From positions 1 to 46,618 of the forward strand of contig JAHHGV010000057.1 in the NCBI GenBank assembly GCA_019359695.1: a DNA stretch of 46,618 bases, in the 5' to 3' direction. Below are positions 1 through 46,618 of this stretch, in pieces (position 1 is the first letter of the stretch; the number at the start of each line of letters is the position of its first letter). The notes under the pieces are model-generated. The model worked only from the letters and a program-made list of their open reading frames with translations. It had not been told where the DNA came from and made no database searches. The stretch is from Brasilonema angustatum HA4187-MV1. GTDB taxonomy: Bacteria > Cyanobacteriota > Cyanobacteriia > Cyanobacteriales > Nostocaceae. The position numbers and the translations under genes are program-made.

Positions 1-122
1 TTTTACTTGCTCGTATTTCATAAGCAATACTTATTTTTTAGAGAGATTGCTCACCTGCACCTGGTTGGCGATCGCCTTTTACAAGTCCCCATTTTACTCT
101 AACAAGGACTTTTGCAAGAGGT

Positions 123-1094
123 CTACTGTTCACTGTTCACTGTTAAGTGTTCACTGGTTTCATAAAAATTGGTTTCTTGCAAAAAATGAAGAATCGCTGC
201 ATTCACCGCTTGTGAAGCACCAGTAGACGCATCATGACAGCAGTTGGGTAAAATTTGTAATTTTGCATCCAGAAGGCGCTGACGCAATTTTTCTCCATCG
301 CTAGCAGGAAACCAACTATCTAGTTCACCCCATAAAATCAGGGTAGGACATCTAATTGCACCGAGATTCTCCTGAACTTTACTGATGAGATTGGGTTTAT
401 TGGTTTGTAAGTGTTCGATTTCTCGGGCTGCAATTTGTAATTCTTCAGCCACCTTCGTAAGAGTTCCTGGAATTTCAGTGTAAGGATAAGTTATCCAGTG
501 AACATCTTCCTGTGTCAATATTGATGGATCGTATAAAACTCCACGCCTTTCTATTGCCATAATTTCTCTGACGAGTGGTGCAAATAAATGCGCTAGACGA
601 AAAGAGTCGATCGCTTGCACCATTTCTAAAGGTATTTGAGAAAGTAACGACATTCCCCAATGAGGTAAACGTTGGGGAAAAATAGGTACATTCAGGACTA
701 CAAGCCGTGCAATTAACTGGGGATTTGTTTGAGCAAGCCCAAGAGCAATTAATGCACCTAAAGATTCTGCCACAAGAACAACGGGTTCATCGCATAAGGA
801 AAGAATTATTCTTTCAAACTCAATAATTTGATGACCACTTTGTTCCCGACGAGACACAGGTTTTTCGGAAAACCCGTAACCTTTAGCATCAAAACAAATG
901 ACTCGAAAATGCTCAGAGAGTGGCTGAACACTATGACGCCAATTGTAGCTCCAACTGCCAACACCATGTAACAGGAATAAAGGTTTACCTGTTCCTTTTT
1001 CACCGTAAGCTATTTTGACAGGATACCCATTCGCATCGGTAATTATAAGATTTTGCCGACCTTTCGGGAAAGTCTCTTGCCACCAGTCTTTCAT
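123..1094 (-). CDS. alpha/beta-fold hydrolase
   Basis: A 323-residue protein of the alpha/beta hydrolase family. The oxyanion-hole HG is at residues 43-44. The nucleophile elbow reads A-E-S-L-G-A with Ser111, so the usual first Gly of GxSxG is replaced by Ala. The likely acid is Asp259 (GELDSWFP) and the catalytic His is His287 (NCCHDAS). A cap region lies between about residues 135 and 245. No signal peptide is seen, so it is probably cytoplasmic. The substrate cannot be told; relatives include esterases, haloalkane dehalogenase-like enzymes and many unassigned cyanobacterial hydrolases. The last residues (about 312-323) are encoded by a TGTTCAC-type heptameric repeat, so the natural C-terminus has probably been replaced or extended by repeat DNA. 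It is transcribed away from the DUF4112 gene region on the same strand, with a repeat-filled gap between. Confidence 0.85.
   Translation of the reverse strand: MKDWWQETFPKGRQNLIITDANGYPVKIAYGEKGTGKPLFLLHGVGSWSYNWRHSVQPLSEHFRVICFDAKGYGFSEKPVSRREQSGHQIIEFERIILSLCDEPVVLVAESLGALIALGLAQTNPQLIARLVVLNVPIFPQRLPHWGMSLLSQIPLEMVQAIDSFRLAHLFAPLVREIMAIERRGVLYDPSILTQEDVHWITYPYTEIPGTLTKVAEELQIAAREIEHLQTNKPNLISKVQENLGAIRCPTLILWGELDSWFPASDGEKLRQRLLDAKLQILPNCCHDASTGASQAVNAAILHFLQETNFYETSEHLTVNSEQ
124..155. repeat. STRR heptamer repeat (TGTTCAC type)
   Basis: Short tandem heptamers (TGTTCAC), one unit altered to TGTTAAG. They overlap the 3' end of the hydrolase gene, which stops inside the repeat. The same heptamer recurs at 1131-1157 and, reversed, at 24629-24652. 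Confidence 0.85.
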
Positions 1095-1118
1095 TTTTTT
1101 TGTCGTAACTTATCTAAC

Positions 1119-1157
1119 CAGTTATCAGTTATCTGTTCACTGTTCACTGTTCACTGT
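1119..1157. repeat. STRR heptamer repeats (AGTTATC and TGTTCAC types)
   Basis: Two heptamer families stand side by side in the gap between the hydrolase and DUF4112 genes: AGTTATC about twice, then TGTTCAC about three times. This is the classical short tandemly repeated repetitive sequence of heterocystous cyanobacteria. Confidence 0.85.
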
Positions 1158-1158
1158 T

Positions 1159-1686
1159 TTAACCGCCACTTAACAATCCCTGTAGCATTACAAGCAGTGA
1201 TCCAAGCAGTCTAATGAACATTACGGTAAATGCGACTAATACAATAGCAACTATGAATAATACAATAAAAACCCCAAATACAAACCACTTGTCTGCACTC
1301 TTCCTGTGGCTAGGAGACCTCAGATGATCTTCCAGTAGCTTAACATTACGCTCGTTCGCTTTCCAGGCGAAATCAAACAAGTCTCCTGCTATGGGTATTG
1401 CACCTACTAAGCCATCAAGAATGATATTGATCATCATTCTACTTAAAGTAGCGGCAGGTGCTCCTAGTCGTGCAGCTTCAAGGACAATGTACGCTGAAAG
1501 CATGACTCCTAAAAAATCACCACCAACAGGTATTAATCCTATGATTGGATCTAGACCAACACTAACTTGCGTTCCTGGAAGAGTAATAGCTCTATCGAGT
1601 AAGCGACTTAACTGACGCAACCTTCTTAAAGTCGGTACACTGACATCCGGTTCAATTATGGGGTAGGAAGGGGGAATTTCAGACAT
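1159..1686 (-). CDS. DUF4112 domain-containing membrane protein
   Basis: A 175-residue protein with the DUF4112 pattern: a Leu/Arg-rich N-terminal helix, then G-L-D-P-I-I-G-L-I-P-V-G-G-D followed by a second I-P-I-A-G-D-L-F-D half, the two Gly/Pro-rich membrane-associated segments typical of the family. A strong C-terminal transmembrane segment lies at about residues 135-160. The start is the ATG before SEIPPSYP. The function of DUF4112 is unknown. The gene stands alone, with the stop codon lying directly against the STRR cluster. Family assignment is from motif recognition; no function is inferred. Confidence 0.85.
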   Translation of the reverse strand: MSEIPPSYPIIEPDVSVPTLRRLRQLSRLLDRAITLPGTQVSVGLDPIIGLIPVGGDFLGVMLSAYIVLEAARLGAPAATLSRMMINIILDGLVGAIPIAGDLFDFAWKANERNVKLLEDHLRSPSHRKSADKWFVFGVFIVLFIVAIVLVAFTVMFIRLLGSLLVMLQGLLSGG

Positions 1687-1844
1687 TGGGGCGTTTACAT
1701 TTGAGTTTTCAAACCGTTAAATATTTTAACTCTCTAACTGGGAATGGTAATACTTGATCCTTAGTTTTGTAAAACTTCGTTAAAGTAGTACAGTACTTGT
1801 GTAAAAAAAAATACTATCTCAAACAGTAAAAAACAAAAGCATTT

Positions 1845-2297
1845 ATGACAGAAGAATTAACTTCACAGTGGTTGGCAGAAATTAAAGCCCTCAAACAGCA
1901 GATTGCGGAACTTCAAGCCGAACAGGACGCGGGGTGGCAAAGTGGCGAAAAATGGCGCAAACTTTACAACATCGAAGCAGAACAACGCCGTACAGATGCT
2001 CAAATGGGGCAGCAGACGATTGCGTCTTTAAAAGCAGAAATACAGCAAATTAAAGGTATTGAGGACGCACGACTTGATGATCCCACTGCTGCAACAGTCA
2101 TTGAACAACAAGTCGAACAACTAAAATCTGTGGAGGAATTGCAAGCAAAATTGATTTTGGTTACCAAAGAACGCGATCGCCTGCTACAAGCTTTGAAAAC
2201 AGAACAAGACAACCACACCCAAACGCGCAAAAGTTTAACCACAGCTCTTGCTGATGCTATAAATGGTTTGACAAAAAAGAGGGAATTAACGGAGTGA
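1845..2297 (+). CDS. hypothetical coiled-coil protein
   Basis: A 150-residue, very polar protein rich in Gln, Glu, Lys and Ala with heptad spacing over most of its length (about residues 8-35 and 45-135), so it is likely a soluble coiled coil. Similar short coiled-coil proteins are common in Nostocales and have no assigned function. The ATG start is preceded by an AT-rich region that includes the 11-base palindrome AGTACAGTACT at about 1787. The reading frame ends just before a degenerate GGAGTGA-type repeat. It is divergent from the DUF4112 gene. Coding status rests on codon-like composition and an unbroken frame; the opposite-strand frames here look like shadows. Confidence 0.7.
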   Translation: MTEELTSQWLAEIKALKQQIAELQAEQDAGWQSGEKWRKLYNIEAEQRRTDAQMGQQTIASLKAEIQQIKGIEDARLDDPTAATVIEQQVEQLKSVEELQAKLILVTKERDRLLQALKTEQDNHTQTRKSLTTALADAINGLTKKRELTE

Positions 2298-2339
2298 GGG
2301 AGTGTGGGAATGTAGGAGTGAGAAAGTATGGGAGTGAGC
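2291..2339. repeat. degenerate GGAGTGA/GGAATGT heptamer repeat
   Basis: Imperfect heptamers (GGAGTGA, GGAGTGT, GGAATGT, GAAAGTA) follow the coiled-coil gene and fill part of the gap to the convergent thrC. They are a further, more eroded STRR family. Confidence 0.6.
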
Positions 2340-2404
2340 TAAAAGAGTTATTGAGCATTAACTTTCTTTCCCTCCTTCCCTTCTTCCCTCTTTCTCGTTG
2401 TCTT

Positions 2405-3496
2405 CTAAAATCCCATTGCGTCTGCGACTGCCAACAGTTCTGGCTCAATGCCTTGTTTAAATTGGCTCTGGCTGTGTTTGATTGCTGTATCTGGATCTTT
2501 AAGACCATTTCCGGTGAGGACGCAAACGACTGTCGCACCTGTGGGAACTTGGTCTTTCACCTGTAACAAACCGGCGACGGAAGCGGCGCTAGCAGGTTCG
2601 CAGAAAATCCCTTCTTCGCATGCCAAAAGGCGATAAGCTTCAATAATTTCCGCATCGGTGACGGCATGGAATTTGCCCGTGCTTGCTTGTTGGGCTGCAA
2701 CTGCTTTTTCCCAGCTAGCGGGGTTGCCAATACGAATTGCTGTGGCTATGGTTTCTGGATGTGCGACTGGCTGTCCTGTTACAAGGGGAGCGGCACCTGC
2801 TGCTTGGAATCCCATCATCTTAGGTAGGCGATCGCACTTTTGGATTTGATGATATTGACAAAAACCCATCCAATATGCTGTGATATTTCCTGCATTTCCC
2901 ACTGGGATGCACAGCCAGTCTGGAGCATTACCCAAAACATCAACAACTTCAAACGCCCCTGTTTTTTGACCTTCTAAACGGTAAGGATTGACAGAGTTTA
3001 CCAAAGTGACTGGATAAGTTTCGGCCATTTCGCGCACAATTTCTAGCGCTTGGTCAAAATTACCTTTGATTGCCAGGACTTCTGCCCCATACAGCAACGC
3101 CTGTGCCAACTTGCCCAGCGCCACATAGCCATCAGGAATTAAGACAAAGGCACGCATACCTCCACGGCGAGCGTAAGCTGCTGCGGCTGCTGAGGTGTTG
3201 CCCGTGCTAGCACAGATAACCGCTTTTGCTCCAGCTTCCTTTGCCTTAGAAATTGCCAATGTCATCCCTCGGTCTTTAAAGCTACCAGTGGGGTTAAGAC
3301 CATCGTATTTGACGAAGACACGCACTTGTCTACCAACAAGTTGTGCTATAGAGGGAACAGGTATTAAGGGTGTATTGCCCTCCTGTAGAGTGATAACTGG
3401 TGTTTTTTCGTTGACAGGCAAGTACTCGCGATATTGTTCTATAAGTCCAAGCCAGGGTTGGCGATGAGATTTAGCAGCAGACAGGCTCAAAGTCAC
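2405..3496 (-). CDS. thrC: threonine synthase
   Basis: A 363-residue PLP enzyme that converts O-phosphohomoserine to threonine, the last step of threonine synthesis, in the cytoplasm. The PLP lysine is Lys74 in [10 protein letters not shown]. The substrate loop A-S-T-G-N-T-S-A follows at about 95, and the phosphate-binding P-V-G-N-A-G-N is near 198. The length is normal for the short bacterial/cyanobacterial class, which lacks the long N-terminal extension of the yeast type. The start is a GTG (reverse complement at 3494-3496); it gives the family N-terminus (TLSLS...RQPWLGLIE), so I accept it over an internal ATG. It converges with the coiled-coil gene upstream in the window. Confidence 0.95.
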
Positions 3497-3920
3497 GGTA
3501 TTTAAAAGCTCTTAGCTCCAATTGAGAACACTATGTAGTATTTATTTTGCACCCCAGATGCTATGCAAGCGCAAGGGGTATCTAGCATCTATGATTGGTG
3601 AAATTGTTTTTTGGAACAAAACTGTCCCATGTGCAGTCTCCTAAAATACAATTCTAAAGGATGTTTGTGAAAGTCAAAATTGTCATATTGAAGTGCGGCG
3701 CAGTGCGAAGATAACTCCTAAAAAAGGAATTGCTGATTTTGCGTAACATGCTTCTACACGTTGCCGCTACGGAAACAGCACGATAAATGAACACTTTTCA
3801 AACATCCTGTCAGAGGTGTTAAATTTGTGCGAGAAAAATATACAATTATTTAATAATTATTAAAACTCGCCTATTATAATATCTCTAATGGTGTGAGTTG
3901 ATTTATGGATAGATACGTCA
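3497..3920. other. intergenic region, thrC to small gene
   Basis: No gene is supported in these 424 bases. They hold the divergent promoters of thrC and the small gene at 3921. A TATTATAAT stretch near 3873-3881 is a good -10 candidate for the small gene. A 10-codon upstream ORF (ATG at 3905, stop at 3934) overlaps the start of the small gene out of frame. Confidence 0.5.
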
Positions 3921-4103
3921 ATGTCTACATCTAGTGTGTCAGAAAAAGAAACCCAAAGTATCTTGGCAAGCAAACTAAACAAGTGTTACTACCAAGCTGA
4001 GCAGTTAACAAAATTTATGCATTTGCAGGCAGAAGTCGATTGCTTGCTAGAACAGTTGCAAAGTATGAAGACAGAAAAATCAATAACAAATAAGGAGGAA
4101 TAG
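3921..4103 (+). CDS. small hypothetical protein, 60 residues
   Basis: A 60-residue acidic, helix-forming protein with a central segment (C-Y-Y-Q-A-E-Q-L-T-K-F-M-H-L-Q-A-E-V) that reads as an amphipathic or coiled-coil helix, then a Lys/Glu tail. Its composition and residue pattern look like a real small protein rather than a shadow frame. I have a weak memory of similar short proteins in Nostoc genomes but cannot name a family. A -10-like TATAAT lies about 45 bases upstream. No good ribosome-binding site precedes the ATG; a short overlapping upstream ORF might control translation. The end of the frame contains AAGGAGGAA, but no obvious gene follows. Confidence 0.5.
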   Translation: MSTSSVSEKETQSILASKLNKCYYQAEQLTKFMHLQAEVDCLLEQLQSMKTEKSITNKEE

Positions 4104-4722
4104 GTTAGTCTCACAGTAACGGTTGCTAGCCGCATATAGTCACAATATCATGACGAGCACGCAATTGAAAGCGGTGTTTGTTCTGCGATCAGATTTTTAG
4201 ATCACAACTGTGGGCAGTCTCTACAGACGAAGTTAGGGAATGTCCTAGTGCGGCTCTAGCCAGATGCATGATTGCGTTTGTGCTACCGGGGCGATCGCCC
4301 AAAGGCCAGACGCCAAAGGCGTATCGCAGCTAATAGTTACTCTAAATCACTTTTAAAACCAGTATAAATCAGTTGACATTATTACACAACAAAAGCGTCC
4401 GAAGACTGATCAGCATAACATAGTGCTTCTGGTTTGAAGCAAATATACCAATCCGATTTGATTTGTGTAGGTGTAGCCTGCGCAAAGCGCATAAATCACG
4501 CATACTCAGATTCCCGACTTCTTTAAAAGAAGTCGGGAATTTTGTTGTTAGGGTAAGTCCAAAGTGCATGAATGGGGCGTTGCAAGAGGGTTATATAGCG
4601 GTTCCATTTGAATCACATACACTACCAGGACTAAGTGAAAATATGCAAATTCAGTATATTCACGTATTGCGTATAGCAAAAACATCGAATATAAATGTTG
4701 TTAGAGGAGTTGCATTTTATAC
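4104..4722. other. intergenic region with palindromic repeats
   Basis: No gene is supported. There is a palindromic stretch around a HIP1-like site at about 4286-4325 (GCCAGACGCCAAAGGCG) and a strong 14-bp hairpin at 4510-4540. A frame of 88 codons at 4463-4729 runs through the hairpin and is not convincing. Confidence 0.5.
4510..4540. repeat. dispersed hairpin element (CCCGACTTCTT stem)
   Basis: A perfect 14-bp inverted repeat, ATTCCCGACTTCTT with its complement, loop of three bases, followed by TTTT. The stem core CCCGACTT recurs at 9015-9050 and 31598-31630 with different outer bases that still pair, so it belongs to a dispersed family rather than being only a terminator. Confidence 0.7.
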
Positions 4723-5021
4723 TAATTAATTTTACAGCCATTTTTAGGTAAATAGACCACAGTCGTAGGGGCACAAGACATTGCACCCTTACAAAAGGTG
4801 CGGTTCATTTAGGTGAAAACTGCTGTAAAAAACAGCATTTAGAAATAGGGGGAGATGAAGCGCCCACCTACTCTCTTTGAATGCAACGCGGGTATCAGTA
4901 TTACTTGTCCAATTGAAAACAAGGCATTTGGGGATCAAGAGCGATCACCCAGTTTTTTTGAGCTTTTCCACTACGGGAAAAGTACATATGTTTGTTTTCT
5001 TTGTGAGTGATATTTGACCAA

Positions 5022-5129
5022 ATGAATAATCATCTGGTCAACCGCTTCATTTTTCGTAAACAAAACGGAATAACCTTTCCAGTTTTGCGGATTTTTATAC
5101 CAATTAATTTTACAGCCATTTTTAGGTAA
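5022..5129 (+). pseudogene. truncated 5' copy of the beta-helix gene (copy 1)
   Basis: ATG followed by the same 25 codons as the intact gene at 5778 (M-N-N-H-L-V-N-R...L-R-I-F). It then runs into the next repeat unit for ten codons and stops at TAA. If translated it would make a 35-residue peptide with the basic N-terminus but only part of the signal-peptide core. Confidence 0.85.
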
Positions 5130-5399
5130 ATAGACCACAGTCGTAGGGGCACAAGACATTGCGCCCTTACAAAAGGTGCGGTTCATTTAGGTGAAAACTG
5201 CTGTAAAAAACAGCATTTAGAAATAGGGGGAGATGAAGCGCCCACCTACTATCTTTGAATGCAACGCGGGTATCAGTATTACTTGTCCAATTGAAAACAA
5301 GGCATTTGGGGATCAAGAGCGATCGCCCAGCTTTTTTGAGCTTTTCCACTACGGGAAAAGTACATATGTTTGTTTTCTCTGTGAGTGATATTTTACCAA

Positions 5400-5507
5400 A
5401 TGAATAATCATTTGGTCAACCGCTTCATTTTTCGTAAACAAAACGGAATAACCTTTCCAGTTTTGCGGATTTTTATACTAATTAATTTTACAGCCATTTT
5501 TAGGTAA
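5400..5507 (+). pseudogene. truncated 5' copy of the beta-helix gene (copy 2)
   Basis: Second 35-codon frame made by the tandem duplication. It is the same as copy 1 apart from one residue after the joint (Leu for Pro). It ends at the equivalent TAA in the third unit. Confidence 0.85.
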
Positions 5508-5777
5508 ATAGACCACAGTCGTAGGGGTACAAGACATTGCGCCCTTACAAAAGGTGCGGTTCATTTAGGTGAAAACTGCTGTAAAAAACAGCATTTAGAA
5601 ATAGGGGGAGATGAAGCGCCCACCTACTATCTTTGAATGCAACGCGGGTATCAGTATTACTTGTCCAATTGAAAACAAGGCATTTGGGGATCAAGAGCGA
5701 TCGCCCAGTTTTTTTGAGCTTTTCCACTACGGGAAAAGTACATATGTTTCTTTTCTCTGCGAGTCATATTTTACTAC

Positions 5778-7613
5778 ATGAATAATCATCTGGTCAACCG
5801 TTTCATTTTTCGTAAACAAAACGGAATAACCTTTCCAGTTTTGCGGATTTTTGGATCTTGTTTGTTGATATTCTTCTCAATAAGCAGCCAAACAAAGCCA
5901 GGATTGGCTAGTCCTACGGGTAAGTTATTTAGAAAGTTGTCGGATTCTGCGATCATTTCCCTCAACCCAAACGAGAACAACGTTGCAACACAGGTAAAAA
6001 CGCTATATGTCAGTCCTGACGGCAACGGGAATGCCTGTACAAGCAAAGCACCCTGCTCCCTGACAAGCGTGCAGCAGTATCTGCGTTCCGTCAATACCTC
6101 GATGAAAAACGATATAACCGTTATTCTGAAAAATGGCACCTATTACCTGCCGGATACTTTTACCCTTAATGCACAAGACAGTGGTTTCAACGGGCATTCG
6201 ATCATTTTTCAAGCTCAAACGTCTGGAAAAGTTCAACTTTCAGGCGGTAAGGTGATTACGGGATGGCAAACTCAGGACGGAAAGATTTTTCAGGCTGCGG
6301 TGGAGAACCAAGATTTTCGTCGGCTGTTCGTCAATGGCGTTCCAGCTATCCGCGCCCGACAACCAAATGCTGGCACTTATTTTCGTGTTGTTAATTGGGA
6401 TATACCCAATAAAAGGGTGGAAATAAAGCCAAACGAGATCAATCGATGGAACAAACTCAGCGAAGCAGAAATGATAGTTTTCAGACACTGGACTATCAAC
6501 AGATTTAAAATTGAAGATTTTTTTATAAACGGCAACATTGCTTCTGTCACGCTGCAGAATCCAGGCAGAGATCTGGCTTTTATGGTGAATACCCAATTCT
6601 TAGAGCCACAACTCTCGTATTATTTTGAGAATGCTTATGAATTTCTTGACAACAAGGGAGAATTTTATCTCGATAAGCAAGCACACATTTTATTTTACAT
6701 ACCCCGCCCAGGCGAAAACATGTCCCGAGCCACTGTTATTGCCCCACGTCTTGATCAGATTGTAAAAATTGCCGGAACTGCTGAAAAACCAGTACAGAAT
6801 ATTGTTTTTCAGGGTATCGTTTTTCAGGATGCGAACTGGACAGGACCTTCGCAAAAAGGATTTATCGGCGGGCAGGCTGGCACGGAAATTAGCACAACCA
6901 ATGTATGGGGTGATACGACGATGATCGCAGGGGTAGAACTGTCTTACGCGGGAAACGTCAGCTTTCAAAAATGTAGCTTCCTTAATATGAGCGCTTCAGG
7001 CATCAATGCTTCTAGCAATGTTGAAAATCTCTCCATTACGGACAGCCATTTCGAGAACCTGGGGGGACAAGGCATCGTCATGGATACCCTCTTAAAGGCG
7101 GAACCTGCAACAGCGACGATCCGTAATGTTAGCATCAATAACAATACCCTTACCGCCCTTGGTCAAGACTATCAAAGTTCGGTAGGAATTTTCGCTGGTT
7201 TTGTGGAAAACATGACCGTTGAAAACAACAAACTGTGGAATCTTCCTTACACGGGCATCAGCATCGGCTGGGGATGGACGAAGGATATCTACAAGCTAAA
7301 AAGCAATACTATCAGGAACAACGAAATTTACAACGTCATGAACACCCTTGATGACGGTGCGGGTATTTATACTTTGTCTAATCAAGATAATACCTCGATT
7401 TCAGATAATAATATTCACGATCTTGTTCGTTCTCCCTGGGCTGCAGGCTATCCGATCACCGGTATTTATCTGGATCAGGCAAGTGGAGGGATTACAGTCA
7501 TAAGAAACAAAATCGATAATGTTGTTATGCCAATCTACACACACAGCACTCAAAATAATAACGTTATCGAGGGTAATTCGCCTAACACCGTGACTGATAA
7601 CCAGTCGTCATAA
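5778..7613 (+). CDS. secreted right-handed parallel beta-helix protein, probable polysaccharide-active enzyme
   Basis: A 611-residue exported protein. The N-terminus has basic residues, a hydrophobic core at about 20-35 and a probable cleavage after Ala44. The mature start has the motif L-Y-V-S-P-D-G-N-G (76-84), typical of pectate-lyase-like beta-helix enzymes, followed by G-T-Y-Y-L, an L-S-G-G-K-V-I-T-G-W segment and R-R-L-F-V-N-G-V-P-A-I-R-A-R. This order resembles glycoside hydrolase family 141-like and related alginate/pectate-lyase-fold proteins. The second half has many short N-N-x-I/L coils (about 400-600), as expected for beta-helix turns. It sits beside three glycosyltransferase-type genes, so trimming or remodelling of an exopolysaccharide is a fair inference. 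The substrate is unknown. Its upstream region is triplicated. Confidence 0.8.
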   Translation: MNNHLVNRFIFRKQNGITFPVLRIFGSCLLIFFSISSQTKPGLASPTGKLFRKLSDSAIISLNPNENNVATQVKTLYVSPDGNGNACTSKAPCSLTSVQQYLRSVNTSMKNDITVILKNGTYYLPDTFTLNAQDSGFNGHSIIFQAQTSGKVQLSGGKVITGWQTQDGKIFQAAVENQDFRRLFVNGVPAIRARQPNAGTYFRVVNWDIPNKRVEIKPNEINRWNKLSEAEMIVFRHWTINRFKIEDFFINGNIASVTLQNPGRDLAFMVNTQFLEPQLSYYFENAYEFLDNKGEFYLDKQAHILFYIPRPGENMSRATVIAPRLDQIVKIAGTAEKPVQNIVFQGIVFQDANWTGPSQKGFIGGQAGTEISTTNVWGDTTMIAGVELSYAGNVSFQKCSFLNMSASGINASSNVENLSITDSHFENLGGQGIVMDTLLKAEPATATIRNVSINNNTLTALGQDYQSSVGIFAGFVENMTVENNKLWNLPYTGISIGWGWTKDIYKLKSNTIRNNEIYNVMNTLDDGAGIYTLSNQDNTSISDNNIHDLVRSPWAAGYPITGIYLDQASGGITVIRNKIDNVVMPIYTHSTQNNNVIEGNSPNTVTDNQSS

Positions 7614-7624
7614 ACCGTGTGATA

Positions 7625-8848
7625 TCAACACCCAGTACTTGTTAGGACTTCTTCATAGCGTTTACCTGCGCTTTCCCAAGTAAATTCCGTTTCTACTAAT
7701 TGTCTGGCGTTACGAGATAATTCTGTTCGCAATTGCGAATTTTCAAATAATTGACTGATAACAGTAACGTATTCTGTAGGCTGATTTGCTCGTAATGCTC
7801 TGGGTGGTATATTTGAACCATCTACACTTAGTCCTTCTAAACCACGCTCACTAGCTACGACTGGCACACCTGCAGCCATCGCCTCTAAAGTTTTATTTTT
7901 AATACCAAATCCCGTTCGCATTGGCACAACACAGACTGTTGCTTTGTGCAAATATTCTACCATTGAAGGAACACGCCCGGTAACAGTAATTCCGGGTTTT
8001 TCTTTGAGTGCTAAAACTTCTGGTGCAGGACGAGAACCAACAATATCAAAAGTGGTATCAGGGTAAAGCTTTTGAATTTCGCTTAAGACTTCGTTGCTAA
8101 AAAAGCAAACAGCATCAATGTTTGCTAAATTATCCATTGCACCAATGAAAATGATGCGATGTCCGTTTGGATCATGAGTGCGGTAGGGAAAAGAAACTAA
8201 ATCTACGCCATTGGGAATAACTTGAATTTCGCTGTTCGGGTTAAATTCTTGCATCTGAATTCTATCTTCTTCTGTTGTCACCACAATTGCTGAGAATTTA
8301 GAGCAGTAGCGTTGTTCATAGCGACGCAAAAGTGGTAGATAAAGTTTGTCTCGAAATCTATTTTCTGAAATACCCGTTTTTAGCTGGTTGCGACAAGTAC
8401 CATAGATTGAACTATGAACATTAACTATAGTTCTAAGATTTTTTTGAAAGTGGGGTTGCACATAAATTTCATTGACGCTATGTTCACAGGTAATAACATC
8501 ACATTTTCCCGCCTCCACGAAGTTATCAATCCAAGTCTGCATCTCGCTTGAGTAACGGTTTAACACACTTGGCGGTGTTCCTTGTTGTATAAAAGAATAA
8601 AAGCGCTGGATTTTTTTTAGTAATCTTCCTGATTCACTCGTATCTTGAGGGCGATTAAAAACAATTAAGTTATCAACATAGTTCCGTAATTCTAGTACTT
8701 CTGTATCTGTGACATCAGGCTCTCGTTGAGTCACCAGGGTAATAGCATGATGTTGAGCGAGATACTTGAGTAAATGAAATGTCCTTACCTGGGTTCCGCC
8801 TCGTGTAGGAGGATAGGGAAACGTGGAAGATAGCATTAAGATGTTCAT
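7625..8848 (-). CDS. glycosyltransferase family 4 protein
   Basis: A 407-residue GT-B fold glycosyltransferase. The N-terminus M-N-I-L-M-L-S-S-T-F-P-Y-P-P with R-G-G-T-Q-V-R is the acceptor-side Gly loop of the family. The C-terminal domain has I-P-N-G-V-D near residue 210, I-F-I-G-A-M, and the nucleotide-sugar motif G-F-G-I-K-N-K-T-L-E-A-M-A-A-G-V-P-V-V (about 325-345), whose Glu binds the sugar nucleotide. It is likely cytoplasmic or membrane-peripheral, transferring a sugar onto a lipid-linked or surface polysaccharide. It is convergent with the beta-helix gene, only 11 bases apart. Donor and acceptor cannot be told. Confidence 0.9.
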   Translation of the reverse strand: MNILMLSSTFPYPPTRGGTQVRTFHLLKYLAQHHAITLVTQREPDVTDTEVLELRNYVDNLIVFNRPQDTSESGRLLKKIQRFYSFIQQGTPPSVLNRYSSEMQTWIDNFVEAGKCDVITCEHSVNEIYVQPHFQKNLRTIVNVHSSIYGTCRNQLKTGISENRFRDKLYLPLLRRYEQRYCSKFSAIVVTTEEDRIQMQEFNPNSEIQVIPNGVDLVSFPYRTHDPNGHRIIFIGAMDNLANIDAVCFFSNEVLSEIQKLYPDTTFDIVGSRPAPEVLALKEKPGITVTGRVPSMVEYLHKATVCVVPMRTGFGIKNKTLEAMAAGVPVVASERGLEGLSVDGSNIPPRALRANQPTEYVTVISQLFENSQLRTELSRNARQLVETEFTWESAGKRYEEVLTSTGC

Positions 8849-8863
8849 AAACCTAATTATAGG

Positions 8864-8893
8864 AAACAGGGAACAGGGAACAGGGAACAGGGG
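8864..8893. repeat. STRR heptamer repeat (GGGAACA type)
   Basis: Three to four tandem GGGAACA units in the gap upstream of the GT4 gene. Related units occur at about 10269-10310 (as TGTTCCC) and 40656-40671. Confidence 0.8.
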
Positions 8894-8971
8894 AAAAACA
8901 AAAAAAGTGATCTAGCTTTGTAAAAATCAAATAGGAGTTCTATAAAAGTCCTATACTAACAAAAGCGGTGA

Positions 8972-9088
8972 TATAGCAGTCCTAAATCATTTATGAGAAA
9001 CATTTGTGAAAAACAAGATACCCGACTTCTGGTGATAAGTCGGGTATCTTAGTTTAGGAATTTTCACAACTCATTTGGGATTACTATA
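8972..9088. repeat. MITE-like hairpin element with terminal inverted repeats
   Basis: Outer ends TATAGCAGTCCTAAAT and, inverted, TATAGTAATCCCAAAT match at 13 of 16 positions. The centre has a perfect 14-bp stem, AAGATACCCGACTT (9015-9028 with 9037-9050). A close relative with the same ends lies at 31567-31668. It has no coding capacity, so if mobile it would depend on a transposase elsewhere. Confidence 0.65.
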
Positions 9089-9187
9089 CATATAGGATGA
9101 CTTGTCCTCACCATTTATATCATCATTTTCCGAGTTATAAATTTAATTTTTTGATAAACCACTTGAAGAAACAAAGGATATTTTCGG

Positions 9188-10213
9188 ATGGAAAACTTTG
9201 GTATTTACACACTAGCCAATGATATTGTTTATAATCAATTAGTGGCATTACTAAACAGCATTGAAGTGAATGTTAGCCCAAATCTTCCGATTTGTATTAT
9301 TCCCTATGATCACAGACTAGACCGAGTGAAGCTAGAGGTCAGTTCTCGACCTAATGTCACCTTGTTTGAGAACAAAAGCTCAATGCAGCGCTGGGAAGAT
9401 TTTTATAATCAAGCTTGGAATGCCCATGCCCAAGCTAGCCACCTAAAGCAAGGTCACTCTAGAAAATGGTACAAACAAAGTAATTTATTCAGGAAAATGT
9501 GTGCATTTGATGGCAAGTTTAAACAATTTGTGTTTTATGATGCCGATAGTTTGGCAATGAGTTCTCTGGATAGGGTTTTAGAAAAATTAGACCACTACGA
9601 CTTTGTGTTTGATGATTGGGAACATGGCAAGTCAACTCCTGTTGCAGCACTCAACTTTGCTCGGATTGAAAAGGCAATAAGCTTGCCAGAATCTCAGGTA
9701 AGACCACTATTACATTGCTCTAGTTTCTTCGGTTCAAAACAGGGAATTTTTGGCAAGGATGAGCTAGAGATGCTAAGAGAGCGTTTGGTGAAAAACCAGG
9801 AGTTTACCTGGATTAATGAGCAGTCTTGGTGGTGTGATGCAGACTTATTTAGTTATATGACATTACGATGCAAGCGCCCACTCTTTAACTTTACCCTCAG
9901 CCCCAATGGTCAAGACATAACTGGCAATTGTGCCGACGCCGACCCTTTTATCAATATTAATAATGTTCTCTACAATCAAGATGGATTAAAACCAATTCAT
10001 CGCCTGCATTACATGAATTATTCTGCCATTGATTTTACTCGGTTGTGTCAAGGCGAAGACGTTGATATTCGTTACAAAAATGAATTTTTATACTATCGAT
10101 TTCTGAAGGAACCAGAAAAAAGATCTAAGCAACTCAAGCCGCCTAGCATAGGAGTTAAAACCAAGCGATTCGTACAAAAGGTTAAGAGCAGAATTGAAAG
10201 AACAATTTCTTAA
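9188..10213 (+). CDS. glycosyltransferase-like protein (Npun_R2821/R2822-type family)
   Basis: A 341-residue protein starting G-I-Y-T-L-A-N-D-I-V-Y-N-Q-L-V-A-L-L-N-S, a beginning I associate with a cyanobacterial family named after Npun_R2821/Npun_R2822. It has the layout of a GT-A nucleotide-diphospho-sugar transferase. The strand F-V-F-Y-D-A-D-S (about 117-124) holds a D-A-D motif that could bind the metal and sugar nucleotide, as in GT8-like enzymes. The C-terminus is basic and may lie at the membrane. It is followed after 150 bases by a GT2 gene on the same strand and faces away from the GT4 gene. Enzyme activity is inferred from the fold-like motif only. Confidence 0.75.
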   Translation: MENFGIYTLANDIVYNQLVALLNSIEVNVSPNLPICIIPYDHRLDRVKLEVSSRPNVTLFENKSSMQRWEDFYNQAWNAHAQASHLKQGHSRKWYKQSNLFRKMCAFDGKFKQFVFYDADSLAMSSLDRVLEKLDHYDFVFDDWEHGKSTPVAALNFARIEKAISLPESQVRPLLHCSSFFGSKQGIFGKDELEMLRERLVKNQEFTWINEQSWWCDADLFSYMTLRCKRPLFNFTLSPNGQDITGNCADADPFININNVLYNQDGLKPIHRLHYMNYSAIDFTRLCQGEDVDIRYKNEFLYYRFLKEPEKRSKQLKPPSIGVKTKRFVQKVKSRIERTIS

Positions 10214-10363
10214 GTTTAACTTTTGTCAACCCTACTATAGGATTCCTATTTGATTTTTGCTCAGCAAGGAACAGTGTATGTTCCCTGTTCCCTATTAAGC
10301 GTTCCCTGTTCTCTACCTCAATTAGTAAGTTCATAAACAAAACCGGATTCCTATATTAAAAAA

Positions 10364-11311
10364 ATGCCTAAAGTCAGTGTTTGTATTCCTACTTTTAATC
10401 GTGTTAATCTGCTACCTTTCGCAATTGAAAGTGTACTTCAGCAGACTTATCAAGACTTTGAATTAATTGTTTGCGATGACGGTTCTGCGGATAGTACTCC
10501 TAAACTTATGTCGCAGTACACAGATAGCCGCATCAAATATATGCGTCATCAGCAAAATATTGGTAAAAGCAATAATATGCGCTCTGGCTTTGATGCTGCA
10601 ACGGGTGAATATTTTATCAAATTTGATGATGATGACAGGTTAACTTCAGATTTTATATCACGTACCACAGCAATTCTGGATCAAAACCCTACTATTGATT
10701 TTGTTGGAACTGACCACTGGGTGATTGATATTAACAATATCCGAGATCAGACGAAAACACAAGAAAATTCTCGGCGTTGGGGTAGAGCGAATTTATCAGA
10801 AGGTGTTGTTGATAATTTACAGGAAGTTGTCTTTGTTAATCAAAGCTTTCAAATTGGCGCAACCTTATTTCGTCGTTCAGCCTTGCAAGAATTAGGATTT
10901 ATGCAGCCTAATTGGCAAAACTGTGAGGATAATGATTTATTTGTACGGCTGGCTTTGGCAGGAAAGAAAGGTTATTATCTCCCAGAACTTTTGATGGAAT
11001 ATCGCTTCCACGCACAACAGCAAGGTATTGATAGAGCAATTCCTTATCTCACAGATAAGTTACGGTATTTGGAAAGTTATCAATTTGAATCGGAAAAGCT
11101 AGAGAAAATTAGGCAACAGCGTCTTGCAGAGACACAGTTATTGTTAGGTTTACGGTTGATTTCAAAAGGTGAAACGCAAAAAGGAAGAAAGTTGGTTTTA
11201 GCTGGGAAGTCTTTTTCTCCAGCTAAGGCGTGGACTGGTTTGGGGTTGTTGGTGTTACCTGTGGGGTTGCGTTCTTTGGTGTTTGATTTGGTGAGAAGGG
11301 TGAAGGGGTAG
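10364..11311 (+). CDS. glycosyltransferase family 2 protein
   Basis: A 315-residue GT-A glycosyltransferase. The N-terminus V-S-V-C-I-P-T-F-N-R begins the Rossmann-like domain, with S-V-L-Q-Q-T-Y-Q-D-F-E-L-I-V-C-D-D-G-S as the nucleotide-binding strand and loop (Asp-Asp at about 38-39). The D-D-D-D stretch near residue 91 is the metal-binding DxD. Acceptor-side motif C-E-D-N-D-L-F-V-R-L-A (about 186-196) contains the probable catalytic Asp of the ED motif. There are no clear transmembrane helices, so it acts at the cytoplasmic face. It is probably part of a surface polysaccharide or glycolipid pathway with the two neighbouring transferases. Confidence 0.92.
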   Translation: MPKVSVCIPTFNRVNLLPFAIESVLQQTYQDFELIVCDDGSADSTPKLMSQYTDSRIKYMRHQQNIGKSNNMRSGFDAATGEYFIKFDDDDRLTSDFISRTTAILDQNPTIDFVGTDHWVIDINNIRDQTKTQENSRRWGRANLSEGVVDNLQEVVFVNQSFQIGATLFRRSALQELGFMQPNWQNCEDNDLFVRLALAGKKGYYLPELLMEYRFHAQQQGIDRAIPYLTDKLRYLESYQFESEKLEKIRQQRLAETQLLLGLRLISKGETQKGRKLVLAGKSFSPAKAWTGLGLLVLPVGLRSLVFDLVRRVKG

Positions 11312-11331
11312 GGGAGATGCAATTATTACAT

Positions 11332-12111
11332 TTACTGACTTTGTGGAAGTGTTGGAACAGTTTGGTTAGTTAATTTTGGTAGAAATTGACTGATAAGAAA
11401 AAGTGTAGCTAGAGTTAATGCAATTGACAAAGCTGCAATCACAATAGGATTATTTTTTCGCGTGCTTAGTTTACCTTGTGTATATGCTGTATTAGCTATA
11501 TCTATTTCACGCCTAGATTGTTCCAAAATTGATTGGAGAGCATTAATCTCCTCATCTTCTAGTTCTCTGAATTGCTCTTGCCTAAAAACGTTCTCTAAAA
11601 TTTTTACTTTCTCTTCTGGAGATGCTTGAGCAAGTTCTTTCTTGATAAATTCAGAAGGATTAGTTTTCCTTACTGGCTCTGATGATGGACTTTGAGGCGT
11701 TGAAGATTGTTGAAGTTTACTATTTTGTTTAAAATATTTTTCATGAAATTTCTGTAGGTTCTCGTGCTTGATAGGTTGTGATGATGAAGTTTTAGAAGTT
11801 GGTGGTTGAATTGGACTATCTTGTTTAATCTCTTGTTTAGTAAAGCTATACAAGTTATTTTGCCTTGCAGGTTGTGATGACTTGGTATGAGAAGTTGACG
11901 CTTGAGTTGGCGGACGTTGAGTATTGCTTATTTGATTTGTCTTCAATAACCATCTATAGTCACTGTCTTGAACCACCAAATGCTTTAATGAAGAGTATAG
12001 GTAGTGGTTTATCTCTCTTCTTTCAACTCCAAGCTTATTAGCAATTTGTATTGCTCTTAGAGGAGTACCATGCTTTAAAACATCAATAATTTTTGATTCT
12101 AAATTATCCAT
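11332..12111 (-). CDS. Z-alpha-like winged-helix protein with repeat linker and C-terminal membrane anchor
   Basis: A 259-residue protein of three parts. Residues 4-57 form a small winged helix. Its third helix reads R-R-E-I-N-H-Y-L-Y-S (31-40) and Trp54 follows in the wing. This matches the Z-alpha fold of ADAR1, where Lys169, Asn173, Tyr177 and Trp195 bind left-handed nucleic acid; here the matching residues are Arg31, Asn35, Tyr39 and Trp54. Residues about 70-180 are a Ser/Gln/Pro linker with three imperfect repeats of about 40 residues (S-S-Q/E-P-x-x-x-x-N-L/P then F-x-K). Residues 222-244 are a single transmembrane helix with a short tail, so it looks tail-anchored with the winged helix in the cytoplasm. 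It is divergent from the DNA-processing operon. No function is established. Confidence 0.75.
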   Translation of the reverse strand: MDNLESKIIDVLKHGTPLRAIQIANKLGVERREINHYLYSSLKHLVVQDSDYRWLLKTNQISNTQRPPTQASTSHTKSSQPARQNNLYSFTKQEIKQDSPIQPPTSKTSSSQPIKHENLQKFHEKYFKQNSKLQQSSTPQSPSSEPVRKTNPSEFIKKELAQASPEEKVKILENVFRQEQFRELEDEEINALQSILEQSRREIDIANTAYTQGKLSTRKNNPIVIAALSIALTLATLFLISQFLPKLTNQTVPTLPQSQ

Positions 12112-12497
12112 ATTAGCCCCCGATTTGCATCTTTTATCATGATGCTGAGATAGATCTTCAGTTGCAGAAATTTGATTTCCGGATATTTTTAACAGGTATG
12201 GAGTAATACCTCACGCAAAAACAAGCCAGTACTACAGGAGGGTTTCCCAGCCTATATATCTGACTTCACAAAGGCATGAACAGAGTTTATTATTACGTTG
12301 TAGTATACTGTATTATAAACTCTCGCTTTAAATGTGCCCAGCATAGTAGCGTGTTCGCAGGACATAACTTAACACATCTGTATTGATGTTTTAATAACAC
12401 TCATCCTGCCTAAATACCCCAAATAGGATAAAAAAGGGTGTCAATTATTGCCACTTGAGCTAGAGTGGTGCTGAATTAAATACAGGCAAGAATCCGC
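12112..12497. other. divergent promoter region of the DNA-processing operon
   Basis: These 386 bases separate the Z-alpha-like gene (minus strand) from the three-gene operon (plus strand) and hold no gene. The notable element is the inverted repeat at 12282-12323. Confidence 0.6.
12282..12323. promoter_or_regulatory. inverted repeat, possible operator
   Basis: AGAGTTTAT (12282-12290) and ATAAACTCT (12315-12323) form a perfect 9-bp inverted repeat with 24 bases between. Inside it AGTATACT (12302-12309) is an 8-bp palindrome, and TATTATAAA could serve as a -10 region. The position between two divergent genes, one of which starts with a winged helix, fits an operator. This is inference from layout only. 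Confidence 0.4.
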
Positions 12498-13349
12498 ATG
12501 GATACAAATGAATTAAAGTTCCTACTCAAGTTATTAGGATGCGCTAATTATAAATCAAGCTTTAGTGCTAGTATTTTCGATAGTTTTAAAGGTAAAGACA
12601 AAATTTGCCAAAATTTAGGCGATCGCGAGCTACTAGACTATTCCCGCGAGATTGCCACAGTCAAGATTTTACCACCTGGTAACGCTCTACTGAAACTTGA
12701 ACCAGCTCAGTTGCCCATCACAGACAAAGAACTCAAGGTACTGGAAAAGATAAGTAAAGCTGCGGCTAAAGTCTCCCCAAGTCAAATCAAAATTTCGTCG
12801 TTGAAAGCGCCTGAGAAAGAAGAGATATTGAAAACCCTGAGTGAACGGGGATTGATTGACGCTGAAATCAAACGCCAAAGAGTTAAAGCTGAGGTTTGGC
12901 TGACTGAACGAGGACTGGAGTATTTACGCGAAGATTACACTCCAAAGGGTGCTGCAACCATTAACTTGGATTTGCTGAATAACTACGTGCGGTTTCTGCG
13001 AAAATCTTTGCACGATAAGCCTGAACAGGTATCTACTTCAGCACATCAGAGTGAAGAATCTTCTCCAGAAACGATTGTCAATATTAGTGACGAAGATATT
13101 TTACAAACCATCCGGAGATTGGATCGGGAACTGGGAACTGACAATTATTTGCCAATCTTTCATGTGCGAGAAAAGTTACAACCTCCAATGTCAAGGGAAG
13201 AATTAGATAAGGCACTTTATCGTCTGCAAGCGAGTGACAAAATTGAGTTAAGTACCTTGCAAGAAGCTAGTGCCTATACTCCAGAACAAATTGATGCAGG
13301 AATTATTCAAAATATTGGTGGGCCACTGTTCTTTATCAGCGTCAACTAG
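12498..13349 (+). CDS. winged-helix protein, first gene of the DNA-processing operon
   Basis: A 283-residue protein without a family name I can give. Residues about 75-145 form a winged-helix-like domain: I-T-D-K-E-L-K-V-L-E-K-I, then E-I-L-K-T-L-S-E-R-G-L-I, then the wing V-W-L-T-E-R-G-L-E-Y-L. A second, similar segment at about 198-275 (D-I-L-Q-T-I-R-R-L-D, then E-L-D-K-A-L-Y-R-L-Q) looks like another winged helix. A polar linker joins them. No catalytic motif or membrane segment is seen. It starts the operon 59 bases before the ATPase gene, so it is likely a DNA-binding adaptor or regulator for the ATPase and nuclease. That role is inferred. Confidence 0.75.
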   Translation: MDTNELKFLLKLLGCANYKSSFSASIFDSFKGKDKICQNLGDRELLDYSREIATVKILPPGNALLKLEPAQLPITDKELKVLEKISKAAAKVSPSQIKISSLKAPEKEEILKTLSERGLIDAEIKRQRVKAEVWLTERGLEYLREDYTPKGAATINLDLLNNYVRFLRKSLHDKPEQVSTSAHQSEESSPETIVNISDEDILQTIRRLDRELGTDNYLPIFHVREKLQPPMSREELDKALYRLQASDKIELSTLQEASAYTPEQIDAGIIQNIGGPLFFISVN

Positions 13350-13408
13350 CAATAGATCAGTCTTTTTCACACTAAAACTCAGTTCGCTATTCTCACCTCA
13401 ATACAACT

Positions 13409-15547
13409 ATGCCATCCATAAACGACATCATTAAACGCGAGGTAAATCCTTTTGATCTGACAAATTTGAAACCCGGTAACTTTTGGGGAGAACAACAAGA
13501 CTCAATGTTAATGGTTGAGTCAATTCATCAAGAAACAATAGCTGAACTTGAAGAGCTATTAAACTTAGTTTGCACAGACAATCGTAGTCGTAGTGTCTTA
13601 CTTTTAGGTGACTCCGGTTCTGGCAAAAGTTATTTATTAAGTCGGCTCAAACGCACCTTTAACCCTAAAGCTTTTTTTGCCTACATCGATTCTTGGGCTG
13701 ATAGCGACTATATTTGGCGTCATGTCCTGCGCAATACAGTTGATAGTTTAATCCAAGTGCCAGAAGGCGAGCAAGAATCTCAGTTGATGTTATGGCTAAA
13801 AAGCTTATCTGCCTTTACCAAACGCAATCTTCAGCAGAGATTTTTTAATGATAGTATCTGGCTATTATTACAAAGCGATCGCCAAAAATTCATCAAGCAT
13901 CTTAAGCAAACCTATAAACAAGCTGGTATTTATAATCCTGACATCTTTTTTGGTGTGCTGCATGACCTGACAAATCCAGAACTATATCCCTTAGCCTGTG
14001 AGTGGTTAAAAGGAGATGACTTAAGTGAAGAGTCTATGCAAGAGTTAAAAGTCAAACACTGTATTGATTCAGAAGATGCAGCGAAAAATATTTTAGCAAA
14101 CTTTGGCAGGATTGCTACTGACACTCAGCCTATTGTTCTATGTTTTGATAATTTAGACAACATTCCTCGCTTACCAGACGGCTCTCAGGATTTTCAGGTT
14201 TTATTTAATGTTAATACAACTATTCATAATAGCTATCTCAAAAATTTCCTTGTCATTATAAGTGTCATTACTGATACCTGGAAAAGAAATAATGCTCGTA
14301 TTCAGCGTGCTGACAGAGCTAGGATTGAACGATTAGTTCAGTTAAAACTTATTACACTAGATCAAGCAGAAGCTCTCTGGGCTTATAGGTTGAAGGTATT
14401 ACACCACGAAGCAAACCCTCAGCCCACTTCTCCTATTTTCCCTTTGAAGAAGCAATTTTTAGAAGAGAGTTTTCCTGGTGGTAAGACTCGGCCTAGAAAT
14501 GCACTCAATTTAGGTAAACAGGAGTATATAAAGTATAAAATGTCAATATTAAGTACTCAAGCTACTGATACTACTAAACCTTTGGTAATTCTTACATCAC
14601 AACAGACAGGCAATAATAAAAAAGTTATTGCCCGTGTCACTCAAAAACCTAATACTCCTGAAACCCCGATAATTATAGATCAGCCGAACGAGAGTGATAA
14701 AAGTGAAGCGGAATTAAAGTTGCTGTGGCAAAAGGAATATAAAAAAGTTCAGGAAAAAATTACCAAAATTACTTTGTTAGCTGCTCCCGAACTTATTGGG
14801 ATGTTGCAAGAAGCCCTAGCTGTCTTAGAAGTACAGGGAATTAAGACCAAACTCATAAGTGGAAAGTACGCCAGTTATTCCCTAAGTTATCAACAACCTG
14901 GTAAGCGTGAACGAGTAGGAATAGTCTGGACAGAAGATTCACACATGACAAGTTTTTTCAATGTGATAAGTGCTTGTCAGAAAGCGATTCAGCAAAATCT
15001 CTGCCAAACTATGTACTTAATTCGGGCTGGAGGATTAGGGAAACCAAACCTTGCTGGAAATCAGATCTACCAACAGATTTTCACCTATACTAATCATCGT
15101 CATATCAAGCCAAATTTAACTTCTGTTCACTATTTAGCGACGTATCACAGCTTAGTGAATTCTGCACTTGCTCAGGAATTAGTGATTGCAGGTAAAACCA
15201 TTACTTTACAGGAACTAAAAACCTTAATCCGTGAGTCTCAACTTTTAGAAAAATGTACTTTGTTACAGGATTTAGAAATCGTTTCTAAACAAGAGTCTGA
15301 TGAAGACGATAGAAATGGGAAAAAAGATTTCAGATCTGTCAAAGATTTCTTGTTGAGTCTAATTAAAACTCAAGGTTATATGGGAGTTTTAACTTTAATT
15401 ACACAGTGTGTTAATCAGTTTCCTTTTGTTAAAGAAACTGATGTTCAACTTTTGATTGAACTCTTGTGTCAAGAACAAAAGGTGAAAATTATTAATCCAA
15501 AAGCTAAGCTACAAGACCAATTAATTTGTTTCATAGCTAAAATATGA
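13409..15547 (+). CDS. P-loop (AAA+/ORC-like) ATPase of the DNA-processing operon
   Basis: A 712-residue ATPase. The N-terminus has a N-P-F-D...N-F-W-G-E-Q-Q-D stretch (13-30). Walker A is G-D-S-G-S-G-K-S (67-74), Walker B is L-C-F-D-N-L-D-N (244-251), and I-I-S-V-I-T-D-T-W (283-291) may hold sensor 1. R-A-R-I-E-R-L (303-309) and R-P-R-N-A-L (361-366) could hold the arginine finger and sensor 2. The layout resembles Orc1/Cdc6-like or STAND-like AAA+ ATPases. After a linker (about 385-440) there is a second domain (about 445-620) with alternating helices and strands and a C-terminal helical part (640-712); I do not recognise these. The stop is 19 bases before the nuclease-translocase gene, so it is co-transcribed and probably loads or controls that protein. 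Confidence 0.8.
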   Translation: MPSINDIIKREVNPFDLTNLKPGNFWGEQQDSMLMVESIHQETIAELEELLNLVCTDNRSRSVLLLGDSGSGKSYLLSRLKRTFNPKAFFAYIDSWADSDYIWRHVLRNTVDSLIQVPEGEQESQLMLWLKSLSAFTKRNLQQRFFNDSIWLLLQSDRQKFIKHLKQTYKQAGIYNPDIFFGVLHDLTNPELYPLACEWLKGDDLSEESMQELKVKHCIDSEDAAKNILANFGRIATDTQPIVLCFDNLDNIPRLPDGSQDFQVLFNVNTTIHNSYLKNFLVIISVITDTWKRNNARIQRADRARIERLVQLKLITLDQAEALWAYRLKVLHHEANPQPTSPIFPLKKQFLEESFPGGKTRPRNALNLGKQEYIKYKMSILSTQATDTTKPLVILTSQQTGNNKKVIARVTQKPNTPETPIIIDQPNESDKSEAELKLLWQKEYKKVQEKITKITLLAAPELIGMLQEALAVLEVQGIKTKLISGKYASYSLSYQQPGKRERVGIVWTEDSHMTSFFNVISACQKAIQQNLCQTMYLIRAGGLGKPNLAGNQIYQQIFTYTNHRHIKPNLTSVHYLATYHSLVNSALAQELVIAGKTITLQELKTLIRESQLLEKCTLLQDLEIVSKQESDEDDRNGKKDFRSVKDFLLSLIKTQGYMGVLTLITQCVNQFPFVKETDVQLLIELLCQEQKVKIINPKAKLQDQLICFIAKI

Positions 15548-15566
15548 TTTTTTTTAATTTTAGCCA

Positions 15567-18161
15567 ATGCAATATCTCACACAACCAACTGAAATCCGAA
15601 CGCAAATAGCCAAATTTGCCTCAGCTAAAACACTATGGCTAGATACAGAAATCGCTGACTGGGATACTTACTATCCCAAACTGTCGCTCATTCAGGTACT
15701 TGCTGAACCTACAAACTTAACAAGTGATTCTGCTTTTATCCTGGATGTATTGAACAAACCTGATTTAGCAGCATATTTCATTAATCAAATTATAGCTAAT
15801 CCTCAAATAGAAAAGGTCTTTCATAACGCCACCTTTGATTTAAAATATCTCGGAGGTAAGCAAGCACCAAATGTTACCTGTACGCTGAAGTTAGCCCGAA
15901 AAATTACCCGCGAAGTTTTGCAAGTCTCTAATCTACAACTGAAAACCTTAGCAACAGAACTTTGTCAATTCTCTGATGTAGATAAAGAAGAACAGGGAAG
16001 CGACTGGGGAAAAAGACCTCTGAGACAAAAACAACTACACTATGCTGCGATGGATACAGTCTATCTGGCTGCTGTCCATCGTCGTTTATTGGAAATTTCT
16101 AACCCCAGTCTTGTCAATGATATTTTTAACATGGCAGCTAAGAGTTCAAAACAAACAACCAAATCGGAAAAATTATCTTTAAGCGCTACCAAAGTACGAG
16201 TAGCTTTTGAATGTCCACGCTTATTTTATCTCAATCAGCGCTTTGGAGGCAATACATTATTTTTACCACCAGAAAATCCTGTTGGGATTGGTAATACTTT
16301 TCATCAATTAGCTAATGATTTCGTGCAGTTGCTTGCTGAAGAGCCTACATTTGTAGACTTTTTTAAGTCAACAACACCACAATCACATATAGAGGAAATA
16401 GCCTCTCGTCTACAAGAAAAATTTTATGAAATAAAGTTTTATTCTTACCTACAAGAAACTATAAAAAAAGACCCGAGCCAAGCACAAGCATTATTCAAAG
16501 TTTGGCAGGGATTACAAGGACTTATCAAACGCTTTGCCGAATTACTAATACTCAATCGCCGCTATTGCAGTGCAGAAACAGTTGTTCGTAACACTTTTAT
16601 TTCGGAAGAACGCAAGCTTGAGTACCACTTTAATTTACCCGATAACACGCAGCAACGGGTTGCAGGGGAATTTGATTGCTTAGTCTACAACTTTGAAAAA
16701 AAGCGCCTTTGTATGGTGGAATTTAAAACCTATCAACCAGCCGATCCATCAGCACAATTAGCTCAAGTTGCGCTTTATAGTTACATGTTGTGGCAAAAGA
16801 AAAAAGTAGCTGTTGACTCAGCAGTTTACTGTGTTTTGCCAGAATTTAAAGAGTATCAGTATTCCTGGGAACAACTGGAAAATACAGTACATCAGTTGAT
16901 TCCTTATAAATTACAGCAAATGCGTCAATGGTTGACTTGGGAACCACCATTACCTAATCCTCCACCCTTAACAACCCAACCTCACCTGTGCAAAATTTGT
17001 CCACAGCAGCAAAAGTGTCAAAGTTACTTTGTGGAGCAATCTCAAGGTGAGGAATCATCCAATGAAGAGAATCAACAAGAAAATGTTGAACAAAATGGGC
17101 AGACAGGAAACAATCATAAGCAACCATTTAATCCTGATGAGATGGGAGAAAATTTGGTTAAAACTCTGCAATCTTTTGGTATTAATGTAGATTACCACGG
17201 GGCGGCTGTTGGTCCAGCTTTTGTTCGGGTGAAACTTAAACCTCAACTTGGTGTTAAGGTGAGCTCCTTGCTGAGATTGTCAGCTGATTTGCAAGTTCAA
17301 TTGGGGTTAGAAAATCCGCCTCTGATTTCCCCTCAAGCTGGATATGTCAGTATTGATTTACCTCGTCCCGACAGACAAGTTGCGAAGTTTGAGAGTTATA
17401 TAAAATCCCAAGTTTTGCCAGCAACAGCACCTGTGAAAATTGCTATTGGAGTAAATTTAGAGGGACAACTCATAGAAGCTGATTTGTCTGATCCAAATAC
17501 GTGTCACTTTTTGGTAGGGGGGACAACTGGAAGTGGGAAGAGTGAGTATTTGCGATCGCTCCTCCTCAGTCTCATCTTGCGTCATTCCCCTGCACATTTA
17601 CAAATTGCTCTGGTTGATCCTAAACGAGTGACATTTCCTGAGTTTGAGCGGATGCAGTGGTTGTATTCACCTGTTGTGAAAGAGAGCGATCGCGCTATCG
17701 AACTCATGCAAGAACTAGTCACAGAAATGGAATCGCGCTATCAACGGTTTGAAAAAGCGAAATGTGCTGATTTAAGTACTTATAATCAACGTTCTTCTCA
17801 GCCTTTGCCTAGAATTGTCTGCATCTTTGATGAATACGCTGACTTCATGGCAGAAAAAGAATCCCGCACAGCACTAGAACAAAGTATAAAACGACTTGGT
17901 GCAATGGCAAGAGCCGCTGGAATTCATCTGATTATCGCCACTCAACGCCCAGAAGCCGGTATTGTCACCCCAATTATCCGCTCAAATTTACCAGGAAGGG
18001 TTGCGCTGAGAACTGCTAGTGAAGCTGATTCAGCTATTATCTTGGGAGGTAAACAAACAACCGCTGCTCGGTTATTAGGAAAAGGCGATTTGCTTTATCA
18101 AATGGGCGCTCAACTGTACCGCTTACAAAGTTTATTAGCAGTTGATATTCAGCTACCGTAA
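15567..18161 (+). CDS. DEDDy exonuclease / Fe-S PD-(D/E)XK nuclease / FtsK-type translocase fusion
   Basis: An 864-residue fusion of three enzymes. Residues 1-185 are an RNase D-like 3'-5' exonuclease with all DEDDy residues: Asp26 and Glu28 (L-D-T-E), Asp91 (H-N-A-T-F-D), Tyr159 and Asp163 (Y-A-A-M-D). Residues about 200-490 are a RecB/Cas4-type nuclease: His246, Asp370, and Glu385 with Lys387 (V-E-F-K-T-Y), plus four cysteines (216, 475, 478, 484) placed as in AddB/Cas4 iron-sulfur nucleases. Residues 525-864 are an FtsK/SpoIIIE motor: alpha-domain G-P-A-F-V-R-V-K (549-556), Walker A G-G-T-T-G-S-G-K-S (651-659), Walker B I-F-D-E-Y-A-D (753-759), and A-T-Q-R-P-E (791-796). It lacks FtsK transmembrane helices and a clear gamma domain. 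Everything needed for catalysis appears intact. It is likely a DNA-pumping nuclease; the target is unknown. Confidence 0.9.
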   Translation: MQYLTQPTEIRTQIAKFASAKTLWLDTEIADWDTYYPKLSLIQVLAEPTNLTSDSAFILDVLNKPDLAAYFINQIIANPQIEKVFHNATFDLKYLGGKQAPNVTCTLKLARKITREVLQVSNLQLKTLATELCQFSDVDKEEQGSDWGKRPLRQKQLHYAAMDTVYLAAVHRRLLEISNPSLVNDIFNMAAKSSKQTTKSEKLSLSATKVRVAFECPRLFYLNQRFGGNTLFLPPENPVGIGNTFHQLANDFVQLLAEEPTFVDFFKSTTPQSHIEEIASRLQEKFYEIKFYSYLQETIKKDPSQAQALFKVWQGLQGLIKRFAELLILNRRYCSAETVVRNTFISEERKLEYHFNLPDNTQQRVAGEFDCLVYNFEKKRLCMVEFKTYQPADPSAQLAQVALYSYMLWQKKKVAVDSAVYCVLPEFKEYQYSWEQLENTVHQLIPYKLQQMRQWLTWEPPLPNPPPLTTQPHLCKICPQQQKCQSYFVEQSQGEESSNEENQQENVEQNGQTGNNHKQPFNPDEMGENLVKTLQSFGINVDYHGAAVGPAFVRVKLKPQLGVKVSSLLRLSADLQVQLGLENPPLISPQAGYVSIDLPRPDRQVAKFESYIKSQVLPATAPVKIAIGVNLEGQLIEADLSDPNTCHFLVGGTTGSGKSEYLRSLLLSLILRHSPAHLQIALVDPKRVTFPEFERMQWLYSPVVKESDRAIELMQELVTEMESRYQRFEKAKCADLSTYNQRSSQPLPRIVCIFDEYADFMAEKESRTALEQSIKRLGAMARAAGIHLIIATQRPEAGIVTPIIRSNLPGRVALRTASEADSAIILGGKQTTAARLLGKGDLLYQMGAQLYRLQSLLAVDIQLP

Positions 18162-18446
18162 ATTTACTTCAACTGCTTTTGTCGAGATAGAAAAAGTCAG
18201 AGTATATGTTTCATGAGAGTTTGAGCGTATGTTAGCGTGTTGCTGAAAAATGGATAAAGTCGAGCTTATAAAAATATTTAGCAATCTTTCTGGAATAGTT
18301 ACCCTTTTTACTATAAGTTATGAACAGAGACCAATAAAAATTAACTATAATTAAAGATGTCGTAGCTGATAGTAATTTCATATTGAATTTGACAATGTGG
18401 CTTGATTAAAAAAGTCTTCTCCAGCATCTAAAACGCAACCATAACA

Positions 18447-19874
18447 GTGAACAAAATCAGAAAATTTTGGAGAAATATAGATCCATCTTCGTTACAGTTA
18501 CGCCTAACAATTGGTATTGCTGCATTTTCCGCTTTGGTATTAGGTAGCCTCGCTACATGGACTAGTTGGAAAATGCAGCAAATTTTAATTGATAGTCATA
18601 AGCATAACATACAACAAATCGCCGAGCGCTTACCGCGAGATGTGCAACTTTATAGTCAAATGATGCAACCGGAAACAGGGTTGGAAAAGGCTGTTAATAA
18701 CTTGGCGAATACCAACACATTATTATGGCTAAAAAACCCTAATAATCAAATATTAGTCAAATCAGCAACCTTGGATTTGTTATCTAACTCTACGGTAGCT
18801 GAGTTAATGTCTCTGACTAAAATGCAGATTAAACCACAAGTTTACAAAGTCAACCAAAGCTACTTTGTTTTGAGTGGTAGTTCTGTACAAGTGCAGGGTA
18901 AGTTGCTGGGTGAGGTATTTGTAGTGCAGGATATTACCCGCGAACAAACAATGTTTGTGGTAATGGTGCAGAGTTTAGCGATTACTAGTATTTTGGCAAT
19001 TATTGTTTTAACAGTTGCGATCGCATTTTATATCAAGCGTTCTTTGCAACCTCTACGCCAGCTAAGTCAGATGACTTCTGTCATTTCCACTGAAGATTTA
19101 GGACAAGCACAACTGTATCTGGATAATGCACCCAGCGAAGTCAAAGAATTAGCTCAAACCTTAGCCATGTTGTTATCACGCCTCTCCCAATCTTGGCAGC
19201 AAGAACGAGAATTTGTGAGTAACGTTTCTCACGAGCTACGTACACCTTTGACAATTGTACATGGTTACTTGCAAAGCGTTTTGCGACGGCAAAATAACTT
19301 AACCCCAACCCAACAGGAAGCTTTAGAAACCGCAGCATCGGAAGCTGAACGCACCATCCATCTGCTACAAGATTTACTTGATTTAGCACGGGCAGATAGC
19401 GGTCATTTATACTTGAAAATCCAACCTTACGTGCTGAATGACTTGGTTGAAGAAGTTGTGGTCATGGCAAAGAAATACAGCGATCGCGTAATTACAATCG
19501 AGTCAACAATTTACCCAATACAGGTGAAAGCAGACTACAGTCGCCTCAAACAAGTATTACTGAATTTGATTGATAATGCTGTTAAGTATTCTGAAGTTGG
19601 TACACCGATAATTTTCAAGTTAAATCAACTTCAGGACAAGGCAATTATTCAAGTGTGTGATCAGGGTTATGGCATTCCTTTGCAACACCAAGCACGTATT
19701 TTTGAGCGATTTTACCGCGTAGACGAATCCCGCAGTCATGCGAGTGGGGGTTGTGGTTTAGGTTTATCGATTGTTAAGACACTTATAGAGAGTATGGGTG
19801 GTAGTGTAAATGTGCAATCGAAGTTAGGGGAAGGGAGTACGTTTACAATCAGTTTACCGGTTACGATTTCATAG
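18447..19874 (+). CDS. membrane sensor histidine kinase
   Basis: A 475-residue two-component kinase. Transmembrane helices are at about 19-41 and 169-196 and enclose a periplasmic sensor of about 125 residues. A HAMP linker follows (197-250, P-L-R-Q-L-S). The phospho-acceptor is His262 in F-V-S-N-V-S-H-E-L-R-T-P-L-T. The ATPase domain has the N box L-L-N-L-I-D-N-A-V-K-Y-S, G1 D-Q-G-Y-G-I-P, F box F-E-R-F-Y-R-V-D and G2 G-L-G-L-S-I-V. The start is GTG at 18447. No response-regulator gene is next to it, so its partner must lie elsewhere. The signal it senses is unknown. Confidence 0.93.
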   Translation: MNKIRKFWRNIDPSSLQLRLTIGIAAFSALVLGSLATWTSWKMQQILIDSHKHNIQQIAERLPRDVQLYSQMMQPETGLEKAVNNLANTNTLLWLKNPNNQILVKSATLDLLSNSTVAELMSLTKMQIKPQVYKVNQSYFVLSGSSVQVQGKLLGEVFVVQDITREQTMFVVMVQSLAITSILAIIVLTVAIAFYIKRSLQPLRQLSQMTSVISTEDLGQAQLYLDNAPSEVKELAQTLAMLLSRLSQSWQQEREFVSNVSHELRTPLTIVHGYLQSVLRRQNNLTPTQQEALETAASEAERTIHLLQDLLDLARADSGHLYLKIQPYVLNDLVEEVVVMAKKYSDRVITIESTIYPIQVKADYSRLKQVLLNLIDNAVKYSEVGTPIIFKLNQLQDKAIIQVCDQGYGIPLQHQARIFERFYRVDESRSHASGGCGLGLSIVKTLIESMGGSVNVQSKLGEGSTFTISLPVTIS

Positions 19875-19915
19875 GTGATTCCAATATTATCGAAGTTTAG
19901 ATCCGCAAAAATAAA

Positions 19916-20638
19916 CTACAACCCTGCAAACCACTCATAACCCTGATCCTCCCAGTAGCCTTTAGTAGGCAACAAATTGCTGACTAGCATAATTTGGGTC
20001 ACCCACTTGCTTTGTTTATAGCCCAGTTTGATTGGAGAAGCTAAGCGTATGGGCGCACCATTCTCAGGTAACAATGGTTGTCCATTCTTTTGATAAGCCA
20101 TAAGAGTTTGGGGATGCATAGCAGAAGCAATGTCCCAGCTTTCGTAGTACCCATCAGCAGATTTGAAGTAAACAAATCGAACATTTGCTTTCGGTTGAAC
20201 CAAAAATAATAAGTCTCGTAGTCGCAAGCCCCCCCATTGCACGATCGCTGACCAACCCTCAACACAAATGTGGCGAATTGTCATTGAAGTTAGCGGCAGT
20301 TTTTGAATATCCTTCATGCTTAACTGCATCGGATTATTAACCTCACCATTAATGGTTAGACTAAATTTTTCTGGGTCAATCTGGGGAGTAAAATCAAACG
20401 TATTGACCAGCAGGGCATTAGGCTCAATTGCACTGGCAGGAAATTCAGGAACAGGTTTTTGCGGATTCAGTATTAAGGTTTCTAGACTCTGGTTGAGAGG
20501 CTCAAAGGTTTTATCCACAATGTTGTCAAAAAAACTGGATGCACAACCGGACAGAAGTAAACCAGCACCAGAAAGTCCAGATAATTGAAGTAGTTGACGG
20601 CGGTTGAAAAGTCTATTTTGACGTTGAATTGGACTCAT
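19916..20638 (-). CDS. molybdopterin-dependent oxidoreductase (sulfite oxidase/MsrP-like fold)
   Basis: A 240-residue exported protein. The N-terminus has a twin arginine (N-R-R-Q-L-L, Arg13-Arg14) and then L-L-S-G-C with Cys32, so it may be a Tat-exported lipoprotein. The oxidoreductase domain carries R-H-I-C-V-E-G-W-S (122-130), in which Cys125 is the expected molybdenum ligand, and G-G-L-R-L downstream. It is shorter than sulfite oxidase and lacks the dimerisation domain, so it is closer to MsrP/YedY in size. It is the last gene of the redox operon, 9 bases after the cytochrome b gene, which probably supplies electrons. The substrate (methionine sulfoxide, sulfite or another oxo compound) is not shown by the sequence. 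Confidence 0.85.
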   Translation of the reverse strand: MSPIQRQNRLFNRRQLLQLSGLSGAGLLLSGCASSFFDNIVDKTFEPLNQSLETLILNPQKPVPEFPASAIEPNALLVNTFDFTPQIDPEKFSLTINGEVNNPMQLSMKDIQKLPLTSMTIRHICVEGWSAIVQWGGLRLRDLLFLVQPKANVRFVYFKSADGYYESWDIASAMHPQTLMAYQKNGQPLLPENGAPIRLASPIKLGYKQSKWVTQIMLVSNLLPTKGYWEDQGYEWFAGL

Positions 20639-20647
20639 AAAAAACCT

Positions 20648-21256
20648 CTACAAAAATATGGAGTTGATTAAGCGAAAACCTCCTACTTTTAGTCCTAAGA
20701 AGGAGTGTAAAATCACAAATATAGCTACCAGCGGAATGGTGGCAAAATGAACCACTCGCAAAACTTGCCAGCTACCAAATAGGTCAACTATCCAGTGGAA
20801 CTGAGCAGGTTTATACATCCCGATACCGCTGAATATAGCAAACAAAAGAATCGGAATGATCACAGTGTAGATTAATCGATGCCAGACATAAATTTTGCGT
20901 TTTGGATTTTGACTGACTTGCAGTGCTTTGAGCTCATTAGCACCAAAAAACCGACGCTTCCAACGTTGAGTAATAAAAATATATAGCCCATACCAAAGTA
21001 AATTCAGTGCAAACAGCCACATAGCAGCAAAATGCCAGTGTCTACCGCCTCCTAGCCACCCTCCCAGCAAAAACAGCGACGGAAAGTGCCAACCGTCACG
21101 CCCACCAAAAACTGGATTAGCATTGTATATTTGTAGCCCACTGGTAATCATTAACAGTAAGCTAATGATGTTGAGCCAGTGAAATATCTTGGCTAACAGA
21201 GCTTGATTTGGTTGCTTTCGACTTTGTGACTTTTTAGTAGGAGTAGACCTGTTCAT
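20648..21256 (-). CDS. cytochrome b (b561/thiosulfate-reductase type) membrane subunit
   Basis: A 202-residue membrane protein with four to five transmembrane helices. Histidines suited to bind b-type haem are His26 (K-I-F-H-W-L-N), the His pair in G-R-H-W-H-F (about 72-75), a His in V-W-H-R-L-I and one in V-V-H-F-A. This is the layout of the cytochrome b/b6 domain family used as quinol-linked membrane anchors of formate dehydrogenase, hydrogenase and similar enzymes. Its place directly before the molybdopterin oxidoreductase suggests it passes electrons from the quinone pool to that exported enzyme, as MsrQ does for MsrP, although it is not an obvious MsrQ homologue. Confidence 0.85.
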   Translation of the reverse strand: MNRSTPTKKSQSRKQPNQALLAKIFHWLNIISLLLMITSGLQIYNANPVFGGRDGWHFPSLFLLGGWLGGGRHWHFAAMWLFALNLLWYGLYIFITQRWKRRFFGANELKALQVSQNPKRKIYVWHRLIYTVIIPILLFAIFSGIGMYKPAQFHWIVDLFGSWQVLRVVHFATIPLVAIFVILHSFLGLKVGGFRLINSIFL

Positions 21257-21308
21257 AACAATTCCATTTCTATAATTTGAGGTTGGTGACGAAAAATGTA
21301 TTGTGAGT

Positions 21309-22001
21309 TCATAATGGCAAACTGGGAAAAAATGGAGCTAGCCAAAGTTGCACTTGGACATCCCAACCGAAGAGAATTGCAATCGCACCAACCGCTACCA
21401 TCACACCCCCCACTCTTTGCAAAACCATGCTGTGCGATCGCAATCTCAGTAGCTGTTGACCCAAGCGGCGACCTCCGTACGCAAGTGCTATCAAAGGTAA
21501 TGCTGCCCCAATACCATAGATAACAAGCAAAGCAAAGGCATCTGCAATCTGATGTTTAACTGCTGCCAAAACTAAAATGCTACCTAAAACTGGTCCTGCG
21601 CAAGGTGTCCAGAGCAACCCAAGCTGAGTTCCTAGCCAAAACTCTCCCCTCAATCCCATACCCACAGGCTTTCTGGTTCCTTTGCCTACTCTGAAGTAAC
21701 TGAATAAACGGTAACTCCACTTAGGAAAAACTGCCAGAATCCCCATGACTAAAAGCAAGAAAATCGCTACAGTTCGTAGCCCACTGGCTAATTCTGTAAA
21801 CCAGCTCGCCGTCACTCCCAAAAAACTACCTGCGACAGCAAAGCCTCCAACCAACCCTGCTACTAAAGCAATCGGACCATAATGATGAGACTGAAGCGAT
21901 CGACCGACTAGCACTGGGAGTATAGGTAAAACACAGGGCGACAGCACAGTTAAAAATCCTCCCAGCAGTGCAAGACCAGCCGATAGAATAGAAACAGCCA
22001 T
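21309..22001 (-). CDS. CcdA/DsbD-type thiol:disulfide interchange membrane protein
   Basis: A 230-residue protein with six transmembrane helices. Two cysteines sit in the family positions: Cys23 in L-S-P-C-V-L-P-I-L-P and Cys134 in W-T-P-C-A-G-P-V-L-G. These form the redox pair that moves reducing equivalents from cytoplasmic thioredoxin across the membrane. It follows the TlpA-like gene by 7 bases, and that exported thioredoxin is the likely electron acceptor. Members of this family serve cytochrome c maturation or repair of oxidised periplasmic proteins; which one applies here cannot be decided, but the operon partner genes favour a periplasmic oxidoreductase function. Confidence 0.9.
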   Translation of the reverse strand: MAVSILSAGLALLGGFLTVLSPCVLPILPVLVGRSLQSHHYGPIALVAGLVGGFAVAGSFLGVTASWFTELASGLRTVAIFLLLVMGILAVFPKWSYRLFSYFRVGKGTRKPVGMGLRGEFWLGTQLGLLWTPCAGPVLGSILVLAAVKHQIADAFALLVIYGIGAALPLIALAYGGRRLGQQLLRLRSHSMVLQRVGGVMVAVGAIAILFGWDVQVQLWLAPFFPSLPL

Positions 22002-22005
22002 TGGC

Positions 22006-22608
22006 TTACCCTAGTAACTGACGGATTGTTTGCTCAGTTTTCTCATACGCTCCTTCCCCTATATGGTCATAGCGCACCAACCCCTGACGGTCTGCTAAAA
22101 ATAAATGAGGCCAATACTCGTTGTTAAAGGCGTTCCAGGTTTTATAATCGTTGTCTAAGGGAACCGGATAGGTAATTTGGTGTTGGCTCAACGCTCTTTT
22201 AACATTGTTTACATTCCGCTCGAATGCAAACTCAGGAGTGTGAACCCCAATCACCTTAAGTCCTTGCGCTACAAATTGTCGATGCCAACGAACAACATAG
22301 GGGAGAGTCCGCTGACAATTGATGCACCCAAAAGTCCAGAAATGAACCAATACAACCTGACCCTTGAGATTTTGAGTTGTTAAGGGTGCAGAATTTAGCC
22401 ACTGATTTATGCCCTGAAACTCGGGTAAAGCTTTAGTTTCAGGCCCAGCAGCAACAGCAGTTGAGTTAATACTTGAGGAAGTAGAGCCATGAGTTCTTCT
22501 CAAGGCTATGTCAAGGATTGGTTCTGCACTTGCTAGCATAGTTCCAATCCCAAAATAAGATAGCAACTGGCGTCGCCGTAACAAATTCTTATTCATTGAA
22601 AATTCCAT
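22006..22608 (-). CDS. TlpA-like exported thioredoxin
   Basis: A 200-residue protein with an N-terminal export signal (N-L-L-R-R-R-Q-L-L, possibly Tat-like) and one thioredoxin/redoxin domain. The active site is W-T-F-G-C-I-N-C (91-98) with Cys95 and Cys98. L-K-G-Q-V-V-L-V-H-F before it and Y-P-V-P-L-D after it are typical of the TlpA/AhpC-TSA group. The first codon is at 22608, but the ATG four codons later (M-N-K-N-L-L-R-R-R, from 22596) is an equally good start. It is the first gene of the operon and is probably kept reduced by the CcdA-like protein that follows. Confidence 0.88.
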   Translation of the reverse strand: MEFSMNKNLLRRRQLLSYFGIGTMLASAEPILDIALRRTHGSTSSSINSTAVAAGPETKALPEFQGINQWLNSAPLTTQNLKGQVVLVHFWTFGCINCQRTLPYVVRWHRQFVAQGLKVIGVHTPEFAFERNVNNVKRALSQHQITYPVPLDNDYKTWNAFNNEYWPHLFLADRQGLVRYDHIGEGAYEKTEQTIRQLLG

Positions 22609-22764
22609 ACAAAGGTGAGGTACTAGTATGAATAAGAGACTAGTACCGTGTAAAATTTTGCCAGTAGAATCCCACTTTATGCCTGATGCAAAAAATTATT
22701 TTCAAATCAGAATTTGGCAAATTCTATTTATCAATAACTAAATGAAAGTGGCTATTATAAAGTT

Positions 22765-23100
22765 TTATTTACCTGGCGACATAGAATCACCAGGCTTCAT
22801 CATAGAATCACCAGGCTTCATCATAGAATCACCAGGTTTCATCATAGAATCACCAGGCTTCATCATAGAGCCATGATTTTGAATCTGAGAGGTTTGTAAC
22901 TTCTTGGTATAGCAATAGTAATTTGCGTGGTCATCACCGTGGAAATAGCAATGCTTCCCTTTAACTGGAGTTTTGCTAAGAGTATAGCCTGGTGGCACAA
23001 TTGATTCTGCCTTTAATGCCAGTGGTGCGGCTATAATTCCAAGTCCTAAAACTGAAAGGCTAACCAATACTTGACTCAGGGCGATTTTGGTAACTTTCAT
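22765..23100 (-). CDS. secreted small protein with heptapeptide repeats (MMKPGDS)
   Basis: A 111-residue protein with a signal peptide (M-K-V-T-K-I-A-L-S-Q, hydrophobic to about 30, probable A-L-K-A cleavage). The mature part has three cysteines or so in a C-Y-F-H-G-D-D-H-A-N-Y-Y-C-Y segment, then four copies of M-M-K-P-G-D-S and the end S-P-G-K. I place the start at 23100 because the signal peptide begins there; the open frame runs back to 23337, but that part lacks any protein-like character. The D/H/M-rich sequence could bind metal, but that is a guess. It stands alone after the redox operon, on the same strand. Confidence 0.7.
   Translation of the reverse strand: MKVTKIALSQVLVSLSVLGLGIIAAPLALKAESIVPPGYTLSKTPVKGKHCYFHGDDHANYYCYTKKLQTSQIQNHGSMMKPGDSMMKPGDSMMKPGDSMMKPGDSMSPGK
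22781..22864. repeat. 21-bp tandem repeat, four copies, in-frame
   Basis: Unit ATAGAATCACCAGGCTTCATC, four times with one C/T change. It encodes the M-M-K-P-G-D-S heptapeptides, and copy number is likely to vary between strains. Confidence 0.95.
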
Positions 23101-23625
23101 AGATTGTTTTATGGTGTTGTACTGATCACTATAAAAGTAATTTCTTAGACCAACATTAAAAACACATGAGAAGTTGCCTGAGAAGATGCTGAGAATTCTA
23201 CAAGGAACTTCCAAATCAAAAATTATTCCAGCGTTTAAGTAGCCGTCATGAACTAGGTACACCAGAACGGATGAAAATTTTCTCATCTTCTCCTGCTCGG
23301 GTGCTATTTTCAAGTCAGGTACATAAAAAATACCCAAAAACCACCTACCAAGATTTGGTAAGTCATCTTTATGTAAAAATTCAGGTCTGAGGATATTGAC
23401 AAGTGTGACATCAGAGGCGGACTATCACAATTATGGAAAAAGACCTGTCTGTATCCCCCACCAAAGTGCCGCTCACTGCTATAATCTTGACTGCTTCAAT
23501 TTGAGAAGTGTGACTGAGATCATACTCTTGACTATTTAAAAATATTAAACTTCGCAAAAATTTTCTCTCTATAATAAAACATTTACGTTAAGTAGATGAG
23601 AAAGCTTTATCAGAGGAATTAACCG
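23101..23625. other. intergenic region upstream of the ParA-type gene
   Basis: No convincing gene. It holds the promoters of the heptapeptide-repeat gene and of the ParA-type gene. An open 23-codon frame at 23433-23504 (M-E-K-D-L-S-V-S) cannot be supported. Confidence 0.5.
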
Positions 23626-24564
23626 ATGGGATATGTCATTGCGACTGCAAATATGAAGGGCGGAGTTGGTAAAACCACCCTCACCGTCAATCTGGCGACT
23701 TGTTTAGTCAAAAATCATAACAAACGGGTACTTGTCCTTGACTTAGATAGCCAAATTAGTGCCACACTTAGTCTGATGTCCCCTGTGGATTTTGCCAAGC
23801 TTCGCAAAAACAAACGGACATTGAGATATCTGATAGATGACATTATCAACCCCTCATCAAGAGCAAAATTGACGATTCGAGATATCATTCAGTCTCAGGT
23901 TTGTAATCTCCCCGGACTAGATTTATTACCAGGAGATATCGACTTGTACGACGAATTTGTCGTCTCAGAAATGCTGCATCAACAAGCAGTCAGTTTGGGT
24001 GAAAATGAATTTGAAACGATTTGGAATCGTTTTGAAAGAGTTTTGCTCGCAAAAATCTTAGAACCCATTCTGCAAGAATACGATTTTATAATCTTAGACT
24101 GCGCTCCTGGATATAATCTTTTGACTCGTAGTGCTTTAGCAACTAGTAATTACTATATACTTCCTGCTAAACCAGAACCATTATCTGTGGTGGGTATTCA
24201 ATTGCTGGAAAGACGCATCGCCCAGTTAAAAGAAAGTCACGAACATGAAGCACATATAGATATACAAATGCTGGGAATCATCTTCACAATGTCTAACGCT
24301 AACTTCCTCAGCGGCAGATATTACAAACAAGTGATGCAACGGGTTCATCAAGATTTTGGCGATGCAAAAATTTGTCAAACACAAATACCAGTGGATGTAA
24401 ATGTTGCTAAGGCTGTTGATAGTTTTATGCCTGTTGTTTTAAACAATTCCGGCACCGCTGGATCAAAAGCATTCTATCAATTAACTCAAGAATTGTTGCA
24501 AAAGCTAGAGTATGCTGAACGTGAAAAGCAGCAAAGAACAAATTTAGAAGTCGCTACACCGTAG
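23626..24564 (+). CDS. ParA/MinD-type ATPase, orphan
   Basis: A 312-residue deviant Walker ATPase. The P-loop is K-G-G-V-G-K-T-T (11-18), with Lys11 as the signature lysine, followed by L-V-L-D-L-D-S-Q (switch I region) and F-I-I-L-D-C-A-P-G (Walker B). These proteins dimerise on ATP and position DNA or protein complexes. An A-R/K-rich C-terminal helix could bind DNA. No parB-like gene or parS-like repeat is next to it, so it is not a standard partition operon; chromosomal orphans of this type position other cargo. AGAGGAATTAACCG before the ATG is a usable ribosome-binding site. Confidence 0.9.
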   Translation: MGYVIATANMKGGVGKTTLTVNLATCLVKNHNKRVLVLDLDSQISATLSLMSPVDFAKLRKNKRTLRYLIDDIINPSSRAKLTIRDIIQSQVCNLPGLDLLPGDIDLYDEFVVSEMLHQQAVSLGENEFETIWNRFERVLLAKILEPILQEYDFIILDCAPGYNLLTRSALATSNYYILPAKPEPLSVVGIQLLERRIAQLKESHEHEAHIDIQMLGIIFTMSNANFLSGRYYKQVMQRVHQDFGDAKICQTQIPVDVNVAKAVDSFMPVVLNNSGTAGSKAFYQLTQELLQKLEYAEREKQQRTNLEVATP

Positions 24565-24609
24565 AAAAGAGGAGGGAGTGAGGGAAACTTCTTCATCCCT
24601 CCTCTTTTC
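24564..24609 (+). terminator. hairpin after the ParA-type gene
   Basis: GAAAAGAGGAGGGA (24564-24577) pairs perfectly with TCCCTCCTCTTTTC (24596-24609), a 14-bp stem with an 18-base loop that begins on the last base of the stop codon. There is no long T run after it, so it may act as an RNA-stabilising or bidirectional terminator hairpin. Confidence 0.55.
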
Positions 24610-24628
24610 CCCTTGTGATCTTAAACCC

Positions 24629-24707
24629 AGTGAACAGTGAACAGTGAACAGTTATCAAGGTTATGAGTAACAAGTACTGATAACTGATAACTGATAACTG
24701 ATAACTG
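24629..24707. repeat. STRR heptamers (GTGAACA and ATAACTG types)
   Basis: GTGAACA about three times (24629-24652), then ATAACTG about four times (24677-24707), ending at the stop codon of ileS. These are the reverse complements of the families at 1119-1157. Confidence 0.85.
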
Positions 24708-27581
24708 TTAAAACTCTCCTGCTAAAGCAGAAACACAACGTTCGCAAATCAGGGGATGTTGCGTTGACTCTCCGACATGAGTTGAGTAATTCCAGCAGCG
24801 ATCGCACTTCTGCCCCTCTGCGTTCACAATTCCAATTTCCCACGCATCGGACTGCAATTTGTACTCCAATCCTTGCACCGCTTCCGGAGAATCCAACAAC
24901 TCTACTTGTGAGGTGATGAACAAGTAACGCAGTTCGTCAATTCCATTCTGACTTGCATTCAGTGATTTTACTGTGGAGCGTAACTGCTCATTTGCTACAT
25001 ATAGCAATACCTTAGCTTCCAGAGAAGAACCAATCATTTTCTTGACTCTGGCTTCTTCCAGCACTTTATTCACCTCATTACGGAGTTGTCGCAATTGCTG
25101 CCATACGACTGCTAATTCGGGATTTCGCCACTTCTGGTCCAACTGCACCCAACCAGCTTCAAACACTGATTTGTAAGGTGTTTTATACGGGAGAAATTGC
25201 CAGATGTCTTCTGCCATATGGCATAACACAGGGGCGATCGCCCGTGCTAAATTTTCCAAAGCAATCTTCAGCACCGTTTGACAGCTACGACGGCGGAAAC
25301 CATTTGGCGCACTGATATACAGCCGATCCTTAGCAGCATCCAGATAAAAGTTGGATAAATCCACCACGCAGAAATTCTGAATTGTTTGGAAAAAGCGGAA
25401 GAATTGGAAACTCTCAAACGCTTCTGTCACTTCCTTAAAGACTTCCGTCATCCGGTGCAGCATATAGCGATCAAGCTGCGGTAATTCCTCAAAGGGTACG
25501 GCGTCTTTTTCTGGATCAAAATCGTGCAAGTTACCCAACAAGAACCGCGCCGTATTGCGAATCTTGTTTCTGATATCCGTCTGTTGCTTGAGGATATTTT
25601 TACCCAGAGGAACATCTGAGGTGTAATCTACCGATGACACCCATAAACGCAACACGTCTACACCATAACCAGGTTCTTCTTTTTGATTTTTTCCACCCTC
25701 AATAACGACTCTGGGATCAATCACATTTCCCAGCGACTTACTTTGCTTGCGCCCTTGCTCATCTAAAATAAAGCCGTGAGTCAACACCGTCTTATACGGT
25801 GCACAATCGTTAACCGCTACGCTGGTGAGCAAACTCGACTGGAACCAACCGCGATGCTGGTCTGAACCTTCCAGATACAGATCAACAGGATACCGCAATT
25901 CTGGTCGTTGTTCTGCCACAGCTGCCCAAGATGAACCAGAATCAAACCACACATCCATCGTATCAGTCCCCTTACGGTAAGACCGACCGTTGTTCCGGTA
26001 TTTTTCTGGTAATAACTCCTCAACTGAAAGTTCCCACCAAGTATCAGAACCCTTTTCGGCAAATATTCCTTGCACATGGGAGATAGTTTCCTCATTCAGC
26101 AGCGGTTCGCCGGTTTCCTCATCATAGAAAACAGGAATTGGCACACCCCAACTGCGCTGACGGGAGATACACCAGTCAGAACGTTCTGCAACCATTGGCG
26201 TGATGCGGTTTTCACCTTGGGCGGGAATCCATTTCACAGTGGCGATCGCCTTGAGTGCCTCATCCCGAAATCCTTCGACTGAAGCAAACCACTGTTCTGT
26301 CGCCCGGAAAATCGTCGGTTTCTTCGTCCGCCAGTCATAAGGATACTTGTGAACGTAAGCTTGCTCTTTCAACAGAGAACCTGCCGCCGTTAGTGCATCA
26401 ATCACCGCCTGGTTTCCATCACCCAGAACATTCAACCCTACAAACGATCCCGCCTCTTCGGTAAAATTGCCATTGTCATCCACTGGCGCAAGGATGGGCA
26501 AACCGTACCGCTGACCTACTATGTAGTCTTCTTGACCATGCCCAGGAGCAGTGTGTACCAAACCAGTTCCCGACTCAGTTGTCACATAATCGCCGCCGAT
26601 GACGATTGGACTTTCACGCTCAAACAAAGGATGACGGTAAGTCGAATGTTCTAAATCTTTCCCTTTTACTGTGGTTTTTACTGTTAGTTTCCTTCCCAGA
26701 ACCTCAGATAAACGTTCCACCAAATCCGCAGCAACGATAAGATATTTAAAACTCACCCCTTCAACTGGGGAACTCACCTCTACAACTGCGTAATTTAGAG
26801 ATGGATTAAGAGCAACAGCCAAGTTAGCTGGAATTGTCCAAGGCGTTGTTGTCCAGATAGCCACACCCAACTCTGGCAAAAATTCCCCAAGTGCAGGTTT
26901 CACCGCCTCAGATAAACTCGTCATTGGGAAAGCCACATAGATACTACGCGAAGTGTGACCTTCCGGATACTCCAATTCAGCTTCTGCTAGTGCTGTTTTA
27001 GAGCTGGGACTCCAGTGTACTGGTTTTAGACCACGATAGATGTAGCCTTTTAACACCATCTGTCCAAAAACACCAACTTGAGCTGCTTCATATTTCGGCT
27101 TGAGAGTAAGATACGGATGTTCCCAATCACCCCAAATACCGTAGCGTTTGAAACTTTCACGCTGTTCATTTATCGTCGAAAGGGCAAATTCTTTTGCTTT
27201 GTGACGCAGTTGCAAAGCTGTCAAGTCTTGCCGTTCTGCCGACTTCATATTCTGCAACACTTTTAGTTCAATCGGCAAACCGTGACAGTCCCAACCAGGT
27301 ACATAACGAACTTTACGCCCGCGCAGCAGTTGATAGCGGTTAATAATGTCTTTAAGAATTTTATTTAAAGCATGACCAAGATGCAGAGAACCATTTGCGT
27401 AGGGTGGTCCATCGTGCAATATAAATAAGTCGCCTGGATTATTTTGAGACAGGCGTTCATAAATTTTATTTTCTTCCCAAAACTTTTGGATTTCTGGCTC
27501 CCGCTTGACAGCGTTCGCTCGCATATCAAATTTAGTTTTGGGTAAATTTACTGTATCTTTGTATTTTCCAGTTTCTGTCAC
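24708..27581 (-). CDS. ileS: isoleucyl-tRNA synthetase
   Basis: A 957-residue class I aminoacyl-tRNA synthetase that charges tRNA-Ile. The HIGH motif is H-L-G-H (67-70) after G-P-P-Y-A-N-G-S-L. The editing (CP1) domain lies between about 190 and 410, with W-T-T-T-P-W-T-I-P and G-T-G-L-V-H-T-A-P-G-H-G. The KMSKS motif is K-Q-S-K-S (612-616). The C-terminal zinc-binding part has C-D-R-C-W-N-Y and C-E-R-C. The length and all key motifs are normal for bacterial IleRS of the zinc-finger type. It is a single gene on the minus strand, with STRR repeats abutting its stop. Confidence 0.97.
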   Translation of the reverse strand: MTETGKYKDTVNLPKTKFDMRANAVKREPEIQKFWEENKIYERLSQNNPGDLFILHDGPPYANGSLHLGHALNKILKDIINRYQLLRGRKVRYVPGWDCHGLPIELKVLQNMKSAERQDLTALQLRHKAKEFALSTINEQRESFKRYGIWGDWEHPYLTLKPKYEAAQVGVFGQMVLKGYIYRGLKPVHWSPSSKTALAEAELEYPEGHTSRSIYVAFPMTSLSEAVKPALGEFLPELGVAIWTTTPWTIPANLAVALNPSLNYAVVEVSSPVEGVSFKYLIVAADLVERLSEVLGRKLTVKTTVKGKDLEHSTYRHPLFERESPIVIGGDYVTTESGTGLVHTAPGHGQEDYIVGQRYGLPILAPVDDNGNFTEEAGSFVGLNVLGDGNQAVIDALTAAGSLLKEQAYVHKYPYDWRTKKPTIFRATEQWFASVEGFRDEALKAIATVKWIPAQGENRITPMVAERSDWCISRQRSWGVPIPVFYDEETGEPLLNEETISHVQGIFAEKGSDTWWELSVEELLPEKYRNNGRSYRKGTDTMDVWFDSGSSWAAVAEQRPELRYPVDLYLEGSDQHRGWFQSSLLTSVAVNDCAPYKTVLTHGFILDEQGRKQSKSLGNVIDPRVVIEGGKNQKEEPGYGVDVLRLWVSSVDYTSDVPLGKNILKQQTDIRNKIRNTARFLLGNLHDFDPEKDAVPFEELPQLDRYMLHRMTEVFKEVTEAFESFQFFRFFQTIQNFCVVDLSNFYLDAAKDRLYISAPNGFRRRSCQTVLKIALENLARAIAPVLCHMAEDIWQFLPYKTPYKSVFEAGWVQLDQKWRNPELAVVWQQLRQLRNEVNKVLEEARVKKMIGSSLEAKVLLYVANEQLRSTVKSLNASQNGIDELRYLFITSQVELLDSPEAVQGLEYKLQSDAWEIGIVNAEGQKCDRCWNYSTHVGESTQHPLICERCVSALAGEF

Positions 27582-27717
27582 GATTTCATGCCAAGGAATA
27601 GTAATGTCTTTTTCTCACAGATAACGGTGAGAAGGTTTTTGACTTGGGTGCAATACATTTAAGCAGACGACGCGAGGTATGCCTGCTGAAATGGTCGAAT
27701 ATTAAACCTATGGTACT

Positions 27718-28170
27718 CTATCTTGGTTGTCGGGGGTCTTCTTCAGGGGGATGCCAACCACCCCGCACCCACAAACGGCGTGCTTTAACGATAGAACCTT
27801 CATTGTGACGTTCATCATTTAGGTCTAGACGATCACAAGTAGCGCGTCCAGTCGAGGTGATGCCGATAATTTTTAAACCGTCAGTTGACCAAATAAAGTG
27901 CTCTAAGCACTTTTGTGTACGTGGATGAAATAAGGGGATAACCTCTTGTGTTTGCGGATCAATTCCAGTGGTGAAGTTGTAGCGGTATCCATTGCAACGC
28001 TGGCAAGCCAATGCTAAGTTATCAAGGTTATCAGAACCACCAAGAGACTGAGGAAAAAGATGGTCAATAGCAAACTGAGCTGTACTTGCTTATTCTGAAG
28101 AATGACAGTATTCGCAAAGAAATTTAGCTCTTTCTCGTACTAACTTTCTTGTTGCATTATTAACTGTCAT
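27718..28170 (-). pseudogene. HNH endonuclease, interrupted by one stop codon
   Basis: The frame from ATG at 28170 to the stop at 27718 is 150 codons long with one in-frame TAA at codon 27 (28090-28092). Before it are C-E-Y-C-H-S-S-E. After it come A-S-T-A-Q-F-A-I-D-H-L-F-P-Q-S-L-G-G and L-A-C-Q-R-C-N, the HNH core with its zinc cysteines. In relatives I recall Glu at codon 27, so GAA to TAA would explain the stop. The rest of the gene is undamaged. It may be a recent inactivation, a sequencing error, or a gene with restart at a downstream TTG. Its ATG overlaps the stop of the upstream gene (ATGA). Confidence 0.85.
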
Positions 28171-28406
28171 GATTCAGCTATGATTCTGGCATTAAGGAAA
28201 GTAAAAATCCTGTCGAGTTCCAATATTCCTGTCAGTTCAGCTTCTTCTTCTGAAGTCAATAAACCAGTTTTTTTCTTGTCTGAAAGTTTTTCAAGCCGAG
28301 ACTGGAGTTCATCGGTAAATTTGAACAAAAATAGGTTTTTTACTTTGCTGATTTTGATTCCAGATTCTACCCAGAATGAGGGTTGAACCATCATTTGAGT
28401 AATCAT
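28167..28406 (-). CDS. small protein coupled to the HNH gene
   Basis: A 79-residue protein counted from M-I-T-Q-M-M-V-Q-P (ATG at 28406; the open frame starts further up at 28457, but this ATG gives a more natural N-terminus). The C-terminal half, L-S-D-K-K-K-T-G-L-L-T-S-E-E-E-A-E-L, is a helical pattern often seen in small cyanobacterial proteins encoded just before HNH genes. Its stop overlaps the HNH start (ATGA), so the two were translated together. It could be an antitoxin-like or chaperone partner, but nothing shows this. It remains intact although its partner is broken. Confidence 0.65.
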   Translation of the reverse strand: MITQMMVQPSFWVESGIKISKVKNLFLFKFTDELQSRLEKLSDKKKTGLLTSEEEAELTGILELDRIFTFLNARIIAES

Positions 28407-28729
28407 GTTTGTGCGTTGGTAAATTGGGGAACTTGTCCTATTGTAACAAGGTGGCAAAATTACGGAATCTGGTAATTGGCAAAACGAATTTGGATAAAGT
28501 CGAGTTAACGTGTCATTTAAAAAATCAGCGCATCTGCCTGCTGAAAACCTTATACTTGCCCTCTATAAATAGAGGGGGTTCCCTACACCCCAAATTATTT
28601 TGCTAAACAAAAAGAAAATTGGTATCACTTTCTCAACTAAGATTTTTGTAAGATTTTAAGAAAATTTTTACCTACATTCTGTTGTAAAGTCATAGCATCT
28701 TAATTTATGAGTTATCAGGAGCTTTATTT

Positions 28730-29803
28730 ATGAGAAGGCGTTCTGCATTACGCGCCTTGCTGTTTTCTGCTGGGTTTCTAATCCCTGCTTGCACTCAAAC
28801 GCGCAATATCAATCAAAACCAGGCATTAACAACCAATCAAATCCAAAAAATTGCTACCAAAAGTTCGGAACCAGTTGAGCTAACTTTGGTTGGCTATGGA
28901 GTGGCTAAAGCGTTTTACGCAAAAGCCATTCCAGCATTTCAGCAGGAGTGGAAATCAAAAACCGGTCAAGATGTCAAGTTCAAAGAATCCTATGGTCCCT
29001 CTGGAGCGCAAACCAGAGCTATTTTGGGTGGTTTGCAAGCTGACATATTGGCTCAAAATCTCCAAAGCAATTTAGATCCTTTGGTCGAAAAAGGCTTTGT
29101 CAGCAAAGATTGGAGTAAAAGATTACCCAATCAAGCTTCCCCCGCAAGCACAGTTATGGTTATAGTCACAAGACCTGGAAACCCCAAAAAAATTCAGGAC
29201 TGGAAAGACCTTGCTCGTGATGGTATATCTATCGTAGCAATTAACCCTCAAACTGGTGGCAATGCTCGATGGGGTGTCGTAGCAGGCTACGGCTCAATTC
29301 TCAAGTCTCAAGGAGAACAGGCGGCACAAAATTATCTCAAAGGTTTCGTCAAAAACATTAAGACGATGGTGAGTAGTGGGCGAGAGGCGACAGATGCGTT
29401 TGTGAAAAACAAAATTGGTGATGTACTCGTCACGTTTGAGAACGAGATTATCTTTGCCAACAAGGTGATTCCTGAAGATTATCCTTACATTGTGCCAGCA
29501 AGTAATATCCAGGTCGATTTTCCCGTTACTGTTGTTGACAAGGTTGTGGATCAACGAGGTACTCGCGAAGTTGCAGAAGCATTTACGAAGTTTTTGTTCT
29601 CACCCAAAGGTCAACAAATCTATGCTCAAGCAGGCTATCGTCCAAATGAGCAACAAGCATATCAACAAAATGCCAGCCAGTACAAGTCTGTAAAAACCCT
29701 CTATAAAATTGCTGATTTTGGCGGTTGGAAGCTTGTGAATCAGAAACTTTTTGCAGATGGCGCGTTGTTTGACTCTGCTCAAGTAGAAGCTCGAAAGCGG
29801 TAG
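28730..29803 (+). CDS. sbpA: sulfate ABC transporter, substrate-binding lipoprotein
   Basis: A 357-residue periplasmic binding protein for sulfate/thiosulfate. The signal peptide ends in a lipobox I-P-A-C with Cys21. The mature part has the family motifs S-Y-G-P-S-G-A-Q-T-R, D-I-L-A-Q-N-L, N-P-Q-T-G-G-N-A-R-W-G and F-L-F-S-P-K-G-Q. A good ribosome-binding site (CAGGAG) precedes the ATG. It is the first of three genes; the cysT gene starts 5 bases after its stop. The operon is expected to respond to sulfur supply, though no regulator site was identified. Confidence 0.95.
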   Translation: MRRRSALRALLFSAGFLIPACTQTRNINQNQALTTNQIQKIATKSSEPVELTLVGYGVAKAFYAKAIPAFQQEWKSKTGQDVKFKESYGPSGAQTRAILGGLQADILAQNLQSNLDPLVEKGFVSKDWSKRLPNQASPASTVMVIVTRPGNPKKIQDWKDLARDGISIVAINPQTGGNARWGVVAGYGSILKSQGEQAAQNYLKGFVKNIKTMVSSGREATDAFVKNKIGDVLVTFENEIIFANKVIPEDYPYIVPASNIQVDFPVTVVDKVVDQRGTREVAEAFTKFLFSPKGQQIYAQAGYRPNEQQAYQQNASQYKSVKTLYKIADFGGWKLVNQKLFADGALFDSAQVEARKR

Positions 29804-29808
29804 TTTTA

Positions 29809-30681
29809 ATGTCAGCTATCTCTTCGACTCTATCGACTCAGCGCTTTAATCGATCACTTTTGCAGGGTTTAGCCCTGACGTACATTAGCTTTATTATTCT
29901 TCTGCCCTTAAGCGTCATCTTCTTAGAAGCTTCCAAACGCTCTTGGCAAGAATTGTGGCAGGTGATCACAGCTCCTGTTGCTGTGGAAGCGTATAAACTT
30001 TCCTTTGGTGCTGCTATACTGGCTGCCCTAATTAATAGCGTCTTCGGGGTTATTCTTGCCTGGATACTCGTACGCTATGAATTTCCTGGCAGACGCTTAG
30101 CAGACGGTTTGGTGGATCTACCTTTTGCCATGCCTGCTGTAGTTGCTGGAATTGCTTTAGTCTCTCTTTATGGTTCTGGTGGTGTTCTCGGACATTACCT
30201 TGATCCTGGAACATTCTTAGGGAATAGTTTACAACAGCTTGGTATCAAGCAGGTGAACTTGACTTCATCTGTGCTGGGAGTTGTTTTTGCTAAAGTTTTC
30301 GTAACGCTTCCTTTTGTCGTCAGAACCGTGCAACCCGTTCTCATGGAGATTGAACCAGAAGTCGAGGAAGCAGCACATACCTTGGGAGCAAATGCTTGGC
30401 AAACGTTTTGGCGAATTATTTTTCCGCAATTATTACCTGCAATTTTGACAGGGTTTACGCTGGCTTTTGCGCGTGCTGTTGGGGAGTACGGTGTCGTTTT
30501 GATAATTTCAGGTAATATTCCTTATGAAACAATGATTAGCTCTGTCTACATCTATCGTCGATTGGAGGAATATGACTATAGCGGTGCAACGGCGGTGGCG
30601 ATCGTGCTTTTGCTGTTTTCTCTAGTCATTTTGATTTGTACCAATCTCTTGCAATGGTGGAGTCGGCGGTATGAGAGGTAG
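29809..30681 (+). CDS. cysT: sulfate ABC transporter permease CysT
   Basis: A 290-residue inner-membrane permease with about six transmembrane helices. The EAA loop that docks with the ATPase reads E-E-A-A-H-T-L-G-A-N-A-W-Q-T-F-W-R-I-I-F (185-204). N-S-V-F-G-V-I-L-A-W and P-F-A-M-P-A-V-V-A-G-I-A-L are typical of CysT/CysU. It lies between sbpA and cysW, and its 3' end overlaps the cysW start by 11 bases, so translation is probably coupled. Confidence 0.95.
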   Translation: MSAISSTLSTQRFNRSLLQGLALTYISFIILLPLSVIFLEASKRSWQELWQVITAPVAVEAYKLSFGAAILAALINSVFGVILAWILVRYEFPGRRLADGLVDLPFAMPAVVAGIALVSLYGSGGVLGHYLDPGTFLGNSLQQLGIKQVNLTSSVLGVVFAKVFVTLPFVVRTVQPVLMEIEPEVEEAAHTLGANAWQTFWRIIFPQLLPAILTGFTLAFARAVGEYGVVLIISGNIPYETMISSVYIYRRLEEYDYSGATAVAIVLLLFSLVILICTNLLQWWSRRYER

Positions 30682-31540
30682 CTTACAAGCAAAGCAACGA
30701 TCATTTCCTTGGGGACGCTATTTGTTGATTGCTATTGGTTTATCTTTCTTAGCGATCGCCGTTGTTTTTCCTTTATTGAATATCTTTTATCAAGCGTTTG
30801 CTCAAGGTATTTCAGCTTATTTGACAGGAATTAGAACACCAGAAGCTCGTCATGCCATCTTTTTAACTATGGCGATCGCCTTAATTGCGGTTCCCATGAA
30901 TACTGGTTTTGGGATTTTAATTGCTTGGATTCTAGCGCGGTACTCCTTTCCCGGAAAATTTCTGTTACTCTTAATTATCGATTTGCCATTAGCCATTTCA
31001 CCTACTGTTGTCGGTTTAATGTTCATCCTTCTTTACAGCCAAACCGTAGGTATCTTTGGTTCTTGGTTAGAAGCTGCAAATATAAAAGTTATCTTTGCTC
31101 TGCCTGGGATGATTTTGACAACTATGTTTGTCACCTTTCCGTTTGTGATACGAGAAGTACTACCCACGTTGCAAAGCATGGAACTTGCACAGGAGGAAGC
31201 AGCGCAAACACTCGGAGCAAATTCCTGGCAGATTTTCTGGCGCGTGATTTTTCCTTCTATTCGCTGGGCGTTACTTTACGGAGTGATACTTTGTACCTCT
31301 AGGGCAATTGGAGAATTTGGAGCCGTCTCGGTTGTCTCAGGTAAATTGATTGGAGAAACGAACACGCTAACATTACATATAGAACGAGTTTATAGCGAAT
31401 ACGATACAATTGCCGCCTTCGCCTGTGCGTCGCTTCTAGCTTTCTTAGCATTATTGACCTTAATTGGACAAGAGTTGCTGCGAACAGTAGAAAGACCAAG
31501 AGATTTTATCCCTTCACAAATCTTAAATCACAGGAATTAG
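30671..31540 (+). CDS. cysW: sulfate ABC transporter permease CysW
   Basis: A 289-residue permease, partner of CysT. The EAA loop is Q-E-E-A-A-Q-T-L-G-A-N-S-W-Q-I-F-W-R-V-I-F (about 173-193). The family end E-F-G-A-V-S-V-V-S-G and T-L-T-L-H-I-E-R-V-Y is present. The start overlaps cysT. No cysA ATPase gene follows: the next 1,044 bases are non-coding and the gene after that encodes a PstS-like protein. The transporter must therefore use an ATPase encoded elsewhere. Confidence 0.95.
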   Translation: MRGSLQAKQRSFPWGRYLLIAIGLSFLAIAVVFPLLNIFYQAFAQGISAYLTGIRTPEARHAIFLTMAIALIAVPMNTGFGILIAWILARYSFPGKFLLLLIIDLPLAISPTVVGLMFILLYSQTVGIFGSWLEAANIKVIFALPGMILTTMFVTFPFVIREVLPTLQSMELAQEEAAQTLGANSWQIFWRVIFPSIRWALLYGVILCTSRAIGEFGAVSVVSGKLIGETNTLTLHIERVYSEYDTIAAFACASLLAFLALLTLIGQELLRTVERPRDFIPSQILNHRN

Positions 31541-31566
31541 ACAATCGCTCACTTGTCAACAGCCTA

Positions 31567-31668
31567 TATAGCAGTCCTAAATCCTTTGTGAAAAACAAGA
31601 TCCCCGACTTGTTAAAGAAGTAGGGGATCTATGTCTCTCAATTTTCATAAATCAAATAGGATTTTATA
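31567..31668. repeat. MITE-like hairpin element, second copy
   Basis: The left end TATAGCAGTCCTAAATC is the same as at 8972. The stem AGATCCCC (31598-31605) pairs with GGGGATCT (31623-31630), and a further four pairs lie inside after one mismatch. The outer right end AATAGGATTTTATA is a partial inverted match to the left end. Confidence 0.6.
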
Positions 31669-31706
31669 GTGAAAAATTGGGTGGGTGAGGTTCTTCGTTT
31701 TTTATA

Positions 31707-31802
31707 AGTGTTCATTTCAACATGATATCAGGCGTACTGTAGGCAGAGAAAATTAGTGCTCATTTCAACATGATATCAGCCTTACCGTAGGCAGAGAAAA
31801 TT
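31707..31802. repeat. 48-bp direct repeat, two copies
   Basis: Units at 31707-31754 and 31755-31802 share CATTTCAACATGATATCAG and GTAGGCAGAGAAAATT and differ at about five positions. The shared ATGATATCA-type core contains GATATC. They could be binding sites or a small mobile remnant. Confidence 0.8.
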
Positions 31803-32099
31803 TAAGATTGTGTTAATATTCCTTGAATTTCTTACCAACGGATATCAAATATTGCCATTATTTTATAACCTAAGGAATAGACAAATAATTATGGAAGAAT
31901 GTGAAAAACACAACTTTCGCAGATAAAATGACCCTAGTAGAAGAAAGTAGGGAAGCAATACAGCACATTGCAAGTAAATGAAGTACAACGCGCTTTGTTT
32001 AAAAGCCAGAATCTAAGTCTTTTGGGAGCATCTCAATTTTGCAAAAAAACAGTAGTGGGAGCATCTTGCTCCCTAGTTTGTGACCGAAGCGGGCTAGAA

Positions 32100-32370
32100 G
32101 CCCCGAAGTCGCTACAATGGGGCGGCAGCTTTTCGGGGTAAGCTTCCCCCGAAAACGTGCCTTGGGAACCTCAACGCCCTATGGCTAACGCCACGCCTTA
32201 GGGCTATCGGGTAGAACCTATGCCCTGCGGGCACGCTGCGAAGAGCGGTTCCGCTAGCCCCTAAGGGGGCCGGAGCTAACGCGCTCCGCCAGTCGCCTAC
32301 GGAGGGAAACCTTAGTCGAGCAGTCGCTCCCCTCCCGCAGCCGGTTGTCGTCACCTCCTGCATGGCTAGC
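32100..32370. repeat. GC-rich palindrome cluster
   Basis: At least six short inverted repeats in a row: TTTTCGGGG with CCCCCGAAAA, GCCCTA with TAGGGC, GCCCTGCGGGC, AGCGG with CCGCT, CCCCTAAGGGG and GGAGC with GCTCC. The GC content is far above that of the flanks. Such clusters are found between genes in Nostocales genomes and can form strong RNA or DNA hairpins. Confidence 0.75.
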
Positions 32371-32584
32371 GCTCATCCTGACTCCTGACTTGTGAGTTCT
32401 GAATTCTGCTATATATTTCCTCATTGCCCAAGCTGATTCCCATAATTTGGTGAATGTTGTGCTTACGGCATCAGTCTGACAAATCTTGGGGCGTCTACCA
32501 CAAAAGCCCATTGCCAATAACTGGCAAACAAAGAATTTGTTTTTGCTATTCCGTAATTCACAAAATACATCTTCAAGGAATTAG

Positions 32585-33730
32585 ATGAATACGAACGGAT
32601 CAAATGCCAAGGGAAACATTATCTGTGGCTCGTGTACCTATGATGAAAATCCTAAAACAGCTAAATACTGTCAAAGGTGCGGTAAGCCCCTTGTTATTGC
32701 TTCAGTACCTAGCACACAGAGAATGACTAGCTCTATACTGTTCAAGAGTGAGGTTACTTTATCAGTCATAATCTTGCTGCTTTTTAGTCTAGGAGGCTAC
32801 TTTCTTTGGCAGCAAGTTCAATCGTCAGCAACTCTCAGCAATGAGAAAGTTTCTGCCAACACCTCTTCTGACATCCAATATTACACTTCCATGAAGGAAG
32901 TTCCGAAGGTGCCAAACGGTACATTCAACTTTGGTGGTTCCCTGATTTTTGCATCTTTAGTTGCTCAAGGTACACACAAGGCTGTTAACCAGGCTTACCC
33001 GAATTTTGTCCTACGCTACACTGACCCAATTGACAACCAACCTGGTACTGGTAAAGGAATTGAGATGCTGCTCAAAGGTCAACTGAGCTTTGCTCTGTCC
33101 GGTCGTCCCCTTGAGAATGCTGAGTACAAACAAGCAATTGAGCAGAGTTTTAAATTGGATCAGGTAGCAGTTGCCATTGATGGGCTTGGCTGTTATACCC
33201 ATCCAGATATTTCCATTCCTGGACTGTCGGTGACTCAACTCCAAGCAATTTACACGGGCAAAATCACTAACTGGAAAGAAGTCGGGGGACCAGACTTGCC
33301 GATTGTCCCTTTTAGTATCAACGTTAAAACCACCGCTTTACTCAAAACACTTCTTGGTTCAAATGTTGGCAATCTTAGCCCTAAAGTACGCTCCAGCCGG
33401 GACTACACTGTACTTGTTCGTGATGTTGCCTCTACTCCAGGAGCAATTGGTATCGGCGCAGCAATGCTAGTTGCCACTCAGCAGACGGTTCGTCCTGTAG
33501 CCTTGGCTGCTGGTAACAGCAACAAGTATGTATCAGTCACAACTGATAATCATAAACTCAACATGGCAGCGTTCCGGGATGGCTCGTACCCGATAACCAG
33601 GTACTTGTATATCATCATTCGCCGGGACGGTAGAGGTGATGAACAAGCCGGAGTTGCCTATGCTAATCTGTTGCTGTCTAAAGAAGGTCAACAATTTGTT
33701 GAAAAAGCAGGCTTAGTACCAATACGGTGA
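32585..33730 (+). CDS. zinc-ribbon, membrane-anchored PstS-like substrate-binding protein
   Basis: A 381-residue protein with an unusual build. Residues 14-32 form a zinc ribbon (Cys14, Cys17, Cys29, Cys32; C-G-S-C and C-Q-R-C). Residues about 57-76 are one transmembrane helix. Residues 95-381 are a phosphate-type periplasmic binding domain (P-N-G-T-F-N-F-G-G-S near the start; L-L-S-K-E-G-Q-Q-F-V-E-K-A-G at the end). The ribbon should be in the cytoplasm and the binding domain outside. It has a usable ribosome-binding site (AAGGAATTAG). Its stop overlaps the GTG start of the next gene. It is therefore more likely a sensor or a specialised binding protein than a free PstS; the ligand is not proven. 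Confidence 0.85.
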   Translation: MNTNGSNAKGNIICGSCTYDENPKTAKYCQRCGKPLVIASVPSTQRMTSSILFKSEVTLSVIILLLFSLGGYFLWQQVQSSATLSNEKVSANTSSDIQYYTSMKEVPKVPNGTFNFGGSLIFASLVAQGTHKAVNQAYPNFVLRYTDPIDNQPGTGKGIEMLLKGQLSFALSGRPLENAEYKQAIEQSFKLDQVAVAIDGLGCYTHPDISIPGLSVTQLQAIYTGKITNWKEVGGPDLPIVPFSINVKTTALLKTLLGSNVGNLSPKVRSSRDYTVLVRDVASTPGAIGIGAAMLVATQQTVRPVALAAGNSNKYVSVTTDNHKLNMAAFRDGSYPITRYLYIIIRRDGRGDEQAGVAYANLLLSKEGQQFVEKAGLVPIR

Positions 33731-36114
33731 AAATAATGACTCAGGAAGACTACATATCAAACCAAAACCTTGATTCATTGCTCGGAGAGTATACTCATCC
33801 CCAGGGATATCTGGAGTATGTCAGCAGCTTACCGTTTCTGGGTCGTTTGCACTGTTCAACTCGACAAATTGAGGCTGGAAGTTGGCAGGAAATTCTACTT
33901 GATTACGAAGTCGGTGCTTCTGGTATTGCAGACGGTGCTTGGATAAAAGTAACGTTCAAATTTTACTCAGACTGGGGACTGTTTCAGACGGAAGATCCCA
34001 AGGGGGCTAACTATCTTTCAGCAGAATATCAAGCCCGCCCTTGTCTTCCTGGTGAAAGTCCCGCAACGGTTCAGTCACTTAAAGTTCGGTTTGACCAGAA
34101 GGGACATGAACGTCCTTATCAGAAGGCGATTATTGTAGATATTGTCGATGGTTACATCAAACCAGGGGATCATATTTTGATTCGGTTGGGCGATCGCCGC
34201 GCTGGTGGATCAGGAACAAGAGTACAAACTTTTGTTGAGCAAGGTTTCCGCTTCCGTGCTTACATTGACCCGGTTGGCACCTCTCGCTTTGCCGAAATTC
34301 CTGGTGATGTCGTGATTGATATTGTGCCAGGACTACCAGCCAAACTGGCAATTGTGACTCCACGTCTGGTTAAGACGGGGGTACCATTCCCTGCACGAAT
34401 ACGTATAGAAGATGTTTGGGGCAATACTTGTTGGGTTTTAGGAGGACAACTGCAGTTAACAGATTGTAAAACACAACGTGAGCAAATATTTAACATACCA
34501 GAGCAAGGTTGGGCGGTGGTAAAAACCAACTTGACTCTGGATGCTGATGAAGAAACAATACTACAAGCTACTTTAGTAGGAACTGAGTTACAAAGCGCTC
34601 TCACTCCGATCACAGCAGAGAGTAACCAGGCTTATCCTCGTGCGTTTTTTGCCGACCTTCATGTCCACTCCAACAACACAATAGGAACGAATAGTACGGA
34701 GTATAATTTTGCCTACGGTAGAGATGTGGCAGGATTGGATGTTTTGGGTTATACGGCGAATGATTTTAATATTACTGAGGAGCGGTGGAAGGAAGATGTA
34801 AAGCTATGCCGGGAGGTGACGCAAGAAGGCGAGTTTCTTTGCTATCCCGGTACAGAATGGTGTGGAAATTCAGCAGCGGGGGGCGATCGCAATATTGTTT
34901 TCTTAGGCGACGAAGTGCTCTTTCCCTATGATCGCCAAGGAAAGCTGCTTCGCTCTTTTGAGTGGAATGAAGACATGAAAGCAAAGCAACTGCTTCCTGG
35001 GGCTTGGCCCGTAGATAAGCTTTACGCTGGATACATTCATAATCCAGAACAGCACCTGCTTATCCCCCACATAGGCGGACGACGTGCCATTTTAGACTGG
35101 CATCACCCCAAACTCGAACGTCTGATAGAAATTGGTTCCGCTTGGGGACACTTCCCTTGGTTTTACCAAGATGCTATCAGTCGAGGATATAAGGTTGGGG
35201 TGTCAGCGAATGGCGATGAACATCGCGGACGTTGTGGCGGTGGTGTTCCTGGGACAGCGGTTTTTGGAGTCAATGGTGGACTAACGGGGGTGATTTCTCC
35301 TTCGCTGACAAAGTTGGATATTAATCATGCGCTGCGTTCTCGTCATACCTGGGCGACAACGGGCGATCGCTTAGTTGCTTTGCTTTGGTCGGGATCACAC
35401 ATTCAAGGAGATGAATTTACTGCATCCGATTCAGTGACGATTCACTATCGATTGCTAGGTACTACTGGTTGGGACGAAATTGCAGCACATACCCATAATG
35501 GTTTAGTGTGGCATCGTAACCTCCAACTTGAAGCAGGTTACGCTGCAAATAAAATTCGCCTGCGCTGGGGTGGTTCACGAATTAAAGACCGCTATCGTTG
35601 GGCTGCATGGCATGGAACCTTAAAATTTTCTCATACATTAGTTCACAACTATCGAGCTCATGGTCTAGAACATCCAGAGGAATATGTTAGACGAGATGGT
35701 GAACTGAAACTAGAGTTTTGCTCTGATACCTACGGAGATTCTGACTCTATTGAAATGGAACTATCTGATTTACTCCATGCTCACTTCCAACTGTATGTTG
35801 AAATCGATAGTTACATTAAGGTGGGAAGTCCACTACGGCGCAATCCTTATATCCATTGCCCAGAATTTAAGTGGGAATTCTCTGGCAAAGACCTTTTCAA
35901 CAAAGGAATTCTGCGGCAAGAATTGGGAGGAGCAGAACTTTTCATTGCAGTAGAACGCTTGAGTGCAACTCCTATGCCAACAGATGTTAGTGGCAGTTTT
36001 ACTGTAGAACCTCAGTCGAGTCCTCACGGTTTTGTGCCAATCTATATTTCAGGTCGTCAGGTTGATGATTCCAAAGTTTGGACTAGCCCTCTGTTTATCA
36101 TGTTTGAGAATTGA
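33727..36114 (+). CDS. PHP-superfamily (DUF3604-like) protein
   Basis: A 795-residue protein. The centre has F-F-A-D-L-H-V-H-S (307-315), the first metal-binding motif of PHP-type phosphoesterases. Further possible metal ligands are in C-Y-P-G-T-E-W, L-I-P-H-I-G-G and S-A-N-G-D-E-H-R-G-R. The regions before (residues 30-300) and after (570-795) look like beta-rich domains. The overall build matches DUF3604 proteins, which are uncharacterised. The GTG at 33727 overlaps the previous stop (GTGA), while an ATG three codons on (33736) is the alternative start. No signal peptide is seen. Linked translation with a PstS-like protein suggests a phosphate or phosphoester role, which is inference. Confidence 0.8.
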   Translation: MKIMTQEDYISNQNLDSLLGEYTHPQGYLEYVSSLPFLGRLHCSTRQIEAGSWQEILLDYEVGASGIADGAWIKVTFKFYSDWGLFQTEDPKGANYLSAEYQARPCLPGESPATVQSLKVRFDQKGHERPYQKAIIVDIVDGYIKPGDHILIRLGDRRAGGSGTRVQTFVEQGFRFRAYIDPVGTSRFAEIPGDVVIDIVPGLPAKLAIVTPRLVKTGVPFPARIRIEDVWGNTCWVLGGQLQLTDCKTQREQIFNIPEQGWAVVKTNLTLDADEETILQATLVGTELQSALTPITAESNQAYPRAFFADLHVHSNNTIGTNSTEYNFAYGRDVAGLDVLGYTANDFNITEERWKEDVKLCREVTQEGEFLCYPGTEWCGNSAAGGDRNIVFLGDEVLFPYDRQGKLLRSFEWNEDMKAKQLLPGAWPVDKLYAGYIHNPEQHLLIPHIGGRRAILDWHHPKLERLIEIGSAWGHFPWFYQDAISRGYKVGVSANGDEHRGRCGGGVPGTAVFGVNGGLTGVISPSLTKLDINHALRSRHTWATTGDRLVALLWSGSHIQGDEFTASDSVTIHYRLLGTTGWDEIAAHTHNGLVWHRNLQLEAGYAANKIRLRWGGSRIKDRYRWAAWHGTLKFSHTLVHNYRAHGLEHPEEYVRRDGELKLEFCSDTYGDSDSIEMELSDLLHAHFQLYVEIDSYIKVGSPLRRNPYIHCPEFKWEFSGKDLFNKGILRQELGGAELFIAVERLSATPMPTDVSGSFTVEPQSSPHGFVPIYISGRQVDDSKVWTSPLFIMFEN

Positions 36115-36156
36115 ACTACCGACACTTTTACAAGGCGTGAGTGACGGTAGTTTTTT
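36114..36156 (+). terminator. Rho-independent terminator after the PHP-like gene
   Basis: AACTACCG (36114-36121) pairs with CGGTAGTT (36145-36152), with more pairs inside after one mismatch, followed by a run of T to 36156. It begins at the stop codon. Confidence 0.8.
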
Positions 36157-36171
36157 GGTAACATTTGCTAA

Positions 36172-36948
36172 TTAATTTTTTGGACTTGGAGGATTTGGTG
36201 GTACTTGCTCAGGAAGTCCTTCTGCTGGAGGAGCAAGTTCAGCGTCGGGTGCTACTTCCTCAAGAGGCGGTGTTTTTTCCTCAGTTTCCGTGTGTGCTTG
36301 AGCCGCTTCCACCAATTCTGGCGATGGGGGATTTGGTGGGACTGCTTGCGGGATCACCTCTACCGTCACTGGAGGTGTTGTTGCTTCTGCTGTTGGGGTT
36401 TTTGCTTCGGTATCAGTGGTAGCAGGCGGGGTAACTGCTGGTTGCTCTGTTATGGGAGTGCGTTCATCAACAACCTCAACCTTTGATTTGCCTGTGGATG
36501 CAGGAGTTTGTGCCGTTTTAGACTTTTGAGGTGTCTTTTTATCTACAGTTTGGACTCGGTTTTTCAGCCCGGAAAAACTACCAACAATACTTTTTGGCAA
36601 TTGAACAAGTTTTTGTGGAAGCGACAACCCAGAGACTTGCTGTTGAATGTTTGTTTTTACTGTTTCAGTGCTGGGTATCTGAGTTTGTTGTATCTTTGGT
36701 GTGAGTTGACGACGTAACGACAGTGTTTGCCAGCCAAACCAACCCAAAAGAGCCACACTAGCCACATGACCCAGCAAAAGACCCCCAGTAATGCCTCGGG
36801 CAAATATCCATAAGACTAAGGCGTAGAACAGTCCTACACCACTCAAAATAAAATCATTCTTACGGTGGATTTCGGGAAAAAAGAAAGCTGCTATGTAAAG
36901 CGCTACACTTCCAAGACCGACAGTCAACGCTAGGATATATGCCAGCAT
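36172..36948 (-). CDS. Ycf66 family membrane protein
   Basis: A 258-residue protein. Residues 1-90 match the Ycf66 N-terminal domain: three transmembrane helices with F-F-F-P-E-I-H-R-K-N-D-F and S-V-A-L-L-G-W-F-G-W-Q-T-L. This family is found in cyanobacteria and some plastids and its function is unknown. The rest (about 95-258) is a Pro/Thr/Glu-rich, low-complexity tail, ending in two copies of P-P-N-P-S-P. The tail is likely disordered and either cytoplasmic or lumenal. The gene converges on the PHP-like gene, with the terminator between them. Confidence 0.88.
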   Translation of the reverse strand: MLAYILALTVGLGSVALYIAAFFFPEIHRKNDFILSGVGLFYALVLWIFARGITGGLLLGHVASVALLGWFGWQTLSLRRQLTPKIQQTQIPSTETVKTNIQQQVSGLSLPQKLVQLPKSIVGSFSGLKNRVQTVDKKTPQKSKTAQTPASTGKSKVEVVDERTPITEQPAVTPPATTDTEAKTPTAEATTPPVTVEVIPQAVPPNPPSPELVEAAQAHTETEEKTPPLEEVAPDAELAPPAEGLPEQVPPNPPSPKN

Positions 36949-37244
36949 TTTGTGGTTACTCCTTACTGTGTCATTTCACTAGAGATTTGGGATTGAGGAT
37001 GAGGAATTGCGAGTAGAAGTACTCACTCAAAAGTATCTAGTTCCCCATCGTTTAACTAGATATCTCAATTTTGCAAATTTTGCCAGAAAGTTGTTGAATC
37101 AGATACAAATTAAAATTTTTTATCTGTGTTGGTTCAATATTTTGGGTATGTTTAAGAAGTCTTAATGTCTTCTTTAGGAGAGAAGCAGAAATCTCGGATT
37201 ACCCTTGAAGATAAAGAGAATCTGCAAGAGTTAGCCAGAATTTT

Positions 37245-38741
37245 ATGACACAGCAAAGCTTTGGTGTGATTGGTTTAGCTGTTATGGGTGAAAACATCGC
37301 TCTAAACGTTGAGCGTAACGGCTTTCCAATCGCAGTTTACAACCGCTCGCGAGACAAAACTGATAAATTCATGGCTGAGCGTGCCCAAGGAAGAAACGTT
37401 AAAGCTGCTTTTACTTTAGAAGAGTTTGTGGCTTCCTTGGAACGTCCCAGAAGAATTTTAATCATGGTGCAAGCAGGTAAGCCTGTAGATGCAGTGATTG
37501 GTCAGCTCAAACCCTTGCTGGACGAAGGTGACATTATTATCGATGGTGGCAACTCTTGGTTTGAAGATACGGATCGACGCACCCAAGAACTAGAACCCGC
37601 TGGGTTTCGGTTCATTGGTATGGGCGTCAGCGGTGGTGAAGAAGGAGCACTCAATGGTCCTTCACTGATGCCAGGAGGTACGCAAAGCTCTTACCAGTAT
37701 CTGGAGCCAATTTTTAACAAAATTGCTGCCCAAGTCGATGATGGTCCTTGCGTGACGTATATTGGTCCTGGTGGTGCAGGTCACTACGTCAAAATGGTAC
37801 ACAACGGCATTGAGTACGGCGATATGCAGCTGATTGCAGAAGCCTACGATTTACTGAAAAATGCTGCTGGACTTGACCATAATCAACTCCATGAAGTTTT
37901 TGCCGAATGGAACACTACGGACGAACTCAATTCGTTTTTGATTGAAATTACGGCAAATATTTTCCCCTACATTGACCCAGAAACAAATTTACCTCTGGTA
38001 GATTTGATTGTTGACGCCGCAGGTCAAAAAGGGACTGGACGTTGGACGGTACAGACTGCGTTGGAACTAGGAGTTTCTATTCCGACAATCATAGCAGCGG
38101 TGAATGCCCGCATTATCTCTTCTTTTAAAGAAGAGCGCGTAGCAGCATCCAAGATCCTGACAGGTCCAACTGGCAAGTATGAGGGAAATACCCAAGAGTT
38201 TATCAACAAAGTGCGGGATGCCCTCTATTGCTCGAAAATCTGTTCTTACGCTCAAGGAATGGCTTTGTTAGCTACCGCGTCGCATACGTATAATTTTGGA
38301 TTGGATCTGGGTGAAATGGCGCGGATTTGGAAGGGTGGCTGTATTATTCGTGCTGGATTTTTGAACAAGATTAAGAAGGCTTTTAGTGAAAATCCAGCGC
38401 TGCCTAACCTCCTATTAGCTCCTGAATTCAAGCAGACGATTCTCGATAGACAAGATGCTTGGCGTGACGTGTTGGTAACAGCAGCAAAACTGGGAATTCC
38501 AGTGCCAGCATTTAGTGCATCTTTGGATTACTTCGATAGCTATCGTCGCGATCGCTTGCCTCAAAACCTCACACAAGCTCAACGCGACTACTTCGGGGCG
38601 CATACCTACCTGCGTCTGGATAAGCCTGGTGCCTTCCACACAGAATGGACGCCAATTTCTGAGCAGTCCGCGTCAACTTCAACACCAAGACAATTGGAAG
38701 CTAAACTACCAACTACACCTCCAACCTCTTCAAATGGCTAG
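37245..38741 (+). CDS. gnd: 6-phosphogluconate dehydrogenase, decarboxylating
   Basis: A 498-residue enzyme of the oxidative pentose phosphate pathway; it converts 6-phosphogluconate to ribulose 5-phosphate with NADPH and CO2. The NADP-binding motif is G-V-I-G-L-A-V-M-G-E-N (7-17). Substrate and catalytic residues lie in G-V-S-G-G-E-E-G-A and H-Y-V-K-M-V-H-N-G-I-E-Y-G-D-M-Q, whose Lys is the general base. The C-terminal substrate loop from the partner subunit is Y-F-D-S-Y-R-R-D-R. In heterocysts this pathway supplies reductant for nitrogen fixation. About 20 Ser/Thr/Pro residues extend the usual C-terminus. It ends with a clear terminator. Confidence 0.97.
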   Translation: MTQQSFGVIGLAVMGENIALNVERNGFPIAVYNRSRDKTDKFMAERAQGRNVKAAFTLEEFVASLERPRRILIMVQAGKPVDAVIGQLKPLLDEGDIIIDGGNSWFEDTDRRTQELEPAGFRFIGMGVSGGEEGALNGPSLMPGGTQSSYQYLEPIFNKIAAQVDDGPCVTYIGPGGAGHYVKMVHNGIEYGDMQLIAEAYDLLKNAAGLDHNQLHEVFAEWNTTDELNSFLIEITANIFPYIDPETNLPLVDLIVDAAGQKGTGRWTVQTALELGVSIPTIIAAVNARIISSFKEERVAASKILTGPTGKYEGNTQEFINKVRDALYCSKICSYAQGMALLATASHTYNFGLDLGEMARIWKGGCIIRAGFLNKIKKAFSENPALPNLLLAPEFKQTILDRQDAWRDVLVTAAKLGIPVPAFSASLDYFDSYRRDRLPQNLTQAQRDYFGAHTYLRLDKPGAFHTEWTPISEQSASTSTPRQLEAKLPTTPPTSSNG

Positions 38742-38768
38742 AGATTTTTAGTTGAAAATTTTGCGGGT

Positions 38769-38797
38769 GACTCTGAAAAACTCAGAGTCATTTTTTT
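38769..38797 (+). terminator. Rho-independent terminator of gnd
   Basis: GACTCTGA (38769-38776) and TCAGAGTC (38782-38789) form a perfect 8-bp stem with a 5-base loop, followed by A and seven T residues. Confidence 0.92.
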
Positions 38798-38983
38798 CAA
38801 TTGCATAAGGCGCAGATCATTTTTGTAGGGGCGGGGTTTTCCTGCCCTTTAGAACCCCAAAGCCCCTGCTGCCGCAAATGGCGTCCAACAAAGCTATAAA
38901 ATAATCTGTTTAATTTCATCAGTTCTGACAACTGAGTTGCTGAAAGTGACAAAGGAGGATTAAAAAGTCTGTACTACATTGTT

Positions 38984-40447
38984 CTAACTGAGGGTTTCAG
39001 CTTCATCAACGACAAATAGTCTACCTGCCCGACGAATAGCTTCAGGTTTGTGAATTTGCAGGAACCTTAACACTCCAATGCCCAGCAATAGCCAAATTAA
39101 GACGACAACTGGTGCGAAGTGAAGTGGTGCTGGTGGAGGGGGATAAAGCGTGCCAACTAGAACACCACTAATCGTGATCATCGAAAGCCAAGGTAGCAGA
39201 GTATGACGCAACCAACCAAAGCGTGTAGAGTTTTGCTTTAACTGAGTGCGGCGTGTTGTCGATAAATATCGAAAACACGCCAAACTAGTCAATCCATAGA
39301 TCGCTAGAGCCGCCAGTGTTAAGACTGTTCCCAGAAAACCAAACGCCTGAATCGGTGTCCACAGCATTCCCAACCCCAGCCCCACAAAAGCAGAACTGCC
39401 ACTCAACACGAAAATGGCATTTGTCGGTGTACGATAGGTGGGATGAATGTGCGCTAACCAACGGGGAAATAGTTCTTCTCGACTGACGGCATAGACAATT
39501 CGAGCAGCAGCGTTGAGAAAAGCAACGGCACTGGCATATCCTGCCATAATTCCAGCAAAATCAATCAATAAGGCGAACCCATTGCCCCAAACGTGACGTG
39601 CGATCGTATCGAAGGGGGCAGCATCTTGGGTAAAGGCTGCCATGTTATGAATGCCATATCCCAGCGTTGCCACATATGACATTAGTACATAGAACACGCC
39701 CACTAACACTAGGGTGATCACCGTCGCTTTCGGAATTGACTGTCGGGGATTTTGAATTTCTTCACCCAAGGTGGTTGCCGATTCAAACCCGACGAAACTG
39801 AGGATGGACAAAATGACGCCAGCAACCAGGTTACTGTGCTGTGGTAGTCCCGTCAGCGTGAAGGGTACGAGTGTCAGTTGTCTGGTTTTGCCAGCTTGCA
39901 TGAGTACGATGAGCGCGAGCAACAGACAAACGCCGAGTTCAAACATCAATAGCGTCAGATCCAATTGCAGCGAGAAGCGAATGCCGCGATAACACACTGC
40001 CCCCACGATCAAAGCGAACAAGCAATACCATAATGTCCAGTTTAGGTGTACGTCAAACCAGTGCAGCAAGAGTTCTTGAAAATTCGCACTCATTACTAGA
40101 AAGACAAAGGCAATAGTTACGCCAAAGGAAATTAAACTCAACCAGCCAGCGAGAAAGCCCCAGCTTACTCCTAATCCCTGAGTCACAAAGGTATACAACG
40201 ATCCGCTCGTGGGGAACTCGGCTGCCATCATGCTGATTTGATCAGCAACTAGCAAAGCCACCCCAAAACCAATGATGTAGCACAACGGCATTGCTGCACC
40301 GACGAGTCCTGCTTGGGGAATGGAATTAAAAAAGATGGCACCCACCGGAGACATTGCAGCGACAGCCATGACGATCGCATGGCGCAATTGCAGCGTATTG
40401 CGTTGCAGCTTTGGGGGTTCGTTTGAAGAATTTGTAGCAGGTGTCAT
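38984..40447 (-). CDS. APC superfamily amino-acid permease
   Basis: A 487-residue membrane transporter with about 12 transmembrane helices. Family signatures: A-A-E-F-P-T-S-G-S-L-Y-T-F in helix 2-3 and F-V-G-F-E-S-A-T-T-L-G-E-E in helix 6, where the unwound segment binds the substrate amine. I start it at the ATG at 40447 (M-T-P-A-T-N); a TTG two codons earlier would also be open. The substrate cannot be given; the closest general group is amino-acid/polyamine permeases. The gene stands alone between gnd and the kinase. Confidence 0.9.
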   Translation of the reverse strand: MTPATNSSNEPPKLQRNTLQLRHAIVMAVAAMSPVGAIFFNSIPQAGLVGAAMPLCYIIGFGVALLVADQISMMAAEFPTSGSLYTFVTQGLGVSWGFLAGWLSLISFGVTIAFVFLVMSANFQELLLHWFDVHLNWTLWYCLFALIVGAVCYRGIRFSLQLDLTLLMFELGVCLLLALIVLMQAGKTRQLTLVPFTLTGLPQHSNLVAGVILSILSFVGFESATTLGEEIQNPRQSIPKATVITLVLVGVFYVLMSYVATLGYGIHNMAAFTQDAAPFDTIARHVWGNGFALLIDFAGIMAGYASAVAFLNAAARIVYAVSREELFPRWLAHIHPTYRTPTNAIFVLSGSSAFVGLGLGMLWTPIQAFGFLGTVLTLAALAIYGLTSLACFRYLSTTRRTQLKQNSTRFGWLRHTLLPWLSMITISGVLVGTLYPPPPAPLHFAPVVVLIWLLLGIGVLRFLQIHKPEAIRRAGRLFVVDEAETLS

Positions 40448-40760
40448 ATCCAAGGGTGGTTTTTTTGCTGATATCTACAATAGTGCTTATAATCCGTTAA
40501 TGGAAAAATCAGCACAATTTATTGCCCAATCCCTGGAGTAGACGACACCAATCTCAAAGAATCATTGTATTACCACTTTATTAATACGTAAGTCCTAAAT
40601 ACTATAGGAATCCGATTTGATTTGGTGAATCACAAAGTAGAGACGCTTAACAGGCAACAGGGAACAGGGAACGCTTAAGAAGCAATAAAAGTGTACCTAG
40701 CTTCGTCAAAAATCAAAAACGAGTCCTATATATAAAATTCCATAATTGACAATATATCAA
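40448..40760. other. intergenic region, permease to kinase
   Basis: No gene is supported. It has a GGGAACA heptamer run at about 40649-40672 and pieces (CCGATTTGATTTGG, GAGTCCTATATATA) that resemble ends of the MITE-like family seen at 8972 and 31567. Confidence 0.5.
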
Positions 40761-41918
40761 TCATTCACCTTTTTTATACTTAGCCTTTAATTCTTCCAAT
40801 TCTTCATCTATTTTGCTTTTACTAACATTCGTTTGGGGTGTTTGTGGTTGAGGCTGAACATTATGAACCTTATTGCTTTTGGATTTTCCACCTTGAAGAA
40901 ATAGAGTTTTCATTTCGTCTAATTCTGTGTCTATTTGACTCCTCGCTTGATGAGTAGAAACAGGTGTGGAAACAGGTGTTGATGGAGTAACAGGTTTTAC
41001 TGAAACGACGGGTGTTGGAGGTAATTGCGATTTTTGATTTAAATCTTTGAGAACTTGATCTACAGTTTGGTAACGCCGAACGGGAATGCTTTCTAGCATT
41101 TTGTCTAAAATACGGCTCAACTCATTGCTAACTGGCGTCGTGAGATATTGTCGCCAAATCCAAGCGTCGTTGTTAATGTCGTACAAGTCAAAAGGAGAGC
41201 GTTGAGTTAACAGATGAACACAGGTGACACCTAAGCTGTATATATCACTGGCAAAAATGGCCTTTCCTCTGATTTGTTCAGGAGCAACATATTCTGGACT
41301 CCCAATACTGGTTCCTGTTCGGTTTAAAGCTGTGTAAGTAGCAACTTTCGCAGCACCAAAATCTACCAGAACCAGATTTCCGTTGCTTGATTTGGTGGCT
41401 GTACGACGAATAATATTTTCTGGCTTGATATCTCGGTGAATGACTTGTCTGGTATGGCAAAATTGCAGCACTGGTAATAAATCATTCAGCAGTTGCCGAA
41501 TTTGAGTTTCATTAAAAGCACCTTTTTGTTGCAATTCCTCGGCTAGGTTCAGTCCGTCGATAAATTCTTGTACAAGATACTGCCTATCATCTTGAGTAAA
41601 ATAAGCCAAGAGTTCTGGAATTTGGGGATGCTTGCCCAACTCATCTAAGCGCGTTGCCTCTTGGGTAAATAACTCTACTGCTTTCTGGACTGTGCTGGTA
41701 CCTTGAGCTTGGGGGTAGAATTGCTTAATGACGCAGCGTGGTTTGGATGGCTTATCCTCATCTAAAGCCAAGAAGGTTTTGCCAAAACCACCCTGTCCTA
41801 TTGGTTTGATCGCAGTGTAGCGCTCTTTGAGCAGTAACTTGGAACCACACGTGTGGCAGAATTTTTCATTATTGATGTTAACAGGGTTGGGGCAATTGGG
41901 ATTTAAGCAATAGCTCAT
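40761..41918 (-). CDS. zinc-ribbon serine/threonine protein kinase
   Basis: A 385-residue Hanks-type kinase. A zinc ribbon comes first (Cys4, Cys9, Cys21, Cys24). The kinase domain (about 34-295) has the glycine loop G-Q-G-G-F-G-K-T (41-48), Lys65 for ATP, the catalytic loop H-R-D-I-K-P-E-N (161-168) and D-F-G (186-188), followed by S-P-E-Y-V-A-P-E-Q, so it should be active. The tail is low-complexity (P-V-S-T-P-V-S-T) and ends with two related acidic segments, I-D-T-E-L-D-E-M-K and I-D-E-E-L-E-E-L-K, which may be docking or oligomer helices. It lies 167 bases after hetF on the same strand and could be co-expressed with it. Its substrate is unknown. Confidence 0.93.
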   Translation of the reverse strand: MSYCLNPNCPNPVNINNEKFCHTCGSKLLLKERYTAIKPIGQGGFGKTFLALDEDKPSKPRCVIKQFYPQAQGTSTVQKAVELFTQEATRLDELGKHPQIPELLAYFTQDDRQYLVQEFIDGLNLAEELQQKGAFNETQIRQLLNDLLPVLQFCHTRQVIHRDIKPENIIRRTATKSSNGNLVLVDFGAAKVATYTALNRTGTSIGSPEYVAPEQIRGKAIFASDIYSLGVTCVHLLTQRSPFDLYDINNDAWIWRQYLTTPVSNELSRILDKMLESIPVRRYQTVDQVLKDLNQKSQLPPTPVVSVKPVTPSTPVSTPVSTHQARSQIDTELDEMKTLFLQGGKSKSNKVHNVQPQPQTPQTNVSKSKIDEELEELKAKYKKGE

Positions 41919-42085
41919 GTGACAAATATGGCTCTCGCGTAGCCTTGATACGTTGGTCTACGCTTTCATATGTTTTTATTTTGCCACGTTCAAAGATGAT
42001 GGAGAATATTAGTCAAAAATATCTTAAGAAGAACACATAGGTCAAAACCTAGAACGGGCGCAACCCGTTCTGAATTCTTTCTTGG

Positions 42086-44680
42086 TCAATTTTGAAGTAT
42101 GGAACGCTGGCTTTTTAATTGGAGGAGTGTTTTCCAATCTTGTAAAGTATTCTCGGTCCAAAGCCAATTTTTCGTCAATTCTTTGACCTCAAAATTCACT
42201 GGATCATCTCTAACAATCATTTGACGCAGCTTAATGGCTTCATTCAGATATTGCTCGCGTTTTCCATTTGGTTGGTTGTTTGCAGTTTTATACAAACCAA
42301 TAGCTAACCCAGCATAAGCTGTTAAAGCATCCCGAGGGACTGGCTTTGAAGGTAAAAATGTTGTCGCAGAAGCAGCAGATTTACTCTGCTGCTCTCTGAC
42401 TGCAAAACTCAACGCCTTAAACCAAGAGTCATTTGCTCGGTTAAGATTACCTTGTGCGTAGTAAGCAAAGCCTAAAGCATTATTATACAAAATTGAATCT
42501 GGTTCAGCCTTGAGCGCACTTTCCCAATAACGACGGGCATCATCGACGCTATATCTATTGTTTCCTGTCTGGATAAATTGCCATGCTAATCGCCCCTTAA
42601 AGAAATAGACTGATGGATTGTCTGCAAACTGTTCAGGAATGGCGTTAAGGGCGGCTTGAGCGTTAGGAAGTACATTACGATTAAGCAGTTCTTCCACAGC
42701 ATCGAGTCCTGTTTGCAAGTCCCCCTGACTCAATTTGTCGGTGGCAATTTCAGTGACAACTTTAGTTTCAGTCGTTTTAAAATTGGCTTGTGGGCTGTTA
42801 GAGCTTTGTTGTTGAGACTCAGGACGAATGAGCGGTATTGGTTGATTGTGCGACCACCAGTTGAAACCGACAACGGCTGCTATAGCACAAAGTGCCGTTC
42901 CTGCAAGGGCGATCGCACTAACTCCTATACTACCCCGCGAGACTTTACGTTTGCCTTGTTTTGGTTTTGCTGTTTGTGTCCGCCGAATGGTGGTTGTTTG
43001 AGCTAATGGCAGGACATTCGAGTTTTCCCAGTCTTCTTCCAAGTCCAGATCTTCTTGGCGACTCAGTTCACTATTGAAGGCAACTTCGCGAGGATCTGCG
43101 CCCTGCTGTCTACCATTGGATGCGGCTTCACGGACTTCTTCCCACATCCCGGTATCATTTTCTAGCGAAGCTATTTCACCTGAAACTTCTTTGTCATCAA
43201 GGCTATCTTCCCCAAATTGCACAAGTTCCGCTTTCATGGAAGATTGCTCAGATGTCTTTTGTTTATCTAGCTGGCGGAACAAATCTGAAACAATCGCTGA
43301 ATCCTCTTCATAAGTTGGGTCATCGTACTCAATTTCATCAATCAGGTCGCCCCAGGTCTGTTCCCCTAGCAAGTCTAGATCATCGAATGAGTCTCTTGCC
43401 AAAGATGAGGGTAACATATCCTCAAGGGGTAAAGGCATACTGGCGTCGTTTGCCTGATCTGAGTAAATTATTGCTGACGTCTTTAAAGAGGGATTGTACT
43501 CGTTAAATAACTCCTCACCTTGAGGTAAGGATATCTCTGGGCTAAGATAGCCGTCAAATCCTGGCTGGATATAAAGAGTTGGTAGTGCCCAGTATAGTTG
43601 GTGCGAACCATAGGCAGCAATCAATCCTTGGCGCATCCGACTCACGCACAAATCCACAGGATACCCGTGAGAAAGGTTGCGATAAAACAATTGTGTTAAC
43701 AGTAGTGCCACTTCATCAGGAATACGTTCTGACATCGCCAAAACACTCCTGATGCCCCGCCTGACCAAGCTTTCTGTCAAATTACGTTCCCCTGTGTCTC
43801 TTACTGCACCAGAGGAGGTCGCTGCATATGTTCCCAGGCAGGAGTTAAACACTGCCATTTGGATGTTATTGTTGACCAACAAGCCCGCCAAGTCGTCACC
43901 ACTGAGGGTTTCTCTTAAACCTGTTCTGCTACTGACAAGATAAATTTCTCCACCGTTAAGACCTATGTTACTGTGACCAGAGTAGTGCAGAACGTGGTAT
44001 CGTCCTTGTTCTAGGGCTTGTGTTAATTCTTCTCGCCCTGGTTGTTCTAACAGGGTCAGCTCTATGTGCGGCAGATAATTGCCACTTTCGCCAGGTTGAA
44101 GTTCCGCTTGGAGTTTGATAGCTTCTTGTTTGAGCAAATCTAGACGCACGAGATCTGTGGGAGAAGCAATTGCCATCAATACCTTTAGCCCGCCTTCCTC
44201 TGCTGGTGCTGGCATACCTGTTGACGGCAAACGAGACGTTCTACCAATTCCATTTTGGTAGCGAGAAAAAGCGATATAGGGTCCAGTCGCAATCGGGCGA
44301 TCGCCTGCATGCATGACTTCCCAAGGTAGACGTGCTAATTTAGTATCTTTGAGCCCTAATCGCAAACGCAACACCTGTTGGTGGTTTTGGGCTATTCCTT
44401 GTGCCGTAATCCAACTATCTCTGAGAGTGCCTTGAAACAGTGCATTATAAAGTTGCTGACCCAACGCTACCAAGTTGACGGAGTTTCGTGCTAGAGCATC
44501 TCCCTGCAGCACCGACTTCAACGGGTCATTCATCAAATGTCCCGCCGCTGTCAACCAATCAGCCACAGGCCAAGTCACCAGTTCTTCTGCTAATGGCACC
44601 CCAGGCGCGACTTGTTCCGTGCGCACCAAGTAGTCATTTTGCCCTACTGGGGTTACGGAAATGTGAAATTCCTGGGTCAC
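42086..44680 (-). CDS. hetF: heterocyst differentiation protein HetF (CHAT-domain, caspase-like)
   Basis: An 864-residue protein. Residues about 80-375 form a CHAT (caspase-like) peptidase domain with the dyad His236 (L-H-Y-S-G-H-S-N) and Cys281 (V-F-N-S-C-L-G-T). Residues 390-580 are acidic and probably disordered. A single transmembrane helix lies at about 584-607. The C-terminal part (about 640-864) has TPR-like helical repeats. HetF of Anabaena/Nostoc has this build; it is needed for heterocyst differentiation, keeps HetR levels in check and also affects cell division. The start is GTG at 44680 with AGGAG six bases upstream. The identification is strengthened by the NsiR1-like array upstream, the arrangement known from Nostoc sp. 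PCC 7120. Both catalytic residues are intact. Confidence 0.88.
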   Translation of the reverse strand: MTQEFHISVTPVGQNDYLVRTEQVAPGVPLAEELVTWPVADWLTAAGHLMNDPLKSVLQGDALARNSVNLVALGQQLYNALFQGTLRDSWITAQGIAQNHQQVLRLRLGLKDTKLARLPWEVMHAGDRPIATGPYIAFSRYQNGIGRTSRLPSTGMPAPAEEGGLKVLMAIASPTDLVRLDLLKQEAIKLQAELQPGESGNYLPHIELTLLEQPGREELTQALEQGRYHVLHYSGHSNIGLNGGEIYLVSSRTGLRETLSGDDLAGLLVNNNIQMAVFNSCLGTYAATSSGAVRDTGERNLTESLVRRGIRSVLAMSERIPDEVALLLTQLFYRNLSHGYPVDLCVSRMRQGLIAAYGSHQLYWALPTLYIQPGFDGYLSPEISLPQGEELFNEYNPSLKTSAIIYSDQANDASMPLPLEDMLPSSLARDSFDDLDLLGEQTWGDLIDEIEYDDPTYEEDSAIVSDLFRQLDKQKTSEQSSMKAELVQFGEDSLDDKEVSGEIASLENDTGMWEEVREAASNGRQQGADPREVAFNSELSRQEDLDLEEDWENSNVLPLAQTTTIRRTQTAKPKQGKRKVSRGSIGVSAIALAGTALCAIAAVVGFNWWSHNQPIPLIRPESQQQSSNSPQANFKTTETKVVTEIATDKLSQGDLQTGLDAVEELLNRNVLPNAQAALNAIPEQFADNPSVYFFKGRLAWQFIQTGNNRYSVDDARRYWESALKAEPDSILYNNALGFAYYAQGNLNRANDSWFKALSFAVREQQSKSAASATTFLPSKPVPRDALTAYAGLAIGLYKTANNQPNGKREQYLNEAIKLRQMIVRDDPVNFEVKELTKNWLWTENTLQDWKTLLQLKSQRSILQN

Positions 44681-45010
44681 AACTGCTCCTGTTTGCCTCC
44701 TAAATCTGGTTTGAAACCTGAAAGTTTCAAGTCGATGTTTTGCTTTTTCTTATACCTTAGATGCATCCTGGCACTGATTGTTTCTGGTTCGTGTTGTTTT
44801 GCTCATCAGCTTTAAGCTGTAAGGATTCACCGGTCCACGAGTCATAATTCATGCTGTCTTCTCTAGGACTAGCTTAAAAGTCTCGCTCTGATTGCTTCAA
44901 CCTCTGGAGTATCCCAGAGAAAAAATTCTTTGTTCATAAAACTACATCCCATAGATTGAGTTCTTGTACTACAATTTTAAATTCTGAACCAATCTTCTTT
45001 CATAACTTTA
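44681..45010. other. hetF leader/promoter region
   Basis: No gene is supported. This is the 5' side of hetF on the minus strand; the hetF transcript probably starts in or beyond this region. A fragment at about 44759-44780 (TTAGATGCATCCTGGCACTG) weakly resembles the 5' part of the NsiR1 unit. Confidence 0.5.
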
Positions 45011-45103
45011 TCCGGATCTAGTCAGTTTAGCCCAGAACTTTCTTACTGGTAGATGCACCTTGATCTTTACTCCCATGTAGGCTAACACCTTTTGGGAGTT
45101 TTT
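45011..45103 (+). ncRNA. nsiR1: NsiR1-like unit A (hetF-proximal, diverged)
   Basis: TCCGGA at 45011-45016, GGTAGATGCACC at 45048-45059, then a hairpin CTCCCA (45070-45075) with TGGGAG (45093-45098) and five T. The RNA would be about 45052-45103. The -10 region (TCTTACT) is weak. As the copy nearest to hetF and on the opposite strand, it is the most likely antisense partner of the hetF leader. Confidence 0.7.
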
Positions 45104-45288
45104 CTGTCTTTACTGATTTTATTCTCATGCTAGAAGTCGAGGGGTTTCGGATCTTTTGGGGAAAATCATTTACCGACACCTCTACATCCAAATTAATTTT
45201 CTCCTGAACATTTACTAATGTGTTCACACCCTATGAGTTTTTTTGATAACTTATAAAAAATCTCAATTATTTTTTCTAGACCAAATCA

Positions 45289-45384
45289 TCCGGAGAAAGT
45301 CGTTATCTATAGAACATAGTATTGGTAGATGCACCCTGATAACTGACACCCCTAGTGGACTTTCGGCTACTTGGGGTTTTTTTT
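45289..45384 (+). ncRNA. nsiR1: NsiR1-like unit B
   Basis: The promoter has TCCGGA (45289-45294) and -10 TAGTAT (45317-45322). The RNA is about 45328-45384: GATGCACCCTGATAACTGAC, then stem CCCCTAG (45349-45355) with CTTGGGG (45370-45376) and eight T. Confidence 0.82.
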
Positions 45385-45509
45385 ATTTTTAGTGAAAGTT
45401 CAAATTTCACTACAGAACCACTGATAAAAATTTTTATTTCTTTTCTCTTCTGCCTTCTTTTCATTGTAGATAAAAGCAAAATCTTTTTTCCCCTATTTTG
45501 CTGAATTTA

Positions 45510-45601
45510 TCCGGAGAAAGTCGTTATCTCTAGAACATAAGATTGGTAGATACACCCTGATAACTGACCCCTAGTAGATTTTCGGTCACTAGGGGATTTT
45601 T
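45510..45601 (+). ncRNA. nsiR1: NsiR1-like unit C
   Basis: TCCGGA at 45510-45515, -10 TAAGAT at 45538-45543. The RNA is about 45549-45601: GATACACCCTGATAACTGA, then a perfect 8-bp stem CCCCTAGT (45568-45575) with ACTAGGGG (45588-45595), and T residues. The stem changes relative to unit B keep pairing. Confidence 0.82.
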
Positions 45602-45679
45602 CTGACTCACACAACTATAGCTTTAATTTTCGCGCATTTTTTCCAAAATATATAGTTATTTATCAAACACACAAATGAT

Positions 45680-45743
45680 CAATGCATCTTGATAACTCAC
45701 TTTTTTCGTCAGCTACCAGAAACTGGGATTACATTTATTTTTT
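45680..45743 (+). ncRNA. NsiR1-like unit D, degenerate
   Basis: AATGCATCTTGATAACTCAC matches the conserved 5' part with changes, and CTGGGATTACATTTATTTTTT matches the 3' end. No TCCGGA box lies upstream and the hairpin is poor. It is probably a decayed copy without its own promoter. Confidence 0.5.
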
Positions 45744-45793
45744 ACAAAAAATATATTTATTTACTTAGTTATTCATAGAACATAGAATTGGTA

Positions 45794-45852
45794 GATGCAC
45801 CCTGATAACTCACTTCCCTAGTTGGCTACTCGCTACTGGGGATTTATTTTTT
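45794..45852 (+). ncRNA. nsiR1: NsiR1-like unit E1 (promoter box missing)
   Basis: The RNA part is intact: GATGCACCCTGATAACTCAC, hairpin CCCTAG with CTGGGG (one G-U pair) and ATTTATTTTTT. The -10 TAGAAT is present, but the TCCGGA box is absent because homology to the other units begins only at about 45764. It may be silent or expressed differently. Confidence 0.7.
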
Positions 45853-45885
45853 GATACGAAACAAGTGAGAATTTGGCGGTTTTTG

Positions 45886-45920
45886 TCCGGAACACCCTAG
45901 TTATTCATAGAACATAGAAT
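45886..45920 (+). promoter_or_regulatory. DIF1-type promoter of NsiR1 unit E2 (same in E3-E7)
   Basis: TCCGGA (45886-45891) and TAGAAT (45915-45920) stand 23 bases apart, placing TCCGGA around -35 of the expected RNA start. TCCGGA is the DIF1 motif reported for differentiation-dependent start sites in Anabaena. The same boxes occur at 46018, 46150, 46282, 46414 and 46546. Unit E1 has TATTTA in this place. Confidence 0.75.
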
Positions 45921-45925
45921 TGGTA

Positions 45926-45984
45926 GATGCACCCTGATAACTCACTTCCCCTGTTAGCTACTTGCTGCTGGGGATTTATTTTTT
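45926..45984 (+). ncRNA. nsiR1: NsiR1-like unit E2
   Basis: About 59 nt: GATGCACCCTGATAACTCAC, then CCCCTG...CTGGGG hairpin and T-rich end. TCCGGA box at 45886. The loop has the variant GTTAGCTACTTGC and one extra C in the left stem arm in place of the usual T. Confidence 0.82.
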
Positions 45985-46057
45985 GATACGAAACAAGTGA
46001 GAATTTGGCGGTTTTTGTCCGGAACACCTTAGTTATTCATAGAACATAGAATTGGTA

Positions 46058-46116
46058 GATGCACCCTGATAACTCACTTCCCTAGTTGGCTACTTGCTGC
46101 TGGGGATTTATTTTTT
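46058..46116 (+). ncRNA. nsiR1: NsiR1-like unit E3
   Basis: Same 5' part, hairpin CCCTAG with CTGGGG and loop GTTGGCTACTTGC. TCCGGA box at 46018, -10 TAGAAT at 46047-46052. Confidence 0.82.
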
Positions 46117-46189
46117 GATACGAAACAAGTGAGAATTTGGCGGTTTTTGTCCGGAACACCCTAGTTATTCATAGAACATAGAATTGGTA

Positions 46190-46248
46190 GATGCACCCTG
46201 ATAACTCACTTCCCTAGTTGGCTACTCGCTGCTGGGGATTTATTTTTT
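46190..46248 (+). ncRNA. nsiR1: NsiR1-like unit E4
   Basis: Same 5' part and hairpin stem; the loop has CTACTCGCTG. TCCGGA box at 46150. Confidence 0.82.
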
Positions 46249-46321
46249 GATACGAAACAAGTGAGAATTTGGCGGTTTTTGTCCGGAACACCCTAGTTAT
46301 TCATAGAACATAGAATTGGTA

Positions 46322-46380
46322 GATGCACCCTGATAACTCACTTCCCTAGTTGGCTACTCGCTGCTGGGGATTTATTTTTT
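46322..46380 (+). ncRNA. nsiR1: NsiR1-like unit E5
   Basis: The RNA part appears the same as unit E4. TCCGGA box at 46282. Confidence 0.82.
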
Positions 46381-46453
46381 GATACGAAACAAGTGAGAAT
46401 TTGGCGGTTTTTGTCCGGAACACCCTAGTTATTCATAGAACATAGAATTGGTA

Positions 46454-46512
46454 GATGCACCCTGATAACTCACTTCCCTAGTTGGCTACTTGCTGCTGGG
46501 GATTTATTTTTT
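46454..46512 (+). ncRNA. nsiR1: NsiR1-like unit E6
   Basis: The RNA part appears the same as unit E3 (loop CTACTTGCTG). TCCGGA box at 46414. Confidence 0.82.
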
Positions 46513-46585
46513 GATACGAAACAAGTGAGAATTTGGCGGTTTTTGTCCGGAACACCCTAGTTATTCATAGAACATAGAATTGGTA

Positions 46586-46618
46586 GATGCACCCTGATAA
46601 CTCACTTCCCTAGTTGGC
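46586..46618 (+). ncRNA. nsiR1: NsiR1-like unit E7, cut by the window end
   Basis: The promoter (TCCGGA at 46546) and the first 33 bases of the RNA are present; the hairpin is beyond the window. Confidence 0.78.

Follow-up and report, generated by a model that had tools for sequence, protein, structure and literature searches.

The window analysed here, that is, the whole stretch of 46,618 nt (contig C94:1-46618, which ends at the window's last base), terminates in a series of short tandem repeats located upstream of hetF. This organization raises the question of whether the repeats constitute an NsiR1 array similar to that of Nostoc sp. PCC 7120, how such an array would act on hetF and whether NsiR1 itself arose together with heterocysts. 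The array by itself is one more genome for the known NsiR1 family; its sister loci and the copies that seem to predate heterocysts are the less expected part.

The anatomy of the array, its family membership, its neighbour, its promoter boxes and its relatives can be read directly from the DNA. Positions 45011-46618 carry 11 repeat units on the + strand, as claimed by the first-pass annotation, ten of them with a good 5' part and one degenerate. The 5' part GGTAGATGCACCCTGAT, previously attributed to every unit, is found with 0-1 mismatches in 10/11, starting at 45048, 45324, 45545, 45790, 45922, 46054, 46186, 46318, 46450 and 46582. The exception is the degenerate unit (45677-45693, + strand), with 5 mismatches, no TCCGGA and no RF02399 match in the Rfam covariance model search; its counterparts in loci L047 and L049, at equal distance from hetF, show 3-4 mismatches. 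Similarly, the DIF1 box TCCGGA, said to be present in each unit, occurs in 9/11, starting 36-38 nt before GTAG, and is absent from unit 45677 and from unit 45790, the RNA part of which is intact. The window contains 13 TCCGGA in 46.6 kb, 9/13 of them inside the array.

All these elements lie on the + strand. The first unit, with its box at 45011-45016 and its RNA at 45047-45105 (RF02399, the Rfam NsiR1 family, 51.2 bits), occupies the nsiR1.1 position and is antisense to the probable hetF leader. It is followed by unit 2 (box 45289-45294, RNA 45323-45384, 64.6 bits), unit 3 (box 45510-45515, RNA 45544-45603, 54.2 bits), the degenerate unit and the unit without TCCGGA (45789-45850, 60.6 bits). 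The next five boxes, at 45886-45891, 46018-46023, 46150-46155, 46282-46287 and 46414-46419, precede RNAs at 45921-45982 (52.4 bits), 46053-46114 (60.5 bits), 46185-46246 (59.6 bits), 46317-46378 (59.6 bits) and 46449-46510 (60.5 bits), respectively. The last unit (box 46546-46551, RNA 46581-46618) scores 36.7 bits, under the gathering score of 39 bits, because it is cut by the window end. Thus, all 9 complete units with the conserved 5' part pass the covariance-model check (51.2-64.6 bits, E 2.6e-7 to 1.3e-10), which upholds the proposed NsiR1-like identity. The terminator hairpin was also correctly anticipated: the predicted folds of three units have a 3' hairpin, with -14.7 to -16.0 kcal/mol for the whole RNA, and T runs follow the terminator hairpins of the array units.

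From 45766, TRF reports a period of 132 bp with 6.5 copies and 98% matches, and the units from this point onward are 97-98% identical. The array resumes on contig C95, which begins within a unit and has a further complete unit at 86-147 before other sequence follows. Since C94 ends and C95 opens within units, the assembly broke inside identical 132-bp repeats. The array therefore continues past the window with more than eleven copies, as previously suggested, and its copy number on C94 and C95 together, 11 good units plus a decayed one, is a lower bound.

The neighbouring gene was correctly named hetF. It is located on the - strand (42086-44680), with a GTG start, and encodes a full-length HetF with a Pfam CHAT domain, scoring 1445.3 bits with the NCBIfam equivalog NF045509 (cut-off 1200). 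The array units are on the + strand, the first seed being separated from the hetF start codon by 369 nt. The closest named relatives of this locus, at 94%, are those of Brasilonema bromeliae and Brasilonema sp. CT11. In 77/80 named hetF loci, a seed (at most 4 mismatches of 17) lies upstream of the gene and on the strand opposite to it, and one of the 3 loci without it includes just 392 nt of upstream sequence; two of the named loci have one seed match each on the other strand. Among 656 distinct units gathered, TCCGGA is exact in 492, usually at -37, and an upstream control window of the same units gave 0/656 exact occurrences and 10/656 with one mismatch. The exact box is missing from the tested window in 129/616 distinct hetF-type and unclassified units. 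In genome G324, the array is some 600 kb from hetF; therefore, a link to hetF is not required and an antisense role towards hetF is not universal.

In the accessible parts of PMC9045159, NsiR1.1 of PCC 7120 is described as antisense to the hetF leader and as lowering hetF translation, NsiR1.4 as pairing with the start region of alr3234 and lowering alr3234, and NsiR1 expression as early and heterocyst-specific. The portions of the PCC 7120 literature at hand also report one promoter per unit with DIF1 and HetR dependence, as well as a hetF transcription start within nsiR1.2 (at -256), nsiR1.1 lying antisense to the leader. According to the available part of an mBio 2021 study, hetF-gfp fusions differed little in fluorescence when nsiR1.1 was inactivated or removed. 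The two changes of the published alr3234 mutant (Tyr2 to Asp) suggest the same NsiR1 seed as the pairing partner of the alr3234 site. As far as these sources go, place, size, orientation and DIF1 box of the present array agree with the published one, as the first-pass annotation had it. We consider with a probability of about 0.93 that the repeats form the NsiR1 array of a heterocystous, Brasilonema-like cyanobacterium and would work as in PCC 7120. By this analogy, which covers expression, timing and hetF repression, most units would be transcribed from their own DIF1 promoter into an RNA of ~60 nt ending at its own predicted terminator, and would be switched on, under HetR control, early in cells becoming heterocysts. 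Many array promoters firing together in early proheterocysts could thus deliver a burst of seed-bearing RNA. Unit 1, overlapping the hetF leader in antisense, would lower hetF in cis, and the remaining copies could act on it in trans via the common 5' seed.

It is very unlikely that the array is mainly a decayed or selfish tandem repeat in which unit 1 alone has a role, in antisense to hetF, the other units being passengers of unequal recombination. Such a history would fit the loss of the promoter box in 45677 and 45790, the additional loss of the seed in 45677 and the 97-98% identity of the units from 45766 on, as recent recombination would leave. However, distant genomes keep the seed, TCCGGA and the terminator while the intervening sequence changes, G324 (L236) keeps an array without adjoining hetF, and a central PCC 7120 copy is published, in the text available, as a repressor of alr3234 in trans. 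A meaningless or protein-coding repeat was dropped as an explanation, since the Rfam matches, promoter boxes, terminators and hetF context account for the array.

If most units of the NsiR1 array act in trans, hetF itself could offer them a pairing site. The hetF leader contains TGCATCTA (44758-44765, - strand), an 8-nt perfect complement of NsiR1 UAGAUGCA, which is proposed as a second pairing site. In aligned hetF leaders, this element is situated near -85, with the consensus GGATGCATCTAAGGTATCAGA. It is present in 73/81 leaders (80 named loci and the window), 72 of these occurrences starting at -79 to -91; shuffled leaders gave a mean of 0.12. Judging from the complementarity, all NsiR1 copies could pair with TGCATCTA in trans. 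There is nearly, if not quite, an even chance that this element is no NsiR1 site and acts as a protein-bound DNA palindrome, GATGCATC, or has another function in the leader. Indeed, GATGCATC is self-complementary, and a similar element, GGCATCTA, exists in G174, an f18 genome without any NsiR1 unit detected beside hetF; the other hetF upstream stretches inspected outside family f1 had no such element, the antisense units themselves aside. What speaks against the palindrome is that TGCATCTA is the exact complement of the NsiR1 core and belongs to the most conserved 8-mers of the leader (73/81), next to GCATCTAA (74/81) and ahead of TAGGAGGC (69/81), a purine-rich stretch near the start codon. 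Furthermore, the eight leaders without TGCATCTA comprise four with a changed element and four unrelated leaders, and these last four loci also count against the palindrome.

The array is not the only place where the genome carries this seed. Its assembly has 12 RF02399 matches above the cut-off, two of them outside the array, on C67 (53.5 bits) and C57 (48.2 bits); weaker matches are found on C63 (33.4 bits) and at C58:25557 (28.6 bits). The first 16 nt of these four units and of a second C58 unit are those of NsiR1, with at most 2 differences. According to NCBIfam and Pfam, the C67 unit is divergent from cobM, the C63 unit follows gatB, the two C58 units precede argJ and the C57 unit is convergent with exoD. 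Three isolated places with 2 mismatches to the seed, on C1, C13 and C44, were treated as chance because the own-genome control gives 4 matches at 2 mismatches; the fourth 2-mismatch place, C58:25710, is the second argJ-side unit. Weak RF02399 matches on C74, C73 and C69 (20.6-23.9 bits) were dropped, being without the seed. Weak matches alone were left uncounted, since below the cut-off RF02399 also matches 1-10/14 control genomes at the E-values used. For the sister genes as a whole, a chance origin was rejected, as the reversed pattern gave 0 among the matches listed for 388 genomes and 0/244 genomes. The array would hence be one locus in a family of sibling sRNAs sharing a seed under different promoters and at different loci (hetF, cobM, gatB/argJ, exoD), and the sister RNAs would present this seed under other signals.

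The cobM-linked sister qualifies as NsiR1 by its score, 53.5 bits against the 39-bit cut-off. It carries a TCCGGA box and is divergent from cobM both in the window's genome and in 10/10 other same-family genomes compared. Each of these 10 genomes has one 51-nt match of 49.4-52.2 bits, reading GTAGATGCACCCTGGTTAAGCCCT, which is 93-123 nt from cobM in nine and 555 nt in one (L221; usual distance ~116 nt). In G142, where the HetF match is at paralogue level only, the cobM copy is still present. A cobM-type copy in G065 (L239) has no cobM within 6 kb, and one of the four exoD-type loci compared (L233) gave no exoD match.

The gatB/argJ-type pattern is widespread, being found in 116/388 genomes of the order, with 0 reversed controls among the matches listed. 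The unit lies between gatB and argJ, all on one strand, in 23 loci (21 genomes). The genome of the window has gatB on contig C63 and argJ on contig C58, and copies are kept on both. No TCCGGA was detected in the gatB/argJ units tested (0/35), even with one mismatch allowed. A GGGGTGACACCCC-like box precedes a TATA-like -10 in many units of this type and is absent from others. Across 43 unique sequences, 4/8 pairs of the predicted hairpin are intact throughout; of the other four, three are disrupted in 1-2 sequences and the innermost in 11. Several pairs alternate between standard types. The own copies score below 39 bits with RF02399 (33.4 and 28.6), and the second C58 unit is not matched at E <= 1. 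Since this group fails the RF02399 cut-off, it is called a seed-sharing relative and not NsiR1. A reading of these units as argJ leader attenuators or a gatB terminator partly resembling NsiR1, and not as trans-acting sRNAs, could explain why they are found 124 to 1150 nt ahead of the argJ start and co-oriented with this gene, have a terminator-like hairpin at the end and lack TCCGGA in all 35 cases. We regard it as rather unlikely: their 16-nt seed equals that of NsiR1, which an argJ attenuator would not need; the C63 copy after gatB is followed by a convergent ORF, with argJ unmatched in the 9.5 kb examined; and family f15 reaches up to 13 pattern matches per genome (G185), tandem and dispersed.

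Heterocyst formers constitute one clade, which is taken here as family f1. To our knowledge, functional heterocysts cannot form where the genome lacks nifH. RF02399 is matched above the cut-off in 256/388 genomes of the order, and the exact 16-nt seed is present in 29/29 same-family genomes, in 25/47 others of the order, in 9/41 genomes of other orders of the class and in 1/127 elsewhere in the phylum; the reversed control of this search gave 0/244 genomes. The sole exact seed elsewhere in the phylum (G422) was treated as chance, having no RF02399 match at E 0.01. Fifteen genomes of the order outside the family were picked for a fuller search, and 11 of them exceed the RF02399 cut-off. Among these 11, eight have no nifH above the nifH cut-off, and three have the gene.

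The two TCCGGA-bearing arrangements also extend beyond the family. In at least 8/24 genomes searched individually outside the family (G048, G065, G121, G170, G407, G426, G412 and G419), a DIF1 unit lies 160-794 nt from the start of a HetF homologue and is divergent from it. The cobM arrangement occurs in at least 6/24 (G200, G048, G088, G407, G506 and G527, the last with one mismatch in its box). Both counts are lower bounds, covering the loci that were compared. A nifH above the cut-off was not found in 5/8 of the hetF-linked genomes (G048, G170, G407, G412 and G419) nor in 6/6 of the cobM-linked ones; G170, G200 and G407 are single-contig assemblies. For 7/8 of the HetF homologues outside the family (those tested), HetF was the sole NCBIfam family at E 1e-20, with scores of 593-919 bits, which fall short of the 1200 bits set for the equivalog. 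A tree of the HetF N-terminal part, with an unresolved backbone, places all 8 outside the supported heterocystous clade and apart from paralogues. A single origin of the hetF linkage is not shown by this tree (6 changes, with 101/500 shuffles as low; bootstrap not settled).

Since hetF and cobM copies with TCCGGA are found in other orders and in nifH-less genomes, the hetF/cobM arrangement and the 'heterocyst-specific' TCCGGA box look older than heterocysts. Collectively, we lean, with some reserve, towards a reading in which NsiR1 is no heterocyst invention but a branch of an ancient Cyanobacteriia sRNA family. This family would combine a near-invariant 16-nt seed with differing promoters and conserved loci, namely hetF and cobM with TCCGGA, gatB/argJ often with a GGGGTGACACCCC-like box, and exoD. 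The DIF1-promoter/NsiR1/hetF unit would have existed in ancestors without heterocysts, the heterocyst program would have recruited and multiplied it, and the sibling RNAs would share their target mRNAs, hetF foremost, and respond to different signals. The family would thus predate heterocysts, and the heterocyst program would have taken over the hetF copy and amplified it into the array.

This view implies that an RNA and a promoter motif used as 'heterocyst-specific' markers adjoin hetF and cobM in other orders too, and in cyanobacteria whose genomes gave no nifH. The pre-heterocyst roles of HetF, DIF1 promoters and NsiR1 become testable in simple strains. Sister sRNAs, above all the cobM-linked one, are predicted, and work based on NsiR1 knock-down or overexpression should reckon with them, since the seed is common to all. 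A search of the accessible literature found no account of cobM-linked sRNAs or of hetF-linked sRNAs in non-heterocystous strains; the novelty of the sisters and of the non-heterocystous copies shrinks if the 2010 NsiR1 paper or the description of NsiR2 already reports them.

Several known systems invite comparison. Yfr1 and Yfr10 of cyanobacteria are presented, in the part of PMC6778093 available, as sRNA families with one conserved motif in common and the rest variable; unlike the NsiR1 sisters, they have a different motif and belong to different families. NsiR2 and NsiR3 of Anabaena are further sRNAs raised on nitrogen depletion, and the accessible text of PMC6316151 names them without sequence or place, so that NsiR2 may be one of the sisters or a separate RNA. 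An NsiR1-like RNA outside heterocyst formers is already on record with RNA162, a 57-nt RNA of the non-heterocystous Limnospira indica PCC 8005, for which the available portion of PMC8400943 gives neither locus nor promoter. For Nodularia spumigena CCY9414, PMC3610870 reports, in the part at hand, an NsiR1 array of 12 repeats upstream of hetF; the genome taken for this strain (G298) has 13 RF02399 matches at E <= 0.02, one of which, C1:1958566-1958616, is the cobM-linked sister, unmentioned in that part of the paper.

The closest comparison is with Nostoc. In the window, 369 nt separate unit 1 from the hetF start, as against ~184 nt for the first unit in most Nostoc loci; eight Brasilonema, Scytonema and related loci (L047-L054) have it at 365-377 nt. 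Compared with PCC 7120, the array consists of homogenised 132-bp units, with one decayed and one without TCCGGA, and no alr3234-like HetP paralogue was found in the window's genome, which has one HetP-family match only. At the same time, as far as the published descriptions at hand extend, both arrays lie upstream of hetF as copies in tandem and in antisense to it, with RNAs of ~60 nt (predicted in the window) and a DIF1 promoter per unit, and in both the peripheral copies are divergent and the central copies identical.

Within the NsiR1 array beside hetF, one unit (45790-45850) has an intact RNA part and no TCCGGA promoter box, and the unit at the matching distance from hetF likewise lacks this box at the related loci L047 and L049. 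In one genome, G324, the NsiR1 array is remote from hetF (C1:4936306-4937715 and 5545848); the stretch upstream of its hetF is devoid of the conserved TGCATCTA, which is matched there only with one mismatch.

Genes sharing the seed, the first 16 nt of the NsiR1 RNA, are found at other loci of the window's genome. A single NsiR1-type gene with TCCGGA lies on the minus strand of locus L010 (4922-4972), divergent from cobM at 5088. Its placement is identical in all ten other genomes of the family compared, and some nifH-free genomes outside the family also possess a cobM-linked gene of this type. A fourth kind, with a TCCTGA-like box, is convergent with exoD (L011:4995-5046, minus strand); it also adjoins exoD in G168, in three copies, and in G058, and the gene of this type in G318 is not beside exoD. 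As a separate observation, nifH is read in two pieces in G058 (about 23 kb apart, C1:4513206-4537064) and in G330 (about 4 kb apart, C1:459928-464697, with additional intact copies), as if interrupted by an element.

The remaining seed-sharing short RNA genes, one 3' of gatB (L012:4559) and two 5' of argJ (L013:4560 and 4711), all on the plus strand, differ in promoter type from the TCCGGA-bearing NsiR1-type genes. Such a gene is flanked by gatB and argJ in 21 other genomes; here these neighbors are on separate contigs, each retaining seed-sharing copies. Many genes of this type (L127-L135, L148-L156) carry, 5' of the seed, a GGGGTGACACCCC-like palindrome, not seen in those of another family, f18 (L136-L147). 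This palindrome is a candidate regulator site.
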